From: Phycisphaeraceae bacterium
GTDB taxonomy: Bacteria > Planctomycetota > Phycisphaerae > Phycisphaerales > UBA1924
Reading direction: 5' to 3'
Length of the DNA stretch: 64,000 nt
NCBI GenBank assembly: GCA_019636845.1
Contig: JAHBWV010000001.1
Coordinates: 2,108,001 to 2,172,000 of the forward strand
In this document: one piece after another, positions 1-64,000 of the stretch
How the letters are laid out: every line of letters begins with the position of its first letter
How positions within the stretch are numbered: position 1 is the stretch's first letter
Program-made: the position numbers and the translations under genes
The notes under the pieces: model-generated
Seen by the model: only the letters and a program-made list of their open reading frames with translations
The model's database searches: none
Told to the model about the DNA's origin: nothing

Positions 1-182
1 CCGATCCCAGGAGCCCTCGCGGCCCTCGTCGCGACATGCCAGATCAGCGGCCTTCCGGTCTTGGATGCGAGCACCTTCCCAGGAAAGCGCGTCGATCCGA
101 GCCGGGCAGGAATCAACACAACCGCACCCGCTCCCGATCCCATCTCACCCTCCACAGATCTCTGACCATCCGGCGAGGCGGC

Positions 183-1703
183 TCACAACTTTCCGCCAAG
201 CTCACTCACGAGCGCTTTCAACTGCTCGCGTCGCACTCTTACGTCACGATAACTGATCTGCTGGATCGCGATCGTCGATGCCAGCCGGAACCCCTCAACC
301 GCCGAATCCGCGTCACGCTCCTTCGTCGCCTTCTCTTGCAGAGCAATCACCAGACCATATCTCAGCTCGAGCAACACGGTCGGTGAACCCATCTCACCCA
401 GAACCTCGATCGCACGCCGATAGGTCTGGATCGCCTCGTCGAGCCACTCGATCTTGAGGAAGCACTCCGCGAGCATGCCCAGCACCTGCCCACGCAACTT
501 CGGATCACTCTGCGCCTCCTGGAACAGCGCGATCGCCTCCTCATACTGCCCTGACTCAAAGTACTTTCGCCCGAGTTCGTACTTCAGCCCGAGATCCGTA
601 GGGTACGAAGCGACTCGGAGCTTGTACTCCTCGATCTCCATCTTGCGATACTGAGACCTCGCCTGGCTCGCCTTCTCCACTAGCTCGGCATTCTCCGGAT
701 TCGCCGCCGCTGCCTCCTCATGCTTCCTGAGCGCACGCGATGCCCTGCGCAGACGGATCTCCCCCATCTCCTGGCGGAACCTGAACTGCTTCGTCTCGTC
801 AAACGCCTTGCTCAGCACTCGGAACGCGGCCTCCTCATCCTCCGGCCGACCACGCTCACGCAGACGCTTCGCATACGCACCAATCACCGCAAGATCGCCG
901 GGCGACTTGGCGTATGCCTCCTCCGAATCCGCGATCAGCCGATCGATGGTCTCTTCAGTCTTGACGATACGGTCCGCATCCTCCAGCTGCCGCTGCTTGT
1001 CGAGATCCCTGATGTTCGCACGGAATCCCCCCGCCTTTCCGGTCTGGTCGAATCCCCCCTTCGCCATCGTCGACTGCGCAGACATGTTCCGCACACGTCC
1101 TGACAGATCACCATCACCCGGATCGATCCGCAGCGCAACATCCCCCGCCTCTGCCGCTTTGTCGTACGCCCCGACCTTCGCGAACGCTTCCAGCAGACGC
1201 GTGAAGTTCTCCTTCTTCGGCTTCGCCTCCCCCTTGCTCAGCACCAGTGCCTTCTCGCCGATCCAGAACGCCGTCTCCGCAAGCTCAAGCCCTGCCGCAG
1301 CCTCCGTCGACTTTACTGCCAGCGACGCATCCTTGATCTTCATGGACCACGCAAGCAGTGTCAGCAGGAACTTCTCAACGGGGGACTTCCCGTCAAAGAC
1401 TTTCGCCGTCTCCTTGCTGATCTTCCCCCCGGATTTCTCCGCGTGCAGCGTTGCCGACTGAAAGTACCCTTCCAGGCCCGACATGCTCCCGGGATCAAAT
1501 CGCAACCCCTGCAGCCACAACTGCATCGCGTACTCGTAACTCCCGGTCTGGTGGACCGTCTTGGCCCGATCAAAGAACCGCTGCGCCTTCTCCGGCTCAG
1601 GGTCCGTACCTGACCCCGCCGAAGCCCCCTCGGAGGCCGGCTTCGTGCCCGTCGCTGACGAGGCCTGCGACGACTCGTCCTTCTTCTTCCCAAACAAGCC
1701 CAT
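183..1703 (-). CDS. TPR-repeat protein, function unknown
   Basis: A 506-residue cytoplasmic-looking protein with no signal peptide. The first ~45 residues are low complexity (Lys, Ser, Ala, Gly), starting MGLFGKKKDESS. The rest is mostly alpha-helical with tetratricopeptide-like repeats; the clearest are near residues 380-460 (YELGRKYFESGQYEEAIALF, then a unit around AECFLKIEWLDEAIQTYRRA). TPR proteins are scaffolds for protein-protein contacts, so a partner-binding role is likely, but no partner or pathway can be read from the sequence. The ATG start at 1703 faces the deformylase gene. Short MGLFGKKK-type N-termini on TPR proteins are, as far as I recall, common in planctomycetes. Confidence 0.85.
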   Translation of the reverse strand: MGLFGKKKDESSQASSATGTKPASEGASAGSGTDPEPEKAQRFFDRAKTVHQTGSYEYAMQLWLQGLRFDPGSMSGLEGYFQSATLHAEKSGGKISKETAKVFDGKSPVEKFLLTLLAWSMKIKDASLAVKSTEAAAGLELAETAFWIGEKALVLSKGEAKPKKENFTRLLEAFAKVGAYDKAAEAGDVALRIDPGDGDLSGRVRNMSAQSTMAKGGFDQTGKAGGFRANIRDLDKQRQLEDADRIVKTEETIDRLIADSEEAYAKSPGDLAVIGAYAKRLRERGRPEDEEAAFRVLSKAFDETKQFRFRQEMGEIRLRRASRALRKHEEAAAANPENAELVEKASQARSQYRKMEIEEYKLRVASYPTDLGLKYELGRKYFESGQYEEAIALFQEAQSDPKLRGQVLGMLAECFLKIEWLDEAIQTYRRAIEVLGEMGSPTVLLELRYGLVIALQEKATKERDADSAVEGFRLASTIAIQQISYRDVRVRREQLKALVSELGGKL

Positions 1704-1820
1704 GCTGTACGTCCAACGGCACCTGAGGCGCCAAACAAGGTAACGAGGCGTCCACGCCCGAAAGTCCGGTCCAGATTGTACAACGTATCCCTACCGGCGG
1801 ATGGACCGGCTCTCGCTTCA

Positions 1821-1835
1821 TACGATCGGCGGATG
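1821..1835 (+). promoter_or_regulatory. putative -10 box (TACGAT) 6 bases before def start
   Basis: TACGAT at 1821-1826 is followed by six bases and then the ATG at 1833. If it is a real -10 element, transcription would begin at or next to the start codon, giving a leaderless mRNA. No convincing -35 is visible. It is one of ten similar arrangements in this window. Confidence 0.4.
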
Positions 1836-2393
1836 TCCCTTGATCCCGAAACACTCTCAATCGTCAACTACCCGGCAGACGTGCTGCGTCGCCGGGCCTC
1901 CGAACTCACTTCCATCACCGAGGAAGTCCGCCACGTCGCACGCAGGATGATCTCGCTGATGCACGAGGCCGAGGGAATCGGCCTCGCAGCGCCGCAGGTC
2001 GGGCTCTCCTGGCGCATGTTCGTCGCCCATGTACCCGAGGACCCTGAAGACGGACGCTCCGCCGCCGCTTCACCAGCCACCGCGACCCTGAGCCCCACGG
2101 TCTACATCAACCCCGTTCTCTCCGAGCCCGAAGGGATCGTCGAACCCTATGACGAGGGCTGCCTCTCCCTCCCGAACATCTCGGGCGAAGTCCTCCGCCC
2201 TCCCCGGATCACGATCACAGCCCTCGATCTAGACGGACGCCAGTTCACTCTACGGGCCGATGGGCTCTTGGCACGCTGCTGGCAGCACGAGACAGACCAC
2301 CTGGATGGCGTCCTGATCCTCGACCGCATGTCACAGCTCTCTCGGCTCCGCGCTCGCCGCGCCATCAAAGACTTGGAACGGGCCGCACACTGA
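1833..2393 (+). CDS. def: peptide deformylase
   Basis: Removes the formyl group from the N-terminal methionine of new proteins, using a bound metal. All three family motifs are present in the 186-residue product: GIGLAAPQVG (48-57), EGCLS (108-112, metal-ligand Cys) and QHETDHLDG (151-159, two metal-ligand His and catalytic Glu). A loop rich in Ala, Ser and Thr (about 71-87) between motifs 1 and 2 is longer than in the E. coli enzyme. A start 57 bases upstream is also open, but the ATG at 1833 gives the normal N-terminus. The stop lies 6 bases from the convergent cinA stop. Confidence 0.96.
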   Translation: MSLDPETLSIVNYPADVLRRRASELTSITEEVRHVARRMISLMHEAEGIGLAAPQVGLSWRMFVAHVPEDPEDGRSAAASPATATLSPTVYINPVLSEPEGIVEPYDEGCLSLPNISGEVLRPPRITITALDLDGRQFTLRADGLLARCWQHETDHLDGVLILDRMSQLSRLRARRAIKDLERAAH

Positions 2394-2399
2394 TCCGAC

Positions 2400-3689
2400 T
2401 TACGCTTCGGCCTGACGCAAGAGCCGCACCCCGCTCCGCCCATCAAGGCGAAGCACCAGCATCCCGAGCGCGCTCGACACCGACCACTGACGGACAGAGT
2501 CCCGCTCCCCTCGCATCTGGAAGCGCCGACAATCGACCCCTCCCTCGCGCGATGCAAGCCCGATCCACACCGTCCCAACCGGCTTCTCCGCCGTCCCACC
2601 CCCAGGCCCCGCAACCCCGGTGATCGCCAGGCAATGATCCGCATCCGAGCGAGACAGCCCCCCACTCGCCATCTCGCAAGCGACCTCGCGGCTGACCGCC
2701 CCGCACCTCTCGATCACACCCCGATCAACCCCGACAAGCCGACTCTTCATCTCGTTGCTGTACGTCACCCACCCCCCGACGTACACATCCGACGAGCCCG
2801 CGATCGCCGTCAGACTCTGGCCCAACATCCCGCCAGTGCAACTCTCCACCGTCGCCAGCCGACCGCCCACGCGCCGCAGTTTCTCCAGAGCAACCTCGGC
2901 CAGGGAGCCCCCTCCCTCTGCAAAGACCAGATCTCCCACGGCATCACGAAGCGCCGCAGACGTCTGATCGAGCAGCCGCGCCACTTCATCCTCGGTACCC
3001 CCCCCCTCATACCTCACCCTCACGCTGACAATCCCGGCTGAGGCCGTCGTTCCCACAAGTGGATTGCGGCCCCTGCTCATCAGCACCCCGAGCCGGCCAG
3101 CGACATCCGACTCACCCGCGCCGATGGTCTGAAACACCATCGTCCGGATCTTCCGGCCTTCAGGCGGCTGAATCTCCGTCTCAACAACCCGCTCGAACAT
3201 CGGACGCATCTCTCCCGGTGGCCCCGGAAGGCACAAGATCGTCGTACCTTCAAACAAGACACGCAGCCCGGGAGCAGTGCCGTTCGGATTTGAGAGGTGA
3301 ACACCCGACTCAGGCCTCAGTGCCTGCACCCGGTTCCGCTCAGGCATCGTCCGCTTCGCCGCCGCGAACCACGCTCGGATCGCCTCAAGCGACTCCGGAT
3401 CCTCAACCAGTCGCTCCCCCAGGAGCATGCCCACCGCCTCCCTCGTCAGATCATCCTCTGTCGGACCGAGCCCCCCCGTGACCACGATCTTCGAGCATGT
3501 CCGCGCCAAACGCCTGAGTGTCGCGACCAGTCGCTCAAGGTCATCCGGCACAGTCACATGCTCAACAACCGTGAGCCCCCGTTCGGTGAGCTTCTCGCTC
3601 AACCACTTCGAGTTGGTGTCAAGCGATTGACCGATCGCCAGCTCGTCGCCGATCGATACCACCGCCACGCTCTCTGATTTCACAGCCAT
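2400..3689 (-). CDS. cinA: CinA-family protein (nicotinamide-nucleotide amidohydrolase)
   Basis: A 429-residue two-domain CinA protein. The N-terminal half is the molybdopterin-binding-like (MoaB/MogA-type) domain with GGLGPTEDD near residue 70. The C-terminal half is the CinA/PncC domain with VESCTGGMLGQSL and ITGVAGPGGGT. The family deamidates nicotinamide mononucleotide in pyridine nucleotide salvage and, in some species, acts as an ADP-ribose pyrophosphatase. I chose the ATG at 3689 (MAVKSES) over an in-frame start 51 bases upstream, because it gives the usual N-terminus VVSIGDELAIG. A TACGCT hexamer lies 5 bases before this ATG. Confidence 0.93.
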   Translation of the reverse strand: MAVKSESVAVVSIGDELAIGQSLDTNSKWLSEKLTERGLTVVEHVTVPDDLERLVATLRRLARTCSKIVVTGGLGPTEDDLTREAVGMLLGERLVEDPESLEAIRAWFAAAKRTMPERNRVQALRPESGVHLSNPNGTAPGLRVLFEGTTILCLPGPPGEMRPMFERVVETEIQPPEGRKIRTMVFQTIGAGESDVAGRLGVLMSRGRNPLVGTTASAGIVSVRVRYEGGGTEDEVARLLDQTSAALRDAVGDLVFAEGGGSLAEVALEKLRRVGGRLATVESCTGGMLGQSLTAIAGSSDVYVGGWVTYSNEMKSRLVGVDRGVIERCGAVSREVACEMASGGLSRSDADHCLAITGVAGPGGGTAEKPVGTVWIGLASREGGVDCRRFQMRGERDSVRQWSVSSALGMLVLRLDGRSGVRLLRQAEA

Positions 3690-3694
3690 GCCCA

Positions 3695-3700
3695 AGCGTA
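3695..3700 (-). promoter_or_regulatory. putative -10 box (TACGCT) 5 bases before cinA start
   Basis: Read on the minus strand, TACGCT is separated from the cinA ATG by five bases, with no room for a Shine-Dalgarno sequence. It lies in the 57-base gap after the pyk stop, so cinA may have its own leaderless transcript. Confidence 0.35.
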
Positions 3701-3746
3701 CTCGCACGCTGGCAAGATGCAGATTCAAGGTGCACCACACTCAAAC

Positions 3747-5294
3747 TCACGCCCGGAAGCCGCTTGTCGGATCCCCGATCGTCATCACCGCCATCGAATC
3801 AACGACCCGCGCGACACCAAGCGGTTTCCCCGCCATCAAGATCACCGAATCACCGGTCTTGACCCATCCGCGAGTCAGCAGATCCTTCTCCACCAGTGTC
3901 GCCCAATCGCCCAGTCGCCCAGTCGGAGGCGGCTTGCACTCAATCGCCGTCACCCCGCGGAGCAGCCCCATCCGCCTCGTCGATCGTCCGCTCGACGAGT
4001 ACGCCAGAATCGGAACCGCAAACCCTGTCTGCGAAAGGTAACGCGCGCTCCCCCCGCTCTCAGACCAGCAGACGATCGCCTTCGCCTGCAGGTCACGGGC
4101 GAGGTGCCAGGCGCCGTGCGCAAGCGCCGCCGTCCGATACCTTTGCTCGATCATCCGTGTCGGCGGCTTCGCATCGCGAAATTCGCTCAGAACCTGCTCT
4201 TCGGCCGCCTCGATGATCCTCCGCATCGTCTCGACAACAAGCACCGGATGCTTGCCCACGGCCGTCTCGCCGGACAGCATCACCGCATCCGCGCCATCGA
4301 AGATCGCGTTCGCAACATCGCTCGCCTCAGCGCGAGTCGGCGAGGCGTTCTCTGTCATCGTCTCGAGCATCTGGGTCGCCACGATGCAGGGCTTACCCCA
4401 CTGCCCGCATGCCGCAAGAATCCGGTGTTGAACCACCGGCACCTTCGCGATGTCCATCTCCACGCCCAGGTCACCTCTCGCGACCATCACCGCATCCGCC
4501 GCCTGCACGATCGAATCGAGATTCGCGACCGCCTGCGGCTTCTCGATCTTTGCGATCACCGGGATCGAAGCCCCTTGCCCGGACTTGTCGATGTCGTACC
4601 GCACCGAGCACATCCCCGAGAGCCGCTCCTTGAGTTCCAAGACCTCACTCGCCTCACGGACGAACGACAGCGCGAGGAAGTCCAAACCGTTCTCGACCGC
4701 CCACTCCACGCACACCCAGTCGCGCTCTGTGATCGCCGGTGCCTTGACATCGCTCTCCGGTAGATTGATCCCCTTCCCGCTCGTCACGAGCCCGCCATTC
4801 GTCACGCGTGCCCGCAACTCACCCCGCCCGAGATCCGCCTCCACCGCAAGCATCCGGATCGCACCGTCATTGATCAGCACCCGCTGACCCGGAGCCACCT
4901 CTCCCACCATCGCGGCATAAGTCGTCGGCAACACGACAACACCCTTCTCAACCGCCGCCTCTTTCATACCAACCCGGAACACAACATCCTGCCCCGCTTC
5001 CAGCATCAGCCCCGGCGCAGCGACCTTACCGACACGTATCTTCGGCCCCTGCAGATCACCCATCACCGCAGTCGGCCGCCCCAACCGGTGCGCGACATTC
5101 CTCACCGTCTGAAGCCGCGCCAGATGCGCTGCAAACTCGCCATGCGAAAAATTCAGCCGAAAGACCGTGATGCCCGCAAGGATGAGCTTCGCAACAACCT
5201 CCGACGACTCACTCGCCGGACCGAGCGTTGCAACGATCCGTGCAGCGATGGGCCGAGCCCCCCCTTGGCGCGACTCCTGTGTAGCGTTCATCAT
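3747..5294 (-). CDS. pyk: pyruvate kinase
   Basis: Catalyses the last step of glycolysis, phosphoenolpyruvate plus ADP to pyruvate plus ATP. The 515-residue product has the expected order: N-terminal barrel with RLNFSHG, GDLQGPKIRVG in the substrate/B-domain entry, IAKIEKPQAV with the catalytic Lys, MVARGDLGVE, ATQMLETM, the signature region PTRAEASDVANAI, and DGADAVMLSGETA. The C-terminal allosteric domain follows. A short insertion (about 20 residues, RYDIDKSGQG) precedes the IAKIE strand. TTG, ATG, ATG occur in tandem at the start; an ATG after GGAG is preferred. Confidence 0.96.
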   Translation of the reverse strand: MMNATQESRQGGARPIAARIVATLGPASESSEVVAKLILAGITVFRLNFSHGEFAAHLARLQTVRNVAHRLGRPTAVMGDLQGPKIRVGKVAAPGLMLEAGQDVVFRVGMKEAAVEKGVVVLPTTYAAMVGEVAPGQRVLINDGAIRMLAVEADLGRGELRARVTNGGLVTSGKGINLPESDVKAPAITERDWVCVEWAVENGLDFLALSFVREASEVLELKERLSGMCSVRYDIDKSGQGASIPVIAKIEKPQAVANLDSIVQAADAVMVARGDLGVEMDIAKVPVVQHRILAACGQWGKPCIVATQMLETMTENASPTRAEASDVANAIFDGADAVMLSGETAVGKHPVLVVETMRRIIEAAEEQVLSEFRDAKPPTRMIEQRYRTAALAHGAWHLARDLQAKAIVCWSESGGSARYLSQTGFAVPILAYSSSGRSTRRMGLLRGVTAIECKPPPTGRLGDWATLVEKDLLTRGWVKTGDSVILMAGKPLGVARVVDSMAVMTIGDPTSGFRA

Positions 5295-5346
5295 CAACTC
5301 CGCAACCTCCCACCCGCGTTATCCCCGCAGACTCGTGCCCGACGTC

Positions 5347-6936
5347 TCAACGCCCGCCCCCCATGCGCCCGGAAGATCCTAACTCGACCACACGCCGATA
5401 GTTCGCGACGAACTGGCGACGATACGACAGCTCCGAACGCTGCAGCCAACCAGGATGGTTCGGGTCACGCCAACTCTCACGGATCGCTCTGTATTGCTCT
5501 GGCGAGAATGCGAGCACGCTGCCGTCCGGCATCTCATGATCCGGCATCGCAAAGAACAACCTCTCCATCTCCGCAATCGTCTCGGAGGCAACCTTGCTCC
5601 CCTCGGACTTGGCTCGAGAGATCGCACGCCACGCCTCGCGCTGCTCGCGGCTGGAATCGATGCCGAACGCACCCATCATCACCGGAATCGCCGTCCTCCA
5701 ACCCCTCGCCTCAACCGATGAAGCCGACTCAAACGGCGTCACGCGATCAACGAACGAGTCGATGTGCCTCTCATACATCACCCGCCGGACTGGCATCCGA
5801 CGCAGCTCATACTGACGGGGCCCCATCGGTTCTCCGTTCCAGCCCGCGGGATTGGTCCTCCCGGCCGCGCTCCCCGTCGCGTGAAACTGCCAAAGCGCCT
5901 GCGCCTCTTCGGTCAGACAAAACTCGATGAACCTCCGTGCCATCTCCGGCTGCGGACCACCCCGCATCACCGACGCAGGATCCGCATCGATGTACACCGC
6001 TCCGGCCGGGTCGCTGAACCCGACACGGCTCGTTTCCGATGTCTCCCCAGGGCGCATCACCGCCTGCGCCTGCGATCTGCCGTAAAAGTCAATCGCAAGC
6101 CCCGCCGCCGCCTCCCCCTGCGCGACATCGATCGGCGGCTTCGTGGACATGTTCGTGAATGACCTCGCATTCGCCGACATCGCCATCAGCACACGCCACC
6201 CACGCTCCCAGCCGTAATAGTTCAGAATCGCGTCAAGAGAAGTCGTCATGCTCCCCGACTGACGCGGATCCGACAACGCGATCCACCCCGCCAGTCTCGG
6301 ATCGCACAGGTCCTCGAAGCTCTGTGGCTCAGGCACGCCCAACCGAGCAAGCACCTCTCGGTTGTACACGATGCCGAAACTGGAGAGCGCGGTCCCGATC
6401 CAGTACTGCTCCGGGTCGTACAGAAACCCCGATCCGATCCGGTTCTCTCCGAACCACTCATCGAGCCGCGCCTGCCCGAAGCCCACCGGCTCCGAGATCG
6501 GAACCATCACATCCTCACCACCGCCGACTCGGACCTTCACACCGCTCTTGAGCCGGCCGTGGTCGTAACTCCCACCCCCGAACATGACATCGAAATCGAT
6601 CGCCCCTCGCTCCACGACCGGAAACCCATCCTCACCGATCCTGATCTTCCCCGCTCGACCCGCGGCCACGAACTGGGCCTCGAGAATCTTCAGGATCTCA
6701 CTCGTCCCCCCAGGTCGCCGCGTCTCGATTCGTGCACGTTGCCCGTACTTCTCCGTGTGCCATTCGTCGAACAGCCGATCAAACTCCATCATGATCTGCT
6801 GCACGTGAGGCGTCACCACAATCAGGCGTGCGGCATCTTTACGATCATCAGGCGCGTTCTTCGCACCAAACCGAACCGCGATCGGCGTGCCGACAATCCC
6901 AAGAAACGCGAGGATGACAAGAATCCGGGCGAGCAT
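5347..6936 (-). CDS. ABC transporter extracellular solute-binding protein (iron/thiamine-type fold), orphan
   Basis: A 529-residue protein with an N-terminal hydrophobic segment (ILVILAFLGIVGTPIAV) that should act as a signal peptide or membrane anchor; there is no lipobox Cys. The body resembles family 1 / Fe(3+)-type binding proteins: IVVTPHVQQIMMEFDRLF near the start, SSFGIVYNREVL, WIALSDPRQSGSM, FTNMSTKPP and a late ARRFIEFCLTEEAQALW. No permease or ATPase gene is adjacent on either side, so the substrate and transporter cannot be named. The C-terminal ~150 residues extend beyond the usual length of the family. Confidence 0.82.
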   Translation of the reverse strand: MLARILVILAFLGIVGTPIAVRFGAKNAPDDRKDAARLIVVTPHVQQIMMEFDRLFDEWHTEKYGQRARIETRRPGGTSEILKILEAQFVAAGRAGKIRIGEDGFPVVERGAIDFDVMFGGGSYDHGRLKSGVKVRVGGGEDVMVPISEPVGFGQARLDEWFGENRIGSGFLYDPEQYWIGTALSSFGIVYNREVLARLGVPEPQSFEDLCDPRLAGWIALSDPRQSGSMTTSLDAILNYYGWERGWRVLMAMSANARSFTNMSTKPPIDVAQGEAAAGLAIDFYGRSQAQAVMRPGETSETSRVGFSDPAGAVYIDADPASVMRGGPQPEMARRFIEFCLTEEAQALWQFHATGSAAGRTNPAGWNGEPMGPRQYELRRMPVRRVMYERHIDSFVDRVTPFESASSVEARGWRTAIPVMMGAFGIDSSREQREAWRAISRAKSEGSKVASETIAEMERLFFAMPDHEMPDGSVLAFSPEQYRAIRESWRDPNHPGWLQRSELSYRRQFVANYRRVVELGSSGRMGGGR

Positions 6937-6945
6937 ATCGGGTGA

Positions 6946-6951
6946 AGTCTA
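6946..6951 (-). promoter_or_regulatory. putative -10 box (TAGACT) before the orphan binding-protein gene
   Basis: TAGACT on the minus strand lies nine bases upstream of the ATG at 6936, giving a predicted leader of only about two or three bases. It sits in the 74-base divergent gap shared with the SDR gene. Confidence 0.3.
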
Positions 6952-7010
6952 AGGCGGAGTCAACCCGTACGCACAGTCGCCACTTCCATCCTTACACAAA
7001 GCGAGCACCC

Positions 7011-7721
7011 ATGTCCGAAGCGTCATCCCCCGTCGCGATCGTCACCGGAGCCGGCTCAGGCATCGGACTTGCCACCGCCCGAATCCTCGCCGCAGCGGGC
7101 TGGGACATCGTTCTCGCCGGCCGACGTGAGCAGATGCTGACCGACGCCCGCGACACCCTCACGCCCGGCCAGCACCACTGCGTGCCGACCGACGTGGGCG
7201 ACCCCGAGTCGTGCGCTGCTCTCATCCGCCATGTCGCAGGCGCAACCTCCAGAATCGACGCTCTCATCAACAACGCCGGTTATGCCCCGCTCACCCCCAT
7301 TGCCAAGCACACCCCTGACCTTGTCCGCCAGACCTTCGAGATCAACGCGCTCGGCCCGGCCAACCTCATACTCGCGGCATGGCCCTACATGTCCTCACGA
7401 AAGTCGGGCAGGATCGTCAACGTGTCATCGATCGCAACGGTCGATCCTTTCCCCGGGTTCTATGCCTATGCGGCGGCGAAGGCATCGGTTGAGCTGATGG
7501 TCAAATCAATCGCCAAGGAGGGCGCATCGGTCGGTATCAAGGGCTTCGCTGTTGCGCCTGGCGCGGTTGAGACCGACATGCTGCGCTCGATCATCCCTGA
7601 AAGATCGCTCCCGCGCAACAAAGCCCTCTCGCCCGAAACCGTCGCGCAAGTCATCGCGGACTGTGTCCTGGGCGACCGCGACTCAGACAACGGCAAGACA
7701 ATCCTTGTGCCCAGCCCGTAA
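7011..7721 (+). CDS. short-chain dehydrogenase/reductase
   Basis: A 236-residue classical SDR oxidoreductase. It shows the NAD(P)-binding TGAGSGIGLATA motif near residue 13, NNAGYAPL, the catalytic Ser region NVSSIATVD, and YAAAKASVE carrying the YxxxK catalytic pair. The substrate cannot be inferred; the C-terminus is short. The ATG at 7011 is preferred to an upstream in-frame start because it begins directly before the Rossmann strand. It converges on the PhzF gene with 21 bases between stops. Confidence 0.9.
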   Translation: MSEASSPVAIVTGAGSGIGLATARILAAAGWDIVLAGRREQMLTDARDTLTPGQHHCVPTDVGDPESCAALIRHVAGATSRIDALINNAGYAPLTPIAKHTPDLVRQTFEINALGPANLILAAWPYMSSRKSGRIVNVSSIATVDPFPGFYAYAAAKASVELMVKSIAKEGASVGIKGFAVAPGAVETDMLRSIIPERSLPRNKALSPETVAQVIADCVLGDRDSDNGKTILVPSP

Positions 7722-7742
7722 ATCCGAGAGCACTGGCCATCA

Positions 7743-8543
7743 TCAGGACACGCAGATCCGGCCCTCAAGATACATCACGCAGTGACCGCCGATCTTCACG
7801 CGGTCGCCGGCAACCTCACAGAAGAGCTCGCCGCCACGCCTGCTCACCTGATGGCCCGTGACCTTCGACTTTCCGAGCCGCTTCGCCCAGTACGGCGCGA
7901 GCGTGCAATGGGCAGAACCGGTCACAGGATCCTCGGGAATGCCGACACGGGGTGCGAAGACGCGGCTCACAAAGTCGTGACCTGCACCAGGCGCGGTGGC
8001 GATGAGGCAGGTCGCATCGAACGCAGCGACCCTCGACATATCAGGCAACATCTCGTGAACCTCACGCTTTGCCTCAAAGACCGCCATGATGTCGCGGCTC
8101 TTGAAGGCCTCGGTCGGGCGACGCCCGAAAGCCGCGGCAAGTTCGTCGGTCACGGGGATCGGCTCGCCGGGGCGTGAAGGGAAGTCGAGAACGGTCAGGT
8201 CGCCCTCGCGCTGAACGGGGAGCGGGCCGCTCTTGCTGTCGAAGACGATGCGGGGCGCACGCTCGCCGACATGATGCCAGAGGATGTGTGCCGCGGCGAG
8301 CGTTGCGTGGCCGCAGAGTTCGACCTCGACCGAAGGCGTGAACCAGCGGATGTGGTACCGCACCTCGCCGTTGCCGGAGCCGCCGGTGCGGACGACAAAG
8401 GCGGTCTCGGAGAGGTTGGCCTCCGCCGCGATCTGCTGCATGCGCTCATCCGGCAGCCAACTCTCCAGATGGACGACACCTGCGGGGTTGCCGTGGAAGA
8501 CGCGTCGCGTGAAGGAATCGACCTGAAAGAACTGCAGGTGCAT
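7743..8543 (-). CDS. PhzF-family isomerase/epimerase
   Basis: A 266-residue member of the PhzF/diaminopimelate-epimerase-like fold. Motifs: FHGNPAGVV near residue 16, NLSETAFVV with the conserved acid-base Glu, CGHATLAAAH, and EDPVTGSAHC late in the protein. Only PhzF in phenazine synthesis has a well-known reaction; most genomic members have unknown substrates, and no phenazine genes are present. The ATG at 8543 has GGAG seven bases upstream and is preferred over a GTG 12 bases earlier. Confidence 0.9.
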   Translation of the reverse strand: MHLQFFQVDSFTRRVFHGNPAGVVHLESWLPDERMQQIAAEANLSETAFVVRTGGSGNGEVRYHIRWFTPSVEVELCGHATLAAAHILWHHVGERAPRIVFDSKSGPLPVQREGDLTVLDFPSRPGEPIPVTDELAAAFGRRPTEAFKSRDIMAVFEAKREVHEMLPDMSRVAAFDATCLIATAPGAGHDFVSRVFAPRVGIPEDPVTGSAHCTLAPYWAKRLGKSKVTGHQVSRRGGELFCEVAGDRVKIGGHCVMYLEGRICVS

Positions 8544-8583
8544 CTTTTGCTCCACCGGGCTGGTCGATGATGCTGGCCAGCGA

Positions 8584-10431
8584 TCAGCTGTTCCATGTGC
8601 TCTTGACGTACAACTCCTTCAACTGCTCGTCGGTCACGCGGCTGGGGGCCTTGGTCATCAGGTCCTGGCCGGTCTGGGTCTTGGGGAACGCGATGACGTC
8701 GCGGATGTTGTCGGTGCCGACGAAGTTCATGATGAGGCGATCGAGGCCGAACGCGATGCCCGCGTGCGGGGGCGCGCCGAACTGGAGCGCTTCGAGCAGG
8801 AAGCTGAACTTCTCCTTCGCGGACTCGGGCGATAGGCCGAGCAACTGGAAGACCTTGCTCTGGACCTTCTGGTCGTGGATTCGGACGGAACCGCCGGCGA
8901 TCTCCTGGCCGTTGAGCACGATGTCGTAGCCGGCGGAGACGATCTGGGCGATCGTGTCCTCGTCGTTGACGTCGGCCTTCACGAACGCTTCCAACTGGTC
9001 GTCGTTGGGGCTGGTGAATGGGTGGTGCATCGCGACCCAGCGGCCGGACTCCTTGTCGCGCTCGAACATGGGGAAGTCCATGACCCAGAGGAAGTTCCAC
9101 GGGCCGCCTTCGGCACCGGGCTTGGGAACGATGCCGATGTCGCGTGCGACCTTCTGGCGCAGTTCGCCGAGGGCCTTGGTGGCCACGCTGTAGAGGTCGG
9201 AGACGAAGAGGACGGTGTCTCCGGGCTGGAGGGAGAGCGCTGCGAAGAGGTCGGCCTTGACGGGTTCGAGGAACTTGGCGATGCCGGTTTCGAACGCGCC
9301 CTGGGCGTTGACCTTGACGACGGCGACGCCGCCCGCGCCGAAGGATCGTGCGAACTCGTTGTAGCCGTCGGTCATCTTGCGGGTGAGTCTTTCCGCTCCA
9401 CCAGGCACGCGGATCGCTTTCACAACGCCCCGGTGCGAACTGTACTTCGGGCGGTCCGCGCCCTTGGCGAGTACGTCCTTGAAGAAGCCGACGTCGGTCC
9501 TGGCGGCGATATCCGAGATGTCCTTGATCTCAAGCCCGTAGCGAGTGTCGGGGCGGTCGATGCCGAACCGCTCCATCGCCTCGCGGTAGGTCATGCGCTG
9601 CATGGGCGGGACGTCAACGCCCGCGATCTCTTTCCAGAGGCGGCGGACGAAGCCCTCCATCATCTCCATAACGTGTTCGCGTCGGACGAAGGACATCTCC
9701 AAGTCGATCTGCGTGAATTCGGCCTGGCGGTCGGCGCGTGGGTCTTCGTCGCGGAAGCAGCGGCAGATCTGCATGTAGCGGTCGCATCCGGCGACCATGA
9801 GGATCTGCTTGAAGAGCTGCGGGCTTTGGGGGAGGGCGTACCAAGAGCCGGGGACGTGGCGATTGGGAACGAGGAACTCGCGTGCGCCCTCGGGCGTGCT
9901 CTTGTAGAGGATCGGGGTTTCGACTTCGAGGAATCCGTTCTCGTCGAAGTAGCGCCGGGTGGTCTGGTAGACCTTGTGACGGACGCCGAGGATCTGCTGG
10001 GCGCGGGGGCGGCGGAGATCGATGTAGCGGTGTGTGAGGCGGAGTTCCTCGTTGGCCATTTTGCCGCCGGAGGTGCCATCGTCGGGGAGGATGGGTGGGT
10101 TGGCGGTTTTATTCAGGACTTCGAGCGATGAGACGACGATCTCGACTTTGCCGGTGATGAGTTTGGGGTTCTCGCCTCCGACACGGATGCGGACCTTGCC
10201 CTCGATGGCGATGACGTCCTCGTTGCGGAGGTGATCGGCGATTTCGAGGACTTCTTTGGGGAGGTCTTCGCCGTCGAAGACGACCTGGGTGAGTCCGTAG
10301 CGATCGCGAAGATCGATGAAGACGAGGCCGGTGCCGTGGCCCCGATAGCCATTGACCCAGCCGTTGAGGCGGACGGTCTGACCGACGTGTGATTCGCGGA
10401 TTTCGCCGCACGTGTGGGTTCGCCGGAGCAT
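8584..10431 (-). CDS. aspS: aspartate--tRNA ligase
   Basis: Charges tRNA-Asp. The 615-residue length and layout are those of the bacterial type: OB-fold anticodon-binding domain (1-110), class II catalytic core with LPQSPQLFKQ and motif 2 FRDEDPRADRQAEF, the bacterial GAD insertion domain (about 290-420), and motif 3 GIAFGLDRLIM near the end. I cannot tell from sequence alone whether it is discriminating or also charges tRNA-Asn. The ATG at 10431 fits the usual N-terminus (LRRTHTCGEI). Confidence 0.97.
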   Translation of the reverse strand: MLRRTHTCGEIRESHVGQTVRLNGWVNGYRGHGTGLVFIDLRDRYGLTQVVFDGEDLPKEVLEIADHLRNEDVIAIEGKVRIRVGGENPKLITGKVEIVVSSLEVLNKTANPPILPDDGTSGGKMANEELRLTHRYIDLRRPRAQQILGVRHKVYQTTRRYFDENGFLEVETPILYKSTPEGAREFLVPNRHVPGSWYALPQSPQLFKQILMVAGCDRYMQICRCFRDEDPRADRQAEFTQIDLEMSFVRREHVMEMMEGFVRRLWKEIAGVDVPPMQRMTYREAMERFGIDRPDTRYGLEIKDISDIAARTDVGFFKDVLAKGADRPKYSSHRGVVKAIRVPGGAERLTRKMTDGYNEFARSFGAGGVAVVKVNAQGAFETGIAKFLEPVKADLFAALSLQPGDTVLFVSDLYSVATKALGELRQKVARDIGIVPKPGAEGGPWNFLWVMDFPMFERDKESGRWVAMHHPFTSPNDDQLEAFVKADVNDEDTIAQIVSAGYDIVLNGQEIAGGSVRIHDQKVQSKVFQLLGLSPESAKEKFSFLLEALQFGAPPHAGIAFGLDRLIMNFVGTDNIRDVIAFPKTQTGQDLMTKAPSRVTDEQLKELYVKSTWNS

Positions 10432-10575
10432 GTGTTGCCGATCGCCTTTCCAGAAGCCGAGCGTGCACCGCCTCGCCCCAGATCAGGGGACATTCGAGGC
10501 AGTGTCCGAGCGGTCCGTAGTGTAGGTCGGCGCGGCTTTCACTCCATGCGTGGCAGCTCGGAAACCGACAAGTCC

Positions 10576-11757
10576 TTACACCTCGACGACCATGGCGACG
10601 GCGTTGCCACCGCCGAGGCAGAGGGCGGCGACGCCGCGCTTCTTGCCGGTGCGGTGGAGCTGGTGGATGAGAGTGGTGAGGATGCGTGCGCCGGAGCCGC
10701 CGATCGGATGGCCGAGGGCGATGCCGCCGCCGCAGATGTTGAGTTTGGCCTCGTCGATCTTGAGTTCCTTGGTGTTGCAGAGGACCTGCGCGGCGAAGGC
10801 CTCGTTGATCTCGAAGAGGTCGATGTCGGACATGTTGAGCCCGGCACGATCGACAGCGCCCTTGATGCCGCCGATTGGGGCGGCGAAGATGTCCTTGGGG
10901 TCTACTCCGTGTGTGTGGTAGGAGAGGATCTTTGCGATGGGCTTGAGGCCCATCTCTTCGGCGGCGATCACGGAGCAGACGGCGATGGCGGCGGCTCCGT
11001 CGGAGATCTGCGAGGCGTTTCCGGCGGTGACGGTGCCGTCCTTGGTGAAGACGGCCCGGAGCTTGGCGAGCCCTTCAGCGGTGGACTCTGCGCGGATGCC
11101 CTCGTCGGCACTGACGCCGGGTGACTTCTTGTCCATGCACTGCTCGCCGGTGAGGGCGACGATCTCGCTCTTGAACCAGCCCTCTTTGGTGGCCATCGCG
11201 GCGCGCTGGTGGCTCTGGGCGCTGAAGCGGTCCTGATCCTCGCGGGAGATGGCGTATTTCTGTGCGATGTGGTCGGCGGCGTTGCCCATGGCCCACCCCT
11301 CGAAGGCGCATGTGAGTCCGTCGAACTGCATGTGGTCTTTCATCTCGGCGTTGCCGAACTTGACGCCTTCGCGGACGTGCGCGAGGTGGGGCGCGGCGGT
11401 CATGTTCTCGAAGCCGCCCGCGATGACGACGTTGTTGTCACCGGCTTTGATGGATTGTGCGGCGAGCATGACGGCCTGGAGGCCTGAGCCGCAGACCTTG
11501 TTGATGGTCTGGGCGCTGATGGTGGTCGGGAGTCCGGACTTGACGGCTGCCTGGCGAGCGGGGTTCTGTCCGAGTCCTGCCTGGAGGACGCAGCCCATGA
11601 TGACCTCATCCACTTTGTCTTTGAGGGCGGGTGCGGCGTCGAAGACGGCCTTGATGGCGTATGAGCCGAGGATGGGCGAGGGGACCTTCGAGAGCCCGCC
11701 GAAGAACTTGCCGATCGGGGTGCGCTTTGCGGCGACGATGACGGGCTGCCTGGACAT
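10576..11757 (-). CDS. acetyl-CoA C-acetyltransferase (thiolase)
   Basis: A 393-residue type II thiolase that condenses or cleaves acetoacetyl-CoA. The acyl-accepting Cys is in NKVCGSGLQAV near residue 90, the catalytic His in GHPIGGSGARI near 350, and the second Cys in ALCLGGGNAVA near 380. The ATG at 11757 has GGAG eight bases upstream and starts at the usual MSRQPVIVAAKRTPIG position. No other beta-oxidation or polyhydroxyalkanoate gene is adjacent, so its pathway is open. Confidence 0.95.
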   Translation of the reverse strand: MSRQPVIVAAKRTPIGKFFGGLSKVPSPILGSYAIKAVFDAAPALKDKVDEVIMGCVLQAGLGQNPARQAAVKSGLPTTISAQTINKVCGSGLQAVMLAAQSIKAGDNNVVIAGGFENMTAAPHLAHVREGVKFGNAEMKDHMQFDGLTCAFEGWAMGNAADHIAQKYAISREDQDRFSAQSHQRAAMATKEGWFKSEIVALTGEQCMDKKSPGVSADEGIRAESTAEGLAKLRAVFTKDGTVTAGNASQISDGAAAIAVCSVIAAEEMGLKPIAKILSYHTHGVDPKDIFAAPIGGIKGAVDRAGLNMSDIDLFEINEAFAAQVLCNTKELKIDEAKLNICGGGIALGHPIGGSGARILTTLIHQLHRTGKKRGVAALCLGGGNAVAMVVEV

Positions 11758-11885
11758 TGGGTTTCTCCAACTCGATGGGAATCGACCGGTCGGGACCTGA
11801 CGAACCATTCTGTCATGGATAGAGGAGATGTATGGCCGTCCTGACGTACTCTAGGCGGCTGCATTGAAGAGACAGGCCCGCACGA

Positions 11886-12611
11886 ATGCCGCACGATATG
11901 GAACGAGAGCCGAGGGACAGTTTGATCGTGCGTGGGGTGTGGCGTCGCGCGGGGGATCTTCCTCGTTGGGTGCTTGCGGGGGAGTTGGGTCTGCTTTTCT
12001 TTGTGGGCCCGATGGTGTACTTCTTCGCGGTGCGGAGCCCGGGTCTGTTGTTTCCGGCCTTATGGGCGTTCTTTGCGTACACGCTTGCGGTGCTGCTTCT
12101 GGATCCGACGTTTGAGCGTCGGACGCTCTGGAACTTCGGCGCGATGAAGCGAGAGTTGGGTCGGTTGCTTGCGATCTTTGGCGTGCTGGGTGCGTTGCTG
12201 GCGGGGGCGGTGTATGCGTTCGACGCGTTGACTGATGGGGATCCGATCTTTCTGTCGCTGCCTCGGGAGCGTCCGACGCTGTGGCTGATCATCATGGTTT
12301 TTTATCCGATGGTGAGCGTGTACCCGCAGGAGGTGATCTGGCGGGCGTTCATGTTCCACCGTTATCGCACGCTGTTTCGCGGGCGATGGGCGATGATCGG
12401 CGCGAGCGCGGTGGCGTTCGGGCACGCGCACGTGGTGTTCCACAACTGGCTGGCGGTGGGTTTGTGCGTGATCGGGGGCGTGCTGTTTGCGAGGACTTTT
12501 GATCGATCACGGTCGACGCTCGCGTCGTGGATCGATCACGCGCTGTATGGATGCCTAGTCTTCACGATCGGGATCGGAAGATACTTCTATAGCGGCGCAG
12601 CGCACGGGTGA
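11886..12611 (+). CDS. CPBP-family (CAAX-type) intramembrane protease, degenerate first motif
   Basis: A 241-residue protein with about six membrane segments. The CPBP/Abi signature is recognisable as PQEVIWRAF (motif 1, normally EExxxR), FGHAHVVFHN (motif 2) and a later DHALYG (motif 3). The first Glu of the EE pair is Gln here, so activity is not certain. Family members cleave membrane proteins or help in stress and bacteriocin resistance; no substrate can be named. Its stop abuts the stop of the convergent hydrolase gene with no gap. Confidence 0.78.
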   Translation: MPHDMEREPRDSLIVRGVWRRAGDLPRWVLAGELGLLFFVGPMVYFFAVRSPGLLFPALWAFFAYTLAVLLLDPTFERRTLWNFGAMKRELGRLLAIFGVLGALLAGAVYAFDALTDGDPIFLSLPRERPTLWLIIMVFYPMVSVYPQEVIWRAFMFHRYRTLFRGRWAMIGASAVAFGHAHVVFHNWLAVGLCVIGGVLFARTFDRSRSTLASWIDHALYGCLVFTIGIGRYFYSGAAHG

Positions 12612-13322
12612 TCAGGCGCGTGAGGCGTCGACGAGGCGGCGGAAGAGATCGAGGCCGAGGGGATCGTGCTCGGTGCGTTCGGGGTGCCACTGGACGCCGA
12701 GCATGAAGGGGCGGGTCGGATCGGCGATGGCTTCGATGAGTCCATCGTCGCTGGTCGCGATGACGCGCATAGATCCCGGGTCGGTAACGGCCTGTTTGTG
12801 GCGACTGAGGACGGTGCCCCGGGAGAGGGTTGCCCAGGGGGGGAGTTCGAAGGGGTCTTTCGGGATGATCTCGTGGGCGGCTTCCCAGTGGCGCGAGGCG
12901 TCGGCGCGTGAGTCGGGGAGGTGCTGGTCCATGGTGCCGCCGGCGTGGAGGGCGAGCATCTGCATGCCGAGGCAGACGCCGAGCACGGGGAGACAGGGGG
13001 TTGTGTCTCGGATCGCGCGGATGAGGTCGCTCTCGAAGCGCTGGCGAGCGGGGTGGAGGGGCGTGGCTTTGGGGTGGGTCTTGGCACCGAATGGCTCCAT
13101 GCATGGATCGTCGCCTCCGGTGAGGACGAGGCCGTCGAGGGATCGGGCGTATGCCTCGACGAGTGTGTGGTCGGGGGCGAGCATGACGGGGGTTGCGCCG
13201 GCGCGGCGGATGGCGTGTGCGTATGCGATCGTGGCGATGCAGGTGTCGCGTCCGTTGCGGTCGATGAGATCGGTTGTGATGCCGATGAGTGGGCTTGGGC
13301 GAGTGTCGGCGGCGCGGCGCAT
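12612..13322 (-). CDS. gamma-glutamyl-gamma-aminobutyrate hydrolase-type class I glutamine amidotransferase (peptidase C26)
   Basis: A 236-residue PuuD-like hydrolase. The nucleophile Cys is in VLGVCLGMQ near residue 118 and the catalytic His-Glu in GVQWHPER near 210. Family members hydrolyse gamma-glutamyl amide bonds, as in putrescine degradation; no other putrescine gene is nearby, so the substrate stays open. A GGAG lies about nine bases before the ATG. Confidence 0.9.
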   Translation of the reverse strand: MRRAADTRPSPLIGITTDLIDRNGRDTCIATIAYAHAIRRAGATPVMLAPDHTLVEAYARSLDGLVLTGGDDPCMEPFGAKTHPKATPLHPARQRFESDLIRAIRDTTPCLPVLGVCLGMQMLALHAGGTMDQHLPDSRADASRHWEAAHEIIPKDPFELPPWATLSRGTVLSRHKQAVTDPGSMRVIATSDDGLIEAIADPTRPFMLGVQWHPERTEHDPLGLDLFRRLVDASRA

Positions 13323-13429
13323 TGTGAGGGCTCCTGTCCCACGTTGTGACGCATGGTGGCGTGAGGGTGGTGCGATTCTTGCGTGTGCGACGGCCCTCGG
13401 CGCGCGTGCACGGGGAGGGAGTCTTTGCG

Positions 13430-13435
13430 TACACT
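13430..13435 (+). promoter_or_regulatory. putative -10 box (TACACT) 6 bases before the DUF4340 gene
   Basis: TACACT is followed by six bases and the ATG at 13442. There is no Shine-Dalgarno sequence in the remaining space and only a poor -35, consistent with a leaderless start. Confidence 0.35.
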
Positions 13436-13441
13436 CCGCGC

Positions 13442-14845
13442 ATGACGACCCGAGCGGCGGTGATCTGGTTGGCGCTGGCCGCGTTGTTCGCGTTGGCGGC
13501 GATGATCACGGATCGGCTGGGATCGGGGCGTGCGGTCGGTGCGTCTGAGACGGTGCGGCTTCTGGGGGGAGCGTTGGATGAGATCGGGACGATCACGATC
13601 CGGAGCGCGGGGCGTCGGGAGTTGGTGTTGTCGGCGGATGCGGGGGTCTGGCGGTTGGCGGAAGCGGGTTCTGCGCCGTGGCCGATCGAACCGGGGCGGA
13701 TTCCTGCGCTCCTGCGTGTGATGGCGGGGACGACTGGAGTTCGAGCCCCGAGTGACGCGATTGGTGATGATGTGACGAGCATCGAGCTGCGGAACCGTGG
13801 GGGCGGTGTGGCTGCGGTGCTGCGGATTGAGTCGGCATCGCTGGCGGGGCGGTCGCTGGTGGAGGTCGAAGAGGGGAGTGAGCGACGGCGGCTGCTGATC
13901 GACGATGCGCTGCGTCGGGCGTTGGCGGGCGCGGGACCGGCGGGGTGGCGGGACAAGCGGGTGTTCCCGGGGCTGGCTCCGGACCCGGTGGTGATCCGGA
14001 TCGCGATGCCGACGCACACGATTGAGCTGGCGCGGGTCGGGAATCGCTGGGGGATGCGTTCGCCGATCCAGGCGCGGGCAGAGAGCGGGAGCATCGCGTC
14101 GGTGATCCGGGCTTTGCAGTCGATGGAAGCGGCACGGTTCATTGATTCGGCGGCGGGTGACTCGGGCATGTTCCCGGAGCAGCCCCAAGTCGCGCTGACG
14201 ATCGAAACGTCGGCGTTGGATCCGGGGACGGGTGAGCGGTCGCGAAGCATGTGGTCGCTGGAACTGGGCGGGGCCGCGCCGCAGGGAGGATCGTTCATCG
14301 CGAAGATCGGGAGGGCGGCGATCGACGGCTCGGGAGGGAGGAGCGCGGTCCACGGACCGGTGATCGTTGAGCTTCCGAATGACCGGCTGGCGAGCGTTCC
14401 GGCGGCGGTTGAGGCGTACCTGGCGAGGACCCTGATTGATGTGCCGAGTTCGGATATCGGGGGGGTTGTGTTCTTTGCTGGGGATTCGGTTGAGGGTGGG
14501 TTTGTGAGAGCCGCGTCGGGGTGGATGAGCACGCGCTCGGAGAGTGGCGCTGATGCGCCCGCGACGGAGCGGGATCGGCTCGGGATTGAGTCGCTTGTTG
14601 AGCTGGCTTCGAGCGTGGTTGCCGACAAGACGACAGTTCTGGAGAGCGACGATGCGCTGCCGGGCGGGTTGCCGATGCGGCTGATCGGGCTTTCGGGCCA
14701 GACGATCGAGGAGTGCTTTGTGTTTCTCGAGAGGGGCGGGGAGCGGGCGCAACTTGTTATTCGATCGGGGCGGGTCGCGCGGACGTACCTGATTCCTGAG
14801 GCGCTGGCTTCGTGGATTGCGCAGATCCCGGCGACGGGGTCTTGA
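13442..14845 (+). CDS. DUF4340-like membrane-anchored protein
   Basis: A 467-residue protein with one N-terminal membrane segment (AVIWLALAALFALAAMI) and a large beta-rich extracytoplasmic part. The pattern of a short anchor followed by repeats of LRLLGGALDEIGTITI/ELVLSADAGVWRL-like strands matches proteins annotated DUF4340, often linked to gliding-type ABC transporters. No such transporter is adjacent here. Biochemical function is unknown. The ATG at 13442 is chosen because the hydrophobic segment starts right after it. Confidence 0.75.
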   Translation: MTTRAAVIWLALAALFALAAMITDRLGSGRAVGASETVRLLGGALDEIGTITIRSAGRRELVLSADAGVWRLAEAGSAPWPIEPGRIPALLRVMAGTTGVRAPSDAIGDDVTSIELRNRGGGVAAVLRIESASLAGRSLVEVEEGSERRRLLIDDALRRALAGAGPAGWRDKRVFPGLAPDPVVIRIAMPTHTIELARVGNRWGMRSPIQARAESGSIASVIRALQSMEAARFIDSAAGDSGMFPEQPQVALTIETSALDPGTGERSRSMWSLELGGAAPQGGSFIAKIGRAAIDGSGGRSAVHGPVIVELPNDRLASVPAAVEAYLARTLIDVPSSDIGGVVFFAGDSVEGGFVRAASGWMSTRSESGADAPATERDRLGIESLVELASSVVADKTTVLESDDALPGGLPMRLIGLSGQTIEECFVFLERGGERAQLVIRSGRVARTYLIPEALASWIAQIPATGS

Positions 14846-14872
14846 GTCGGCGCAGGCGCGGGAAGGGACCGA

Positions 14873-16618
14873 TCAGAACTGGCTTGCTCTGAATCGTCTG
14901 CTGAGGCGTGCGCGGAGCCAGATCGCGGCGAGATTGAGCGTGACGATGATGAGGATGAGCAGGAGCGTGGTCGTGAAGACCATGGGCTTTGCGGCCTCGC
15001 TGTTCTGGCTTTGGAATCCGAGGTCGTAGATGTGGAAGCCCAGGTGCATGAAGCTGCGTTCGGGGTGGATGAAGGGGGAGACCCCGTCGATGGGGAGTTC
15101 GGGTGCGAGTTTCACCGCGCCGACGAGCATGAGGGGGGCGACCTCGCCTGCGCCGCGCGCCATCGCGAGGATGGCTCCGGTCATGATGCCGGGCATGGCT
15201 CTGGGGAGGACGATGCGCCAGATGGTCTGCCACTTGCTGGCGCCGCAGCCATAGGACCCTTCGCGCATGGATCGGGGGACGGCGGCGAGGGCTTCTTCGG
15301 TGGCGACGATGACGACGGGGAGTGTGAGGAGGGCGAGGGTGAGCGAGGCCCACATAATGCCACCCGTGCCGAAGGTCGGGCTGGGGAGGCGTTCTTTGTA
15401 GAAGAGGTTGTCGATGCCTCCACCGACGAAGTAGCAGAAGAACCCGAGACCGAAGACGCCGAAGACGATGCTGGGTACGCCGGCGAGGTTGTTGACGGCG
15501 ATGCGGACCGCGCTGATGACGAGGCCGCCCCGGGCGTATTCGCGCATGTAGAGTGCGGCCATGATGCCGAAGGGGACGACGGCGATGGACATGAGGAGCG
15601 TCATGGTGACGGTGCCGAAGATTGCGGGAAAGACGCCTCCCTCGCTGTTGGCCTCGCGTGGCTCGTCGAAGAGGAACTCTCTCCATCGGGAGATGTAGAT
15701 GCCGAGTTTGTCGGCACGGTCGAGGCGGTTGGCGGGATAGATGCGGACGATCTCGGAGAGGCGGAATGATTTTTCGGTTCCATCCGCTGTGCGGAGGACG
15801 AGGTCGAAGCGGGCATCCTCGGCCTTGATGGCGTCGATCTGGCTCTGGAAGGCGGCGTATTCGGGCGCAAGCGATTCGGCGAGGGACTGTGCACCGGCGA
15901 GGGCGGCGGTGTGCTGCGGCGAGCCATCGCCGTGCATTGCTTCGATGCGGCGCGATTCGAGACGTGCGGCTTCGAGTTGCCGGTTGAGCGCACCGATGGC
16001 GTGGCGTTCGATGTGGACCTGCTGGCGCCAGGCGTCGCGGCGGGCGTTGTGGTGCTCGCGGAAGGTGTTCCAGACGCTCTCGGGAGTCTCGGCGACGGCG
16101 ACGCCGTCGATAAGCATGCGAGCGGGCTCGCCGTAGAAGCGGCCCCAGGAGAGCCGCTCGACGACGAGGATCCAGTCGGGCTTGGTCTCGACTTTGATCT
16201 GGAACTGGCTGACCCAGTTGAAGTGGCTGCCGGAGACGTCGAAGTTTCCGGTTCTGAGGAGTCGGCGTCGGGACTCCCCTGCTGCTTCTTTGAGGGTGGC
16301 TCGAGCGGCGGGTGCGTGCTCGGGCCCGAGGGCGTCGATCTCAGCGTCGCGCGGGGGGTAGGTTTCGTCTCGGGTGACCTCTCCAGCGAAGATGCGGCCA
16401 TCGAGGAGGGTGAGTTGCGTGACGGGTGACGGCCAGAAGGTTGTGGATCCTTTCCAGACGATGAGACCGACCAGGCAGACGATCATGGTGAGGGAGATGA
16501 CGAAGCCGCCTCCTGTGAGCCAGACCATCATCTGTCCCTCGGCGATGAGGGAGAGGCCGTCGCGGCCTCCTCTTGCCTGGGGCGCGGGCGGTGTGGGGTT
16601 GTCGGCGGTGGTGCTCAT
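14873..16618 (-). CDS. pstA: phosphate ABC transporter permease PstA, long form
   Basis: Inner-membrane permease of the high-affinity phosphate importer. The 581-residue length is about twice that of E. coli PstA. TM1 (about residues 38-57) is followed by a ~290-residue extracytoplasmic insertion that includes a coiled-coil-like stretch (IGALNRQLEAARLESRRIEA). The permease core follows: VNNLAGVPSIVFG and the EAA-type loop GCGASKWQTIWRIVLPRA. Its ATG overlaps the pstC stop as ATGA, so the two are translationally coupled. Long PstA/PstC pairs are also known in Pseudomonas and Vibrio. Confidence 0.93.
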   Translation of the reverse strand: MSTTADNPTPPAPQARGGRDGLSLIAEGQMMVWLTGGGFVISLTMIVCLVGLIVWKGSTTFWPSPVTQLTLLDGRIFAGEVTRDETYPPRDAEIDALGPEHAPAARATLKEAAGESRRRLLRTGNFDVSGSHFNWVSQFQIKVETKPDWILVVERLSWGRFYGEPARMLIDGVAVAETPESVWNTFREHHNARRDAWRQQVHIERHAIGALNRQLEAARLESRRIEAMHGDGSPQHTAALAGAQSLAESLAPEYAAFQSQIDAIKAEDARFDLVLRTADGTEKSFRLSEIVRIYPANRLDRADKLGIYISRWREFLFDEPREANSEGGVFPAIFGTVTMTLLMSIAVVPFGIMAALYMREYARGGLVISAVRIAVNNLAGVPSIVFGVFGLGFFCYFVGGGIDNLFYKERLPSPTFGTGGIMWASLTLALLTLPVVIVATEEALAAVPRSMREGSYGCGASKWQTIWRIVLPRAMPGIMTGAILAMARGAGEVAPLMLVGAVKLAPELPIDGVSPFIHPERSFMHLGFHIYDLGFQSQNSEAAKPMVFTTTLLLILIIVTLNLAAIWLRARLSRRFRASQF

Positions 16619-19197
16619 AGCTGGAACGCCCTCTTGCGGAATCGCTGACGCACGACTTCGGCGACGGTGTTGACGATGAAGGTCATGATGAAGAGGACGA
16701 GTGCGGCGAGGAAGAGCATGCGGTAGTGGGTGCTGCCTTGCACGGCTTCGGGGAGTTCGACGGCGATGTTTGCGGAGAGGGTTCTGAAGCCGTTGAAGAT
16801 GTTCCACTCGATGATGGATGTGTTTCCGGCGGCCATGAGGACGATCATGGTTTCACCGACGGCTCGTCCGAACCCGATCATGGTTGCGGAGAAGAGGCCG
16901 CTCATGGCTGTGGGGACGATGATGCGCCAGGCGGTCTGCCAGGGTGTTGCGCCCGCGCCGAGGGATGCGGCGCGGAGGTGTTCGGGAACGGCGTTGAGGG
17001 CGTCTTCGGCGACGGTGTAGATGATGGGTATGACGGCGAAGCCCATGACGAAGCCGACGATCATGGCGTTTCGCTGGACGTAGGTGCCGACGACGGAGCC
17101 CCTGAGGTCGAAGCCCATCGCACCGACGGCGCTTCCGAGCGCGTACGCTGCGAGGAGTCCGGCGACGATGGTGATGAAGAAGAGTGCGAAGTCCATGGCG
17201 GCGACGAGGCGTCGCGTGCGTGCGGCACCGGGGCGTCTTGCCCACGCTTCGAGCACCCTCCCCTTGAGGAGGAGACCGCTCATGATGCAGAGTGGGGAGA
17301 GGAGCACGATCCATCCGGGGGCGGGTGAGCCGACGTTTCCAGTGAGCCATGCCTTGAGATCGCCGGTGAAGAGGAGGCGTTCGACAAGCGGGCCGAGCCG
17401 GCTTGCAACCGCGATGGCGAGAATCGCCATTGCGATCATGGCGAGTGGGCGTTTGGAAGCGTGTCGGATTCCGATGGTCCTTGGGAGCATCTGCCAGAGG
17501 CACGCGCCGAGGACGAGGGAGATCGGGACGAGGATGAGAGCGGCGAGGGTTGCGGGAACGACGTCTTCGATGAAGGGGGCGAAGATGATCGCGGCGAGGA
17601 AGCCGAGCACGACGCTCGGGAGACTGGCCATCATCTCGATCATGGGCTTGACGGTTGCTCGTGTGCGCCTTGGCATGAACTCGCTGGTGTAGATGGCGGC
17701 GAGGATGGCGACGGGAAGTCCGAAGAGCATGCAGTAGATGGTGGCCTTGATGGTGCCGAAGACGAGTGGGACGAGGCCGAACTTCTCTTCGAAGTCGTCG
17801 GTGCCGCTGGAGGACTGCCAGATGTGCTGCGGCTCGTTGTAGCCCTCGTACCAGATCTTTCCGGCCATCGCGTCGACGGAGCTTTCCGGGTGCTTCGACT
17901 GGAAGGGCCAGACGCGGACTTCTTCTCCTGCGACGGCGACGATCGCGTCGCCTTTGGGCGCGATGCCGACGGTGTCGAATGTGACGCCTGGTGAGGCGAT
18001 GCGGGCGAGCCGTTTGCCGTTTGTGGAGAAGTATGTAGCGATCGTGCCGGCCTTGCTGGCGAAGGTGATCAGACGCTTGCGAGCGGATGGCCCGATGGCG
18101 ACGACTGGTGTGCCGTCGCCTTCGAACTGTCTTGCGAGCCGGAGGATGACGCCGTCGATCGTTCCGGCGTCGGCGGGCTTGGTGCGGAACCAGAGGGAGA
18201 GGCGTCCGGCGGAGTCGCCGACGAGGAGGGATGAGCGTCCGAGCAGGAAGGCGGCGGAGGTGACCTCTACGCCGGGCTCGGGTGTGAGATCGATGCGCTC
18301 GGCGATGGCGGGGTTGTTGATGTCGCGTGTGTCGATACGGAGAGTGGTTCCATCTGACCAGATGAGGAAGACGCAGTCCCCGTTACCGGTGAGCATGAGG
18401 CGTTCGGGGTTTCCCATGCCCTGGGGGAGTTCGATGGGGGTCTCTGCGCCGGTGAGCCGCGTCGTGACAACCCCGGTCATGAGATTGGTTCGCTTGGTCA
18501 CGCTCTTGGTGACGAGGTCGCCGTTCTCTGTGAATGCGGCGATGACGTAGCCGCTGGGTATGTGTGCTTCGTCGATGAGGAGGATGCCGGAGGATGCGGC
18601 TTTGGTGGGCTCTTCGAGGAGTGCTTCGAATCGCTGGGCGCGGACCTGTCCGCCCGCGACCATCTCGTAGACCGCGCCGTCGGCGGTGATCCGATCGCCC
18701 TGTTTGAGGTCTCTGGCCTGGTCGGGGATTGAGTCTCTGAAGAGGATCTTCGAGGCGAATCGGAACTGGGCCTGCCTGATGGTGCCGTCTGGGTAGCCGA
18801 AGACGGCATCCGAACGCTCAACGTCGATGGAAGCGGCGGTGGGTATGGCGTCGGCGAAGGGCTCGATCCGGTCGATCATTTCTCCGGTGTCGGGGCGTAC
18901 GAGGCGGACCGACCAGTCTTCGCCGAGAACCCAGGCAATGGCCATGTATTCATCGACGCGCACGGCGCGCGGATCGGAGCCGAGACCCGGAACGACGAAG
19001 CGGCGTTCGCTGCCAGTCTCACTGCGGCCGAAGAGGGGGATGGCGACGAGGGCGAGGAAGACACAGACGAGGAGGACGGCGGCGATGACGAGGAAGCCGC
19101 CGATGCTGATGATGGAGCCCGCGGCCCTGTCGATGAACGGCACGCTCCAGTGCGTGCGTCTTCGGCTGTGGGGCCGGTTCCCGTTTTCAACAGGCAT
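16615..19197 (-). CDS. pstC: phosphate ABC transporter permease PstC, long form with large extracytoplasmic domain
   Basis: Partner permease of PstA; 860 residues against about 320 in E. coli. After TM1 (about 28-57) there is a ~400-residue extracytoplasmic region with repeated strand patterns (for example FLIWSDGTTLRIDTRD, AGRLSLWFRTKP, GDAIVAVAGEEVRVWPF) that look like a beta-propeller. The permease core begins near residue 465: IEMMASLPSVVLGFLAA and the EAA-type loop AASLGAGATPWQTAWRIIVP near 750. The extra domain probably contacts PstS or senses phosphate, which is inference. No pstB ATPase or phoU is in the window. Confidence 0.93.
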   Translation of the reverse strand: MPVENGNRPHSRRRTHWSVPFIDRAAGSIISIGGFLVIAAVLLVCVFLALVAIPLFGRSETGSERRFVVPGLGSDPRAVRVDEYMAIAWVLGEDWSVRLVRPDTGEMIDRIEPFADAIPTAASIDVERSDAVFGYPDGTIRQAQFRFASKILFRDSIPDQARDLKQGDRITADGAVYEMVAGGQVRAQRFEALLEEPTKAASSGILLIDEAHIPSGYVIAAFTENGDLVTKSVTKRTNLMTGVVTTRLTGAETPIELPQGMGNPERLMLTGNGDCVFLIWSDGTTLRIDTRDINNPAIAERIDLTPEPGVEVTSAAFLLGRSSLLVGDSAGRLSLWFRTKPADAGTIDGVILRLARQFEGDGTPVVAIGPSARKRLITFASKAGTIATYFSTNGKRLARIASPGVTFDTVGIAPKGDAIVAVAGEEVRVWPFQSKHPESSVDAMAGKIWYEGYNEPQHIWQSSSGTDDFEEKFGLVPLVFGTIKATIYCMLFGLPVAILAAIYTSEFMPRRTRATVKPMIEMMASLPSVVLGFLAAIIFAPFIEDVVPATLAALILVPISLVLGACLWQMLPRTIGIRHASKRPLAMIAMAILAIAVASRLGPLVERLLFTGDLKAWLTGNVGSPAPGWIVLLSPLCIMSGLLLKGRVLEAWARRPGAARTRRLVAAMDFALFFITIVAGLLAAYALGSAVGAMGFDLRGSVVGTYVQRNAMIVGFVMGFAVIPIIYTVAEDALNAVPEHLRAASLGAGATPWQTAWRIIVPTAMSGLFSATMIGFGRAVGETMIVLMAAGNTSIIEWNIFNGFRTLSANIAVELPEAVQGSTHYRMLFLAALVLFIMTFIVNTVAEVVRQRFRKRAFQL

Positions 19198-19234
19198 TGA
19201 TCACTCCGGGGTGGGCTCGGTCCTGCTGGAAAGA

Positions 19235-19263
19235 AGCGGGCGGCCCAGCGAGAGCCGCCCGCT
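19235..19263 (-). terminator. terminator-like hairpin between pstS and pstC
   Basis: A perfect 10-base stem (AGCGGGCGGC pairing with GCCGCCCGCT, 9-base loop) lies 73 bases after the pstS stop. On the minus strand it is followed by TTCTTTCC, a short T-rich tract. It probably reduces read-through so that the binding protein is made in excess of the permeases, or protects the 3' end of a pstS transcript. Confidence 0.7.
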
Positions 19264-19336
19264 CGATATGGTACATGATCTGTTCGCACTCTTCAGGACC
19301 GCCAGGAATGTCGTCGAGAGTGTGCGGGAATCTGAA

Positions 19337-20302
19337 TTACTTGAGTTTCTCGGCCTGCTGCTTGGCGAGGGAGGCAGTGAGGGGGAAGTAGCCGTCCTTG
19401 ATGACGTCCGCCTGGCCCTCGGAGCTGAGGACGTAGCGCAGAAACTCGCGGCGGAGGGGGTCGAGGGGCTGCGAGGGGTTCTTGTTGATGTAGAGGTAGA
19501 GGAAGCGTGCGAGGGGATACTCGCCGGAATAAGCGTTGTCAGGAGTCGCTTCCACGGCAGGTGTGGAGGTATCTGGAGCGAGAGGGACGGCGCGGACGTC
19601 GGCGGTCATGTAACCGATACCGCTGTAGCCGATGCCGAACTTGTCGCTGGCGACGCCCTGGACCACGGAGGATGAGCCGGGCTGCTCCTTCACGGAGGGC
19701 TTGAAGTCGCCCTTGAAAAGCGCGACTTCTTTGAAGTAGCCGTAGGTGCCGGAGGCGGAGTTGCGGCCGTAGAGGGAGATGGGCTTGTTGGCCCACTCGC
19801 CGGTGAGGCCGAGGTCGCCCCATGTGACGATGTCGGTGGCGTAGCCACCCTTGCGGGTCGAGGAGAAGATGGCGTCGACCTGCTGCATGGTGAGGGACTT
19901 GATGGGATTGTCCTTGTGGACATAGACGGCGAGCATGTCGATGCTGGTCGCGATCTCAGTCGGCTTGTAGCCGAACTTGGACTCGAACTCATCGATCTCG
20001 CTGCTCTTCATCGCGCGGCTCATGGGCCCGAACTGGGCGGTGCCGGCGATGAGGGCGGCGGGCGCGGTGGAGGAGCCCTTGCCCTCGATCTCAACGTTGA
20101 CGTTGGGGTAGTACTTCTTGAAGCCCTCGAGCCAGAGGGCCATCTCGTTGTTCATGGTGTCGGAGCCGATGCTCTTGGCGGTGCCCGAGACGCCATCAAC
20201 CTTGGTGTACTTGGGGAGGGTGGGATCGAGCTTGACGCCTTGTGCCGCGGCGATGCCGGCAACCATACCCATGGCCGCGAACAGGCCTAACAGTTTCCTC
20301 AT
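19337..20302 (-). CDS. pstS: phosphate ABC transporter substrate-binding protein PstS
   Basis: Secreted phosphate-binding protein, 321 residues, with a clear signal peptide (MRKLLGLFAAMGMVAGIAAAQG; cleavage likely after AAA or AQG). Ligand-loop motifs are visible: KSIGSDTMNNEM, EGKGSSTAPAALIAGTAQFG (phosphate-loop Ser/Thr) and YGRNSASGTYGYFKE. The ATG at 20302 has AAGGAG about nine bases upstream; a longer in-frame start exists but would bury the signal peptide. First gene of the pstS-pstC-pstA run. Confidence 0.96.
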   Translation of the reverse strand: MRKLLGLFAAMGMVAGIAAAQGVKLDPTLPKYTKVDGVSGTAKSIGSDTMNNEMALWLEGFKKYYPNVNVEIEGKGSSTAPAALIAGTAQFGPMSRAMKSSEIDEFESKFGYKPTEIATSIDMLAVYVHKDNPIKSLTMQQVDAIFSSTRKGGYATDIVTWGDLGLTGEWANKPISLYGRNSASGTYGYFKEVALFKGDFKPSVKEQPGSSSVVQGVASDKFGIGYSGIGYMTADVRAVPLAPDTSTPAVEATPDNAYSGEYPLARFLYLYINKNPSQPLDPLRREFLRYVLSSEGQADVIKDGYFPLTASLAKQQAEKLK

Positions 20303-20367
20303 TGGTCGCACTCCTTGATCGCTTGGATCGAGTTTGTCGGCTCCGCCGGACACCCCGACGATGTGCC

Positions 20368-20389
20368 TTTGATGACGGGCGAATGTTAA
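20368..20389 (-). promoter_or_regulatory. possible Pho-box half-site upstream of pstS
   Basis: On the minus strand the 11-mer CCGTCATCAAA (20378 to 20368) matches 9 of 11 positions of a classical Pho-box repeat (CTGTCATAAAA). The 11-mer just upstream (TTAACATTCGC) matches poorly, so only one good half-site is seen. It lies 66 bases upstream of the pstS start. Confidence 0.25.
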
Positions 20390-20495
20390 GAAGGTCGTCG
20401 CGAGGCTTGGTTAAGGACGCGCGAAGAACGCGCGATGACCTTCACAAGGAAGTGGCCAGACCAAGCGTGCCGGCCCCGCCGCTTCATGCGTGTCG

Positions 20496-21896
20496 TCAGC
20501 CGTCCCCCTGTATGTGTGTGGCGAAGACCCAAAGCGCAGCGGAGGCGATGAGTGCGGCGGCGATGGCGGCGCGGATCCATGCGGCCTTGCGATGGATGCG
20601 GAGGGCTACGTCGGGGTCTCTGGGAATAGATGCGAGGCGCGTGATACGGGCTTCGATCGAGCCGTGGAGGAAGTCGCGTCTGGATGGCGATATGCCGTTG
20701 AGTTCTGCGACGCGATGGAGGGCGGCGATCATTGCGGCGCAGGCGGCGTCGCGCGTGAGGCCCATGCGTTCGAGCGATTCGACGGCGAGGAGGTCTGCCT
20801 GAGCTTCGAAGCGTCGGCTGGTGAGGCCAACGACTGCGACGATGGCCATGAACGTGAAGGCACCGATTCCTTCTCCGATGATCCACTGCATGCACATCGA
20901 TGTCGCGAGGACCGCAGCGGCGAGCCAGGGGATGTGGCGTCGGCGCACGTGTCCGATTTCGTGTCCGATGACGGCTCCGAGGAGGGGTTCTTGCATCCCT
21001 TCGATCAGACGCTCTGAGACGAGCATGGCGCGTGATCCTGGGATCATGCCCATGACCATGGCGTTTGCCTGGCCCGCGCTGGGACGCCAGAGGCGGAGCG
21101 GAATCGGGCGGACGCGATGGATGCGGCATATCTCGCGCATAAGTTCTACGGGGCGTCCGGATCGGAGCGGCACAGTCGGGAGGATTCTGGCGAGCAGTAC
21201 GGGAGCGGCGGCGGCGAGCGAGATCGCGCCGGCGACCACGATGCCCTCAGCGAGGGGTGTGAGAGAAGGTGCGTCGGCCTGGGAGGAGAGGAGCATCGAG
21301 CCGGGCCAGAGTTGATCGATGGCGAGCATGGCAGCGCCCGCACCTTCGAGCCAGCCGAGGAAGAGGAGTCCGGGGAGGAAGCTGCAGAGCATGACCTCGC
21401 GGAGTCGGATCACGATCCAGGGGCAGAGCCCGACGAGGCGGGAGACGCTTTGGCCGGAGTCGAGTTCGCGGATCGTCGCGGCGAGTCGAAGACGGCGATC
21501 GATGATGTATGAGGTGCTTGCGAGGATCGCGGTTGCGAGAGCCCAGGGCGCGGCGGCGAGGATTTCGTCGAGGAGTATCCAGTCGCCGATTGAGGCGCGG
21601 ATGACATCGAGCCAGCCGATCCAGGAGATGGCGGCGGCGGTGGCGATGCCGCACGCGGTTTGCGAGAGCCGGTGTGCCCTTGAGATGCGTGAGATGATGT
21701 TCCAGCATCCGGTACGATCGAGCGCTCGGACCCAGAGGGCGGTCAATGCCGAGGCGAGGATGGAAGGGGTGATGACGAGAGCAAGAGAGAGGAGTGCTGC
21801 GTTGGTGTTGCCGATGCGTTCGGAGAGGACTGGCGAACCCTGTCCAATGCGCGACATGATCGCGATGAGGACGAGGATGGGGATGAACATCATCAT
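20496..21896 (-). CDS. M48-family membrane metalloprotease
   Basis: A 466-residue integral membrane protein with several N-terminal membrane segments, then a zinc-protease domain. The zinc motif HEIGHVRRRH (HExxH) is near residue 300, with the third-ligand region FEAQADLLAVE about 60 residues later and hydrophobic segments between. This matches HtpX/BlaR-type M48 proteases, which degrade damaged membrane proteins or process signals. It follows the lipoprotein gene after 15 bases, so the two are probably co-transcribed. The C-terminus carries another membrane segment (IRAAIAAALIASAALWVF). Confidence 0.88.
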   Translation of the reverse strand: MMMFIPILVLIAIMSRIGQGSPVLSERIGNTNAALLSLALVITPSILASALTALWVRALDRTGCWNIISRISRAHRLSQTACGIATAAAISWIGWLDVIRASIGDWILLDEILAAAPWALATAILASTSYIIDRRLRLAATIRELDSGQSVSRLVGLCPWIVIRLREVMLCSFLPGLLFLGWLEGAGAAMLAIDQLWPGSMLLSSQADAPSLTPLAEGIVVAGAISLAAAAPVLLARILPTVPLRSGRPVELMREICRIHRVRPIPLRLWRPSAGQANAMVMGMIPGSRAMLVSERLIEGMQEPLLGAVIGHEIGHVRRRHIPWLAAAVLATSMCMQWIIGEGIGAFTFMAIVAVVGLTSRRFEAQADLLAVESLERMGLTRDAACAAMIAALHRVAELNGISPSRRDFLHGSIEARITRLASIPRDPDVALRIHRKAAWIRAAIAAALIASAALWVFATHIQGDG

Positions 21897-21911
21897 CGGG
21901 CGTGCGGGCGG

Positions 21912-23429
21912 CTATCGAGTCAGTTCGCCGAGATCGACGACGTATCCACCTGGAAAGTATGCGTCAACGTTGAGGGTGTTCTCGTCGATGCTTGTCAGGA
22001 CGACGCAGGCGCGGCCGAGGCGTGCGGCGTAGTCGAGGTCGCCCTCGCTGGGTCCTGCGTACTCGCGGTTCTGAGACTTCTGCACGTGGAAGTGGTAGTG
22101 CGCGAGGGCGCGGTCGCTTGCGGAGATGAGATCTTCTGACGCGACGAACTTGCGGTCGCCGAGGCGGTTGCTGGGTCTGGGTGGGTACATCGTGACGAGG
22201 AAGGATTCGCTCGCTGCGACGGAGATCATGCCTCCGTACTCGGTGGTTGTGTCGGCTCTGTCCATGGCAATCTGGGAGTAGAGCGCATCGCGGACTGCGA
22301 CCTCACGGATGGCATCGTCGAGCACGAGGAGGACGAGGAGATCACCCCAGACGAGATTGGCTTCCTGGCGGTCGAGGCGTTCGGGGATCTGCTTGGTGTA
22401 GTCGACGCCTACGGCTCGTTCGTATGTCCTGCGGCCCTGCACGCGTGTGCGGAGTTCGGAGAGGAGTTCCTCTCGGGAGGCACGCAACCAGTCCGGGCGT
22501 TTGGCGGCGGCCCAACGGACGTGTTCGAGGTGGAGGAGCCGGAGCCCTTTCACCTGGTCTTCTCGGAGCGTTGAGACTGCGGAGCGGGTGCTCCCCCACC
22601 ACGCGGCGTTTGCCTTCTTGGCGGGATCGCGGAGATTATCGAGCCAGCGGAGTTCCTCGCCGTTGCGGGGGACGACGCGCATCTCGGTGTAGCATGCGCG
22701 GAGGTCGTTGAGGGTTCGATCATCCTTCGGGAACTCGACGCCTGACTGGGGGGAGACGAGCGAGGCGCGAAGCGAGCCGTCGGCATCGAGGCGTGCGAGG
22801 ACATCCCACGCGGCGGCGCGGGTGCGGAGATCCCAGCGGAGTTTGTAGGGGCCGGGATCGGTCTGCGGATTCATGAAAACATCGAAGGCGACGCGGGCGG
22901 GATCGACGCCGGGGTGGAGGCGCTCGATGGCTCGGCGTTCGACGCGGGTTGGCTCGGGCTCTTCGGGCTGATCGGTGGCCCATTGGCGGATGATGGCGGG
23001 GGTCATGTCGGCCCAGCCGCGCTCCGCGCTGAGGTTGCAGAGGTAAGTGGCGATGGGTCGGCTCTGCTCGTTGGGGAGGAGCAGCTTGGCCATGGAACGG
23101 CTGTCGGCCAGTCCTTCAGGGTCTGTGTCGTTCATCAACTGATCGATGACAGCCAAGCGGACGATCCACGGCACGTTGGAGGACCAGGCGAGGTCTTTGA
23201 AGGACTTTCGGACGGCGTCGCGCTCGAGACCGTTGCCGTTGGCGGGATCACTCTCGGCCCATGCGATGACGGCGGCGTCTGCGCGGCGCTGCGGGGAGAG
23301 TTTGGGATCGCGGACGCGCGTGAGCGAGTCGTTCTCTTGCGCGGAGGAAGAGCAACCGCCGAGAGAGAAGGCACCGGCGAGGAGCATGGGTATGGTGAGG
23401 AACAGCACGAGGTTCGCGCATCGCTTCAT
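21912..23429 (-). CDS. lipoprotein with JAMM-like C-terminal domain, function unknown
   Basis: A 505-residue lipoprotein: signal peptide LVLFLTIPMLLAGAFSLGGC with the lipobox Cys near residue 26. The middle is helical and Glu/Arg rich, without a family I recognise. The last ~110 residues have a pattern resembling JAB1/MPN (JAMM) metalloproteases: a Glu in EYGGMIS (about 397), HYHFH (444-448) and GPSEGD (459-464), i.e. HxH followed by SxxD. The spacing between HxH and SxxD is longer than the classical seven residues, so metal binding is an inference. The ATG at 23429 is chosen for the signal peptide; a TAAACT box lies 8 bases before it. Confidence 0.7.
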   Translation of the reverse strand: MKRCANLVLFLTIPMLLAGAFSLGGCSSSAQENDSLTRVRDPKLSPQRRADAAVIAWAESDPANGNGLERDAVRKSFKDLAWSSNVPWIVRLAVIDQLMNDTDPEGLADSRSMAKLLLPNEQSRPIATYLCNLSAERGWADMTPAIIRQWATDQPEEPEPTRVERRAIERLHPGVDPARVAFDVFMNPQTDPGPYKLRWDLRTRAAAWDVLARLDADGSLRASLVSPQSGVEFPKDDRTLNDLRACYTEMRVVPRNGEELRWLDNLRDPAKKANAAWWGSTRSAVSTLREDQVKGLRLLHLEHVRWAAAKRPDWLRASREELLSELRTRVQGRRTYERAVGVDYTKQIPERLDRQEANLVWGDLLVLLVLDDAIREVAVRDALYSQIAMDRADTTTEYGGMISVAASESFLVTMYPPRPSNRLGDRKFVASEDLISASDRALAHYHFHVQKSQNREYAGPSEGDLDYAARLGRACVVLTSIDENTLNVDAYFPGGYVVDLGELTR

Positions 23430-23437
23430 GGTGGCGG

Positions 23438-23443
23438 AGTTTA
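23438..23443 (-). promoter_or_regulatory. putative -10 box (TAAACT) 8 bases before the lipoprotein gene
   Basis: TAAACT on the minus strand sits eight bases upstream of the ATG at 23429, predicting a transcript start within one or two bases of the codon. It would drive the lipoprotein and M48 protease genes. Confidence 0.35.
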
Positions 23444-23478
23444 GCAGCGTTGCGATGGAATGATCGCGCTGGATCCGG

Positions 23479-24822
23479 TCATGAGCGGGGCGGGATGGGT
23501 CGCTGATGCGGATCGAGCGGCGTGCTGGGCTCGGGGGGTTCGAGGCGGACGTGACGGTCGGGATCGACGGCGTGTTCGAGGCGCATGGCGGCATCGTGGA
23601 CGTGGTCTGGGGCATAGCCGCCTCGTTCGACGAGGTAGGACTCCCAGAGTCGGTGAGTTCTGACGAGCGATGTAGCGTTACGGCGTCCTGTTTCGGTGAG
23701 GCGCAGGTTGCCGTTCTCGGAAATGAGGAGGCCGAGCCGTGTGGCGCGAGCCGTGGCGAGTTTCAGGGTCAGCCCAGAGGAACCGATGGTTTCGGCGGCC
23801 AGCTCGATCTGAGCGGGCCGGGCTCGCTCTTCCATGCGATAGACCCATGCGAGGAGGTCTTCTGTGGCGATGGTGATGGCGAGTCTTGTACGCCTGACCG
23901 AGCGAGCGATCACGCCGTGTCGAGGGCCGAGGAGCATCGCTGAGGCCATCGCAACACCCGAGACGATGGCGATCATACCGGATGCGCTCACGGAGCGGGA
24001 TGCGCCGAACCAGCCCGGCCCGAACGCCGCGAGTGTGTACCCGCCGACAGCGCAGCATGCGGCGATGAGCACGGAGGTGAGGACCTGTGAACGGAGGCGA
24101 TCTGTGAGCATCCTGGCTGCTGCCGGCGGACAGATCAGCATGGCGATCACGAGGATGGAGCCGACTGCCTCGAATGAGGCGACGGTCACGCACGCGACGA
24201 GGACCATGAAGACGCCGTTGACGGCCGATGCGGGGAAGCCGAGCGAGGTGGCCAATCCGGGATCGAAGCAGACGATGCGGAGTTCCTTGAAGAACACGGC
24301 GACGAGGATGGAGACGACCACTGCGACGATGGCGAGTGTCCAGACCTGGCGCGGGAGCGAGGCGATGGCGTCCCATGTGAGTACCTGGGACCACTGATCG
24401 GGGACAAACCAGATCATGGCTTCCAGCAGGCCGTTGAGCACGCAATCGGCGTCGAGATCGACCTGTCTGCCTGCTCCGCGTTCGAGCATGAGCACGCCGA
24501 GTGCGAAGAGGACACTGAAGACGACGCCCATCGCGGCACCGGGTTCGATCCGTGTGTACCTGCGCATCGCTTCGACGAGCCCGACGGTGACAATGCCCGC
24601 TGCGGCGGCGCCGATGAACATCGGGAGGGGATCGCGCGTGCCGGTGATCATGAACGCGAGCACGAGCCCGGGGAGTACGGCGTGCGAGATGGCATCGCCC
24701 ATGAGACTGACGCGACGGAGGACAAGGAAGTTCCCGAGCAGAGCGCACGAGACGCACGCGAACGTCGCTGCGAGGATCGGGCCGAGATCGATCGAGAGGA
24801 ACTCGTGGAGGGCGGGGCTCAT
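23479..24822 (-). CDS. metal (Mn/Zn/Fe-type) ABC transporter permease fused to a DtxR-like domain
   Basis: A 447-residue protein. Residues 1-310 are an ABC-3 family permease (TroC/MntB/ZnuB type) with eight or so membrane segments, starting with the typical LLGNFLVLRRVSLMGDAISH and ending VIARSV. Residues 317-447 resemble an iron-dependent repressor: a winged-helix-like part (EDLLAWVYRMEE, RLGLLISENGNLRLTETG) and a dimerisation/metal-binding part. Positions aligning with DtxR metal ligands are His390, Glu394, His409, Glu416 and His417; the DtxR Cys102 position is Met. The start ATG overlaps the stop of the upstream permease gene (ATGA). Confidence 0.9.
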   Translation of the reverse strand: MSPALHEFLSIDLGPILAATFACVSCALLGNFLVLRRVSLMGDAISHAVLPGLVLAFMITGTRDPLPMFIGAAAAGIVTVGLVEAMRRYTRIEPGAAMGVVFSVLFALGVLMLERGAGRQVDLDADCVLNGLLEAMIWFVPDQWSQVLTWDAIASLPRQVWTLAIVAVVVSILVAVFFKELRIVCFDPGLATSLGFPASAVNGVFMVLVACVTVASFEAVGSILVIAMLICPPAAARMLTDRLRSQVLTSVLIAACCAVGGYTLAAFGPGWFGASRSVSASGMIAIVSGVAMASAMLLGPRHGVIARSVRRTRLAITIATEDLLAWVYRMEERARPAQIELAAETIGSSGLTLKLATARATRLGLLISENGNLRLTETGRRNATSLVRTHRLWESYLVERGGYAPDHVHDAAMRLEHAVDPDRHVRLEPPEPSTPLDPHQRPIPPRS

Positions 24823-26126
24823 GGGTCCCTCCCCGGCCACTGGGTCGGCGGATCGAGCGCGTCTTCTGCGGCGATCTCGGCTTCGAGCCGGGCGAGAATG
24901 GCGGGGTCCACGACGTGCTCGACGGCGTCGGCGGTGAGATCGACGTGGGATGCCGCGATATCGGCGTGGCGGATGAGATAGAGGCGCCAGAGACGTCTGC
25001 GTCGATCGGCGAGCCGTGCGGCGGCGAGCCCCGCGTCGGTGAGGGCGACCATGCGTTCGTCGCATCGGACGAGGCCCCTGCGTTGGAGCATCGCCCGCGC
25101 GAGAAGCCCGCTGAGGCCTGGCGGAAGGGCCGTTTCGATGGGCATGGGGCCGACGGTAGCGAGGTGGAGCATGGCGTGATCGGCCTGGATGCGCGTGCGG
25201 ACGCTGAGTTGGCGGATGATTCCTGCGACGAGTCCCCGGCTGGGCGCGAGCAGCATGCCGAGCAGGAAGATCGCGCCGGCGACCAGGACGATGGCGGGCC
25301 CGGCCGGGACGCGCGCGAAGGAGGCAGAGATGACTGAACCCACGAAGGCGGACACGCCTCCGGCGGCGGCGCTGAGTGCGGCGAGCGGCATGAGGCGATC
25401 GGTCCAGAAGCGAGCGGCTGCGGCAGGGATGATGAGGAGCGCGACGATGAGGAGGAGTCCGACGGCCTGTAGACCGACGGCGCAGACGATGACGACCAGT
25501 GCCATCAGTGCGGCATCGATGAGATCGACTCGCAGGCCGAGCGACCTTGCATATGCCTCATCGAAGGCGACGACGCGCAGGCGTCTGAAGAGCAGGGCCA
25601 CGAGCGCGATGGAGGTGAAGGCGACGGCACCCATCAGTCTGGCGTCGGTGGCGCTCATGGCGGCGGTCTGCCCGAAGATAAATGTCTTCAATCCACCTTG
25701 ATTGCCCGCCTCCATGGTCTGGATCACACTGAGCAGGACAACGCCCACGCCGAACCAGACGCTGAGCACCGCGCCGATGGCTGCGTCTTCGGTGAGGCGT
25801 GTGGCCCTGACGATCCACTGGATCGCGAGGAGACCCGTGGCCGCGCCGATGGCTGCGCCCGGGAGCAGCACGGCCATGGAGCGGCCGTCCATGCCGATCG
25901 CGTTGCCGATGATGAAGGCGGTCGCGATGCCGGGGAGTGTGGCGTGTCCGACGGCGTCGGAGATGAGCGAGCGTCGCCTGAGCATCACGAAGACACCGAC
26001 GAGCCCGGCTGCGATTCCCAGCAGTGTCGCGCCGACGAGGACGAGGGTGGTGTTGTGGCCGGCGCGGAACGTGGCCGCGTCGATGATCGCGGCCCATGTG
26101 CCTGAGTTGTCGGGCCCGCTGATCAC
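24819..26126 (-). CDS. second metal ABC transporter permease with DtxR-like C-terminus
   Basis: A 435-residue partner permease of the ABC-3 family (TroC/ZnuB type; LVGVFVMLRRRSLISDAVGH near residue 33). Residues ~312-435 again look like a DtxR winged helix plus dimerisation domain (RRGLVRCDERMVALTDAG, then RRRRLWRLYLI and DAVEHVVDP). The Glu-His pair of the primary site is kept, but other ligand positions are Arg or Asp, so metal sensing here is doubtful. The start is a GTG at 26126 whose GTGA overlaps the ATPase stop; the next gene is likewise coupled by ATGA. Confidence 0.87.
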   Translation of the reverse strand: MISGPDNSGTWAAIIDAATFRAGHNTTLVLVGATLLGIAAGLVGVFVMLRRRSLISDAVGHATLPGIATAFIIGNAIGMDGRSMAVLLPGAAIGAATGLLAIQWIVRATRLTEDAAIGAVLSVWFGVGVVLLSVIQTMEAGNQGGLKTFIFGQTAAMSATDARLMGAVAFTSIALVALLFRRLRVVAFDEAYARSLGLRVDLIDAALMALVVIVCAVGLQAVGLLLIVALLIIPAAAARFWTDRLMPLAALSAAAGGVSAFVGSVISASFARVPAGPAIVLVAGAIFLLGMLLAPSRGLVAGIIRQLSVRTRIQADHAMLHLATVGPMPIETALPPGLSGLLARAMLQRRGLVRCDERMVALTDAGLAAARLADRRRRLWRLYLIRHADIAASHVDLTADAVEHVVDPAILARLEAEIAAEDALDPPTQWPGRDP

Positions 26127-26950
26127 GTGCCGCGCTCCGCGCGTGCGACTGCCTCGCTCGCTTCGGCGAGCAGCGTCAACCTTCCGCCGTATGTGCGTCG
26201 CAGGTTTTCGGGCGTGAAGGCGGCGGAGACGGTGCCGCTCGCGACGATGCGCATGTTCATGAGGACGACGTGATCGAAGTATGTTTCGACGGTTTGGAGA
26301 TCGTGGTGGACGCAGATGACTGTGGTGCCTCTGGCGCGGAGGTCGTGGAGCAGCCGGACGATCGCCCTCTCTGTTGCGGCGTCGACGCCCGCGAAGGGCT
26401 CGTCCATGAAGTAGAGATCGGCTTCCTGGGCGAGAGCGCGGGCGAGGAAGACGCGTTGCTGCTGTCCACCCGAGAGTTGGCTGATCTGTCGCGACTCGAA
26501 GCCGGCGAGTCCTACGCGATCGATGCACTCGGAGGCGGTCTGTCTGTCTGCGCGTGAGATGGGTCTGAGCCAGCCGGCCCGGCCGTATCGGCCCATGCAG
26601 ACGACATCCATGACGGTGACGGGAAAGTCCCAGTCCACGGCCTCGCGCTGGGGAACGTAGCCGACGCGCAATCGGGCATCGCGGTACGGGCTTCCCCAGA
26701 ACTCGACGATGCCGGAGGCGCGTTTGACAAGTCCGAGGCAGGCCTTGATGAATGTGCTCTTTCCCGCTCCGTTCGGGCCGATGATGGCGATCATCGAGCC
26801 CGCGGGCGCGTCGAAGTCGACATCCCAGAGGACCGGCTTCCGCTGGTACGCGACGGTCATGGCGTGGACCGAGAGGGGGCTGTCGGCCGAGTGTTCGGGA
26901 CGATCGAAGAGGAGTGATCCGGGTGAGTTTGATCGTGACTCGTTGGCCAT
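26123..26950 (-). CDS. metal ABC transporter ATP-binding protein
   Basis: A 275-residue ABC ATPase that powers the two downstream permeases. Walker A GPNGAGKST, Q-loop YVPQREAVDW (typical of the TroB/MntB/ZnuC branch), ABC signature LSGGQQQR, Walker B LYFMDEP and the switch His in CVHHD are all present. It has a ~27-residue N-terminal extension. Its stop overlaps the GTG start of the first permease. Confidence 0.95.
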   Translation of the reverse strand: MANESRSNSPGSLLFDRPEHSADSPLSVHAMTVAYQRKPVLWDVDFDAPAGSMIAIIGPNGAGKSTFIKACLGLVKRASGIVEFWGSPYRDARLRVGYVPQREAVDWDFPVTVMDVVCMGRYGRAGWLRPISRADRQTASECIDRVGLAGFESRQISQLSGGQQQRVFLARALAQEADLYFMDEPFAGVDAATERAIVRLLHDLRARGTTVICVHHDLQTVETYFDHVVLMNMRIVASGTVSAAFTPENLRRTYGGRLTLLAEASEAVARAERGT

Positions 26951-26999
26951 CGGTATTGCTCGGGGCGCGCGTGAAGGTGTGTACGGAGGGTGCTTTGCC

Positions 27000-28025
27000 T
27001 CAGTGGGGATCGTCGCTGCGTGGAGAGGGTTCGCCTGAGGCGCGGAGTCCGCCTTCCGGGACTGTGCCTCCGAGGGCTTCGGTTATGGTGCGGACGTTGT
27101 GATCGATCATGCCGATGTATGTGCCTTCCCACGTGCCGGGCTTGCCCATGGCGTCGGAGAAGAGGGAGCCGCCTATGCGGACGGTGTGTCCACGCGCTCT
27201 TGCACCCGCGATGATTGCGTTGATGTTTCTTTCGGAGACGGTTGACTCGACGAAGATCGCGCGGATGCTCCGCGACGCGATAAGTTCGACGAGGCGTTCG
27301 ATGTCACGCACGCCCGCTTCGGATTCGGTCGAGATGCCCTGTACGCCTCGGACTTCGAGCCCGTAGGCCCTGCCGAAATAGGCGAAGGCATCGTGAGCGG
27401 TGAGCAGGACGCGCGAGGCCTCCGGGATGGTTGCGATGGCACGCGCGGCGTATGCGTCGAGCGCGGTGAGACGCGAGGCGTATGCGGCGGCTCGCTGCTC
27501 GTAGAGGCGGCGGCCTTCCGGGTCGAGCGTGGAGAGGGTGTCGCGCACGGCGGGGATCGCCTCGGCCCAGAGGGCCGGATCCATCCAGACGTGCGGGTCG
27601 GGGTGGTCGTCTGCGCCGTCCGGCGACAGGAGGCGTTCACGGGGCACGGACTCGGCGACAGCGAGCACTGGCTTCCCGGTTGAGGCGATTCGCTTGAGTG
27701 TGTCGGCGAGTTTGCCCTCCAGTTGCAAGCCGTTGGTGAAGATCGCATCGGCTCGGGCGAGCGCGGCGATGTCGGCGCGGGTGGGCTTGTAGAGGTGTGG
27801 GTCGACGCCCTCGCCGATGAGCACTGTGAGACGGATGCGGTCGCCACCGATCTCGCGGACCATGTCGCCGACCATGCCGGTCGTGGCGACGACGGTCGGC
27901 TGCTGTGCAGCGACTCGGGTTGAAGCGAGTGCGGCGTCAGAGTACGCCAGCACCAGTCCGACGATGATGACGGGGAGGGAGATCGCGATGAGCGGTACTC
28001 GCAGGAAACGGGGTGGTGTCTGCAT
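27000..28025 (-). CDS. metal ABC transporter substrate-binding protein (cluster A-I, Mn/Zn/Fe type)
   Basis: A 341-residue exported binding protein with a membrane/signal segment (LIAISLPVIIVGLVLAYSDAALA). The four metal ligands expected in PsaA/MntC/TroA proteins are visible: His in DPHLYKPTRAD, His in DPHVWMDP, Glu in FVESTVSERN and Asp in LFSDAMG. A Glu at the third site is typical of manganese or iron-type members rather than ZnuA, which uses His, so manganese is my first guess. The ATG at 28025 has GGACGGAG-like sequence upstream. First gene of a four-gene operon with its own promoter. Confidence 0.93.
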   Translation of the reverse strand: MQTPPRFLRVPLIAISLPVIIVGLVLAYSDAALASTRVAAQQPTVVATTGMVGDMVREIGGDRIRLTVLIGEGVDPHLYKPTRADIAALARADAIFTNGLQLEGKLADTLKRIASTGKPVLAVAESVPRERLLSPDGADDHPDPHVWMDPALWAEAIPAVRDTLSTLDPEGRRLYEQRAAAYASRLTALDAYAARAIATIPEASRVLLTAHDAFAYFGRAYGLEVRGVQGISTESEAGVRDIERLVELIASRSIRAIFVESTVSERNINAIIAGARARGHTVRIGGSLFSDAMGKPGTWEGTYIGMIDHNVRTITEALGGTVPEGGLRASGEPSPRSDDPH

Positions 28026-28081
28026 GTGCGGCTCCGTCCTCTCGGCGTGAGAGGGGTGGGCCGGACGCGGCCCGGGCGTCA

Positions 28082-28110
28082 ATTGTAGCATTGGCTACGG
28101 TTGGATGCAA
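28082..28110 (-). promoter_or_regulatory. promoter with overlapping palindromic operator of the metal-uptake operon
   Basis: On the minus strand TTGCAT (28110-28105), a 17-base spacer and TACAAT (28087-28082) form a good sigma-70-type promoter, about 57 bases from the ATG. The perfect inverted repeat GTAGC-CAAT-GCTAC (28098-28085) spans the spacer and enters the -10 box. This is the layout of a repressor operator, and a DtxR/MntR-type regulator is the obvious candidate. Confidence 0.75.
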
Positions 28111-28148
28111 GGAGGGCTCGGCGGCTCGATTCTGGGTGAAGGGGAGGT

Positions 28149-28406
28149 TCAGACCTGAGGAGTCGGCGTGTTGTCAGCAGGGCGGAGAGTGGTCTGGAGT
28201 CGCTTGACGATTGCGTCGGCCTCTTCAGCGGCTGTCGCGATGGCTTTGAGCCGCTCGATGCAGGCGGAGGATGTTACGGGTTGAGCGGCTTCGAGGAGCG
28301 TTGCCGCACCGAGCCGGATCACGAAGAGTCGGTTGTTCAGTTCGTGGATCAGTTCGCGGGGGATCGCGACGCTCGAAGCCTGGCCTTGATTGGGTGCGGC
28401 TGTCAT
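28149..28406 (-). CDS. small stand-alone histidine-kinase dimerisation-like protein
   Basis: An 85-residue protein whose core looks like one DHp/HisKA domain and nothing else. IHELNNRLFVIRLGAATLL near residues 20-38 resembles the H-box of NtrB-type kinases (H[DE]xNNxLxxI), and a second helix with AEEADAIVKRLQ follows. There is no ATPase domain, so it cannot autophosphorylate in the usual way. It could be a phosphotransfer protein or a dimerisation modulator, or a remnant of a kinase. Its ATG at 28406 has no close partner gene; it is divergent from hrpA. Confidence 0.6.
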   Translation of the reverse strand: MTAAPNQGQASSVAIPRELIHELNNRLFVIRLGAATLLEAAQPVTSSACIERLKAIATAAEEADAIVKRLQTTLRPADNTPTPQV

Positions 28407-28488
28407 GGGTGATCATTCGCTGCCTGGGGCGGGTGCGCCGGACGAAACGGATACTGCTGCAAGAGACTGTTCGGTTTGATCGGGCGGA

Positions 28489-31400
28489 GTGTCGTTCGGG
28501 ACGCTACAAATCTGCTGCGTGTCGGAGCACCTTCGCCAACTTGAAGCCAACCTTGAGCTCTGTACGAGGGCGGACAGAAGGCGTCTGGGCATGAGGTTGC
28601 GTCTGATAGAGCGTCCGGAGGGGGGGCGCGGCAAGCGAGGGGATCAGAGACGAGGGGGACCGCCGGGGCAGGCAAGGGATTCGATCGCAGCGCTCGGGCG
28701 TGACATCGACCTGGCGATCGCACGACGCCAGGAACGGGCGAGGCGTCTCCCACGCCCATCGTTTGACATGGACCTGCCGGTGCTTGCCAAGCGCGAGGAG
28801 ATCGCCGAGGCGATTTCGAAGCATCAGGTCGTGATCGTGTGTGGTGAGACGGGATCGGGAAAGACGACGCAGCTGCCGAAGATCTGTCTGTCGCTGGGGC
28901 GTGGGATCGACGGGTATATCGGGCATACGCAGCCGCGCCGGATCGCGGCGCGGAGTGTTGCGGCGCGTCTTGCGGAGGAGTTGAATTCGGCTGTGGGTTC
29001 GGATGTCGGGTACAAGGTGCGGTTTGGTGATAAGACATCTCCTCAGACGTATATCAAGGTGATGACCGACGGCATTCTGCTCGCGGAGACGCAGGGCGAC
29101 CGGATGCTGGACAGGTACGACACGCTCATCATCGATGAGGCGCATGAGCGGAGTCTGAATGTTGACTTTCTTCTCGGGTACCTTCGGCGGCTGCTGCCGC
29201 GGAGACCGGACCTGAAGGTGATCATCACTTCAGCGACGATTGATCCGGAGCGGTTTGCGATCCACTTCAAGGACGGGCAGGGGACGCCGGCGCCGATCAT
29301 CGAGGTATCGGGGCGGACGTTCCCTGTTGAGATCCGGTATCGCCCGCTGGTGTCGGAGGCGCACGCGGATCTGGATGGAGAGCCGGTGCAGGAGGATCGT
29401 GACCTTGAGACGGGCGTGCTGCATGCGGTGCACGAGCTCGCGAAGGAGGGGCCCGGGGACATCCTGGTGTTTCTGAGCGGCGAGCGGGAGATCCGCGATC
29501 TGGCGGAGTCGCTGAGGAAGCACCATCCGCCGCAGACGGAGATCCTGCCTCTTTATGCGCGGCTGTCGGCGGACGAGCAGATGCGTGTGTTCAAGCGTCA
29601 CGGGGGTCGTCGGATCGTGCTGTCGACGAATGTTGCGGAGACATCACTGACGGTTCCGGGTATCCGGTATGTGGTGGATGCGGGAGAGGCGCGTATCAGC
29701 CGTTACAACGCGCGGTCGAAGGTGCAGCGTCTGCCGATTGAGGCGATCTCTCAGGCGTCGGCGAACCAGCGTTCTGGGCGGTGCGGGCGTGTGGCCGAGG
29801 GTGTTGCGATCCGGCTGTATAGCGAGCAGGACTTTCTCGGGCGCGACAGGTTCACGGACCCTGAGATCCAGCGGGCGAACCTTGCGAGCGTGATCCTTCA
29901 GATGAAGGCGCTCGGTCTGGGCTCGGTCGAGGCGTTTCCATTCATTGATCCGCCGGATTCGCGCCAGATTCGCGACGGATACGAGACGCTGAGGGAACTC
30001 GGAGCGACGGACGACCGCGGGGAGCTGACACAGATCGGCGTGCGGCTCTCGAAGATGCCGATCGATCCGCGGGTGGGGCGGATGATCCTTGCGGCGGAGC
30101 ACGAGGGGTGTCTGGAGGAGGCGTTGGTGATCGCGGCGGCGTTGTCGGTTCAGGACCCGCGTGAGCGTCCTATGGAACTGGCGGAGAAGGCGGACGCGGC
30201 GCACCTTGAGTTTCGCAACGAGGAGTCGGACTTTCTCGGCATCCTCGGGCTTTGGAGGTTTGCTCGCGAGCAGGAGCGGCACCTCTCGCACAGCAAGTTT
30301 CGCAAGATGTGCAAGGAGAAGTTCATCAGCTTTGTTCGCTTGCGTGAGTTGGAGGACATCCACAAGCAGTTGCGATCGCTGGTGCTGGAGATGGGTGTGA
30401 GGGACAGTTCCGCGCCGGACAAGCCGGATCTGATCCACCGCGCGTTGCTGACGGGATTGCTGACGAGCGTGGGGAAGAAGGAGGAGGATCGGGAGTATGC
30501 GGGCTGCCGCGGGCTGAAGTTTGTGATACATCCCGGATCCGGGATCAGCAAGCGCCGTCCCGGGTGGATCATGGCTGCGGAGCTTGTGCAGACGACACGG
30601 CTGTTCGCGCGGACGTGCGCGAGGATCAATCCTGAGTGGATCGAGGAACTCGGCGGGCACCTGCTCAAGCGGAGCCATAGCGATCCGATGTGGGATGGGC
30701 GGAAGGGGCGTGTGCTCGCGAACGAGAAGGCGACGCTGTATGGGCTTGAGGTGGTATCGGGACGGCGTGTGGACTTCGGCAAGATCGATGCGCCAGAAGC
30801 GAGGGCGATCTTCATCCAGCAGGGTCTGGTTGAGGGTGAGGTTCGATCGGGCGTGCCGTTCATCCGTCGGAACCGCGCCTTGATCGAGGACGCCAAGGGG
30901 CTTGAGGCGAGGGCGCGGACGCGGGATCTCTTGGTCGATGCGGGAGCGTTGTACGGGTTTTACAACGAGCGGCTGCCGGCGGCGGTGCATGATGTTCCGT
31001 CGCTCGAACGTTGGTGGGCACGGGGCGCGAGAGAGGATCAGAACCGGTTGTACATGTCGCACGAGGATGTGCTGCGACGGGATGCAGGGAGCGTTGATGA
31101 TGAGATGTACCCCGAGCGGCTGCCGGGAGAGGGGTTGGAGCTGCCCCTGAGTTATGTGTACCAGCCGGGTGACACGGAGGACGGAGTGACGGTGACCGTG
31201 CCGCTGGAGGCGCTGGGCGCGTTGGATGAGGCGCGGCTGGAGTGGCTTGTGCCGGGGATGGTTCGGGAGAAGGTTCTCACGATCGTGAAGGCGCTGCCGA
31301 AGCAGTTGCGAAGGTTGTATGACGCACCCGCGCTTGCGGAGCGTGTGCTGGCTTCGCCGGGACGGGGGAAGCGACGTCTTGCGGATGTGGTGCGGGAAGA

Positions 31401-32469
31401 GATGTCGAGGTTGGCGGATTTCCCGGCTCCCACGCTTGACGAGATCGCGCGGGCGTTGCCGGACTATCTTCGGATGAACGTGCGTGTGCTCGATGCGAAC
31501 GGCGAGACGATCGGAGAGGGGCGTGATCCGGTCGCGCTCAAGCGTGGATTGCAGGATCGGGTTCGGAAGAGTCTGGCGTCGATGGCGGCGGGGAGCTTCA
31601 ACAGAGATCGTGTGGAGCGTTGGGACATCGGCGATCTGCCTGATTCGGTGCGCGTGGAGCGAGGGGGCGTGGCGGCGGAGGCGTTCCCCGCGCTGGTCGA
31701 TGAGGGGAAGCACGTTGCGTTGCGGGTGTTGCCGAGCGCGGACGCGGCTGCGGAAGCGATGCGCATCGCGCTGCCTCGGCTCTACATGCTGGAGCATCCG
31801 GGCGCGTTCTCGAACCTGAAGCGGCTGCTTCCGGGGCTGCAGACGCTCACGCTTGCGTACGCGACGATCGGGAACGCGGAGGAGTTGAAGCGGGATCTGC
31901 TGTGGCTTGTCGCCTACCGGGCGTTCATGCCGGAGGGCGAGATCGCGAGGACGGAGAGGGACTTCCGGGAGCGTGCCGCGGCCGGGTACTCGGGGGTGGA
32001 CTCGGTCGCATCGGAGGTGGTCGAGACGATCGGCGCGGTCCTGAGGGCTCATCAGTCGCTCCGGCTGCGGATCGCGGGAATGAGCGCGCCGCTGTTGCGG
32101 GATGTCGTGGCCGAGGTCGATCGCTGGGAGACGACGCTGATCTATAAGGGGTTCCTAGTGATGACGCCGTGGGAGCGGCTCGTGCATCTGCCTCGGTACA
32201 TCAGGTCGGGCGAGCACCGGCTGATGAAACTCGGGAATGCCGGGCTTCAGCGTGATGCCCGGATGGCGGAGCAGATCGCCCCCTATGAGCGTCGGCTGGT
32301 CGAGCGGGTCCTGTCGCACCGGGAACGGGGGATCGTTGACATGAAGCTCGATCGGTTTCGCTGGATGCTGGAGGAGTTCCGAGTGTCGCTGTTCGCGCAG
32401 GAACTGGGGACGGCGGAGACGGTCTCGCCGAAGCGGCTGGAACAGGCGTGGGCAGAGGTGCGGGCGTGA
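28489..32469 (+). CDS. hrpA: ATP-dependent RNA helicase HrpA (DEAH box)
   Basis: A 1326-residue DEAH-box helicase that E. coli uses in mRNA processing and rescue of stalled ribosomes. Motifs: Walker A GETGSGKTTQLP near 117, DEAH, TSATID, SGEREIRD and motif VI NQRSGRCGRV. Winged-helix, ratchet and OB-fold regions follow, then the long DUF3418 C-terminal domain typical of HrpA. The GTG at 28489 is chosen because the N-terminal residues (LRQLEANLEL..RADRRRLG) align with the E. coli N-terminus; an ATG at 28591 with AGAAGG upstream is the alternative. Confidence 0.94.
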   Translation: MSFGTLQICCVSEHLRQLEANLELCTRADRRRLGMRLRLIERPEGGRGKRGDQRRGGPPGQARDSIAALGRDIDLAIARRQERARRLPRPSFDMDLPVLAKREEIAEAISKHQVVIVCGETGSGKTTQLPKICLSLGRGIDGYIGHTQPRRIAARSVAARLAEELNSAVGSDVGYKVRFGDKTSPQTYIKVMTDGILLAETQGDRMLDRYDTLIIDEAHERSLNVDFLLGYLRRLLPRRPDLKVIITSATIDPERFAIHFKDGQGTPAPIIEVSGRTFPVEIRYRPLVSEAHADLDGEPVQEDRDLETGVLHAVHELAKEGPGDILVFLSGEREIRDLAESLRKHHPPQTEILPLYARLSADEQMRVFKRHGGRRIVLSTNVAETSLTVPGIRYVVDAGEARISRYNARSKVQRLPIEAISQASANQRSGRCGRVAEGVAIRLYSEQDFLGRDRFTDPEIQRANLASVILQMKALGLGSVEAFPFIDPPDSRQIRDGYETLRELGATDDRGELTQIGVRLSKMPIDPRVGRMILAAEHEGCLEEALVIAAALSVQDPRERPMELAEKADAAHLEFRNEESDFLGILGLWRFAREQERHLSHSKFRKMCKEKFISFVRLRELEDIHKQLRSLVLEMGVRDSSAPDKPDLIHRALLTGLLTSVGKKEEDREYAGCRGLKFVIHPGSGISKRRPGWIMAAELVQTTRLFARTCARINPEWIEELGGHLLKRSHSDPMWDGRKGRVLANEKATLYGLEVVSGRRVDFGKIDAPEARAIFIQQGLVEGEVRSGVPFIRRNRALIEDAKGLEARARTRDLLVDAGALYGFYNERLPAAVHDVPSLERWWARGAREDQNRLYMSHEDVLRRDAGSVDDEMYPERLPGEGLELPLSYVYQPGDTEDGVTVTVPLEALGALDEARLEWLVPGMVREKVLTIVKALPKQLRRLYDAPALAERVLASPGRGKRRLADVVREEMSRLADFPAPTLDEIARALPDYLRMNVRVLDANGETIGEGRDPVALKRGLQDRVRKSLASMAAGSFNRDRVERWDIGDLPDSVRVERGGVAAEAFPALVDEGKHVALRVLPSADAAAEAMRIALPRLYMLEHPGAFSNLKRLLPGLQTLTLAYATIGNAEELKRDLLWLVAYRAFMPEGEIARTERDFRERAAAGYSGVDSVASEVVETIGAVLRAHQSLRLRIAGMSAPLLRDVVAEVDRWETTLIYKGFLVMTPWERLVHLPRYIRSGEHRLMKLGNAGLQRDARMAEQIAPYERRLVERVLSHRERGIVDMKLDRFRWMLEEFRVSLFAQELGTAETVSPKRLEQAWAEVRA

Positions 32470-32520
32470 CGGGGATGTCGGGTGAAGGGAGGTGCGTGAG
32501 GTCGCGACCCGACCGAACGC

Positions 32521-32555
32521 TTGACCCGCGTATTCACGCATTGTATACTTATGCA
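32521..32555 (+). promoter_or_regulatory. argR promoter with ARG-box-like inverted repeat, predicted leaderless
   Basis: TTGACC (32521-32526), a 17-base spacer and TATACT (32544-32549) make a near-consensus sigma-70 promoter. The -10 ends five bases before the argR ATG at 32555, so transcription should start at the codon itself. TGTATA-CT-TATGCA (32542-32555) is an inverted repeat matching at 5 of 6 positions and resembles an ArgR box. It covers the -10 and the start, a natural site for autorepression. Confidence 0.75.
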
Positions 32556-33001
32556 TGGACGAGCAGCACCGGCGCAGAGAGATTATCCACGACATGCTCG
32601 GGCGGGGACCGATCGAGAGCCAGGAGAAACTGGCGGAACTGCTGGGACGCCACGGCATCAAGGCGACACAGGCGACGATCTCGCGGGACCTGCGAGAGAT
32701 CGGAGCGGTGAAGGGGCCGGATGGGTATGTGCTGCCGGTCCTGAATCCGACGGGCAACGAGCTGGGGCTTGAGCGTGCGCTGCGTGGGTTTGTGAAGAAC
32801 GTCGATCGCGGGGCGACGATGGTGGTGATCAAGACCGGGCCGGGGCACGCGAACGTGGTGGCACTGGAGTTGGATCGCTCGCCGCCCCAGGGAGTGATCG
32901 GGACGATCGCGGGGGATGACACGATTTTCATAGCGACACGCTCGGAGCGTGCTGCAGTGCAACTCGTCCACCGGCTTCGGTCTCTGGGCGGATTGGCGTA
33001 G
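32555..33001 (+). CDS. argR: arginine repressor ArgR
   Basis: Arginine-responsive DNA-binding regulator, 148 residues, usual length. The N-terminal winged helix-turn-helix contains TQATISRDLREIGAVK. The C-terminal hexamerisation and arginine-binding domain contains GPGHANVVALELD and GTIAGDDTIFIATRS, including the paired Asp residues that contact arginine. It heads the arginine cluster argR-C-B-F-G-H and probably controls it and itself. The start is fixed by the promoter placement and by alignment of the N-terminus. Confidence 0.96.
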   Translation: MDEQHRRREIIHDMLGRGPIESQEKLAELLGRHGIKATQATISRDLREIGAVKGPDGYVLPVLNPTGNELGLERALRGFVKNVDRGATMVVIKTGPGHANVVALELDRSPPQGVIGTIAGDDTIFIATRSERAAVQLVHRLRSLGGLA

Positions 33002-33076
33002 GACGGCTGGTGGAATTGATCTCGGCGCTGTGGATTGGCGAGATGTGCGGCATTTGAACGACGAGTTGATGGCACC

Positions 33077-34153
33077 TTGAAGGACTCACTGAACATCTCG
33101 ATCGTTGGCGCGAGCGGGTATACCGGGGGCGAGCTCGTCGAGCGGCTGCTCGGTCATCCTCACACGCGGATTGTCTCGCTGCTCGGGTCTGAGGCAGCAC
33201 CAGGGGCGAAGGCGGAGCCCCGTTCTTTCGACGCGCTCTTTCCGCGGCTGCGAGGTCGGGTCGGCATGCCGATCCTGGCTCTGGATTCGCGCGAGTTGTG
33301 CGATGCTGAGGTGGATGTGGTCTTTCTGGCGACACCCCACGAGACGAGCATCGCTCTTGCTCCGCGGCTGGTTGACGCCGGGAAGCGCGTGATCGACCTG
33401 TCGGGAGCGTGGCGGCTCGGGAGCGCGGCCCGAACCAAGGCAACTTACGGACTCTCCATCGATCGGCCGGAGTGCTTTGAGAGCGCGGTGTACGCGCTGG
33501 TCGAGATCAACCGGGAGAAGCTCAGGGATGCTTCGCTGGCCTCCAACCCGGGGTGCTATCCGACGGCGTCGATCCTGGCGATCCACCCGCTGGTGAAGGC
33601 GGGGGCCATTCGGCTCGGCACGCGTCCGATCATCGACGCGACGAGCGGCGTCTCCGGCGCGGGGCGTGCGCCCAATGCGAGGACGACGTTCGGAGAGGTG
33701 AGTCTCCAGCCGTACGGCGTGCTGAATCATCGGCACGCTCCGGAGATCGAGCTGCACGCGGGCACGGGGGTGGTGTTCACGCCCCATCTCGGGGCGTACG
33801 ACCGAGGGATCCTCGCGACCATCCACGTTGAGCTTGGGCCGGGATGGACGGCTGCGCGGATTGACTCGCTGTATCGCGAGATGTATGCGAACGAGCGATT
33901 TGTGCGCCTGCTTCCGCTGGGGGAGTGGCCCTCTGTCGCGGGCGTGCGTCATACGAACTTCTGCGACCTGAACTGGGCTGTGGATGAGAGCCACGGGCAC
34001 CTGATCGTTGTGAGCGCGATCGACAACCTCGTGAAGGGGGCGTCGGGTCAGGCGATTCAGGCGATGAACGTGATGCACGGCTTGCCCGAGCATCTCGGGC
34101 TTCTGGATGACGGGCTCGGCGCGTCGGCGCTGGCGAGCAAGGGGGGTGCCTGA
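33077..34153 (+). CDS. argC: N-acetyl-gamma-glutamyl-phosphate reductase
   Basis: Third step of arginine synthesis: NADPH-dependent reduction of N-acetylglutamyl phosphate. Rossmann motif GASGYTGGELV is at the N-terminus, the nucleophile Cys is in SNPGCYPTASI, and the His region TPHLGAYDRGI is present. A TTG at 33077 gives 358 residues with the usual N-terminus; another TTG at 33035 is possible, and neither has a strong ribosome site. Its TGA shares a base with the argB ATG. Confidence 0.95.
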   Translation: MKDSLNISIVGASGYTGGELVERLLGHPHTRIVSLLGSEAAPGAKAEPRSFDALFPRLRGRVGMPILALDSRELCDAEVDVVFLATPHETSIALAPRLVDAGKRVIDLSGAWRLGSAARTKATYGLSIDRPECFESAVYALVEINREKLRDASLASNPGCYPTASILAIHPLVKAGAIRLGTRPIIDATSGVSGAGRAPNARTTFGEVSLQPYGVLNHRHAPEIELHAGTGVVFTPHLGAYDRGILATIHVELGPGWTAARIDSLYREMYANERFVRLLPLGEWPSVAGVRHTNFCDLNWAVDESHGHLIVVSAIDNLVKGASGQAIQAMNVMHGLPEHLGLLDDGLGASALASKGGA

Positions 34154-35007
34154 TGACCATCAAGAGCAGCGGGCGGGGCGGACCGATCGTTCTCAAACTG
34201 GGCGGGCTTGCGATCGATGATCCTACGGCCAACGCCACGCTGTGGGAGGCCGTCGCGAAGCTCGCCAAGTCCGCCCCGGGTGGGCTGGTCGTTGTCCACG
34301 GCGGCGGCGTGCTTGTCGATCGGCACCTGGCGACCCTCAACATGACGAGCGAGCGGCGCGAGGGGATCCGTATCACACCACTGGAGCAGGTGTGGGAGAT
34401 CACAGCGGTGCTGGCGGGGCGTGTGAACGTCGCGCTGGTCGGCGCGCTTCGTGTGGCGGGTGCTCGGCCGGTCGGTGTTTCGCTGGGCTCTGCGGGCGTT
34501 GCGGACTGCAAGAAGACGAAGAAGTTCAGTTTCGATCCGGGGAGGGTGGGTGAGGTCTCCGGCGGGGATGGGTCAGCGCTGCTCGCGCTCCTTCGGAGCG
34601 GGTTCCTGCCTGTGGTGTCGTGCATCGGGATCGGCGATGACGGCGTGCCGCTGAATGTGAACGCGGATGATGCGGCGTCGGGGCTTGCGCTGAATCTCAA
34701 TGCGGATCGGCTGATCCTGCTGACCGATGTCGCCGGGATTCAGGGCGCGGACGGCGAAGTTGTGCCGGAGATCTCGACGGAGGGCGTCAGCGAGCTGATC
34801 ACGAGCGGCGTGATCACTGGCGGGATGATCGCCAAGGCGCGGGCGGCGGTCGATGCGGCGGACAGGTCGGGCGCCCCCACTGTCATTGCCTCGTGGAAGA
34901 ATCCGAAGATCATCTCGGATCTTGCACGCGGGTTGAAGGCGGGGACCTGCGTGGTGCCGCGACGACGGCCTGTGTTTGCCGAGCCGACGAGCACACGCTC
35001 GGTGTAG
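34153..35007 (+). CDS. argB: acetylglutamate kinase
   Basis: Second step of arginine synthesis, phosphorylating N-acetylglutamate. The 284-residue product shows LKLGGLAI at the start, VVVHGGGVLVD (substrate-binding Gly loop), NVNADDAASGLAL, LLTDVAGIQG and ITGGMIAKARAA. It begins on the base where argC ends (TGATG overlap), so the two are coupled. Feedback inhibition by arginine cannot be judged from sequence. A 136-base gap with hairpins follows before argF. Confidence 0.95.
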   Translation: MTIKSSGRGGPIVLKLGGLAIDDPTANATLWEAVAKLAKSAPGGLVVVHGGGVLVDRHLATLNMTSERREGIRITPLEQVWEITAVLAGRVNVALVGALRVAGARPVGVSLGSAGVADCKKTKKFSFDPGRVGEVSGGDGSALLALLRSGFLPVVSCIGIGDDGVPLNVNADDAASGLALNLNADRLILLTDVAGIQGADGEVVPEISTEGVSELITSGVITGGMIAKARAAVDAADRSGAPTVIASWKNPKIISDLARGLKAGTCVVPRRRPVFAEPTSTRSV

Positions 35008-35049
35008 ATCGGGTCTGACCTCAGAATCAACAACGAGATTGAACCAGCG

Positions 35050-35117
35050 GTCCCCCTCGCCGAATGACGACGGGGCGGGACGTCGAACGAGATGAACCTG
35101 CCGCGGATTTACGCGGC
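35050..35117 (+). promoter_or_regulatory. structured leader with two hairpins upstream of argF
   Basis: The argB-argF gap holds two predicted RNA hairpins. The first (35050-35081) has a 10-pair stem, GTCCC CCTCG against CGGGG GGGAC with one bulged C and one G-U pair. The second (35100-35117) is GCCGCG-GATTTA-CGCGGC. There is no T tract after either. They may be intercistronic processing or attenuation structures; a similar hairpin precedes argG. Confidence 0.5.
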
Positions 35118-35143
35118 GAACACAAGACAGAAGGCGAAGGCAC

Positions 35144-36097
35144 ATGACAATGATTGCGGCAACGAAGGCGGCGGATCTGCTCACTCTCGATGAACTCGGT
35201 GGAGAGGGGGTCCGGCAGATCTTTGAGACAGCGGCGGCGATGAAAGCCACGCCCGGGGAGTTCCGGGGTGTGCTGAGCGGGAAGAGCGTGATCATGCTCT
35301 TCGAGAAGCCGTCGCTGCGGACGCGCGTCTCATTCGAGGTGGGGGTGGCACGGCTCGGCGGGCATGCGATGTTCTACGATCACGGCTCGGTGAAGATCGG
35401 CGAGCGGGAGTCGGTAAAGGACTACGCCAAAAATCTCGAGCGGTGGGTCGATTGCATCGTCGCGCGTGTGTTCAAGCACAACATTCTTGAGGAACTGGCC
35501 TTCTACTCGTCGAAGCCGGTTGTGAATGCCCTTTCGGACATGCACCATCCGTGCCAGGCATTGGCCGATTTCTTCACGCTGAGGGAGCGTGTAGGATCCG
35601 ATGAGTCTCTGAAGCTCGCGTATGTTGGCGACGGGAACAACGTGGCGCACTCGTTGATTCTTGCAGGCGCGATGCTCGGCTCACATCTGACGATTGTCAC
35701 GCCACCGGGGTTTGAGCCGCAGTTCGACGTGCTGCGGAGGGCGATGGCGCACGCACAGAAGTCCGGCGCGAAGATCACCGTGACCAACGACGTTGAGGCC
35801 GTCGAGGGGCACGACGCGGTGTACACGGATGTGTGGGTGTCGATGGGTCAGGCGTCGCAGCAGGCCTTCCGTCTCGCGGCGTTCCAGGGGTACCAGGTCG
35901 ATGCGGAGCTGATGGCACTCGCGAGCAAGGGGAGGCCCATGCCCGCGTTCTTCATGCACTGCCTGCCGGCGAACCGGAACATCGAGGTGACGGACGAGGT
36001 CATCGACTCGGCTTCGTCGGTCGTGTACGACCAGGCAGAGAACCGGATGCACGTGCAGATGGCGCTTCTTGCCAAGCTCATGGGTCAGCGTGCGTGA
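35144..36097 (+). CDS. argF: ornithine carbamoyltransferase
   Basis: Makes citrulline from ornithine and carbamoyl phosphate. 317 residues. The carbamoyl-phosphate motif reads EKPSLRTR, with Leu where Thr is most common (STRTR). The HPCQ loop is in MHHPCQALADF, and the ornithine-loop HCLPANRNIEVTDEV carries the conserved Cys. HCLPANRN rather than HCLPAxRG is slightly unusual, and an acylated-ornithine substrate (as in AOTCase/SOTCase) should be kept in mind, though overall similarity favours OTCase. GAAGG lies eight bases before the ATG. Confidence 0.9.
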   Translation: MTMIAATKAADLLTLDELGGEGVRQIFETAAAMKATPGEFRGVLSGKSVIMLFEKPSLRTRVSFEVGVARLGGHAMFYDHGSVKIGERESVKDYAKNLERWVDCIVARVFKHNILEELAFYSSKPVVNALSDMHHPCQALADFFTLRERVGSDESLKLAYVGDGNNVAHSLILAGAMLGSHLTIVTPPGFEPQFDVLRRAMAHAQKSGAKITVTNDVEAVEGHDAVYTDVWVSMGQASQQAFRLAAFQGYQVDAELMALASKGRPMPAFFMHCLPANRNIEVTDEVIDSASSVVYDQAENRMHVQMALLAKLMGQRA

Positions 36098-36167
36098 GTG
36101 GGTCGTGCGGCAGCGCGATGCGATGCCAATGATTCGGCGTCAGAGAAGGGCGAGAGCAGTGAAGTAC

Positions 36168-36185
36168 CGCGGCGGATGAGCCGCG
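36168..36185 (+). promoter_or_regulatory. hairpin just upstream of the argG ribosome-binding site
   Basis: CGCGGC-GGATGA-GCCGCG forms a 6-pair GC stem with a six-base loop. AGGAG (36187-36191) starts one base after it and the argG ATG is at 36198. The hairpin could tune ribosome access or mark a processed mRNA end. It resembles the second argF leader hairpin. Confidence 0.45.
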
Positions 36186-36197
36186 CAGGAGCGAGCA

Positions 36198-37418
36198 ATG
36201 TCCAAGGCGAAGAAGGTCGTAGTTGCGTACTCGGGCGGTCTTGACACCACTGTTGTCATCCCGTGGCTTGTTGAGAACTACGGGTGCGAAGTGATCGCCT
36301 ATGTGGGCGATGTCGGGCAGGGTGAGGAAGAGTTGAACGGAATCCGCGAGAAGGCGATCCGGACCGGCGCCAGCGAGTGCTACATCGACGATCTGCGTCG
36401 CGAGTTCGTTGAGGACTACGTCTATCCGACGATGATGACCGGCGCGGTGTACGAGGGGAAGTACCTGCTAGGCACCGCGATCGCACGGCCGATTCTTGCG
36501 AAGGGCCAGGTCGATTGTGCGAGGAAGGTGGGCGCGGATGCGCTCGCGCACGGATGCACTGGCAAAGGGAACGATCAGGTTCGATTCGAGGGCGCGTACG
36601 CCGCGCTCGCGCCGGACATGAAGATCATCGCGCCCTGGCGTGAGTGGGATCTCCGCTCGCGGGAGGACTTGCTCGGGTATCTTGCGAAGCGGAACATCCC
36701 GACGACGGCGTCGCTCACGAAGATCTACAGCCGCGACAGGAATCTGTGGCACATGTCGCACGAGGGCGCGGGGATCGAGGATCCGTGGAACGCACCGCCC
36801 GAGGATGCCTGGACGATGACGGTTTCACCTGAGCAAGCACCGGAGAAGGCCGAGGAAGTCACGATCGGCATCGAGAGGGGACGGCCTGTGACGCTCAACG
36901 GGAAGCACCTTGCGGGCGAGGAGATGGTCGCGGCTCTCAACACGATCGCCGGGAGGCACGGTGTCGGACGCATCGATCTTGTCGAGAACCGGCTCGTCGG
37001 GATGAAGTCTCGCGGACTCTACGAGACGCCTGGCGGCACGGTGCTGGTCGAGGCGATGCGCGGCGTGGAGCACCTCGTGCTCGATCGCGAGACGCTCCAC
37101 TTCCGCGAGCACCTGGGGCTGCTGTTCGGCGAGCAGGTCTACAACGGGCGGTGGTTCACGCCGCTGCGGGAGGCACTCTGGGCGGCCGCGGAGAACATCG
37201 CCCAGCGTCTGACGGGCAAGGTGGTCGTGCGTCTGTACAAGGGATCGGCGACGGCGATCAGGCGTCAGTCGGACAACTCGCTCTACGCCGAGCAATATGC
37301 GACGTTCGGTGCCGACGAGGTGTACAACCAGAAGCACGCGGAGGGATTCAACCGGCTCTGGCATCTTCCGGCACGCATCGCCGGCTCGCAGGCGCTTCAG
37401 GCGGAGGCGGTCCATTGA
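36198..37418 (+). CDS. argG: argininosuccinate synthase
   Basis: Joins citrulline and aspartate using ATP. 406 residues, the usual length. The ATP-binding PP-loop reads AYSGGLDTT at residues 9-17 (Thr in place of the usual terminal Ser). Other typical regions: [22 protein letters not shown], and [23 protein letters not shown] is six bases before the ATG. Its TGA overlaps the TTG start of argH. Confidence 0.96.
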
Positions 37419-38821
37419 GCAAGACCTCCGGCGGCAAACCCGCTGCGATGTGGGGCGGTCGCTTCGAGGGTGAGGCGGATGAGCTGTTCCGCGCCGTGAA
37501 CGATTCGCTCGGCGTGGATTGGGAACTGGTGCAGCAGGACATCAGGGGCTCGATCGCTTGGGCGCACGCGTTGGGCGGCGCGGGCGTGCTGACCCCCGAC
37601 GAGGTCTCGAAGATCGAGGACGCGCTGAAGGAGCTCTCGAAAGAGGCGGCGGCGATTCCGTCGCCTCCGCTTCCGAGCGGCGCGGAGGATGTTCACACGT
37701 GGGTCGAGCAGGAATTGACGAAGCGGGTGGGCTCGCTCGGGAAGAAGCTGCACACGGGGCGGAGCCGCAACGATCAGGTCGCGACCGACCTGCGTCTTTG
37801 GGTTGTCGAGCAGTGTGAGCATCGGATCGCCGAGGTGAAGTGTTTGCAGAGATCGCTCGTTGCGATCGGATCGAAGCACGCGTCGGATCCGATCCCCGGG
37901 TACACGCACCTCCAGCGGGCCCAGCCCGTGACCATCGGGCACTGGGCACTCGCGTATGTTGAGATGCTGGCACGCGATGTCGATCGGCTCGAATCGGCTC
38001 GCGGGATGGCGGCACGGTCGCCCCTGGGTTCGGCGGCTCTTGCGGGCACGACGTTCCGGGTCGATCGGAGCGAGCTTGCGATGCGACTGGGTTTCTCGGC
38101 ACCGACGCGGAACTCGCTCGATGCCGTGTCGGACCGGGACTTTGCGCTTGATTTGATGCACGCGTCGTCGGTGTGTTCGATGCATCTGTCGCGTCTGGCG
38201 GAGGAGATGATCATCTTCGCGACGGGCGAGTTTGCGTTCATCACGCTGGATGATTCCGTGACGAGTGGTTCGTCGCTCATGCCTCAGAAGAAGAACCCGG
38301 ATGCGCTCGAGTTGATTCGGGCGGGTGTCGGGCGTGCGCTCGGGAACTACACGAATCTCCTGACGCTGCTGAAGGGACTGACGCTCGCGTACAACAAGGA
38401 CATGCAGGAGGACAAGCCGCCTGTGTTCGATTCGATGCGCCGGCTCTCGCTGCTGCTTCGGATCGCAGCGCGGGTGGTGGAGCGGACGACATTCAATCTC
38501 GAGGCGTGCGAGCGGGCGGCCAGGGGCGGACACGCCAACTCGACAGAACTCGCGGATTATCTCGTGGAGAAGGGGACCCCGTTCCGGGATGCGCACGAGG
38601 TGGCGGGAAGGCTTGTGCGTGAGGCACTGGCCGGCGGGTGTTCGCTTGAGGATCTGTCGCTGGAGACGTTCAAGAAGCATCATCCGCACATCGAGCAAGA
38701 TGTGTATGCGCGTCTCACGCTGGACGCCGTGCTGAAGCGACGGGATGTGTTCGGGGGAACGGCGCCGGCGCGCGTGCGCGAGGCGATCGACGCGTGGCGG
38801 AGGTCGCTCGGGATGTCGTGA
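37415..38821 (+). CDS. argH: argininosuccinate lyase
   Basis: Final arginine step: splits argininosuccinate into arginine and fumarate. 468 residues. Family motifs: [12 protein letters not shown] at the N-terminus, [21 protein letters not shown] and the signature [12 protein letters not shown] with the catalytic Ser loop. I start it at the TTG at 37415, which overlaps the argG stop as TTGA and has GGAGG seven bases upstream; the internal ATG at 37448 is the alternative. Confidence 0.95.
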
Positions 38822-38831
38822 TCGTCGTGTA

Positions 38832-38851
38832 CGCGGCGTGTATCAGCCGCG
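38832..38851. terminator. hairpin between convergent argH and ftsY
   Basis: CGCGGC, an eight-base loop and GCCGCG form a perfect GC stem in the 21-base gap between the argH and ftsY stops, reaching into the last ftsY codons. It could terminate transcription from either side, though no T tract follows. Confidence 0.4.
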
Positions 38852-39784
38852 AGCGTGCTCAGAGAACATGGCTTCGACGAACGCGTCCGGGTCGAAGGGC
38901 TGGACATCCTCGGGTGTCTCGCCGACACCGATGAACTTGACTGGGATCGACGTGGCCTCCTTGATCGCGACGACGATACCACCCTTGGCGGTGCCGTCGA
39001 GCTTCGAGAGAAAGATGCCCGTGAGCCCGGTTGCCTTGTCGAACTCCTGGGCCTGGCGGAGCGCGTTCTGGCCCGCGGTGGCGTCGAGCACGAGCAGCGT
39101 CTCGTGAGGCCCGCCCTCGATCTGCTTGCCGATCACGGAGCGGATCTTCGTGAGTTGACGCATGAGGGGGTCTTGCGTCTGGAGTCGTCCTGCGGTGTCG
39201 AGGATGAGGACATCGACACCCCGGGCCTTTGCAGCCGCACAGGCATCGAAGGCGACGGCGGCGGGATCCCCCCCCTGCTGTCCCTTGACGACATCGACCC
39301 CGAGTCGCTCGGCCCAGATCTCGAGTTGTCGGACCGCGCCCGCACGGAAGGTATCGCACGCGCCGAGCAGGACGGTGTGTCCCTGTGAGCGGAGCGTGTG
39401 GCAGAGTTTGGCGATGCTCGTGGTCTTGCCCGCTCCGTTGACGCCGGTGACGAGGATCACCGTCGGGCGGATCCCTTCGGGGGCAACACGCAGCTCGCGA
39501 TCTGCTGGAGGCCACATCGACTTGAGTTCACGCTTCAGGTGCTCAAGGACGTCTTCGCCCTTGCTCAGCGTTCCCGCCTTGTAGTCGGCGCGGATGGAGT
39601 CGATCAGCTTCGTCGTGGCCTGGACGCCGACATCGGCCTGGAGGAGTCGGCGTTCGATCTCCTGGATCAGTTCTTCGTCGAGTTTGCGCCCGAGCAGCAC
39701 GGAGCGCAGACCGGAGACGAAGGTGTCACGCGTTTTGGCAAGACCCTGCCCGAGTTTCGAGATGATTGTCTTGAAGAACTTCAT
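38843..39784 (-). CDS. ftsY: signal recognition particle receptor FtsY
   Basis: GTPase that docks SRP-ribosome complexes at the inner membrane. 313 residues: a short N-domain without a long acidic A-region, then the NG domain with P-loop GVNGAGKTTSIAK (about 110), DTFRAGAVRQL, DTAGR and SKLDGTAKGG. Lack of the acidic extension is common outside Proteobacteria. Its ATG overlaps the nusB stop (ATGA), linking it to ribH-nusB. Confidence 0.96.
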   Translation of the reverse strand: MKFFKTIISKLGQGLAKTRDTFVSGLRSVLLGRKLDEELIQEIERRLLQADVGVQATTKLIDSIRADYKAGTLSKGEDVLEHLKRELKSMWPPADRELRVAPEGIRPTVILVTGVNGAGKTTSIAKLCHTLRSQGHTVLLGACDTFRAGAVRQLEIWAERLGVDVVKGQQGGDPAAVAFDACAAAKARGVDVLILDTAGRLQTQDPLMRQLTKIRSVIGKQIEGGPHETLLVLDATAGQNALRQAQEFDKATGLTGIFLSKLDGTAKGGIVVAIKEATSIPVKFIGVGETPEDVQPFDPDAFVEAMFSEHARG

Positions 39785-40356
39785 GCCGATTCGTCTTCCG
39801 AGGTGCCCTTCTTGCCGCCGAGCCCGGCTCCCTTCAACACGCGGTCGAGCAGCCCGTTGACGAACGCGGGCGACTTCTCCGAACTGAACGACTTGGCCAG
39901 CTCTACGGCCTCATTGATGACGATGCGGGGGTGGGTCTGGGTGGCTGTCATCTCGTAGTAGGCGAGCCGGAGGATCGCCCGATCGACAGGGGCCATGCGG
40001 TGCGAGGGCCATTCGGGTGCGATCTTCTGGAAGGCGTCGTCCGCTACTTTGCGAGACATGTATGCGCCAGAGACAAGAAGCATCATGGCCTCGACCTGCT
40101 CGGGGGTGATGCCCCGGGCGCGGGAGAGGATGGATGCGGCCTCGGACGCGTCTTGGGCGCGTCTGCTGTCGAGTTCGAAGAGCACCTGGAAGGCGAGCCG
40201 TCGAGCCGCGATCGTGAGGACGCGTTCGCGTTCCTGGGGGGCGAGCGAGGCGAGCGCGTCCTCGGCGGTGCTTTCCTGCACGAGCGAGGCATCGCCATCG
40301 CCCAGCACGAGCACGTCCTCCATGGCCATCCGACGCAGATCCTTCTTGACGCTCAC
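39781..40356 (-). CDS. nusB: transcription antitermination factor NusB
   Basis: Binds BoxA RNA with NusE (S10) to promote rRNA antitermination. 191 residues, starting at a GTG. The NusB helical domain occupies about residues 48-175 (ARRLAFQVLFELD, then RMAPVDRAILRLAYYEM and INEAVELAKSFSSEKSPAFV, FVNGLLDRV). An ~45-residue N-terminal extension precedes it. It follows ribH after 15 bases; ribH-nusB is a widely conserved pair. Confidence 0.93.
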   Translation of the reverse strand: MSVKKDLRRMAMEDVLVLGDGDASLVQESTAEDALASLAPQERERVLTIAARRLAFQVLFELDSRRAQDASEAASILSRARGITPEQVEAMMLLVSGAYMSRKVADDAFQKIAPEWPSHRMAPVDRAILRLAYYEMTATQTHPRIVINEAVELAKSFSSEKSPAFVNGLLDRVLKGAGLGGKKGTSEDESA

Positions 40357-40371
40357 TCGGACTCCTTGGGC

Positions 40372-40905
40372 TCAGACGGAGCCGGATGCCTTGTCGTTGA
40401 TGGTTGATGCGATAGCGAAGGTCTGGGCCGGCCGGTTCTCGAGGGCGGTGATGGACCGTGCCCGGCCGATAACGCTGAGCACGTCGAGGAGGGCCCCCAT
40501 CGCGTCCGCCCCCTTGTTCCCGTGCTTGCCGCCTGCACGCTCGGATGCCTGCTCCGGCGTGTTGACGGTGAGGACTCCGAGCGTGACGGGGATGCCGTGC
40601 TTGAGTGAGACCTCGACGACGCCCTGTGCGACGGCGTTTGCGATGTGCTGGTCGTGGGTCGTCTCGCCCCGGATGATGCAACCGAGCGTCACCGCGCCGT
40701 CGTACTTCCCGCTCGCGAGCGCGACGTCGGCGAGGGTGGGGAGTTCAAAAGAGCCTGGCGCGTGCCAGATGTCGGTGATGTACCCGGTGCGGCGCTCGGC
40801 CTCCCCGATCGCGCCTTCCAGCAATCGATCGGTCACGGTGGCGTTGTAGCGGCTCACCACCACAGCAATCCGGGGCGTGTGGGCGTTTGCGGGCTGGGGC
40901 GTCAT
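40372..40905 (-). CDS. ribH: 6,7-dimethyl-8-ribityllumazine synthase
   Basis: Penultimate enzyme of riboflavin synthesis. 177 residues. Substrate-binding regions include VSRYNATVTDRLLEGA, APGSFELP, GCIIRGETTHDQHI (with the catalytic His after THD) and LGVLTVNTPEQA followed by ERAGGKHGNKG. The ATG at 40905 begins MTPQPANAH just before the first strand; TACGAT lies seven bases upstream. Confidence 0.95.
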   Translation of the reverse strand: MTPQPANAHTPRIAVVVSRYNATVTDRLLEGAIGEAERRTGYITDIWHAPGSFELPTLADVALASGKYDGAVTLGCIIRGETTHDQHIANAVAQGVVEVSLKHGIPVTLGVLTVNTPEQASERAGGKHGNKGADAMGALLDVLSVIGRARSITALENRPAQTFAIASTINDKASGSV

Positions 40906-40912
40906 GAGGCCG

Positions 40913-40941
40913 ATCGTAGAGCAGCACCCACCGAGGGTCAT
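40913..40941 (-). promoter_or_regulatory. ribH promoter (ATGACC / TACGAT), predicted leaderless
   Basis: On the minus strand ATGACC (40941-40936), a 17-base spacer and TACGAT (40918-40913) precede the ribH ATG by seven bases, so the transcript should start at or beside the codon. It is divergent from a similar box for the UbiA gene 52 bases away. Confidence 0.5.
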
Positions 40942-40970
40942 CCCTGCGGCACGGACTCAGGAAGGAAAGA

Positions 40971-40976
40971 TACGAT
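40971..40976 (+). promoter_or_regulatory. putative -10 box (TACGAT) 6 bases before the UbiA-family gene
   Basis: TACGAT is followed by six bases and the GTG start at 40983. No good -35 is seen. Together with the ribH box it forms a divergent pair inside a 77-base gap. Confidence 0.4.
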
Positions 40977-40982
40977 GGGGAA

Positions 40983-41969
40983 GTGCGAACGCTGCTCTCA
41001 TCCGTCTCTCCGGTGCTCCGACTCACGCGTGTGACGTCGGGATTTGCGGCCATCGGCAACGTGTGGTTCGTTGTGCTCTGGTCTCGCGCCAACGGGGAGG
41101 AGATGGGCGGGGTCTCGGCGCATCACGAGCCGCTGTGGCTCCTGCTGCTGGGGGGGGCGGCGGCGGCGGTCGGGTTGTACGCGTTCGGCGCTGCGTTGAA
41201 CGATCTGGTGGATCTGCGGCGCGACAAGGTGCTGAAGCCCGAGCGACCGATGGCTGCGGGGCGGATCAGCCCCGCGCTCGGGATCGCGATCGTCGCGGCG
41301 TCGCTTGCGGCGGCGTTGCTGGGCTCGACCGCTTTCGGCACGTCGGCGGTGATCCTCACGCTCGGGCTGACGATTGTGGTGCTGGTGTACACGCTCGCGG
41401 CGCGATTTGTGCCAGGGGTCGGGCTGGTTGTGCTCGGGCTTGTGTATGCGGGTCACATGCTGGTGCCGAACATCGGGCTCCGTTTCCTGTGGCCGGTATG
41501 GCTCGTGATGACACACGCGCTGTGCGTTGCGGCGGTCGCGCACGTCGTGGGAAAGAAGGTGCCAGCGCTTTCTCGGCGGGCGGTGATCGCCGTCGGGGCG
41601 GGGTGGTTGTTCTGGACGGCTGTACTGGCGTGGTGGGCCGCTCGAAGGAACAACGGATCGGTCTGGCCCGACTGGGTGGATCCGGGCTCAGTCGGCTGGG
41701 TTGCGCCGGTTGCGGCGGCGTTCGGCCTCTTCGTGTGGAGTCGGCTGCGCCGGCCCGGCGTGCCGGCGAGGCAAGCGGAGCGAGTGATTCGATACGGCAC
41801 GCTGTGGATGCCGCTGTACGGGGCGGCGTGGCTGTTCGGAGAAGGGAGCACGCATGCGGCAAGTTCCGCGTGGCTGCTGGTGGGCGTTGCGGGCGTGAGT
41901 CTTGTGGGGATGACGGTGCTTCGCGAGTTGTATGGCCTTGCGGAGCAGCCGATCGGCTACCGTCGGTGA
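40983..41969 (+). CDS. UbiA-family prenyltransferase-like membrane protein, second Asp motif missing
   Basis: A 328-residue integral membrane protein with about eight hydrophobic segments. The first aromatic-prenyltransferase motif is clear: NDLVDLRRDKVLKPERPM (NDxxDxxxD then RP) near residue 74. The second Asp-rich motif, usually DxxGD/DxxxD near residue 195, is not present; the matching region reads VAHVVGKKVPALSRRA. UbiA enzymes make quinones, hemes or lipids, but this one's substrate is unknown and may not use the normal two-site magnesium chemistry. The start is GTG. Confidence 0.8.
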   Translation: MRTLLSSVSPVLRLTRVTSGFAAIGNVWFVVLWSRANGEEMGGVSAHHEPLWLLLLGGAAAAVGLYAFGAALNDLVDLRRDKVLKPERPMAAGRISPALGIAIVAASLAAALLGSTAFGTSAVILTLGLTIVVLVYTLAARFVPGVGLVVLGLVYAGHMLVPNIGLRFLWPVWLVMTHALCVAAVAHVVGKKVPALSRRAVIAVGAGWLFWTAVLAWWAARRNNGSVWPDWVDPGSVGWVAPVAAAFGLFVWSRLRRPGVPARQAERVIRYGTLWMPLYGAAWLFGEGSTHAASSAWLLVGVAGVSLVGMTVLRELYGLAEQPIGYRR

Positions 41970-41996
41970 GAGCGGACGCGGACTGTGCGGGGCATC

Positions 41997-42857
41997 TCAG
42001 ACGAGTTTGAGCGCATAGAAGATGGCGGTGAAGACGAGGTCTGCGATGACGATCGCGACGACCGACTGGACAACGGTGCTGGTCGTGGCGTTTCCGACGC
42101 CGGCCGCGCCGCCGGTGACCTTGAGGCCGTTGCCGCAGGCGATGATGCCGATGAGCGCGCCGAACACGGTTGCTTTCATGGTGCCGGTGAGGAAGTCGAC
42201 CAGCTTTGCCTGGTTGAGCGTGTTGTCGATGTAGGTGCTGACGGGGATGTCGAGGACGAGTACGGAGACGGTGAGAGAGGCCAGAATGGAGACCAGGCTG
42301 GCGATGACGCCGAGCGCGGACATGCTGACGATCGTTGCGATGACACGGGGAACGACGAGGAACCGGATGGGGTTGAGCGCGTGTGCTTCGAGTGCTTCGA
42401 CTTCCTCACTGACGACCATGGTGCCGATCTCTGCGGCGATGGAGGCGCCGGCGAAGCCGGTGAGAACGATCGCGCCGATCAGCGGGCCGAGCTCGCGGAG
42501 GACGGCGACACCGACGATGTTCGCGATGAGATCTCGCTGGCCAAAACCGTCGAGCGGAGGCGCGAGTTGGAGCGCGAGGATGAGCCCGACGCACCCGGAG
42601 ACGAGACTTACGATGAAGATCGATCGAACGCCTACGCGCACGATCTGAACGACGAGCGCAGCGTTCCCTCGCTTCGACTTGCGATCGGCCACGCTCTTGA
42701 CAAACCACACGATCGCGTTGACAAAGAGCAGAAGCAAGTCGCCGACATGGGAGAGGGTGCCCAGAACGCGGCTGCCCACGGCGTCGAGCGTCGCGATCGC
42801 GGCTCTGGTGAGCCGGGCCGGGCGGTGCGTGGTTGTGTCCGTTTCGTGTAGCGTCAT
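41997..42857 (-). CDS. MlaE-family ABC permease (lipid transport)
   Basis: A 286-residue MlaE/YrbE permease, part of systems moving phospholipids between membranes. Five or so membrane segments are present, with the family core VLRELGPLIGAIVLTGFAGASIAAEIG split by the conserved Glu, and VPRVIATIVSMSAL. The ATPase (MlaF) and MCE protein (MlaD) genes are not in the window. It lies 31 bases downstream of a STAS-domain gene; in E. coli the STAS protein MlaB is part of the complex, so this context may be functional. Confidence 0.9.
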   Translation of the reverse strand: MTLHETDTTTHRPARLTRAAIATLDAVGSRVLGTLSHVGDLLLLFVNAIVWFVKSVADRKSKRGNAALVVQIVRVGVRSIFIVSLVSGCVGLILALQLAPPLDGFGQRDLIANIVGVAVLRELGPLIGAIVLTGFAGASIAAEIGTMVVSEEVEALEAHALNPIRFLVVPRVIATIVSMSALGVIASLVSILASLTVSVLVLDIPVSTYIDNTLNQAKLVDFLTGTMKATVFGALIGIIACGNGLKVTGGAAGVGNATTSTVVQSVVAIVIADLVFTAIFYALKLV

Positions 42858-42888
42858 GTTCGTGCGATACGCGGCTTCGTGCGGCGGA

Positions 42889-43236
42889 TCAGGCGCCGAC
42901 CGCGTCGTCGAGCGACGACACGATATTGAAGTAGTTGTGGAGGCGTGCGATCTCGAAGAGGGCCTTGACCTTCTGGTTCATTGCGCAGAGAACGAGCTTC
43001 GTGCTGTTGTTCTTGGCGTTCTTCATCGCCTCGACGAGCGTTGCAAGCCCCGAAGAGTCCATGTACTCGACGCTGGCGAGGTTCACGATGAGCGTCTTGG
43101 GCTTGTCGCCCTGCGCTGACCTGAGCGAGTTTCGCAGCGCGGGAGAGCGGCTCATGTCGAGGTCACCACGCGGAGAGACGACGATCGCGGTCTCTCTCTT
43201 CTCAATCTGGATGTCGATCGACATTGCATCAGCCAT
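42889..43236 (-). CDS. STAS-domain anti-sigma factor antagonist (RsbV/SpoIIAA-like)
   Basis: A 115-residue single STAS domain. The phosphorylation-site loop reads MDSSGLATL with Ser61/Ser62, and GDLDMSRSPALR precedes it. In partner-switch systems the unphosphorylated protein binds the anti-sigma kinase and frees a sigma factor. Its ATG overlaps the end of the RsbW-like gene by eight bases. No sigma factor gene is adjacent. An MlaB-like role in the lipid transporter encoded next is the alternative. Confidence 0.9.
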   Translation of the reverse strand: MADAMSIDIQIEKRETAIVVSPRGDLDMSRSPALRNSLRSAQGDKPKTLIVNLASVEYMDSSGLATLVEAMKNAKNNSTKLVLCAMNQKVKALFEIARLHNYFNIVSSLDDAVGA

Positions 43237-43717
43237 GATGGCACCCCGTGCAAGACGCTGAAGGAGCCCCCGCGTCTGTCCCGCTGGACACCACGACCTT
43301 TTTCGACATCGTCAGACGCATTCCCGCTTCCCCTCGCTTCTCGTATCTTACCTCGTCCATCACCTCCTTGATGATGTGGACGCCGAGACCTCCGGGACGG
43401 ACGTCTTCAAGGTCACGGCTCTTGATGACGTCGGGCTCGACCTGCTTCGCCTCATCCTCGATGACGATTCGCAGAACATCGGGCCGATCGGCCGGTCCCT
43501 CGGGATAGAGACTGAGCCAGATCGGACGATCCGATTGCCGGTTGTACCCATGGCGGATCACGTTGCAGAGTGCCTCGTCGACCGCGAGGGCGATCTGGCA
43601 GCAGGCCATCTCATCGAATGAGAGACGCTTGGCGACGGCGGAGACCAGTTCGCGAGCCCCGCACAGATAGAGCGGGTTGCTCAGGATCTCGAGGCGGACA
43701 TGGGGCTTGTCGCTCAT
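43229..43717 (-). CDS. anti-sigma regulatory factor, RsbW-like serine kinase
   Basis: A 162-residue GHKL-type ATPase. The N-box is VDEALCNVIRHGY (Glu48, Asn52), and GGLGVHIIKE (109-118) matches the G2 region; the G1 box (IEDEAKQVEP) is degenerate relative to the usual DxGxG. Such proteins phosphorylate a STAS antagonist and bind sigma factors. The tail ends SCTGCHHG, a CxxCH motif odd for a cytoplasmic protein. The ATG at 43717 has GGGAG upstream. Confidence 0.88.
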   Translation of the reverse strand: MSDKPHVRLEILSNPLYLCGARELVSAVAKRLSFDEMACCQIALAVDEALCNVIRHGYNRQSDRPIWLSLYPEGPADRPDVLRIVIEDEAKQVEPDVIKSRDLEDVRPGGLGVHIIKEVMDEVRYEKRGEAGMRLTMSKKVVVSSGTDAGAPSASCTGCHHG

Positions 43718-43748
43718 ACGGGCTCCCGGGATCGGGCTCAGCGGGGAT

Positions 43749-44114
43749 TCACAGTCCTTGACGCCCTGCTTCGGAAGGCATCGAACCATCGGCGGTTCGA
43801 CCCTGGTACCACTCTACCCATCGGTCCGTCGCCACCCGACGCTCGCGTTCGGGAGCGGCGTGATCGTATCCAAGTGTCTGTCCTGTCATGCGTTCCAGTG
43901 TTCGGATTGCCGTAAGGCGGACCGCGCTATCGTCCGAATCCAGAGCGCTGATCAACTGGGGGATCTTTGTGGTGTCGTTCTTGGCCGCGACCTCGAGCAT
44001 GGCTTCGATACGCCCGGTCGGATCGTATGAATCCAACCCCTTTGGCACGGGCTTTGTGCACGCACCGAGGGCTGTGAGAAGAAGGGAGAGGCCAAGAGCA
44101 GTCGTGATATCCAT
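43749..44114 (-). CDS. small HEAT-repeat-like lipoprotein
   Basis: A 121-residue lipoprotein: signal peptide [12 protein letters not shown] with the lipobox Cys near residue 19. The rest resembles one or two HEAT repeats ([27 protein letters not shown]). It lies 31 bases upstream of the anti-sigma gene on the same strand, so it may be co-transcribed with it. Function unknown. The ATG at 44114 follows GGTGAG. Confidence 0.75.
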
Positions 44115-44261
44115 TCTCACCGTTTGGATGGTACACCCGCGGGCTCGGATTCGCCGAATCTCCATCGAACGTCCGAGAATGTTGGCTTGGACCTCCACTT
44201 GTGGGTTCCTACCCTTGCCCCTTCACGCGGCAGGGGCCGCGAACGGTCAAGGAGCCCGCAG

Positions 44262-45824
44262 ATGGCGCAGCGTGTTCATGACGAACTCGTGATTGTCCTC
44301 GATTTCGGTTCGCAGACGGCGCAGCTGATCGCCAGGCGCGTGCGAGAGGCGGGGGTCTTCTCCATGATGGTGAGGCCGGATATCTCGCCGGCGGAAGTAC
44401 GCACAATGAACCCGAAGGGGATCATCCTCTCGGGCGGTCCCTCAAGCGTGTACGAGGCGGGCGCGCCGAGGTGTGATCCGGCGATCTTTGATCTCGGGAT
44501 CCCGGTGCTCGGTATCTGCTACGGGATGCAGCTGGCGTGCCAGACGATGGGCGGAAAGGTGTCGCCGGCGGGGCATCGCGAGTTTGGTCGGGCGAACCTG
44601 ACGGTGACGGACAAGTCGGATCTTCTCGCAGCGATCCCCGGCAAGACGAGCGTGTGGATGTCGCACGGGGATCAGGTGACCGGATTGGGCGAAGCGGGAT
44701 TCGAGACGCTCGCGAGCACGCCGACGTGCCCCCAGGCGGCGGTGCGTCTTGTGAAGGGTGGGAGAACATTCTACGGCGTGCAATTCCATCCGGAGGTCAC
44801 GCACACGCCGCACGGCGGGGAGATCATTCGCAACTTCCTCTTCGAGGTGTGCGGGTGTTCCGGGACGTGGAAGATGGCGGACTTCGCGAAGGAGGAGATC
44901 GCGCGGATCCGTGAACAGGTGGGGAACGATCGCGTGATCTGCGGGCTTTCGGGTGGCGTGGACTCTTCGGTCGCGGCGGTGCTGTTGCACGAGGCGATCC
45001 GCGAGCAACTGACCTGTGTCTTCGTGGACAACGGTCTCCTGCGGAAGAATGAGCGGGAGTTGGTCGAGGCGACGTTCAAGGATCACTTCAAGATTGACCT
45101 GCGCGTGGCGGACGCGAGCGATGCGTTCCTCTCGGATCTTGCCGGGGTGACAGACCCGCAGGAGAAGCGGAAGCGGATCGGCGCGCGTTTCATCAAGGTA
45201 TTCGATGAGGCCTCCGACTCGGTTGGCAACGCGAAGTATCTGGCGCAGGGGACGCTTTACCCGGATGTGATCGAGTCCGGGCACGGGCACGCGGGGCAAT
45301 CGGCGAACATCAAGCTGCATCATAACGTGGGCGGGTTGCCGGCGGATATGCGGTTCAGACTGATCGAGCCGCTGCGGAACCTCTTCAAGGACGAGGTGAG
45401 GCAACTGGGCGAGGTTCTGGGGATTCCGGCTCAGATCGTGTGGAGGCACCCTTTCCCCGGGCCGGGGCTTGCGGTGCGGGTGCTGGGCGAGGTGACAAGG
45501 GATCGGCTAGAGATCCTGCGTGACTGCGACGAGATCTTGCTTGAAGAGATTGTCGCGAACGAGTTGTACCGGCGGACGAGCCAGGTCTTCGCGGTGCTTC
45601 TGCCCGTCAAGAGTGTCGGCGTCATGGGTGACGGGCGGACGTATGACAGCGTGGTTGCGATCCGCGCCGTGGAGACCCAGGACTTCATGACGGCGGACTG
45701 GGCGCGGATCCCCTTTGATGTGCTCGCGACCATCTCGAACCGGATCATCAACGAGGTACGGGGCGTGAATCGCGTGGTTTACGACATCTCGAGCAAGCCG
45801 CCCGCGACGATCGAGTGGGAGTAG
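44262..45824 (+). CDS. guaA: GMP synthase (glutamine-hydrolysing)
   Basis: Converts XMP to GMP using glutamine and ATP. 520 residues, normal length. The N-terminal amidotransferase carries the Cys nucleophile in GICYGMQ and the His-Glu pair in VQFHPEVTH. The ATP-pyrophosphatase has the PP-loop [11 protein letters not shown]. The C-terminal dimer domain ends [11 protein letters not shown], the usual terminus. The ATG at 44262 has AAGGAG seven bases upstream and is chosen over a longer in-frame start. Confidence 0.97.
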
Positions 45825-45874
45825 AGCTTTGCACGAGCCCGAGCCCTCGTGCAGGGTGGAATCACGGAGTAACA

Positions 45875-45895
45875 CCGGCCGAATACATCGGCCGG
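45875..45895. terminator. hairpin between convergent guaA and OPT transporter genes
   Basis: CCGGCCGA-ATACA-TCGGCCGG is a perfect 8-pair stem with a five-base loop in the 128-base gap. It is placed to end transcription from guaA and from the OPT gene, though T tracts are weak on both sides. Confidence 0.6.
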
Positions 45896-45952
45896 CGTCA
45901 GTGGTTGTTCTCGAAACCGCCCTCGGTGTCCGGATGCTGGTGTCAGGTGCGA

Positions 45953-47947
45953 TCAGTTCAAGACGAACGCAGCGATGACGGCGTCGAGGATGCCCATGAG
46001 GGCGGCTCCGGCGATCACGCCCGCGCAGATCGGCTCGTGATTCTCGACCCAGATGGACTTGGGTGCGTTCGGGTCTTTCGGCTTCCTGCCGACGCCGAGG
46101 AACCAGAAGATGATCGCGCCGAGCGACATCGCGAAGATGTACTCGAAGCTGATCACGAATGCGAGCCCCAGGGCGACGGGTGAGAGCGGGAACTTGCCCT
46201 TGGAAAAGATGCGCCCGAGTTCGAGCGTGAGCCCGACGATGGAGCCGACAATGGCGGCCCAGAGCACGCTCACGGGGAGCGAGCCGATTCCCTGCGTAAG
46301 GGCCTCGGCGACGGCCTTCCAGATTGTGGCTGCGGGCATGGGGAACGCGTCGCTCTGGATGTTGGCGATCGTGGCGGCGGTCGTTTCGGCGGTTGAGGTG
46401 TCAACGGCCTTGTTGCCACGGACGAAGAGGATGAAGAAGAGCGGGACGCTCGCGACCGATCCGGCGATGATGCCGATGACGTGGCCGATGGCTTGCTGGC
46501 GCGGCTTCGCACCGAGCATGTAGCCGGGTTTGATGTCCATCAGCAGATTGGAGGCGTTCGAGACGACCTCTGCCGTAAGACTTGCCGTTGCGAGGTTGGT
46601 CTGGATGTTGCCCTTGTCGACGATCCCGTAGAAGAGCTGCGTGACCTTGCTGGTCGCGCCGACGGGCGTGGTGCCCGTGAGGGCGGTCGAACTCGCGGCG
46701 ACGAGCGCGAGGATGAAGGCGAGCGGAAGCCCAACCAGGCAGACCCACCACTTCACACCGAAGAAGTACTGGGCCATGAAAGCGGCGATGATGCTGATGA
46801 TCGGAACGCCAACGATCGAGATCCAGAGTGGAAGCTCGATGTGTCGGAGGACGTCGTTTCCGGCTTTTTTCTTTCCTGTCAGGGCGGAGAAGGCCGCGAT
46901 GAAGGCCTGGGGCTTCGCGAAAAGCGCGGTGAACGAAGCGAAGACCATGCATGCGACGCCGGGCCAGAGTGCCCAGGTGGTAATAGTGCGGAAGTTGTAG
47001 ACGCTCGCGCCGGTCTCAGCGATGATGCGGGCGGGGGGAATCTCGCCCATGTTGATCATAATCGGAGCGAGAATCGCGTAGTTGATCAGACCGCCGATGA
47101 GCAGCGACATCCCGGCCTTGATACCCATCAGTCCACCGGCACCGATCAAGGCAAACTCGAGCGTGGGATTGAGGGTGAGCTGGCGCAGATCGACGCCGCC
47201 GATCGAGGGTGCGGCACCGAAGACCTTTGTCCATCCCGCAGCGATGAGATCGCCGAGTTGCTCGGGGAAGGTGATGACATCAGACTTGAGTTTCATCAGG
47301 CGATGCTGGATCCATTCCTGGATGGCGTGGGCCTGGATGAACTTCAGGAACGCGGCGATGGCGGCGGTGACGACGAGTATGCGGGCCTTGACCATGCCTG
47401 AGGAGGCCTCGGCGGAGTGGAGGGCGTCGAGAACGACGCCGCAGGCGCGGCCTTCGGGGAAGGGGTGCTGCTCGTCGTTGATGAAACGCCGCTTCATTGG
47501 GAAGGCGAAGAGGACGCCGAGGATGGAGACGACGATGTTCCACGCCATCATCTGCCACCAGGGGATGATGTGCTCGCTAACGATCATGTAGGCCACGAGC
47601 GAGGAGATCAGCGGCGCGGTCATATAGCCGGCGCTTGTCGCGATTGACTGGACGCAGTTGTTCTCAAGGATCGTGAACTCTTTGGCGAGCCCGGTTCTCT
47701 GGAGAACCCTGAAGAAGGCGAAGGAGAGGATGACCGAGGTGATACCGACGCCGAGCGACCAGCCGGTCTTGGCTCCGACGTAGAGGTTCGTGGCGGAGAG
47801 GATGCCGCCGAGCATGAAGCCCATCAACGCGGAGCGGATGGTGAGCTGGGGCATGTTGCCGCGGAAGACGTTCTCAAGCCACCAGCGGTCCTTCTGCTCA
47901 AGGGACCAGTCACGAATCTGTTCGTCGCTGAGTTGCTTCATTGCCAT
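45953..47947 (-). CDS. OPT-family oligopeptide transporter
   Basis: A 664-residue transporter with about 15 hydrophobic segments, fitting the prokaryotic OPT branch. Recognisable regions include YVGAKTGWSLG, ILENNCVQSIATSAGYM, HPFPEGRACGVVLDA and GHVIGIIAGSVASVPLFF, which are conserved in bacterial OPT proteins. OPT carriers move oligopeptides or metal chelates with protons; the actual substrate cannot be read here. The N-terminus MAMKQLSDEQI is cytoplasmic. Its promoter-like sequence lies only nine bases before the ATG. Confidence 0.92.
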   Translation of the reverse strand: MAMKQLSDEQIRDWSLEQKDRWWLENVFRGNMPQLTIRSALMGFMLGGILSATNLYVGAKTGWSLGVGITSVILSFAFFRVLQRTGLAKEFTILENNCVQSIATSAGYMTAPLISSLVAYMIVSEHIIPWWQMMAWNIVVSILGVLFAFPMKRRFINDEQHPFPEGRACGVVLDALHSAEASSGMVKARILVVTAAIAAFLKFIQAHAIQEWIQHRLMKLKSDVITFPEQLGDLIAAGWTKVFGAAPSIGGVDLRQLTLNPTLEFALIGAGGLMGIKAGMSLLIGGLINYAILAPIMINMGEIPPARIIAETGASVYNFRTITTWALWPGVACMVFASFTALFAKPQAFIAAFSALTGKKKAGNDVLRHIELPLWISIVGVPIISIIAAFMAQYFFGVKWWVCLVGLPLAFILALVAASSTALTGTTPVGATSKVTQLFYGIVDKGNIQTNLATASLTAEVVSNASNLLMDIKPGYMLGAKPRQQAIGHVIGIIAGSVASVPLFFILFVRGNKAVDTSTAETTAATIANIQSDAFPMPAATIWKAVAEALTQGIGSLPVSVLWAAIVGSIVGLTLELGRIFSKGKFPLSPVALGLAFVISFEYIFAMSLGAIIFWFLGVGRKPKDPNAPKSIWVENHEPICAGVIAGAALMGILDAVIAAFVLN

Positions 47948-47956
47948 GGGGTCGCC

Positions 47957-47985
47957 AGTTTAGGAAAGGGGCGGCCGGTCTGCAA
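47957..47985 (-). promoter_or_regulatory. OPT transporter promoter (TTGCAG / TAAACT), near-leaderless
   Basis: On the minus strand TTGCAG (47985-47980), a 17-base spacer and TAAACT (47962-47957) precede the ATG at 47947 by nine bases. The predicted leader is about three bases and there is no Shine-Dalgarno sequence. Confidence 0.6.
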
Positions 47986-48085
47986 CGCGATCGGCGGAGA
48001 GAAACCGGTGCAGCCCCTACCCGGACCCGGACCGATAGAGCGAAGCGAAGGGTGTGACGCCGACACCGACTGAATTCGGATACGT

Positions 48086-49756
48086 ATGACCGATCGCTTC
48101 ACCATGCTCGACTGGCTCGGCCTCGCCGGGTATGCGGCCCTCCTGATCGGGACCGGGTGGTGGTTCTCTCGGAAGAAGCAGCGGTCGAGTTCCGACTACT
48201 TCCTTGCGGGGCGGTCGATGCCGGCATGGGCCGTAGCGGTCTCCACGGCGGCGACGGCCATCTCCGCGGCGACCTTTGTCGGTGTGCCGGAGATGGCATA
48301 CGCGGGAGACCTCACGTACCTGGCCGCGAACATCGGGGCGATCCTGGCGATTCTCGTCGTCGCGTTCGTCTTTGTACCCGCCTTCTACCGGGCGAATGTG
48401 ACGACGGTCTATGGGTTGCTCGAACAGCGACTCGGGCCCGGGGCGAGAACGGCCGCGTCGATCGCGTTTCTTGTCGGGCGAGTGTTCTCATCGGGGGCGC
48501 GGCTCTACATCGCGGCGATCCCTGCGGCCATGATCATCTGGGGCGACTCGCCAGATTCAGCGAATCTGTCGCATCTCTTGGTGTCGATCGGAGCACTTAC
48601 CGCAGTCGGGATTGTCTACACCTTGATCGGGGGCGTGCGATCGGTCATCTGGACTGATATCGCACAAACCGTCGTCTTTGTGACAGCGGCGGGGATCGTG
48701 GTCGCCATCCTGCTCACGCGGATCGATGCCTCAATCCCAGAGATCTGGCGCACGCTCGGCGAGCAGACGACCTCACGCGATACGCACAAGACAACCATCA
48801 TCTCCACCTCAGGTGAACCTGCGGCGGCGTACACGCTTTGGGCGTCGGTCATCGGGATGACACTCCTGTACCTGGCGGCATACGGCACCGACCATGACAT
48901 GGCGCAGCGGATGCTCACGTGCAAGACACCCGCGTCGGGCGGGCGTTCGGCGATTACGGCAGTGATCCTGCAGGTGCCGCTGATCGCGCTCTTTCTTGGT
49001 ATTGGTTCGTTGCTCTGGATCTTCCACCACCGGCCCGACATGCTTGTCGAAGGCGTACGGGACGAGACGGGTGGCGCGGGGCCTCCTGCGGGAAGCCGCG
49101 TCTTCATCAGGTTTATTGTGGATCACGGCCCTGCGGGCCTCTCTGGGCTGACGATCGCTGGTTTGTACGCCGCGGCACTCTCGACGTTGAACTCGGGGTT
49201 GAACGCGATGGGGGCCTCGTTGTACGCGGATCTGTACCTGCCGCTCCGGAAGCGGCTGGGCAAACCGGACGCTTCGCCGAAGAGCGAGGTGCGGACGGGC
49301 CGGTTCTTCGTGATGGTCGCGGGGGTCTTGGTCGGGTGCTTCGCCTGCTTCTGCGTGTGGTGGCAGCGAACGGGGGGCTTGCTACTCATCGACCTCGCTC
49401 TGAGTGTGATGACCTTTGCCTACGCGGGACTTCTGGCCGTCTTCCTCACGGCGATCCTCACCAGACGCGGAAACTCCGCGTCTGCACTGGCGGCGATCCT
49501 CACTGGGTTTATCGTGGTGGCGGCTCTGCAGCCAGCGTGGATCGGAGCTTGGACGGCATTGATCCCCGGGCACGGGCCTACACCGGAGATCGCCGACGAC
49601 TGGCGACTCGGCGAACTCAGACTCGCCTTTCCCTGGCAATTGACGATCGGATTCGCCGCCTCGTTTGTGGTCTGCATAAGCGGGAAGAGACGGAGCACGC
49701 GGCAGTTGGGCAACCCGCGTGAGGGCAGCTCCCCAACTACCGTTCCATCGAACTGA
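48086..49756 (+). CDS. sodium:solute symporter (SSS family)
   Basis: A 556-residue transporter with about 13 membrane segments. The N-terminus SSDYFLAGRSMPAWAVAVST is characteristic of the SSS family, as are IGGVRSVIWTDIAQTVVF (TM6 region) and LSGLTIAGLYAAALSTLNSG. It heads a plus-strand run with anmK 14 bases downstream, so a cell-wall sugar such as anhydro-MurNAc or MurNAc is a plausible substrate; this is inference from context. Confidence 0.9.
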   Translation: MTDRFTMLDWLGLAGYAALLIGTGWWFSRKKQRSSSDYFLAGRSMPAWAVAVSTAATAISAATFVGVPEMAYAGDLTYLAANIGAILAILVVAFVFVPAFYRANVTTVYGLLEQRLGPGARTAASIAFLVGRVFSSGARLYIAAIPAAMIIWGDSPDSANLSHLLVSIGALTAVGIVYTLIGGVRSVIWTDIAQTVVFVTAAGIVVAILLTRIDASIPEIWRTLGEQTTSRDTHKTTIISTSGEPAAAYTLWASVIGMTLLYLAAYGTDHDMAQRMLTCKTPASGGRSAITAVILQVPLIALFLGIGSLLWIFHHRPDMLVEGVRDETGGAGPPAGSRVFIRFIVDHGPAGLSGLTIAGLYAAALSTLNSGLNAMGASLYADLYLPLRKRLGKPDASPKSEVRTGRFFVMVAGVLVGCFACFCVWWQRTGGLLLIDLALSVMTFAYAGLLAVFLTAILTRRGNSASALAAILTGFIVVAALQPAWIGAWTALIPGHGPTPEIADDWRLGELRLAFPWQLTIGFAASFVVCISGKRRSTRQLGNPREGSSPTTVPSN

Positions 49757-49770
49757 GGGAGCACGCGAGC

Positions 49771-50859
49771 ATGGAGCGTCGTCTGGTCGTTGGGTGCATG
49801 ACGGGTACGAGCATCGATGGGATCGATGCCGCACTCGTCGCGATCGAGGGGCGAGGCCTCGACCTGCGGGCGTTCATTGTCCGTGGGATCTCTCGGCCGC
49901 TGGGCGATCTTGCGAGGGGTCTTCGCGATGCGGCCGAGCAGCGCCCTCTCTCTGCGTCGCGATTCACCGAACTGGCACAGGGGCTGGCGGCGGCTCACGT
50001 TCGTGCGATCACCGAGTTGCTGAGCGGTGACAAGTGTGACCTGATCGCGGTACACGGCCAGACGGTGTTCCACGCGCCGCCGCTCTCGTGGCAGATGATC
50101 AACCCAACGCCGATAGCTCACACCTTCGGCGTGCCCGTGGTCTTCGACCTGCGTGCGGCGGACCTTGCAAGCGGCGGGCAGGGCGCGCCGATCACGCCTC
50201 TTTCGGATGCGATCCTGCTGCGCGAGTTCCCCACTTCGGCGGCGGTCGTAAACCTGGGAGGTTTCTGCAACGTAACGACCGGCGTCGGAGCTGGCGGGGT
50301 ACAGATCGGGCGGATCGGGGGGCGGGATGTGTGCGCGTGCAACCACATTCTCGATGCGATTGCTCGAGCGACGATGGACAAGGCGTACGACGAGGGTGGG
50401 ATGGGCGCGCTCTCCGGAACGATCGATCCCGAAGCCCTCGACGGGCTCCTTGCGATCCTCAGCGAGCAATCCATGGCCGGGCGTTCATTGGGCACTGGCG
50501 ATGAGGTGATGGGGTGGATCGAATCGCACCGCCATCGGGTGCGGGCTCCGGACATGGCTGCGACCGCGTGCGCAGCGATAGGGAGGGCTGTCGCGGAATC
50601 CGTCAGAGGCGCGGGGACGGTGCTGCTGGCCGGAGGCGGCGCCAAGAACATGGCACTGGTTCGAGCGATCCGTCTGGCGGCGGTGCCTTCCACCGTCAGG
50701 TTCGCGGACGAGCTCGGAATTTCGAGCACTTATCGCGAACCGCTGGCAATCGCGGTGCTTGGTGCGCTCTGCCAGGATCGGGTTCCCATCACACTGCCCC
50801 AGGTGACTGGGTGTGGCTCGGTGCCGCCCCCAATCTCGGGATGCTGGGTGCTGCCATGA
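49771..50859 (+). CDS. anmK: anhydro-N-acetylmuramic acid kinase
   Basis: Opens the 1,6-anhydro ring of anhydro-MurNAc and phosphorylates it to MurNAc-6-phosphate, a step of peptidoglycan recycling. 362 residues, usual length. Motifs: GTSIDGIDAALV at the N-terminus, AVHGQTVFH, FDLRAADLASGGQGAP with the catalytic Asp, VVNLGGFCNVT, and a C-terminal GGGAKN. Its TGA overlaps the murQ ATG (ATGA), and the gene order symporter-anmK-murQ supports the role. Confidence 0.96.
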   Translation: MERRLVVGCMTGTSIDGIDAALVAIEGRGLDLRAFIVRGISRPLGDLARGLRDAAEQRPLSASRFTELAQGLAAAHVRAITELLSGDKCDLIAVHGQTVFHAPPLSWQMINPTPIAHTFGVPVVFDLRAADLASGGQGAPITPLSDAILLREFPTSAAVVNLGGFCNVTTGVGAGGVQIGRIGGRDVCACNHILDAIARATMDKAYDEGGMGALSGTIDPEALDGLLAILSEQSMAGRSLGTGDEVMGWIESHRHRVRAPDMAATACAAIGRAVAESVRGAGTVLLAGGGAKNMALVRAIRLAAVPSTVRFADELGISSTYREPLAIAVLGALCQDRVPITLPQVTGCGSVPPPISGCWVLP

Positions 50860-51794
50860 GCGATGCTCGCCTCCCTCCGGACCGATCCTGGGTATCGACG
50901 GAGCAACGAAACCCGGGCTCGATGTCGCTGCACACGCTCTCCATCGCCGGGTGCGTGGATCTGATCACGGAGGAGGACCGGCGCGTCCACGAGGCGATGG
51001 CAAGGGCAAAGCCGGCGTTGGCTGCGCTCATCTCGGACATCGTGCCACGCTTTCTGCGAGGAGGGCGGCTGATCTACGTGGGAGCGGGCACATCGGGACG
51101 GCTCGGCGTCTTGGATGCCTCTGAGGCACCGCCAACCTTTCAGATCGATGCGGGGCGGATCGTCGGGATCATCGCCGGAGGGGACGGAGCGTTACGAAAG
51201 TCGTCTGAAGGTGCGGAAGACGACACCAACGGGGCACGGGACACGCTGGTATCGCTCGGGCTGACTGAGAACGATTCGGTCATCGGGCTCGCGGCGGGAG
51301 GCACGACGCCATATGTGCTTGGAGCGATTAGACTTGCGAAACACGCAGCACCCGGATCGCTCGCCGCACTCATCACCTGTTCCGAAGTTCCAAAGCCGGC
51401 GGGCGCGGACCACCTGATCGTGCTGGAGACTGGAGCTGAGGTGCTGACCGGCTCGACGCGGATGAAAGCGGGAACGGCGACAAAGCTGGCGTTGAACACC
51501 ATATCGACCACGGTGATGATCCAGTCGGGCAAGGTCTACGAGAATCTCATGGTGGACCTTCGGGCTTCCAACGACAAGTTGCGCGACCGGGCGGCACGGA
51601 TCGTCTCGACCCTGACCGGGGTCGATCGTCAGGGCGCGATCACGCTACTCGACCTGGCGCGGGGCTCGGCCAAGGTTGCGGTTGTGATGGGCCGATTGGG
51701 GGTGGATTCGGTCGCTGCGGAAGCCATGCTCAGTGCAGCGGGGGAGCGGCTTGACGTTGTGTTGTCCGAGGCCCCGCCGATCCGATCAAGGTAG
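50856..51794 (+). CDS. murQ: N-acetylmuramic acid 6-phosphate etherase
   Basis: Cleaves the lactyl ether of MurNAc-6-phosphate to GlcNAc-6-phosphate and D-lactate. 312 residues. SIS-domain features: TEQRNPGSMSLHTL, GRLIYVGAGTSGRLGVLDASE, GLAAGGTTPYVLGA and the late TGSTRMKAGTATKLALN. The ATG at 50856 overlaps the anmK stop. NagA/NagB, needed for the next steps, are not in the window. Confidence 0.97.
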   Translation: MSDARLPPDRSWVSTEQRNPGSMSLHTLSIAGCVDLITEEDRRVHEAMARAKPALAALISDIVPRFLRGGRLIYVGAGTSGRLGVLDASEAPPTFQIDAGRIVGIIAGGDGALRKSSEGAEDDTNGARDTLVSLGLTENDSVIGLAAGGTTPYVLGAIRLAKHAAPGSLAALITCSEVPKPAGADHLIVLETGAEVLTGSTRMKAGTATKLALNTISTTVMIQSGKVYENLMVDLRASNDKLRDRAARIVSTLTGVDRQGAITLLDLARGSAKVAVVMGRLGVDSVAAEAMLSAAGERLDVVLSEAPPIRSR

Positions 51795-51847
51795 GTGTCG
51801 ATCGTGGTATCCGGCGAACCGATTCTTCGCACTCTGGAGCGTGGTGC

Positions 51848-52300
51848 ATGGTCAAACGACGTCATTCTCCGAGCGTCGTGACGGCGATGGTGGCGTTGCT
51901 CGCGGCACCGCTCGCGTCGGCATTGGTCGTCTTCGCGCAGCCCTCGGCCGAGCGCGGCTCGAGAGTGATCGAGGCCAAGCGAGCGCCAAGGCCCGCGGTG
52001 ATCAACCATATCGTGCTGATCACGTTGCGGGACACGTCGGACGCTGAGGCGCTGATCGCGGACTCTGATCGCCTTCTGGCGACCATTCCCTCTGTGGTCT
52101 CGTATTTCTGCGGCACGCATCTGGACACGGGACGCTCCTCGGTGGACGGGTCGTACGACGTGGGGCTGTACGTTGGGTTCGATTCGGCTGAGGGGTATAT
52201 GGCGTACGTCGAGCACGAGGGACACGTGGAACTTGTGAAGTCATGGGCTCCGCGAATCGAGTCGATGAGGATCTTCGACGTTGTTGATCCAACGCCGTGA
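51848..52300 (+). CDS. secreted Dabb-domain protein
   Basis: A 150-residue protein with a signal peptide (VVTAMVALLAAPLASALVVFA). Residues ~50-145 match a stress-responsive A/B-barrel (Dabb) domain: INHIVLITLRDTSDAEALI, TIPSVVSYFCGTHL, YDVGLYVGFDSAEGYMAYVE and HVELVKSW. Dabb domains form dimers, some bind small ligands, and most have no known reaction. It sits between murQ and the dehydrogenase-like gene on the same strand. Confidence 0.85.
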   Translation: MVKRRHSPSVVTAMVALLAAPLASALVVFAQPSAERGSRVIEAKRAPRPAVINHIVLITLRDTSDAEALIADSDRLLATIPSVVSYFCGTHLDTGRSSVDGSYDVGLYVGFDSAEGYMAYVEHEGHVELVKSWAPRIESMRIFDVVDPTP

Positions 52301-52340
52301 TCGGTGCCGGGACCTCGCGGCACGCGGAGAAGAGACTCGC

Positions 52341-53381
52341 ATGCGACGTGTTCTGCAAGTCGGTGTCGGCCCCTTGGGCCGGATGATCGTTGAGGCGCTG
52401 CACCGCTCGGGTGTCGGCGTTGTTGCGGGCGCGATCGATCCGGACCCTGCGATCCGTGGGAAGCGACTCTCTGATCTGGTGCATGATCATGGGGCGATCG
52501 ATCCGGTCGTTGTCGGGTCGATTGACGAGCTCGCCCTGGATGAGGGGTTCCATGCTGCCATCGTCTCGACCTCATCGTCGCTGGCGGCCTGTGCGCCGAC
52601 TTTCAGGCAGTTGCTCGGGTTTGGCACCGCGATCGTCAGCACGTGCGAGGAGTTGCTCTTTCCGTGGCTGAGGCACCGCGATCTGGCGGCAGAGCTCGAC
52701 GCTCTGGCGAGAGAAACCGGCGGCAGACTGCTCGGGACTGGTGTCAATCCCGGGTTCCTCATGGACACGCTGCCGGTTGTGGCGAGCGCGGTATGCACTG
52801 ATGTCCGCGGCGCGGTGATCGAGCGAGTACAGGACGCGACCACGCGAAGGGTGCCGTTCCAGAAGAAGATCGGAGCCGGGCTTACGCCTCAGGAGTTCGC
52901 GAAGCGGTGCGCGGATGGTTCGTTGCGCCACGTCGGGCTCGGCGAATCTCTGCACTTCGTAGCTCACTACCTCGGAGTGAGAATCGATGCGTGGACCGAG
53001 TCAATCGAGCCCGTGATCGCGGGGGCTGAGCTCGAATGTGGACTGGGACAGATCCTGCCGGGGCAAGCCGCCGGAGTCCAACAAATCGCGCGGGGCATGC
53101 TGAACGGTCGCGACATCATCCGTCTTGAGTTCGTCGCAGCCATCGGCCAGCCGGACCCGCACGATCGAATCCGGATCGATGCGGATCCGCCGATCGACCT
53201 GGTGCTTCGCGGGGGTGTCCACGGCGACCTGGCAACGACGAATATCGTGATCAACTCGCTTCCGTGCATCATCGACGCCCCACCCGGACTGCACACGATG
53301 GCGACGGTACGGCCGGTGCGGGCGATCTCTGCCACAACACCGTTGCCGGGTTCGCGTCTGGCTCACCATATCCTTTCCTGA
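52341..53381 (+). CDS. DapB-like NAD(P)-binding dehydrogenase (2,4-diaminopentanoate dehydrogenase-like)
   Basis: A 346-residue protein with a Rossmann N-terminus (VLQVGVGPLGRMIVEAL). The region LGTGVNPGFLMD and the length agree with the group that contains 2,4-diaminopentanoate dehydrogenase and relatives of dihydrodipicolinate reductase. The C-terminal half is the dimerisation/substrate domain. It lies 38 bases upstream of a PLP enzyme and downstream of murQ. A reaction on an amino-acid-like substrate is likely; the substrate is unknown. Confidence 0.78.
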   Translation: MRRVLQVGVGPLGRMIVEALHRSGVGVVAGAIDPDPAIRGKRLSDLVHDHGAIDPVVVGSIDELALDEGFHAAIVSTSSSLAACAPTFRQLLGFGTAIVSTCEELLFPWLRHRDLAAELDALARETGGRLLGTGVNPGFLMDTLPVVASAVCTDVRGAVIERVQDATTRRVPFQKKIGAGLTPQEFAKRCADGSLRHVGLGESLHFVAHYLGVRIDAWTESIEPVIAGAELECGLGQILPGQAAGVQQIARGMLNGRDIIRLEFVAAIGQPDPHDRIRIDADPPIDLVLRGGVHGDLATTNIVINSLPCIIDAPPGLHTMATVRPVRAISATTPLPGSRLAHHILS

Positions 53382-53419
53382 GTTCGCACCCATCGACCGA
53401 GAGATCTGGAAGACCACGG

Positions 53420-54637
53420 ATGCCGCGACTACCGATCGATTGCTCAACCGCCACGGGTGCCACCATGCAGGGCCGAACCATGCTCGCCTTCGCCGGCTGC
53501 AACTATCTCGGGCTCGCCAACGACCCGCGTGTGCTCCAGGCGGTACGGACGGGCCTCGATCGGTACGGCCTCTCGACGACGGCCTCACGCGAAACGACGG
53601 GGAACACCACGGCCTTTGACGACCTTGAGACCGCGCTCTCCCAGTTTCTGAGCACCGAACGCTCGCTCCTTCTCGCGGATGGGTACACAGCCAACATCGC
53701 GATGGCGCAGGCGCTGGCCACCAGATTCCGCACGGTGCTGATCGATGCCAAGAGCCACCATTCGGTGCATGATGCCGCACGAAGCGCAGGTCTGGTTGTG
53801 GTCACGTTCCCGCACGGGGACACCGAGGCCGCGGCGTTACTCGCCAGGCGACACGCTGACGCCGACCCTTCTGGCGCGGTGGCAATCCTGACAGACGGAG
53901 TGTTCACAAGCGATGGTGCGATCGCAAAGCTACCGGCTTTGCTCGCGGCGTTGCCGAACGAGCGTTCGCTGCTGGTCGTGGACGATTGCCACGGTGTGTG
54001 CGTGCTGGGGCCGGAAGGGCGCGGCACTGTTTCGCACTACGAGCTTACCGACCCCCGGATCATCATCACGACAACGCTGGCGAAGGGGCTCGGCTCATAC
54101 GGCGGGTGCATCGCCGGACCGGCGTGGTTCGTGGAACTGGCGCGCAGCGCGTCGGGGATCTACAGGTGCTCGACGCCGATCCCGCCCGCTATCGCCATGG
54201 CGGCGCACGAGGCCCTGCGCATCGTGCTGGCAGAGCCCGAGAGGATCGAGCGGCTCAGATCGAATACCGCCCGGCTCCGCGGCGCATTTGAAGCGATCGG
54301 GCTCCCGTTGAGGGCGGATCATGGCAGCGCGCTGATCCCGATCTTTGCGTTCGTGCTCGACACACATGAGCGGATGGAGAGCGTGCATCGCTCGATGCTT
54401 GACGAGGGCGTCCTCGCACCGTTCATCCGCTACCCGAACGGCCCCGCAGAGATGTTCTTCCGCATCGTCGTCAACGCGGCCCACACCGCCGACCAGATCG
54501 ACCGTCTGGCAGACGCCTTCGCTAGACGGCTGCCCGCGATGGGGCTGACGGGCTCTCGTGGGGATGGGACACGCCTATCTGGCGGGACGGATCTCAAGTC
54601 TCCATCGGGTGGCCCGCGTGTCGAGGGCGTTGCCTGA
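53420..54637 (+). CDS. alpha-oxoamine synthase-family PLP enzyme (BioF/Kbl-like), substrate unknown
   Basis: A 405-residue fold-type I PLP enzyme. Family marks: SRETTGNTTAFDDLE near residue 55, ADGYTANIAMAQAL, DAKSHHSVHDAA, the cofactor Asp/His loop DDCHGVCVLGPEGRG and the Schiff-base Lys in TTTLAKGLGSYGGCIAG. These enzymes normally condense an amino acid with an acyl-CoA (BioF, Kbl, HemA, Spt). The conserved His before DLE is Phe here. A ~30-residue Gly/Ser-rich tail reaches 63 bases into the convergent lipoprotein gene. Confidence 0.86.
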   Translation: MPRLPIDCSTATGATMQGRTMLAFAGCNYLGLANDPRVLQAVRTGLDRYGLSTTASRETTGNTTAFDDLETALSQFLSTERSLLLADGYTANIAMAQALATRFRTVLIDAKSHHSVHDAARSAGLVVVTFPHGDTEAAALLARRHADADPSGAVAILTDGVFTSDGAIAKLPALLAALPNERSLLVVDDCHGVCVLGPEGRGTVSHYELTDPRIIITTTLAKGLGSYGGCIAGPAWFVELARSASGIYRCSTPIPPAIAMAAHEALRIVLAEPERIERLRSNTARLRGAFEAIGLPLRADHGSALIPIFAFVLDTHERMESVHRSMLDEGVLAPFIRYPNGPAEMFFRIVVNAAHTADQIDRLADAFARRLPAMGLTGSRGDGTRLSGGTDLKSPSGGPRVEGVA

Positions 54638-55036
54638 CATGAAAACCTGTGACCGGGCCGGCATGCGCATGTAGCGCCATTCGCCTTCCTCCTGCACCGG
54701 CACCTGCTGATCGTTCAACCAGAAGAAGCGGTACTGCACGTTGAGTTCCGCTCCGTTTGTCAGCGCGCGGACCGGCACCTGGACGGCGAGGGGCTCGCCG
54801 GGCGTGCGGGTCTCGACCGGCGCGGAGACGCCGATATAGGGCTGAAGCCCTTCGAGCGCGACCACCGAGGGGTAGTTCTCTATCAGCACCGGATCGGCCA
54901 TCGCGCCGGGCGGCGGCTTGTCCGATGTCTTGCAGGACGCGAGTGAGAGTGCAGCGACAGAGATGGCTCCGAGCGCGATCGCCCTGATCGAGCGGCGCAC
55001 CGGGGCTTCGAGGTCGTTCGTTGAATGAGTGTGCAT
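54575..55036 (-). CDS. YcfL-like (DUF1425) lipoprotein
   Basis: A 153-residue lipoprotein: signal IALGAISVAALSLASC with the lipobox Cys near residue 35. The domain resembles DUF1425/YcfL (LNVQYRFFWLNDQQVPV and a C-terminal WRYMRMPARSQVFMSG). YcfL is encoded next to LpoB in enterobacteria, and an LpoB-like gene lies in the same run here. AAAGGAG is eight bases before the ATG. The 3' end overlaps the PLP-enzyme gene on the other strand. Confidence 0.82.
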   Translation of the reverse strand: MHTHSTNDLEAPVRRSIRAIALGAISVAALSLASCKTSDKPPPGAMADPVLIENYPSVVALEGLQPYIGVSAPVETRTPGEPLAVQVPVRALTNGAELNVQYRFFWLNDQQVPVQEEGEWRYMRMPARSQVFMSGNALDTRATRWRLEIRPAR

Positions 55037-55088
55037 GGCGTGTACTCCTTTGATGATCGTGCGACTCACTGCGGAATTATGCTTGATG

Positions 55089-56801
55089 TCAAGGCGTTGT
55101 ACCCTGATTCCTGATTGTGGCGGCGAGGTCTCGGACCTCGCGCGACCGTGGGGTGTATGGCGGATGCTCCTGGCCGAAGAGACGGGCAAAGCCAGCGGTG
55201 CCTGCCTGCGGACATGCCAGGGAGCGTCCGCCTTCGAGGATGTGGACGCCGACACGCTCGAGCTCATCGTCGGGATCGACAACGATCCCCTCGGCGCGAT
55301 ACAACTCCAGCAGGTCGGCGAGCGTGATCCCGAGCAGCCGTCCATTGGCGTGGTATCTCGCCATGGTCTCGTGCGTGGGCACTCGCACGCATCGTCCCCC
55401 GAGGATGAACGGCAGATCGTCGCCGGGCACGTCTCCCGGCCACGCATCATTGCCGTAACGGATCTCACCGGAGACCATCCATGCGAGCGGTGTTGAGACT
55501 GTGGGCAGTCGCACGTAACGGATCTGAAGCCGCTCTGTGCGGGTTCGATCGGGCGGGCGAAGCCCCGCGAGAGCAAGCTCGGACTGGCCGAGATCGCCGA
55601 CGCGAACCCGCACCGTCGCGCCCTCTTCCGGGAGTTGGAGGGGCACAATGTACGTTCGCTGGGGCAGAGACTCAAGATGGCGGAGATCCGCTCCGGCGGA
55701 TGCCTTCATAAGAGCGCCGAGGGCCGCAGCGGAGATACCGATGATCTGTGCGGTCCCACTGTCATCATCGACACCGGCCGCCACGATCACGCCGCCGAGG
55801 AGCAGCGCGGTGCCGAGCGTGCTCTTCGCGCGGCGCGCGTCTTCGAGGTTGTTCCACATATGGTCGGCAGCCATGCGGTTGAGATCGGATGCCTGCGCGA
55901 TCCGCCGCTCGCCGATCGCGTCGCCAGAGACATGGAGGGGCCTATCGTCGCTGCGCGTGCGCGGCTGGAACTTTGCGAGTGCGCCGTCCGGTCCGTACGC
56001 GACCTTTGATGGACCCCGCCCGGCATCGACGATCAGCACCGTGTCGGCTCGGCCGCTCGTGATCTCGTCGAAGGTGGGGGTAAGGTCGGGACGGATCTCC
56101 GCGGCTCTTCGGAAGTGATCCGACGCCTCTTCTGTCCGCCCAAGCGCGTGTGCCGCGATGCCCAGCAACGCGTGTCCGAGCGCGAAGTCGGTAGCGCCGG
56201 CGACGTAGCCGTTATCGAAGTACTCGTCACCGCGGTCGCCCCTCGCCGCGGCGCGCTGCGCAATCTCGAGCGTCGAGAGGCGTTCGCCCTTCTCGTTCAC
56301 ACCGAAGTCGCGGAGCAGAAACAGCGAGCTCTCCGCGGCGGCCCGCATGTTCCCCCAATCACCGATCGAGCCCTTCTGGATCGCAACGTAGGCGTACGCC
56401 ATCGCCTGCTCGAACGGTTCGCCCTTCCAGATCCGTACGCCCTCGTGCAGCACGACGCTCGGCACGGTCTTGTCGGCGTTCAGCCCCTGGATGCGGAGCA
56501 CCTCGTAGACGCGATTGGCGAGCGACTCGGCGTGGCGTGGGAGGCCATCGGCGAGCGTGACCATCAAGAGCCGCTCTCGATCGAGCAGGTGTTGCTTGTC
56601 CGAGAGTCTCGGAGAGGCCGCGGCGTTCCGGTTGTAGAGATATCCCCGTGCTCGGGCGAACTCGCCCCGATCGACCCGCGTCGCGTAAGACTCGTCCACT
56701 CGGTTCCCGGCACACCCCGAGAGAAGCAACAGGATGACGGCCACACACGCGACCGCACGGCCCGAGTCGGCTCTGGTTGCTCTGGGCACTCGGCGGCGCA
56801 T
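55089..56801 (-). CDS. COG3014-like lipoprotein with TPR-type helices
   Basis: A 570-residue lipoprotein (signal AVACVAVILLLLSGC, lipobox Cys near 30). The first ~240 residues are helical and TPR-like (LLDRERLLMVTLADGL, ALLGIAAHALGRTEEASDHF, then RRAAEIRPDL). A glycine-rich membrane-like helix (GTALLLGGVIVAAGV) follows, then a beta-rich C-terminus. This matches proteins annotated COG3014, found beside LpoB and YcfL homologues in some Gram-negatives. The precise role is unknown; a link to penicillin-binding-protein activation is inferred from context. Confidence 0.8.
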   Translation of the reverse strand: MRRRVPRATRADSGRAVACVAVILLLLSGCAGNRVDESYATRVDRGEFARARGYLYNRNAAASPRLSDKQHLLDRERLLMVTLADGLPRHAESLANRVYEVLRIQGLNADKTVPSVVLHEGVRIWKGEPFEQAMAYAYVAIQKGSIGDWGNMRAAAESSLFLLRDFGVNEKGERLSTLEIAQRAAARGDRGDEYFDNGYVAGATDFALGHALLGIAAHALGRTEEASDHFRRAAEIRPDLTPTFDEITSGRADTVLIVDAGRGPSKVAYGPDGALAKFQPRTRSDDRPLHVSGDAIGERRIAQASDLNRMAADHMWNNLEDARRAKSTLGTALLLGGVIVAAGVDDDSGTAQIIGISAAALGALMKASAGADLRHLESLPQRTYIVPLQLPEEGATVRVRVGDLGQSELALAGLRPPDRTRTERLQIRYVRLPTVSTPLAWMVSGEIRYGNDAWPGDVPGDDLPFILGGRCVRVPTHETMARYHANGRLLGITLADLLELYRAEGIVVDPDDELERVGVHILEGGRSLACPQAGTAGFARLFGQEHPPYTPRSREVRDLAATIRNQGTTP

Positions 56802-56814
56802 CTGGCGGTTCCTG

Positions 56815-57393
56815 TCAGTCGTACGTGAGGCCGACGGCCGCACGCTTGAGTTCGAACGAGTCCGACCACTCGATGCGGCCGGTTTCGAGGTCGATCACGC
56901 GAGTCTCGAACGAGTAGAGATCCGTGCGGTGGACGCCCGCGGCCCGCGTCACGCTCCGGAGCACGCCTCGCATGGCGTGAGTTGGCGTGCGGCCTGCACC
57001 GGCAAGAGCGGCTTCCGCACCGACACGATCTCGCAACTGGTTCAGGTGCTCGACCGGGATCACAAACCCGATATTGCGCTGTGCCCCGAGCGACGCGAGA
57101 GGCGTGGAGGCGCGGACGCGCTCCATGAGGTACCACTGCTCCGACAGAGGGACAACGTCTGAGGAGAGATTCTCCACGCGATCAAAGGCAACCACCATTC
57201 GGAGAGATTGTGGGTTGCGATCGCGGAGGAAGTCGCTTGCAGCCATGCTTGCCGCCAACTGCACTGCCATCTCCTTGACGTCCTCCGTTGTGAGACGCGT
57301 GGAGCGTTGCTGCACCGTCGCGCATCCCATCGGAAGCCCCGCGCAGGCGCACAGGATGGCCATGGCCTTCAACTGGAGCACTCGGGCTTGCAT
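56815..57393 (-). CDS. lipoprotein of the LpoB-type cluster
   Basis: A 192-residue lipoprotein with signal AMAILCACAGLPMGC and the lipobox Cys. The mature part shows the pattern of LpoB-like and CsgG-like folds: TTEDVKEMAVQLAASMAASDFL, VVAFDRVENLSSDVV and a terminal DLETGRIEWSDSFELKR. It lies 13 bases upstream of the COG3014-like gene and 29 bases after the LpoB-like gene, so all four lipoproteins probably form one operon. The start at 57393 is chosen for the signal peptide. Confidence 0.75.
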   Translation of the reverse strand: MQARVLQLKAMAILCACAGLPMGCATVQQRSTRLTTEDVKEMAVQLAASMAASDFLRDRNPQSLRMVVAFDRVENLSSDVVPLSEQWYLMERVRASTPLASLGAQRNIGFVIPVEHLNQLRDRVGAEAALAGAGRTPTHAMRGVLRSVTRAAGVHRTDLYSFETRVIDLETGRIEWSDSFELKRAAVGLTYD

Positions 57394-57422
57394 CGACGCT
57401 CTCTCCAAGAACGTGCCGGGGT

Positions 57423-58031
57423 TCAGCTGCCCCACCGCTTGCTCTCGTAGTCCTTGGTCCACACGATCTCGCCGCTGGAGAAACTTACGAGTTGGAAGGT
57501 CATCAGATAGAGCGAGGTGTCGCCGCGTGAGACGCGGTACATCGTGCCGTTGAGGAAGTACGTAGAGGCCTGGTCGATGCGATCACCCACTGCAGCTCCC
57601 GCTGGCCCGGTCTCCATCGCCCGAAGTTCTTCGAGTTGGGCTTTGGAGATGAGGAAGCGGAAGTTATGGCGAAAGGTCTGGGACTGCATCAGGCGGTTCT
57701 TCATCTTCTCGCGCACAAGCTCGAACTCGGCGGAGGAGATGTTGACGGTCTTGTTCATGATGTCGCCGTACACAATGGTCGAGCGAACACCCTGGTTGAA
57801 TGCCGGAACTGTCGGAAGATCGGCGACGAGGGCGCTCGCCAACTGGTCCGCGAATTCCATGTAGTCTGCGGGAAGGACACGTACATCCCTGGCTTCGGCG
57901 GGGGTAGACTGCCCGACATCGACGCGCCCGGACGGCGTGCCGCGTGGCGGATTGTTCGACGCACACCCTGAGAGCGTGAGCAGCATGCCGAGCATGCCTG
58001 TTGTGATCGAGACTCTGGATCTGGCAGCCAT
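57423..58031 (-). CDS. LpoB-like penicillin-binding-protein activator lipoprotein
   Basis: A 202-residue lipoprotein (signal TTGMLGMLLTLSGC, lipobox Cys near 23). The mature domain matches LpoB: YMEFADQLASALVADL, STIVYGDIMNKTVNISS, RLMQSQTFRHNFRFL, DQASTYFLNGTMYRVSR and a C-terminal SGEIVWTKDYESKR. In E. coli LpoB stimulates the bifunctional penicillin-binding protein PBP1b from the outer membrane. GGAG lies about seven bases before the ATG at 58031. Confidence 0.88.
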   Translation of the reverse strand: MAARSRVSITTGMLGMLLTLSGCASNNPPRGTPSGRVDVGQSTPAEARDVRVLPADYMEFADQLASALVADLPTVPAFNQGVRSTIVYGDIMNKTVNISSAEFELVREKMKNRLMQSQTFRHNFRFLISKAQLEELRAMETGPAGAAVGDRIDQASTYFLNGTMYRVSRGDTSLYLMTFQLVSFSSGEIVWTKDYESKRWGS

Positions 58032-58210
58032 GGTGATCTCCGGTCTGTTGTTAGCACCTACTAAATGATACGGACAAGCCATCAGAAAGTTTCTCATTCG
58101 GTCTGTCGCTTGCCCAAGCCGACCGAGAGTGGCATGATGCACAGAACCGAGTCCGAACCGACCACGAAGAGTACTCGACAGCGGCAGCCAGCGGGGTGAG
58201 TCTTACGCGT

Positions 58211-60289
58211 ATGGAACCATTGGGAAGAACCCGCGCTCTGCTTCTGCCTGGCCTGATCGTGATTGTCGTCACGGTCGTCATGTCGATCGTGGTCGCGCAG
58301 GCAATGAGCCCCGACATCGGTCTGGGCGTGGTCGGTGCGGGCCTTGTCTGTCTGGTGTGGATCGTGATGGTGGCACCAGGCGGCCTGCTGGCCCGTGAAC
58401 GCCGGGCGATCGCCGCCCTCGCCCAGAGCGAGCGACGCTATCGAACACTAGTGCAGACGGCACAGGATCTGATCTGGTCGGTTGATGCTTCGGGAGAGTG
58501 GACCTTCGTCAACGACGCCGCACGGACGATCTACGGCGTGGATCCGGACCAGTTGATCGGCTCCACGATGATGGAACGAGCGGAGGACGGGAAGGGCGAC
58601 GGCGACGCAGAGATGCTGATCAGGGCCATGCGAGGTGAGCCGTGCATCGGGCACGTCAGGAGGCATCGGCGTGCCGATGGGTCTCTGGTCGATCTCGCGT
58701 TCAACGTCGCTGCCCTGCGCGACTCAGAGGGACGTGTGATCGGTGCCACGGGCACCGCTTCTGACATCACGGAGAGAATCCGCACCGAGCGAGAACTGGA
58801 GCGGAGCGAGGCACAGCTTCGGCTGGTGACGGACGCCCTGCCGGTGCTGATCTCGTATGTGGACACCGAACGTGTGGTGCGGTTCGCCAATCATCACCAC
58901 GCCGAATGGCTCGGGCGACCGCTCTCGACGATCGTCGGGCGCACGCTGGAACAGGTGCTGGATGCACAGACGCTCGCGGAGGTTTCCGAGTCGATCGACG
59001 GCGCGCTCGCGTGTGAGCACGTCTCGTTCATGCGATCGTTCGATCATCCGACCCTCGGCGAACGCCGGATCCGTGTGGATCTTGAGCCGCACATCGTCTC
59101 GCAGCCGTGGTCCGGCCAGCACGCAGCGGGCTTTGTCGCGCTGATCACGGACGAGACCGACCGGCTCAAGCTAGAGACAGAGTTGCGCCACGTGCAGATG
59201 ATGGAAGCTGTCGGCCAGTTGGCGAGCGGTGTCGCTCACGATTTCAACAACCTCCTGACCGCGATGTTCTCACAGATCGCCGTGGCGCGGATCCGCATTG
59301 GCGAAGCCCACCCGGCGTCAGAGGTGATCGAAGAACTCGACCTCACGGCCCAGCAAGCGCGAGGCGTTGCCAAGTTCCTTCTGTCTCTCGGGCGCAAGGG
59401 CTCCGCCGACCGCTCGCACGTCGACCTCGCGATGCTCGTCGGACGAGCGAGCCAGATGCTCCGACGCGTTCTGCCGCGTTCGATCGAGCTCGACGTCCTG
59501 GTGCCGGAGCGCGGTGTGGCGTGGGTGTATGCGGACAGCGTTCAGTTGCAGCAGGCGCTGCTCAACCTCGCGTTGAACGCCCGAGACGCGATGCCCTCGG
59601 GAGGGAATCTCGCGGTCCAAGTCAGCATCGAGAAGAATGCCGCGGGCACTGGGCAGGCGGTACTCGTCGTCCGTGACACGGGCCACGGGATGCCGCCCGA
59701 GATCCTTGCCCGCGTCTTCGAGCCCTTCTTCACGACCAAGCCGAAGGGGCAGGGCACGGGGCTCGGCCTCTCGATCATCAAGGGAATCATCGAGGATCAT
59801 GCCGGAGCGATTCGCGCGACCTCCGTCCGTGGCCATGGTGCGGAGTTCACGATCAGTCTGCCGCTGGTGAAGCCACCCCAGGAAACTACCCTAGTGCCCT
59901 CGGATGCCGATGGCACGGCCGAGCGAAAGACGGTGGTTCTCGCCTTTCAGAGCAGGCACATACGCGAGATCCTCGCCACCGCGCTCGCTGGCGATGGGCT
60001 GAGCGTTGTACAGGTCGGGACGGCAGAAGACCTGATTCAACGCGTCCGAGCGTCGTCCTCCCGCGTACATGGTGTTGTCGTGGACCTCGGGCAGACGCTT
60101 GGGGCATCGAGCATCGCGGATCTCAGGCAATCCGGATGGCTCGGGCCCGTGCTTCTGGTCAGCGAAGGACACGCGGTGGAGACCGATCCATGCACGCAAC
60201 TGTTGCAAAAGCCGTACGCGGTGACGACATTGTGCGGAGCAGTGCGAACCATGATGTCAGAACAGGCAGATTTCGGAGGGATGCCATGA
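58211..60289 (+). CDS. PAS-sensor histidine kinase with receiver-like C-terminus
   Basis: A 692-residue sensor kinase. Two N-terminal membrane helices (about 10-30 and 38-58) are followed by two PAS domains (about 78-195 and 205-325). The phosphoacceptor is His343 in [12 protein letters not shown], then come the ATPase N-box [15 protein letters not shown] and G-box [11 protein letters not shown]. The last ~120 residues resemble a receiver but lack the usual acidic pair at the start (VVLAFQSR); an Asp in VVVDLG and Lys in LQKPYA remain. Its TGA overlaps the regulator's ATG. A GTG 15 bases upstream is an alternative start. Confidence 0.92.
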
Positions 60290-60942
60290 GCAAGCCGATC
60301 GGGGTCGTCCTCGCGGACGACCACACGATGGTGAGAGGTGCTCTCGCGGCGTGGCTGAACGCCACGGACGATATCGGCGTCCTCGGAGACGTCACAAACG
60401 CCGAAGAAGCAATCGAGGCCTGCCTCAAGCATGAGCCGCACGTCCTCGTTCTGGATATCGACATGCCAGGCCTCTCGTGCTTCGACGCGGCTCGCACGAT
60501 CCGGGCACGGTGCCCCCTGACACGCATCATCTTCCTCAGCGCCTTCTTCCACGATCGTTATATCCAGGAAGCGCTCGCGGTCGAGGCCTCCGGATATCTG
60601 ACCAAGGGGGAGCCGCCGCAGACGGTCGAGGCGGCGATCCGGGTCGCGGCGGGCGGCGGCGTCTGCTTTTCCGAGCAGGTCCAGTCTCGCATGGTGATCG
60701 GGCAGGAAGGCGCCCGGCTCGGAGACGGAACCAAGACCCGGGTCGAGACCCTGACTCCCCGTGAGCTTGAGATTCTCCGCTACCTGGCGCGTGGCATGTC
60801 CAAGAAAGAGATCGCGCAGACCATGTCGCTGAGCGTCAAGACCGTGGACAACCATTGCACAAACCTGATGATGAAACTCGACATCCACGACCGCGTCGAG
60901 CTCGCCAGGTTCGCGATCCGGGAAGGACTCGCCGAACCCTGA
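60286..60942 (+). CDS. LuxR/NarL-type response regulator
   Basis: A 218-residue two-domain regulator, partner of the preceding kinase by position and ATGA overlap. The receiver has LADDHTMVRG, the phospho-Asp in VLDIDMPG (about 56) and the Lys in LTKGE. The C-terminal LuxR-type helix-turn-helix shows LTPRELEILRYLARGMSKKE and IAQTMSLSVKTVDNH. Target genes cannot be identified from the window. Confidence 0.95.
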   Translation: MSKPIGVVLADDHTMVRGALAAWLNATDDIGVLGDVTNAEEAIEACLKHEPHVLVLDIDMPGLSCFDAARTIRARCPLTRIIFLSAFFHDRYIQEALAVEASGYLTKGEPPQTVEAAIRVAAGGGVCFSEQVQSRMVIGQEGARLGDGTKTRVETLTPRELEILRYLARGMSKKEIAQTMSLSVKTVDNHCTNLMMKLDIHDRVELARFAIREGLAEP

Positions 60943-61026
60943 AAGAGCGTCTGACCAATCGTCCATCCGCCGATACGACACGCTGATGCCGGGGTGTACG
61001 CCCTGCTGCTCCCAGGCGTGCGGGTC

Positions 61027-61032
61027 TACGCT
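61027..61032 (+). promoter_or_regulatory. putative -10 box (TACGCT) 6 bases before gmhA
   Basis: TACGCT then six bases then ATG at 61039. No Shine-Dalgarno sequence and only a weak -35 are visible, consistent with leaderless transcription. Confidence 0.35.
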
Positions 61033-61038
61033 TTCGCG

Positions 61039-61608
61039 ATGCTCGAATCCCTCAAGTCTGCTCAGCGCACACTCGACGAGTTCTGCACGGACAGCCAGAG
61101 TTCTGCGCGCATCTCGGGTCTCGCGGGCTTGCTCGCGGCATGCTTCCGGGCTGGCGGCAAGGTCCTGATCTGCGGCAACGGCGGATCGCTCGCAGACGCG
61201 GTCCACTTTGCAGAAGAACTCACGGGCCGGTTCCGCGACGACCGCCCTGCGCTGCCGGCGATCGCGATCGCCGAACCAGGTCACATCACCTGCACAGCAA
61301 ATGACTACGGGTTCGAGCGAATTTTCAGCCGCGCTGTGGAAGCCCTCGGCCGCGAGGGTGATGTTCTGATCGCGCTGTCGACGAGCGGAAACTCGGCAAA
61401 CATTGTGCTCGCCGTGGAGGCGGCGCGTTCGCGGAAGATGGCGACGGTGGCTCTCCTGGGCAGGGGCGGAGGACGGCTGAAGGGCGTGTGCGATCTCGAG
61501 ATCATCGCGCCCGGCTCGACCGCAGATCGGATCCAGGAGATCCACATGCTGGTCTTGCACATTCTGGTTGAGTTGGTCGAGATCGAACTCGGCTATGCGA
61601 GACAATGA
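61039..61608 (+). CDS. gmhA: sedoheptulose 7-phosphate isomerase (phosphoheptose isomerase)
   Basis: First step of the ADP-heptose pathway for lipopolysaccharide cores. 189 residues, SIS fold. Motifs: LICGNGGSLADAVHFAEEL, LSTSGNSANIVLA and QEIHMLVLHILVELVE with the metal-binding His-Glu residues. The ATG at 61039 gives the standard N-terminus; an in-frame start 45 bases upstream would add an unlikely segment. Other heptose genes are not adjacent. A related SIS isomerase with another sugar substrate is a small possibility. Confidence 0.9.
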   Translation: MLESLKSAQRTLDEFCTDSQSSARISGLAGLLAACFRAGGKVLICGNGGSLADAVHFAEELTGRFRDDRPALPAIAIAEPGHITCTANDYGFERIFSRAVEALGREGDVLIALSTSGNSANIVLAVEAARSRKMATVALLGRGGGRLKGVCDLEIIAPGSTADRIQEIHMLVLHILVELVEIELGYARQ

Positions 61609-61681
61609 CGCTCGTGATGCGTCGCGAATAGCATACTTTGATGTCCGTTTCGGTCCGTGACAGAGTCCAGAGGAGATCGCC

Positions 61682-63151
61682 ATGGCGTACTACACCAAGC
61701 TCGGCCTGCTCCCGCAGAAGCGCCACGTCCAGTTCCGACGCCCTGACGGCGTGCTGTACTCCGAAGAGCTGTTCGGCACCGAGGGGTTCACAGGTCCTAC
61801 GAGTACGATGTACCACATCCACCCGCCCACACAGGTCTACGGCTGGAAGAAACTCTATTCGACCGCGGTCGAGTACGTCGAGCAGGACGTGATGCGGATG
61901 CGTCACACCATGACCGGCGGACAGCGCATGGCCCCCAAGGGCGACTGGGTCACGGGGCGCGTGGTGCTGTACGGGAACACCGACTGCGAGATGGCCGTCT
62001 GCAATCCCGCTGAGCAGATGAAGTACCACTACAAGAACGGGCAGGGGGACGAGTGCCTGTTTGTCCACTTCGGCTCGGGCGTCTGCCACACCATGATGGG
62101 CACGCTCAAGTTCGGACCGAAGGACTACATCATCATTCCCAAGGGAGTGATCTATACGATCATCTGGGACAAGCGGAAGAACGGCCCCGACGGGAAGCCG
62201 ACCGACGGGGGGCCTTCGATCCAGAACACTCCGTACGGGCGGGTGCTGCTCATCGAGACCGCGAACGGATCGCACATCGGCCCGCCGCCGAGGTATGTGT
62301 CGAAGCAGACCGCCCAGTTTCTCGAGCATTCGCCGTATTGCGAGCGTGATCTGAGGATTCCCGAATACCCGCTCACATGGGACGAGAAGGGCGAGTTCGA
62401 GGTGCGGATCAAGGCCCGCGACTTGGTCCACAGCTACATGTACCACTACCACCCGCTGGACGTCGTCGGGTGGGACGGATGCTACTACCCCTACATCTTC
62501 AACATCGACGACTTCGCGCCGATCACGGGCAAACTCCACATGCCGCCGCCGATCCACCAGACGTTCGAGGCCCACAACTTCGTGATCTGCTCGTTCTGCC
62601 CGCGCATGCTGGATTACCACCCTCAGGCGATCAAGGTGCCGTACAACCACTCGAACCTGGACTCGGATGAGGTCCTTTACTACGTCGAGGGGAACTTTGG
62701 AAGCCGCAAGGGGATCGAAGTCGGCTCGCTGACGGCGCACCCCCAGGGAATCCCGCACGGCCCGCACCCCGGGACGATCGAGGCATCGCTGAGCGCGACA
62801 TACACCGGCGAACTCGCGGTCATGTGCGACACGTTCCGACCGCTCCACCCGACCAAGGCCGCGCTGAAGATGGACGATGAGAAGTACCCGGCCTCGTGGC
62901 AGGGCGAGCACTTCCCCGGCTTGACCTCTGGGCAGATCAAGATCGCGTCATCCGATTCTTCCAACGGGCATGCATCAGGAGGCGGCGAGAAGGTTCCCGT
63001 GTTCGAGCATCGCTCCGAGGCCAACGTGTGGGCTCCGAATACGCCGTCCGCGCCTCTCACCAAGACGAACGGACACTCTCGCGCCAACGGAAAGTCCAAA
63101 CAGGCCACGCCGAAGACGAGCGCGAAGAAGGCCTCCACAGCCAGAAAGTGA
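61682..63151 (+). CDS. hmgA: homogentisate 1,2-dioxygenase family protein with basic tail
   Basis: Opens the ring of homogentisate in tyrosine and phenylalanine breakdown, using iron and oxygen. 489 residues. The N-terminus (YYTKLGLLPQKRHVQFRRPD) and the core YNHSNLDSDEVLYYVEGNF and HPQGIPHGPHPG supply the expected His, Glu and His iron ligands. About 65 extra C-terminal residues are low complexity, ending in a Lys/Ala/Thr/Ser-rich stretch. AGGAG is six bases before the ATG. No other tyrosine-degradation gene is adjacent. Confidence 0.88.
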   Translation: MAYYTKLGLLPQKRHVQFRRPDGVLYSEELFGTEGFTGPTSTMYHIHPPTQVYGWKKLYSTAVEYVEQDVMRMRHTMTGGQRMAPKGDWVTGRVVLYGNTDCEMAVCNPAEQMKYHYKNGQGDECLFVHFGSGVCHTMMGTLKFGPKDYIIIPKGVIYTIIWDKRKNGPDGKPTDGGPSIQNTPYGRVLLIETANGSHIGPPPRYVSKQTAQFLEHSPYCERDLRIPEYPLTWDEKGEFEVRIKARDLVHSYMYHYHPLDVVGWDGCYYPYIFNIDDFAPITGKLHMPPPIHQTFEAHNFVICSFCPRMLDYHPQAIKVPYNHSNLDSDEVLYYVEGNFGSRKGIEVGSLTAHPQGIPHGPHPGTIEASLSATYTGELAVMCDTFRPLHPTKAALKMDDEKYPASWQGEHFPGLTSGQIKIASSDSSNGHASGGGEKVPVFEHRSEANVWAPNTPSAPLTKTNGHSRANGKSKQATPKTSAKKASTARK

Positions 63152-63213
63152 CGGGCAGCCGGTCAGAGAACGCCACGAACGAGTAATTGCGCCGCGACGG
63201 TGTGTTGCCGCCG

Positions 63214-64000
63214 TCAGCGGACAACGGTCTCGCGTTCGAGGTAGCGGACATCCGTCGCGCCGACGGCCTGCACGGGCAGCCCTCGCCCCTTTGTCCCTAC
63301 GGGGAAGATGTTGATCCCGCCGCTGGTTTCGCCGGTGATGTTGTTGTAGCCGATTCGACCCTGAAGGATCAGAGACTGCATCTCGCGATAGACAGTGAAG
63401 GATGTGGTCTGAAAATCACCCCGCTCGGTGTCATAGGCGACGTTGATTCCCATCATGTACTTCTGGGTGACCCTCGCGATCGCCCCTGCGTTGACGAATG
63501 TTGTGTCTTCGACGTTGATGTATCGCATCTCAACGTAGGAGGTAAGGTCGGGGTTGTGCTGGAGCGTCACGCCAGCAGACTCACGCGCGGGCTGATTGAG
63601 TTCGAGGTCGTAGATCATGTTGCCGCCGATGCCCACGGCGCTCGTCGCCTGCCATGTGGCATCGATCTGGAAGAACTCTCCGGGTTGCGAGTACTCGGGG
63701 CGATAATCGATGAACCGCCGGATGGGACTCTTCCTGTCCGCATCATCCGAGAACGTCGCGTACTCGACGTCGAGCGTCAGGAAATCGACAGTGTGCCATC
63801 TGCCCGCGCCGCCACGCTGCGTCTGCCAGGTCTGGTCGAGCCCGAGCCGGATCGCGGTGCCGTTCGCGAGATCCTCGACGGTTCCGTCATAGACGGGCAG
63901 ATTCGAGGCCTCCGTGTTCGTCCCGGCGGTCCAGAACGTCACCTTCGGCTCAACGATGTGGCGCACGCGGTGGATGTCGAAGAAAGCGGAGTCGATCTTG
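63214..64000 (-). CDS. LptD-like outer-membrane LPS-assembly protein, C-terminal part (runs off window)
   Basis: The frame stays open to the last base, so only the last ~260 residues are seen. The pattern is outer-membrane beta-barrel: short alternating strands such as WHTVDFLTLDVEYATFS, EFFQIDATWQATSAVGIGG, TSYVEMRYINVEDT and MQSLILQGRIGYNNITG. The entry segment DIHRVRHIVEPKVTFW matches the LptD barrel region, where RH(V/I)(L/V)xP is conserved. The terminal residues do not end in the usual aromatic, so a related barrel is possible. Confidence 0.72.
   Translation of the reverse strand, partial: KIDSAFFDIHRVRHIVEPKVTFWTAGTNTEASNLPVYDGTVEDLANGTAIRLGLDQTWQTQRGGAGRWHTVDFLTLDVEYATFSDDADRKSPIRRFIDYRPEYSQPGEFFQIDATWQATSAVGIGGNMIYDLELNQPARESAGVTLQHNPDLTSYVEMRYINVEDTTFVNAGAIARVTQKYMMGINVAYDTERGDFQTTSFTVYREMQSLILQGRIGYNNITGETSGGINIFPVGTKGRGLPVQAVGATDVRYLERETVVR

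Follow-up and report, generated by a model that had tools for sequence, protein, structure and literature searches.

The importer operon and its upstream region

The window, by which we mean the whole 64,000-nucleotide stretch of Phycisphaeraceae DNA that was analysed, carries a metal-importer operon on the minus strand. The gene order is substrate-binding protein (SBP), ABC ATPase and then two ABC-3 permeases, each of which ends in a PF02742 domain, the metal-binding and dimerisation domain of the DtxR family. The SBP is of the ZnuA/MntC/AztC type (27000-28025, minus strand; PF01297, 5.7e-80), and its start was set at 28025 because a signal-like peptide comes next. The ATPase gene lies at 26123-26950 (minus strand; PF00005, 1.2e-27). 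Permease 1 (24819-26099, minus strand, start approximate; PF00950, 2.6e-53) has its DtxR-like C-terminal domain at 24876-25040 (profile match to PF02742, 1.1e-6), and permease 2 (23479-24822, minus strand; PF00950, 1.6e-44) has the corresponding domain at 23491-23697 (PF02742, 1.5e-15).

Zinc and manganese models describe the SBP about equally well. The best named NCBIfam model is the zinc protein AztC at 213 bits, a small margin over MntC at 200 bits, and both scores are below the cut-offs. For the ATPase the top NCBIfam model is the manganese protein MntA, also below its cut-off. We infer that manganese may be the metal carried.

On the minus strand, the region upstream of the operon reads TTGCAT-CCAACCGTAGCCAATGC-TACAAT. 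The -35-like hexamer TTGCAT (28105-28110) is 17 bases from the -10-like hexamer TACAAT (28082-28087), and the perfect palindrome GTAGC-CAAT-GCTAC (28085-28098, minus strand) overlaps the latter. This palindrome is a 5+5 inverted repeat with a gap of four bases that spans the promoter spacer and the -10 hexamer, just as an earlier, sequence-only reading of the window had described it. Measured against the consensus the promoter is weak (3/6 for the -35 and 5/6 for the -10 hexamer), and TTGCAT-N17-TACAAT is not among the promoters listed by a promoter scanner.

Two further genes near the operon may be mentioned. An 85-residue open reading frame without a family match (28149-28406, minus strand) contains HELNNRLFVIRL, which we take to resemble a histidine-kinase H-box. 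An ArgR-type arginine repressor gene is located at 32555-33001 (plus strand) and is followed by open reading frames that by eye resemble arginine-synthesis genes. An Rfam search of positions 22000-34000 and a tRNA scan of the window gave no lead.

Within the window the palindrome has two matches when one mismatch is allowed, a number that is equalled in eight of 100 shuffled sequences. The perfect form GTAGC-N4-GCTAC occurs once in the 3.67-Mb genome, at the site in the window, and 27 further sites carry one mismatch. Fourteen of these 27 were inspected with a crude test, which placed eight within coding-like open reading frames and six outside. In the genome scan that the sequence-only reading had proposed, the one perfect copy is that of the operon; the one-mismatch copies gave no lead, and we claim no target in this genome besides the operon. 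On its own the palindrome is barely above chance; it is set apart by its conservation upstream of orthologous operons.

Conservation of the palindrome in relatives

The SBP was searched in 61 genomes including that of the window, with a match in 59, and the upstream regions of 50 operon loci, one per genome, were compared. The site is present with at most one mismatch at 30 of these loci. Its half-site letters are near-fixed, and the four letters of the spacer are variable. Weaker conservation extends to either side, with a T before the site in 24/30 and an A after it in 25/30. The palindrome is therefore kept in the orthologous upstream regions, the comparison on which the sequence-only reading had wished its proposal to be judged.

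A hexamer that agrees with TATAAT in at least four of six positions is found at the offset of the window's -10 element in 23 of the 30 aligned relatives, in part because it has letters in common with the operator. The -35 signal peaks exactly 17 bases from the -10 hexamer but is weak, with at least 4/6 agreement in only five of the 30.

The site follows a free-standing MntR

In the genome of the window PF02742 has three matches, one in each permease and one in a free-standing protein. The latter is encoded outside the window at G000:C1:3323110-3323601, about 1.2 Mb from the operon. It shares 42% identity over 125 residues with MntR of E. coli K-12 (E 4e-28), and the best of 22 solved sequences is again E. 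coli MntR (PDB entry 2h09, 1.6e-27). The motifs EDYVE, RH and EGIEHH align with the MntR proteins of 2h09 and 6kta and are kept in 31 relatives; we take their residues to be the manganese ligands. This mntR gene is unlinked to the operon, and no site of this kind is present within 700 bases of it. The genome also has three Fur-family genes. The earlier statement that free-standing DtxR, MntR and Fur genes are absent consequently holds at most for the window, and for the genome it fails, with one MntR and three Fur-family genes located elsewhere.

The free-standing regulators of the 61 genomes were divided into a short MntR type (E of at most 2e-30 against the protein of the window's genome; 33 genomes) and a canonical type (free-standing and above 100 bits for PF02742; 22 genomes). 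One genome (G018) has both types and seven have neither. When one mismatch is tolerated, the site stands ahead of 28 of 28 operons from genomes with only the short MntR, 24 times in perfect form, and of 0 of 17 operons from genomes with only the canonical type (Fisher p 9e-13, kinship ignored). These two classes are drawn from the 50 loci after setting aside G018 and the four loci of the neither-type class (G004, G011, G029 and G030). G018 has the site with one mismatch (1/1). The neither-type class has it at one of four loci, and G004 and G030 provide only 0 and 74 upstream bases, respectively; the positive case is G029, an 81%-complete assembly that has a perfect site upstream of the operon and in which no MntR was found.

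On a tree of 47 SBPs, which omits G004, G011 and G059 and in which G018 is entered as short type, the regulator and site labels each change eight times, and they do so together. Independent pairs on well-supported branches agree in 4/4 cases (sign test p 0.125). When all 1024 five-base half-sites with a four-base gap are ranked in the MntR class (the 28 short-only loci plus G018), GTAGC comes out on top with 24 of 29 loci, and the next half-site reaches four. The canonical class has a different upstream palindrome, TTTGA-N4-TCAAA, at nine of 17 loci, six of them in the form TTTTGA, which the long DtxR-type regulator probably uses as its operator. Since GTAGC-N4 belongs to 24/29 loci of the short class and TTTGA-N4-TCAAA to 9/17 of the canonical class, the regulator appears to have been swapped together with its operator under the same operon.

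When the comparison was widened to 80 loci of named genomes, of which at least L258, L272 and L311 come from genomes already present in the first set, the picture was similar but looser. A linked canonical-type gene is present at 18 loci and the site at 0 of these 18. Of the 17 loci at which a full-length MntR gene is linked, ten have a GTAGC site with at most one mismatch or an ATAGC-type site; this count leaves aside L318 (105 bits) and L303, where MntR is split into two pieces. The MntR loci without such a site are L283, L312, L319, L321, L330, L332 and L333; among these, L312 carries TTAGC-CTAT-GCTAA and L283 carries TTAGC-N4-GCTAT.

In E. coli K-12 the sequence ATAGC-CTTT-GCTAT stands just before mntH, and ATAGC-ACAG-GCTAT is present between mntS and mntR. 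A passage in PMC9806134 states that manganese-loaded MntR represses both mntH and mntS in that organism. The palindrome of the window is very probably an MntR box, because it is conserved, co-occurs with MntR, resembles these E. coli sites and also precedes mntH in relatives. The suggestion that a metal-responsive repressor site overlaps the uptake promoter is thus strengthened both by conservation and by the agreement between regulator type and site in 45 of 45 operons with a single regulator type.

Alternative readers of the palindrome

A repeat that arose by chance and has no function would agree with the window taken alone, in which the shuffled sequences deny it significance. Against this stand the division of the operons into 28/28 and 0/17 and the pattern of near-fixed half-sites around a variable four-base spacer, which render an accidental origin exceedingly improbable. 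Reading by a Fur-family protein (Fur, Mur or Zur) draws on the three such genes in the genome, but the family is present in 61/61 genomes and therefore cannot explain the same division. The palindrome moreover resembles the MntR sites of E. coli and is presumably unlike the 19-base Fur box, so that we regard a Fur-type reader as very unlikely.

The sequence-only reading had pointed to the permease-fused domains as candidates. Cleaved as in the chlamydial YtgC-YtgR or still bound to the membrane, these DtxR-like domains could read the palindrome and provide feedback from the transporter onto its own promoter. Both permeases carry the domain. That of permease 2 can be aligned with DtxR starting at the first helix, and its model (mean pLDDT 95.7) shows a winged helix joined to a long helix that emerges from the membrane part, with DtxR and IdeR as the closest folds. 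YtgC-YtgR itself is a precedent for a permease-repressor fusion, and fusions of this sort are reported from 11 phyla (PMC5599777). The fused domains do not track the site, however. They occur in 26/28 genomes of the short class and also in 13/17 of the canonical class, where the site is absent; in the two site-bearing genomes that lack them, G037 (97% complete) and G035 (86%), the free-standing protein is the sole PF02742 match. Their recognition-helix region is variable among 16 permease-2 and 13 permease-1 domains, in an alignment that left some fused domains out, while the operator is conserved, and in E. coli a near-identical box is served by MntR only. Reading by the fused domains is accordingly very improbable, and the free-standing MntR is retained as the preferred reader.

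What is kept in the permease-2 domains of the relatives is the dimer and metal-binding part, with the motifs HRLWE, DHVH...EH and DPHGxPIP. Alignment A2 contains the domain of the window and 30 of 33 permease-2 domains, with L308, L309 and L313 unused and L258 and L276 shortened. In permease 1 of the window RRLWR takes the place of HRLWE, and its metal site therefore looks damaged. A loss of the winged helix from the fused domains was initially supposed, given the poor alignment of that part among the relatives; for permease 2 of the window this is refuted by the alignment with DtxR, the model and the fold match.

Recognition helix and outer half-site base

The recognition-helix sequence GVSHVTVxR is strongly kept in an alignment of 31 MntR proteins that does not include E. 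coli MntR and near copies; in G015 it reads GVTHVTVVR. Where both the helix and a perfect TAGC-N4-GCTA core could be read, His in fourth place of the motif (GVSH) goes with an outer G in 35/35 cases, and Gln in that place (GVxQ) goes with an outer A or T in 4/4, E. coli among them. The association (Fisher p 1e-5, kinship ignored) comes from a hand count and a rule that was fitted after looking, and at a few of the loci the core stands a long way from the gene and is perhaps not an operator. Cores with one mismatch loosen the rule: in L321 and L333, His goes with A or T.

A link between an Arg/Lys position of the helix and the outer base (G in 40/40 with Arg and in 4/9 with Lys) was likewise fitted post hoc and was set aside. 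Lys41 of the Bacillus protein, which matches this position, is placed at other base pairs in PMC11275975, and for this reason the neighbouring His/Gln position is preferred.

Sites elsewhere in the relatives

NRAMP genes of the MntH kind (E below 1e-130) are present in eight of the 61 genomes. In G010 and G036 the site precedes mntH, perfect in the former and with one mismatch in the latter, and both genomes have MntR. In G011, an 88%-complete assembly in which no MntR was found, mntH is likewise preceded by a perfect site. At the mntH genes of G007, G042, G045, G054 and G056, all from genomes without a short MntR, the site was found in 0/5, and no site lies ahead of the weak-scoring NRAMP-like genes.

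Perfect sites are also located close before an OprB porin gene (G008:C234, L191 site 138) and before two genes of the Phenol_MetA_deg family (G009:C20, L187; G012:C12, L204). Judged from site position and family, these are candidates for manganese-regulated outer-membrane channels. In G025 a perfect site is close before a DUF2065-like gene. Several other perfect sites fall inside likely genes and may be due to chance.

Perfect sites that belong to twins lie close upstream of two genes whose products show a pilin-like methylation motif at the N-terminus (G016:C29, L188; G020:C14, L189). Pilin-like genes are an odd target for a manganese regulator, and this arrangement is found in two genera. 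The palindromes of such twins are 16 to 30 bases apart (G016 L188, 2341-2374; G020 L189, 2319-2354; G009 L187, 2237-2280), and twins are also present upstream of the SBP gene in L288, L297 and L336, suggesting paired MntR dimers on one promoter.

Discussion

The palindrome is most likely the operator of a free-standing MntR of the E. coli type that would silence the importer operon in a manganese-dependent manner. In a cytoplasm with sufficient Mn(II), a metal-loaded MntR dimer would bind GTAGC-N4-GCTAC, cover the spacer and the -10 hexamer and exclude RNA polymerase, thereby silencing the operon. When manganese is scarce, MntR would release the operator. Binding by MntR, the dependence on manganese and repression at the importer promoter are what we infer from the genomic patterns described above. 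One MntR box predicted in S. maltophilia is also placed between the -35 and -10 elements, according to a passage in PMC13217887.

A broader picture can be sketched tentatively, and we put it forward as possible rather than likely. There may be two layers of sensing, in which MntR acts through the palindrome while the permease domains sense cytosolic metal and throttle the transporter, their reading of DNA being largely lost. The transcriptional layer would have been exchanged repeatedly (MntR with GTAGC, DtxR with TTTGA), and the outer base would follow the helix residue, with G for His and A or T for Gln.

For this type of metal-uptake operon in the Phycisphaerales (Planctomycetota), the analysis provides a probable regulator and operator. 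It also separates an easily confused pair: the free-standing MntR, to which transcriptional control most likely belongs, and the fused permease domains, for which the evidence indicates another role. The matched regulator-operator pairs at 45 operons amount to a natural experiment in the exchange of a transcription factor without losing control of the target. The biology is ordinary, and its testable extras are the joint exchange of regulator and operator and the His/Gln residue that follows the outer base. A search on MntR in planctomycetes, MntR operators and regulons, and fused permeases (with few subscription journals) found no paper on this operator in Planctomycetota among the titles and openings of abstracts listed.

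Three known systems are close enough for comparison. The long canonical DtxR regulators of the Phycisphaerales, usually of about 220-260 residues, adjoin the orthologous operon in many relatives and have their own palindrome there; the genome of the window has none. With chlamydial YtgC-YtgR the operon shares a metal ABC permease with a C-terminal DtxR-like winged-helix domain, but here both permeases are fused, the genome additionally encodes a free-standing MntR, and the site occurs irrespective of the fused domain. Repression of its own operator by the fused domain, by which kinship with YtgC-YtgR was judged, is not what the distribution across genomes indicates, this being an indirect test.

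The closest system is that of E. coli MntR. The half-site has G as its outer base here and A in E. coli, and the recognition helix has His (GVSH) in place of Gln (GVSQ). Furthermore, the site precedes an ABC importer rather than mntH, and mntR is unlinked and has no site of its own. Shared by both are the short two-domain MntR and an xTAGC-N4-GCTAx repeat at metal-uptake genes.

Follow-up and report, generated by a model that had tools for sequence, protein, structure and literature searches.

Within the window, that is, the whole 64,000-nucleotide stretch of DNA analysed here, six plus-strand genes lie at 48086-54637 with small gaps between them, as the first-pass annotation had described; all six reading frames are open and each matches the family assigned to it. 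The run and the transporter gene that precedes it are as follows:

45953..47947, minus strand: OPT-family oligopeptide transporter (PF03169, 241 bits)
48086..49756, plus strand: sodium:solute symporter (SSS), probable (anhydro)MurNAc importer (PF00474, 132 bits)
49771..50859, plus strand: anmK, anhydro-MurNAc kinase (PF03702, 177 bits)
50856..51794, plus strand: murQ, MurNAc-6-phosphate etherase (TIGR00274, 305 bits, cut-off 302)
51848..52300, plus strand: Dabb-domain protein, exported or membrane-anchored (PF07876, 58 bits)
52341..53381, plus strand: G1-type native amine dehydrogenase (PF19328, 107 bits)
53420..54637, plus strand: alpha-oxoamine-synthase-family PLP enzyme, BioF/Kbl-type (TIGR00858, 269 bits, cut-off 426)

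The intergenic distances within the run are, in order, 14, -4 (an overlap), 53, 40 and 38 bases. A sequence scan found no sigma-70-like promoter match inside the run, and terminator-like sites there were no more frequent than expected by chance, both of which are weak evidence. The OPT transporter gene is divergent from the run, 138 bases upstream of the symporter gene, and is kept in the two closest relatives (L002 and L003). Immediately downstream of the run lie convergent DUF1425/LpoB lipoprotein genes.

By family matches, the symporter, AnmK and MurQ constitute an ordinary MurNAc salvage set, with the importer gene beside those of the kinase and MurQ, which agrees with the uptake and conversion path originally proposed for them; anmK is present as a single copy in the genome. 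Judging from family membership, the SSS symporter would import the sugar, AnmK would phosphorylate anhydro-MurNAc, and MurQ would cleave the ether to give GlcNAc-6-P and D-lactate. In Tannerella forsythia, MurT, a member of the sodium symporter superfamily, is encoded with murQ and murK (PMC5790795). The window run likewise groups a sodium-symporter-type MurNAc importer with a sugar kinase and MurQ, but its kinase is AnmK instead of MurK, and it additionally carries the genes for the dehydrogenase, the synthase and the Dabb protein.

The association of the last genes of the run with murQ extends to related genomes. Among 100 genomes of the window's family, with linkage defined as lying within about 4 kb of murQ, the dehydrogenase is present in 34 and murQ-linked in 11 of these, and the synthase is present in 46, again with 11 linked. 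The 11 genomes with a linked dehydrogenase span eight genera and show two arrangements, with murQ on either side; in the other 23 of the 34 the dehydrogenase is located away from murQ. Under independence, and with phylogeny not corrected for, dehydrogenase-murQ linkage would arise by chance with a probability of ~4e-20. GH20, anmK and murQ genes lie upstream of the dehydrogenase-synthase pair at several loci (L013, L021, L024, L025 and others). For gene calling at the loci compared, a composition-scored caller was used, as picking by length gave antisense ORFs in GC-rich loci; AT-rich loci, where this caller loses genes, were re-called by ORF length. Linkage with murQ/anmK is conserved, far above chance, and the lack of conserved linkage that had been named as the outcome speaking against a wall-related role was not what was found. 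In Planctomycetota, this suggests that salvage of sugar and of peptide is encoded together.

The dehydrogenase had been likened to 2,4-diaminopentanoate dehydrogenase (Ord, or G2), an assignment that did not hold up: it scores 195 bits against the NF040740 cut-off of 400 and its active-site residues differ, Arg-Gln-Arg-Arg occupying the positions where 2,4-diaminopentanoate dehydrogenase has Arg-Asn-Phe-Gly. None of the ornithine fermentation genes (oraSE, ortAB) is found among the window neighbours. Instead, the enzyme matches the G1 native amine dehydrogenases. Its predicted model (pLDDT 91) has the amine dehydrogenase fold, superposing on 7xdu with Z 41.0 (rmsd 1.9, 331 aligned) and on 6g1m with Z 40.3 (rmsd 1.7, 328 aligned). 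The key residues are E103, R162, Q164, A166, R169 and R170, equivalent to AmDH4 102, 161, 163, 165, 168 and 169. Of these, E103, R162 and R169 are invariant and supply the catalytic Glu (P3) and the Arg residues at P9 and P12 that define G1, where P9, P10 and P12 were placed by inference from a comparison of AmDH4 with the MATOUAmDH2 pocket residues L169, Y171 and Y176. P12 (AmDH4 168) is Arg and not Phe in all 99 sequences of one alignment, and is also Arg in all 122 non-reference sequences of a second. AmDH4 H197 is kept and AmDH4 H264 is replaced by Phe in the window enzyme; either of these could be the His that G1 has at P15. In the published work on this group, G1 agrees with the window enzyme in fold, in PF19328 membership, in the catalytic Glu and in having Arg at both P9 and P12, whereas G2, the true Ord enzymes, carries Asn, Phe and Gly at 163, 168 and 169, unlike the window enzyme (PMC11164908). 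According to the same work, G1 comprises over a thousand models and has been screened for biocatalysis, with no known ketone substrate; its members were inactive on the substrates hypothesised for them, a few being weakly active on 2,4-DAP, and a gene-context search gave no clue (PMC11164908). Neither a substrate nor a gene context had been assigned to G1 (PMC11164908); the loci compared here link it to genes for murein and D-amino acids.

This context recurs outside the family. In a sample of Bacteroidota and Balneolota, D-amino-acid or murein genes occur at 10 of 13 dehydrogenase loci, the neighbour families having been chosen after the loci had been inspected. They include a D-amino-acid transaminase, a PRK09061-type (D-aminoacylase-like) amidohydrolase, an NlpC/P60 peptidase, Amidase_2 (muramoyl-alanine amidase), PBP4 and Beta-lactamase2. 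At one locus (L046) the neighbouring D-amino-acid transaminase scores above its cut-off (324 vs 277); in the window's genome the candidate is sub-threshold only. In another planctomycete lineage, the genes that come after the pair encode a true LysA (diaminopimelate decarboxylase; 323 bits against a cut-off of 298) and a Beta-lactamase2 hydrolase. Murein genes are absent near most delta-, Ignavibacteria- and Armatimonadota-type dehydrogenase loci, and the Clostridia class sample comprises three loci only. As a control for the method, the sole G2-type enzyme met (L152; 539 bits vs a cut-off of 400) is encoded next to ortA, ortB and oraE, its known pathway. A G1 subgroup, 35-41% identical and with Val replacing Gln, adjoins an aldehyde dehydrogenase that, on a reading of its sequence, resembles P5C dehydrogenase; this context could point to L-glutamate.

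The gene context in other phyla lends support to the link with the stem peptide that had been guessed for the run. The reading tentatively favoured here, at somewhat less than even likelihood, is a murein-salvage run with a predicted stem-peptide amino-acid dehydrogenase and a separable synthase, which would be a second member of the same salvage theme. The reaction proposed for the dehydrogenase is an NAD(P)+-dependent oxidative deamination of an amino dicarboxylate of D configuration, which would yield a 2-oxo acid and ammonia; the best guess is D-glutamate to 2-oxoglutarate. D-glutamate has a matching skeleton: on stereochemical grounds, a carboxylate in place of the methyl group on the same face would turn 4S into R, that is, D. 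A D-amino-acid transaminase could act as a partner by converting D-Ala and 2-oxoglutarate to pyruvate and D-Glu, which the dehydrogenase would then return to 2-oxoglutarate, a D-counterpart of transdeamination. The broader proposal, that G1 enzymes with the motif R-x-Q-D-A-x-x-R-R serve specifically as NAD(P)-dependent dehydrogenases of D-glutamate, a D-counterpart of glutamate dehydrogenase, and in several phyla deaminate murein-derived D-amino acids together with a D-amino-acid transaminase, is a more doubtful conjecture. A literature search found no report of a D-glutamate dehydrogenase of this family. The DgcN-DgcA pathway also breaks down D-glutamate, partly wall-derived, and proceeds via irreversible racemisation (Yu et al. 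2023, as cited by PMC12363236), whereas the route proposed for the window would take a single step, by an NAD(P) dehydrogenase. If the broader proposal on G1 is correct, a widespread orphan enzyme group would gain a substrate. The recurring murein/D-amino-acid context across several phyla narrows the compounds worth assaying with G1 to a few. Were D-glutamate the substrate, a D-amino acid that is abundant in the bacterial debris of soil and sea could be processed in one NAD(P)-dependent step, and the D-version of transdeamination would be completed.

It is unlikely, though arguable, that the dehydrogenase acts instead on the D-centre of meso-diaminopimelate, or on another DAP or lysine derivative, in the manner of meso-diaminopimelate dehydrogenase (Ddh), and feeds LysA or de novo lysine/DAP synthesis. 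Ddh is NADP-dependent, its reaction centre is a D-centre in an amino acid of murein, and its Rossmann fold is related, but its C-terminal domain family is a different one. In favour of this reading, the LysA gene overlaps the synthase gene at nine loci, aspartokinase is nearby in L133-L135, L141 and L143, and meso-DAP dehydrogenases appear among the fold matches of the model (Z 17-18). However, the match to the amine dehydrogenases is far better (Z 40-41); moreover, the distance from reacting carbon to carboxylate in AmDH4 substrates fits a five-carbon acid, and the D-aminoacylase, GGT and D-amino-acid transaminase neighbours are a better fit to glutamate. The linkage itself might reflect inherited position only, since the block lies near rpsB-tsf-SOD in several genomes (L017, L086, L088, L091, L101, L109, L119, L122) and neighbours may have been carried along. 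This seems rather improbable: at the rpsB-tsf-SOD site the partners are swapped for other uptake or wall genes, either an Opp-like peptide ABC transporter or SSS/GH20/anmK/murQ. In Bacteroidota, moreover, wall genes again accompany the enzyme although the surroundings are unrelated.

It had also been proposed that the dehydrogenase and the synthase act as a pair on one compound. In a version of this idea, the synthase makes an alpha-aminoketone that the dehydrogenase aminates to a vicinal diamine (cf. BioF followed by BioA/BioU in biotin synthesis), or the reverse as breakdown. Of the 18 family genomes with both genes, 14 have them side by side in one constant order, and BioU has the same fold as the dehydrogenase model (Z 17). 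However, among the 100 genomes 18 have both genes, 16 the dehydrogenase alone and 28 the synthase alone; 18 against 15.6 expected is no co-occurrence signal (Fisher p = 0.40). Other phyla have the dehydrogenase without the synthase, and at L084-L088 the synthase occurs with murQ and without the dehydrogenase. Each gene thus occurs independently of the other, which leaves a shared compound unsupported, and the diamine scheme seems improbable. The missing biotin gene bioB also counts against it: bioB was found neither in the window's genome (95% complete) nor in any of the 46 family genomes with the synthase, and is present in eight others.

The synthase is thus also not the biotin BioF (8-amino-7-oxononanoate synthase), for which TIGR00858 gives 269 bits against 426. 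Kbl was rejected as well, a Kbl-like copy lying elsewhere in the genome (C1:233257; 415 bits, cut-off 460). The enzyme shares with BioF, Kbl, SPT and ALAS the fold (Z 48) and the superfamily residues K222 (PLP lysine), H113 (ring-stacking His) and R348 (carboxylate-binding Arg), which, with D188 and H191, are invariant in 33 sequences. It differs from them in falling under every equivalog cut-off, in the lack of biotin genes (bioB) and in its own subfamily motif, SRETTGNT; its N-terminus is shorter than in the nearest solved relatives. The idea that the Glu of the motif indicates a cationic acyl group was discarded, since this residue is Val or Ala in three orthologues. Alanine as the amino-acid substrate is a weak guess. 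The remaining member of the run, the Dabb protein, has a hydrophobic leader at its N-terminus, and its gene also adjoins the dehydrogenase or synthase gene in L002, L003, L009, L014, L017, L018, L103 and L116.

Open reading frames, strand and family searches agree with the first-pass annotation of a six-gene wall-sugar recycling run, which encodes an SSS symporter, AnmK, MurQ (scoring above the TIGR00274 cut-off), a Dabb protein, a PF19328 dehydrogenase (52341-53381) and an alpha-oxoamine-synthase-type PLP enzyme (53420-54637; the synthase). The sugar branch consists of established families. Convergent lipoprotein genes span 54575-58142 (minus strand) downstream:

48086-54637, plus strand: six-gene run (ORFs read from sequence, family searches)
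51848-52300, plus strand: small, exported Dabb protein with an N-terminal leader (family search)
54575-55036, minus strand: DUF1425 lipoprotein gene, convergent, overlapping the synthase gene 3' end by 63 bases
55089-56843, minus strand: TPR protein gene, convergent group
56815-57462, minus strand: LpoB-like protein gene, convergent group
57423-58142, minus strand: LpoB-like protein gene, convergent group

Intergenic gaps across the run are 14, -4, 53, 40 and 38 bases. A site scan found no promoter-like sites inside it and terminator-like sites only at chance level, both weak evidence, as the lineage may have deviating promoters. Upstream lies a divergent OPT-family peptide transporter. Since LpoB activates a peptidoglycan synthase in E. 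coli, the run touches the wall on both flanks. The genome is 3.67 Mb and 95% complete and, judging by its closest named relatives, of the Phycisphaerales type. Dabb genes are also kept next to the dehydrogenase or synthase where murQ is missing (loci L009, L014, L017, L103, L116 of other genomes); those of L017 and L103 have a lipobox, marking lipoproteins.

The suggested link to wall salvage is borne out by gene order. Among 80 dehydrogenase-bearing loci retrieved from bacterial genomes, those of two relatives, L002 and L003, match the run gene for gene in identical order, OPT gene included. Other loci show GH20-anmK-murQ-dehydrogenase-synthase (L013, L021, L024, L025, L089-L092) or dehydrogenase then murQ (L006, L007, L011, L016, L093-L097); at the latter, several genera encode a very large protein with a kinase-like start (~1,340-1,490 aa), its gene pointing away from the pair in divergent orientation. 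In 100 genomes evenly drawn from the window's family, anmK occurs in 65 (63 above cut-off), the dehydrogenase in 34 and the synthase (E <=1e-60) in 46. MurQ lies within ~4 kb of the dehydrogenase in 11/34 (8 genera, two arrangements), a linkage with a probability of ~4e-20 under independent placement (kinship ignored; order of magnitude only), and near the synthase in 11/46, five of them without the dehydrogenase (L084-L088).

The first-pass likeness to 2,4-diaminopentanoate dehydrogenase is not supported as the function: the enzyme scores 195 bits on that model (cut-off 400) and its active-site residues differ. Its predicted structure (pLDDT 91) best matches native amine dehydrogenases (7xdu, Z 41.0, rmsd 1.9, 331 aligned; 6g1m, Z 40.3, rmsd 1.7). 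At positions 102/161/163/165/168/169 of the reference AmDH4 (E/R/N/L/F/G) it has E/R/Q/A/R/R, invariant across 99 loci and, in a later alignment, in all 122 non-reference sequences, save that eight distant relatives carry Val or Ile at 163. In PMC11164908, native amine dehydrogenases with Arg at both P9 and P12 form group G1, and those with Phe at P12 form G2, the true diaminopentanoate enzymes; the paper describes G1 ketone substrates as not known and a NetSyn context search as lacking clear evidence. Judged against the pocket residues L169, Y171 and Y176 of MATOUAmDH2, P9/P10/P12 would correspond to AmDH4 161/163/168. Val at 163 marks a distant G1 subgroup (L137, L139, L140, also L136, L141, L143). 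In L137, L139 and L140 an aldehyde dehydrogenase resembling P5C dehydrogenase precedes the gene, a hint of a different sort of glutamate chemistry; near the gene in L141 and L143 there are matches to PBP4 and aspartokinase families.

G2 enzymes act on a C4 amine three carbons from the carboxylate and give an S amine. An Arg at the site of the G2 Phe suggests, as PMC11164908 reads it, that a carboxylate stands where the methyl would be. In the peptide branch, a five-carbon dicarboxylate with its amine at the G2-equivalent place would be glutamate, and use of the same face would make the centre R, that is, D-configured. The amino carrier of the D-amino-acid transaminases that neighbour the gene in other bacteria is D-Glu/2-oxoglutarate, and a cycle would be completed by a D-Glu dehydrogenase. 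D-Glu is the leading candidate substrate. The main alternative is the D-centre of DAP. DapB and meso-DAP dehydrogenase match the predicted structure much less well (Z 17-18) than the native amine dehydrogenases. A further planctomycete lineage has the synthase followed by a true LysA, a demonstrated DAP-breakdown enzyme of sea bacteria (PMC9602339).

The D-Glu reading can be compared with gene context in other phyla, although neighbour families were picked after the loci had been viewed. That such context reports function in this family is indicated by the sole true G2 enzyme encountered (L152), which sits beside ortA, ortB and oraE. A sample of 296 genomes from the phylum of L067 gave 29 dehydrogenase matches; Arg-Gln-Arg-Arg-type loci there have D-amino-acid or murein genes at 10/13. 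The gene order in L124-L126 is dehydrogenase, D-amino-acid transaminase (in L124 258 bits vs a 277 cut-off), peptidase (M20 in L124) and PRK09061-type amidohydrolase. CDD names PRK09061 'D-glutamate deacylase'; NCBIfam labels the protein amidohydrolase only. It recurs with an M14 carboxypeptidase in L067, and Clostridia L079/L153 have amidohydrolase, transporter and dehydrogenase in line. L129-L131 and L133-L135 combine SusC/SusD-like genes with varying sets of NlpC/P60, Beta-lactamase2, Amidase_2, S13/PBP4 and aspartokinase; L046 has a D-amino-acid transaminase above cut-off, and L068, L071 and L080 a gamma-glutamyltransferase. No such neighbours were seen at many loci (L042-L045, L047-L066 and others). 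These findings give an orphan enzyme group, G1, a new, testable context.

The synthase has the complete catalytic residues of its superfamily by alignment and a fold match of Z 48, and scores under every equivalog cut-off, BioF being the nearest model. The amino-acid substrate of BioF is alanine. A biotin role is excluded in the synthase-bearing genomes because bioB was not found in any of them. Alanine is a weak guess by elimination, if LysA takes DAP and the dehydrogenase takes D-Glu. The two genes adjoin in 14/18 family genomes holding both; the idea that they form a pair acting on one compound nevertheless finds no support. Because co-occurrence is at chance (18 observed vs 15.6 expected in 100 family genomes, p = 0.40) and each enzyme is found alone, the two look like separable members of a shared theme rather than successive steps on one compound. 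The dehydrogenase frequently lacks the synthase in other phyla. The synthase stands without it at L108, L109, L111, L114, L116-L118, L121 and L122 in other genomes of the window's family, where its neighbour is an Opp-like peptide ABC transporter, and, in distant Planctomycetota, near a gamma-glutamyltransferase gene (L147, L148, L150), ~3-4 kb away on the opposite strand. At the Opp loci the synthase is divergent from the transporter, a HisN-like phosphatase is often next, and rpsB-tsf-SOD lies further upstream in several.
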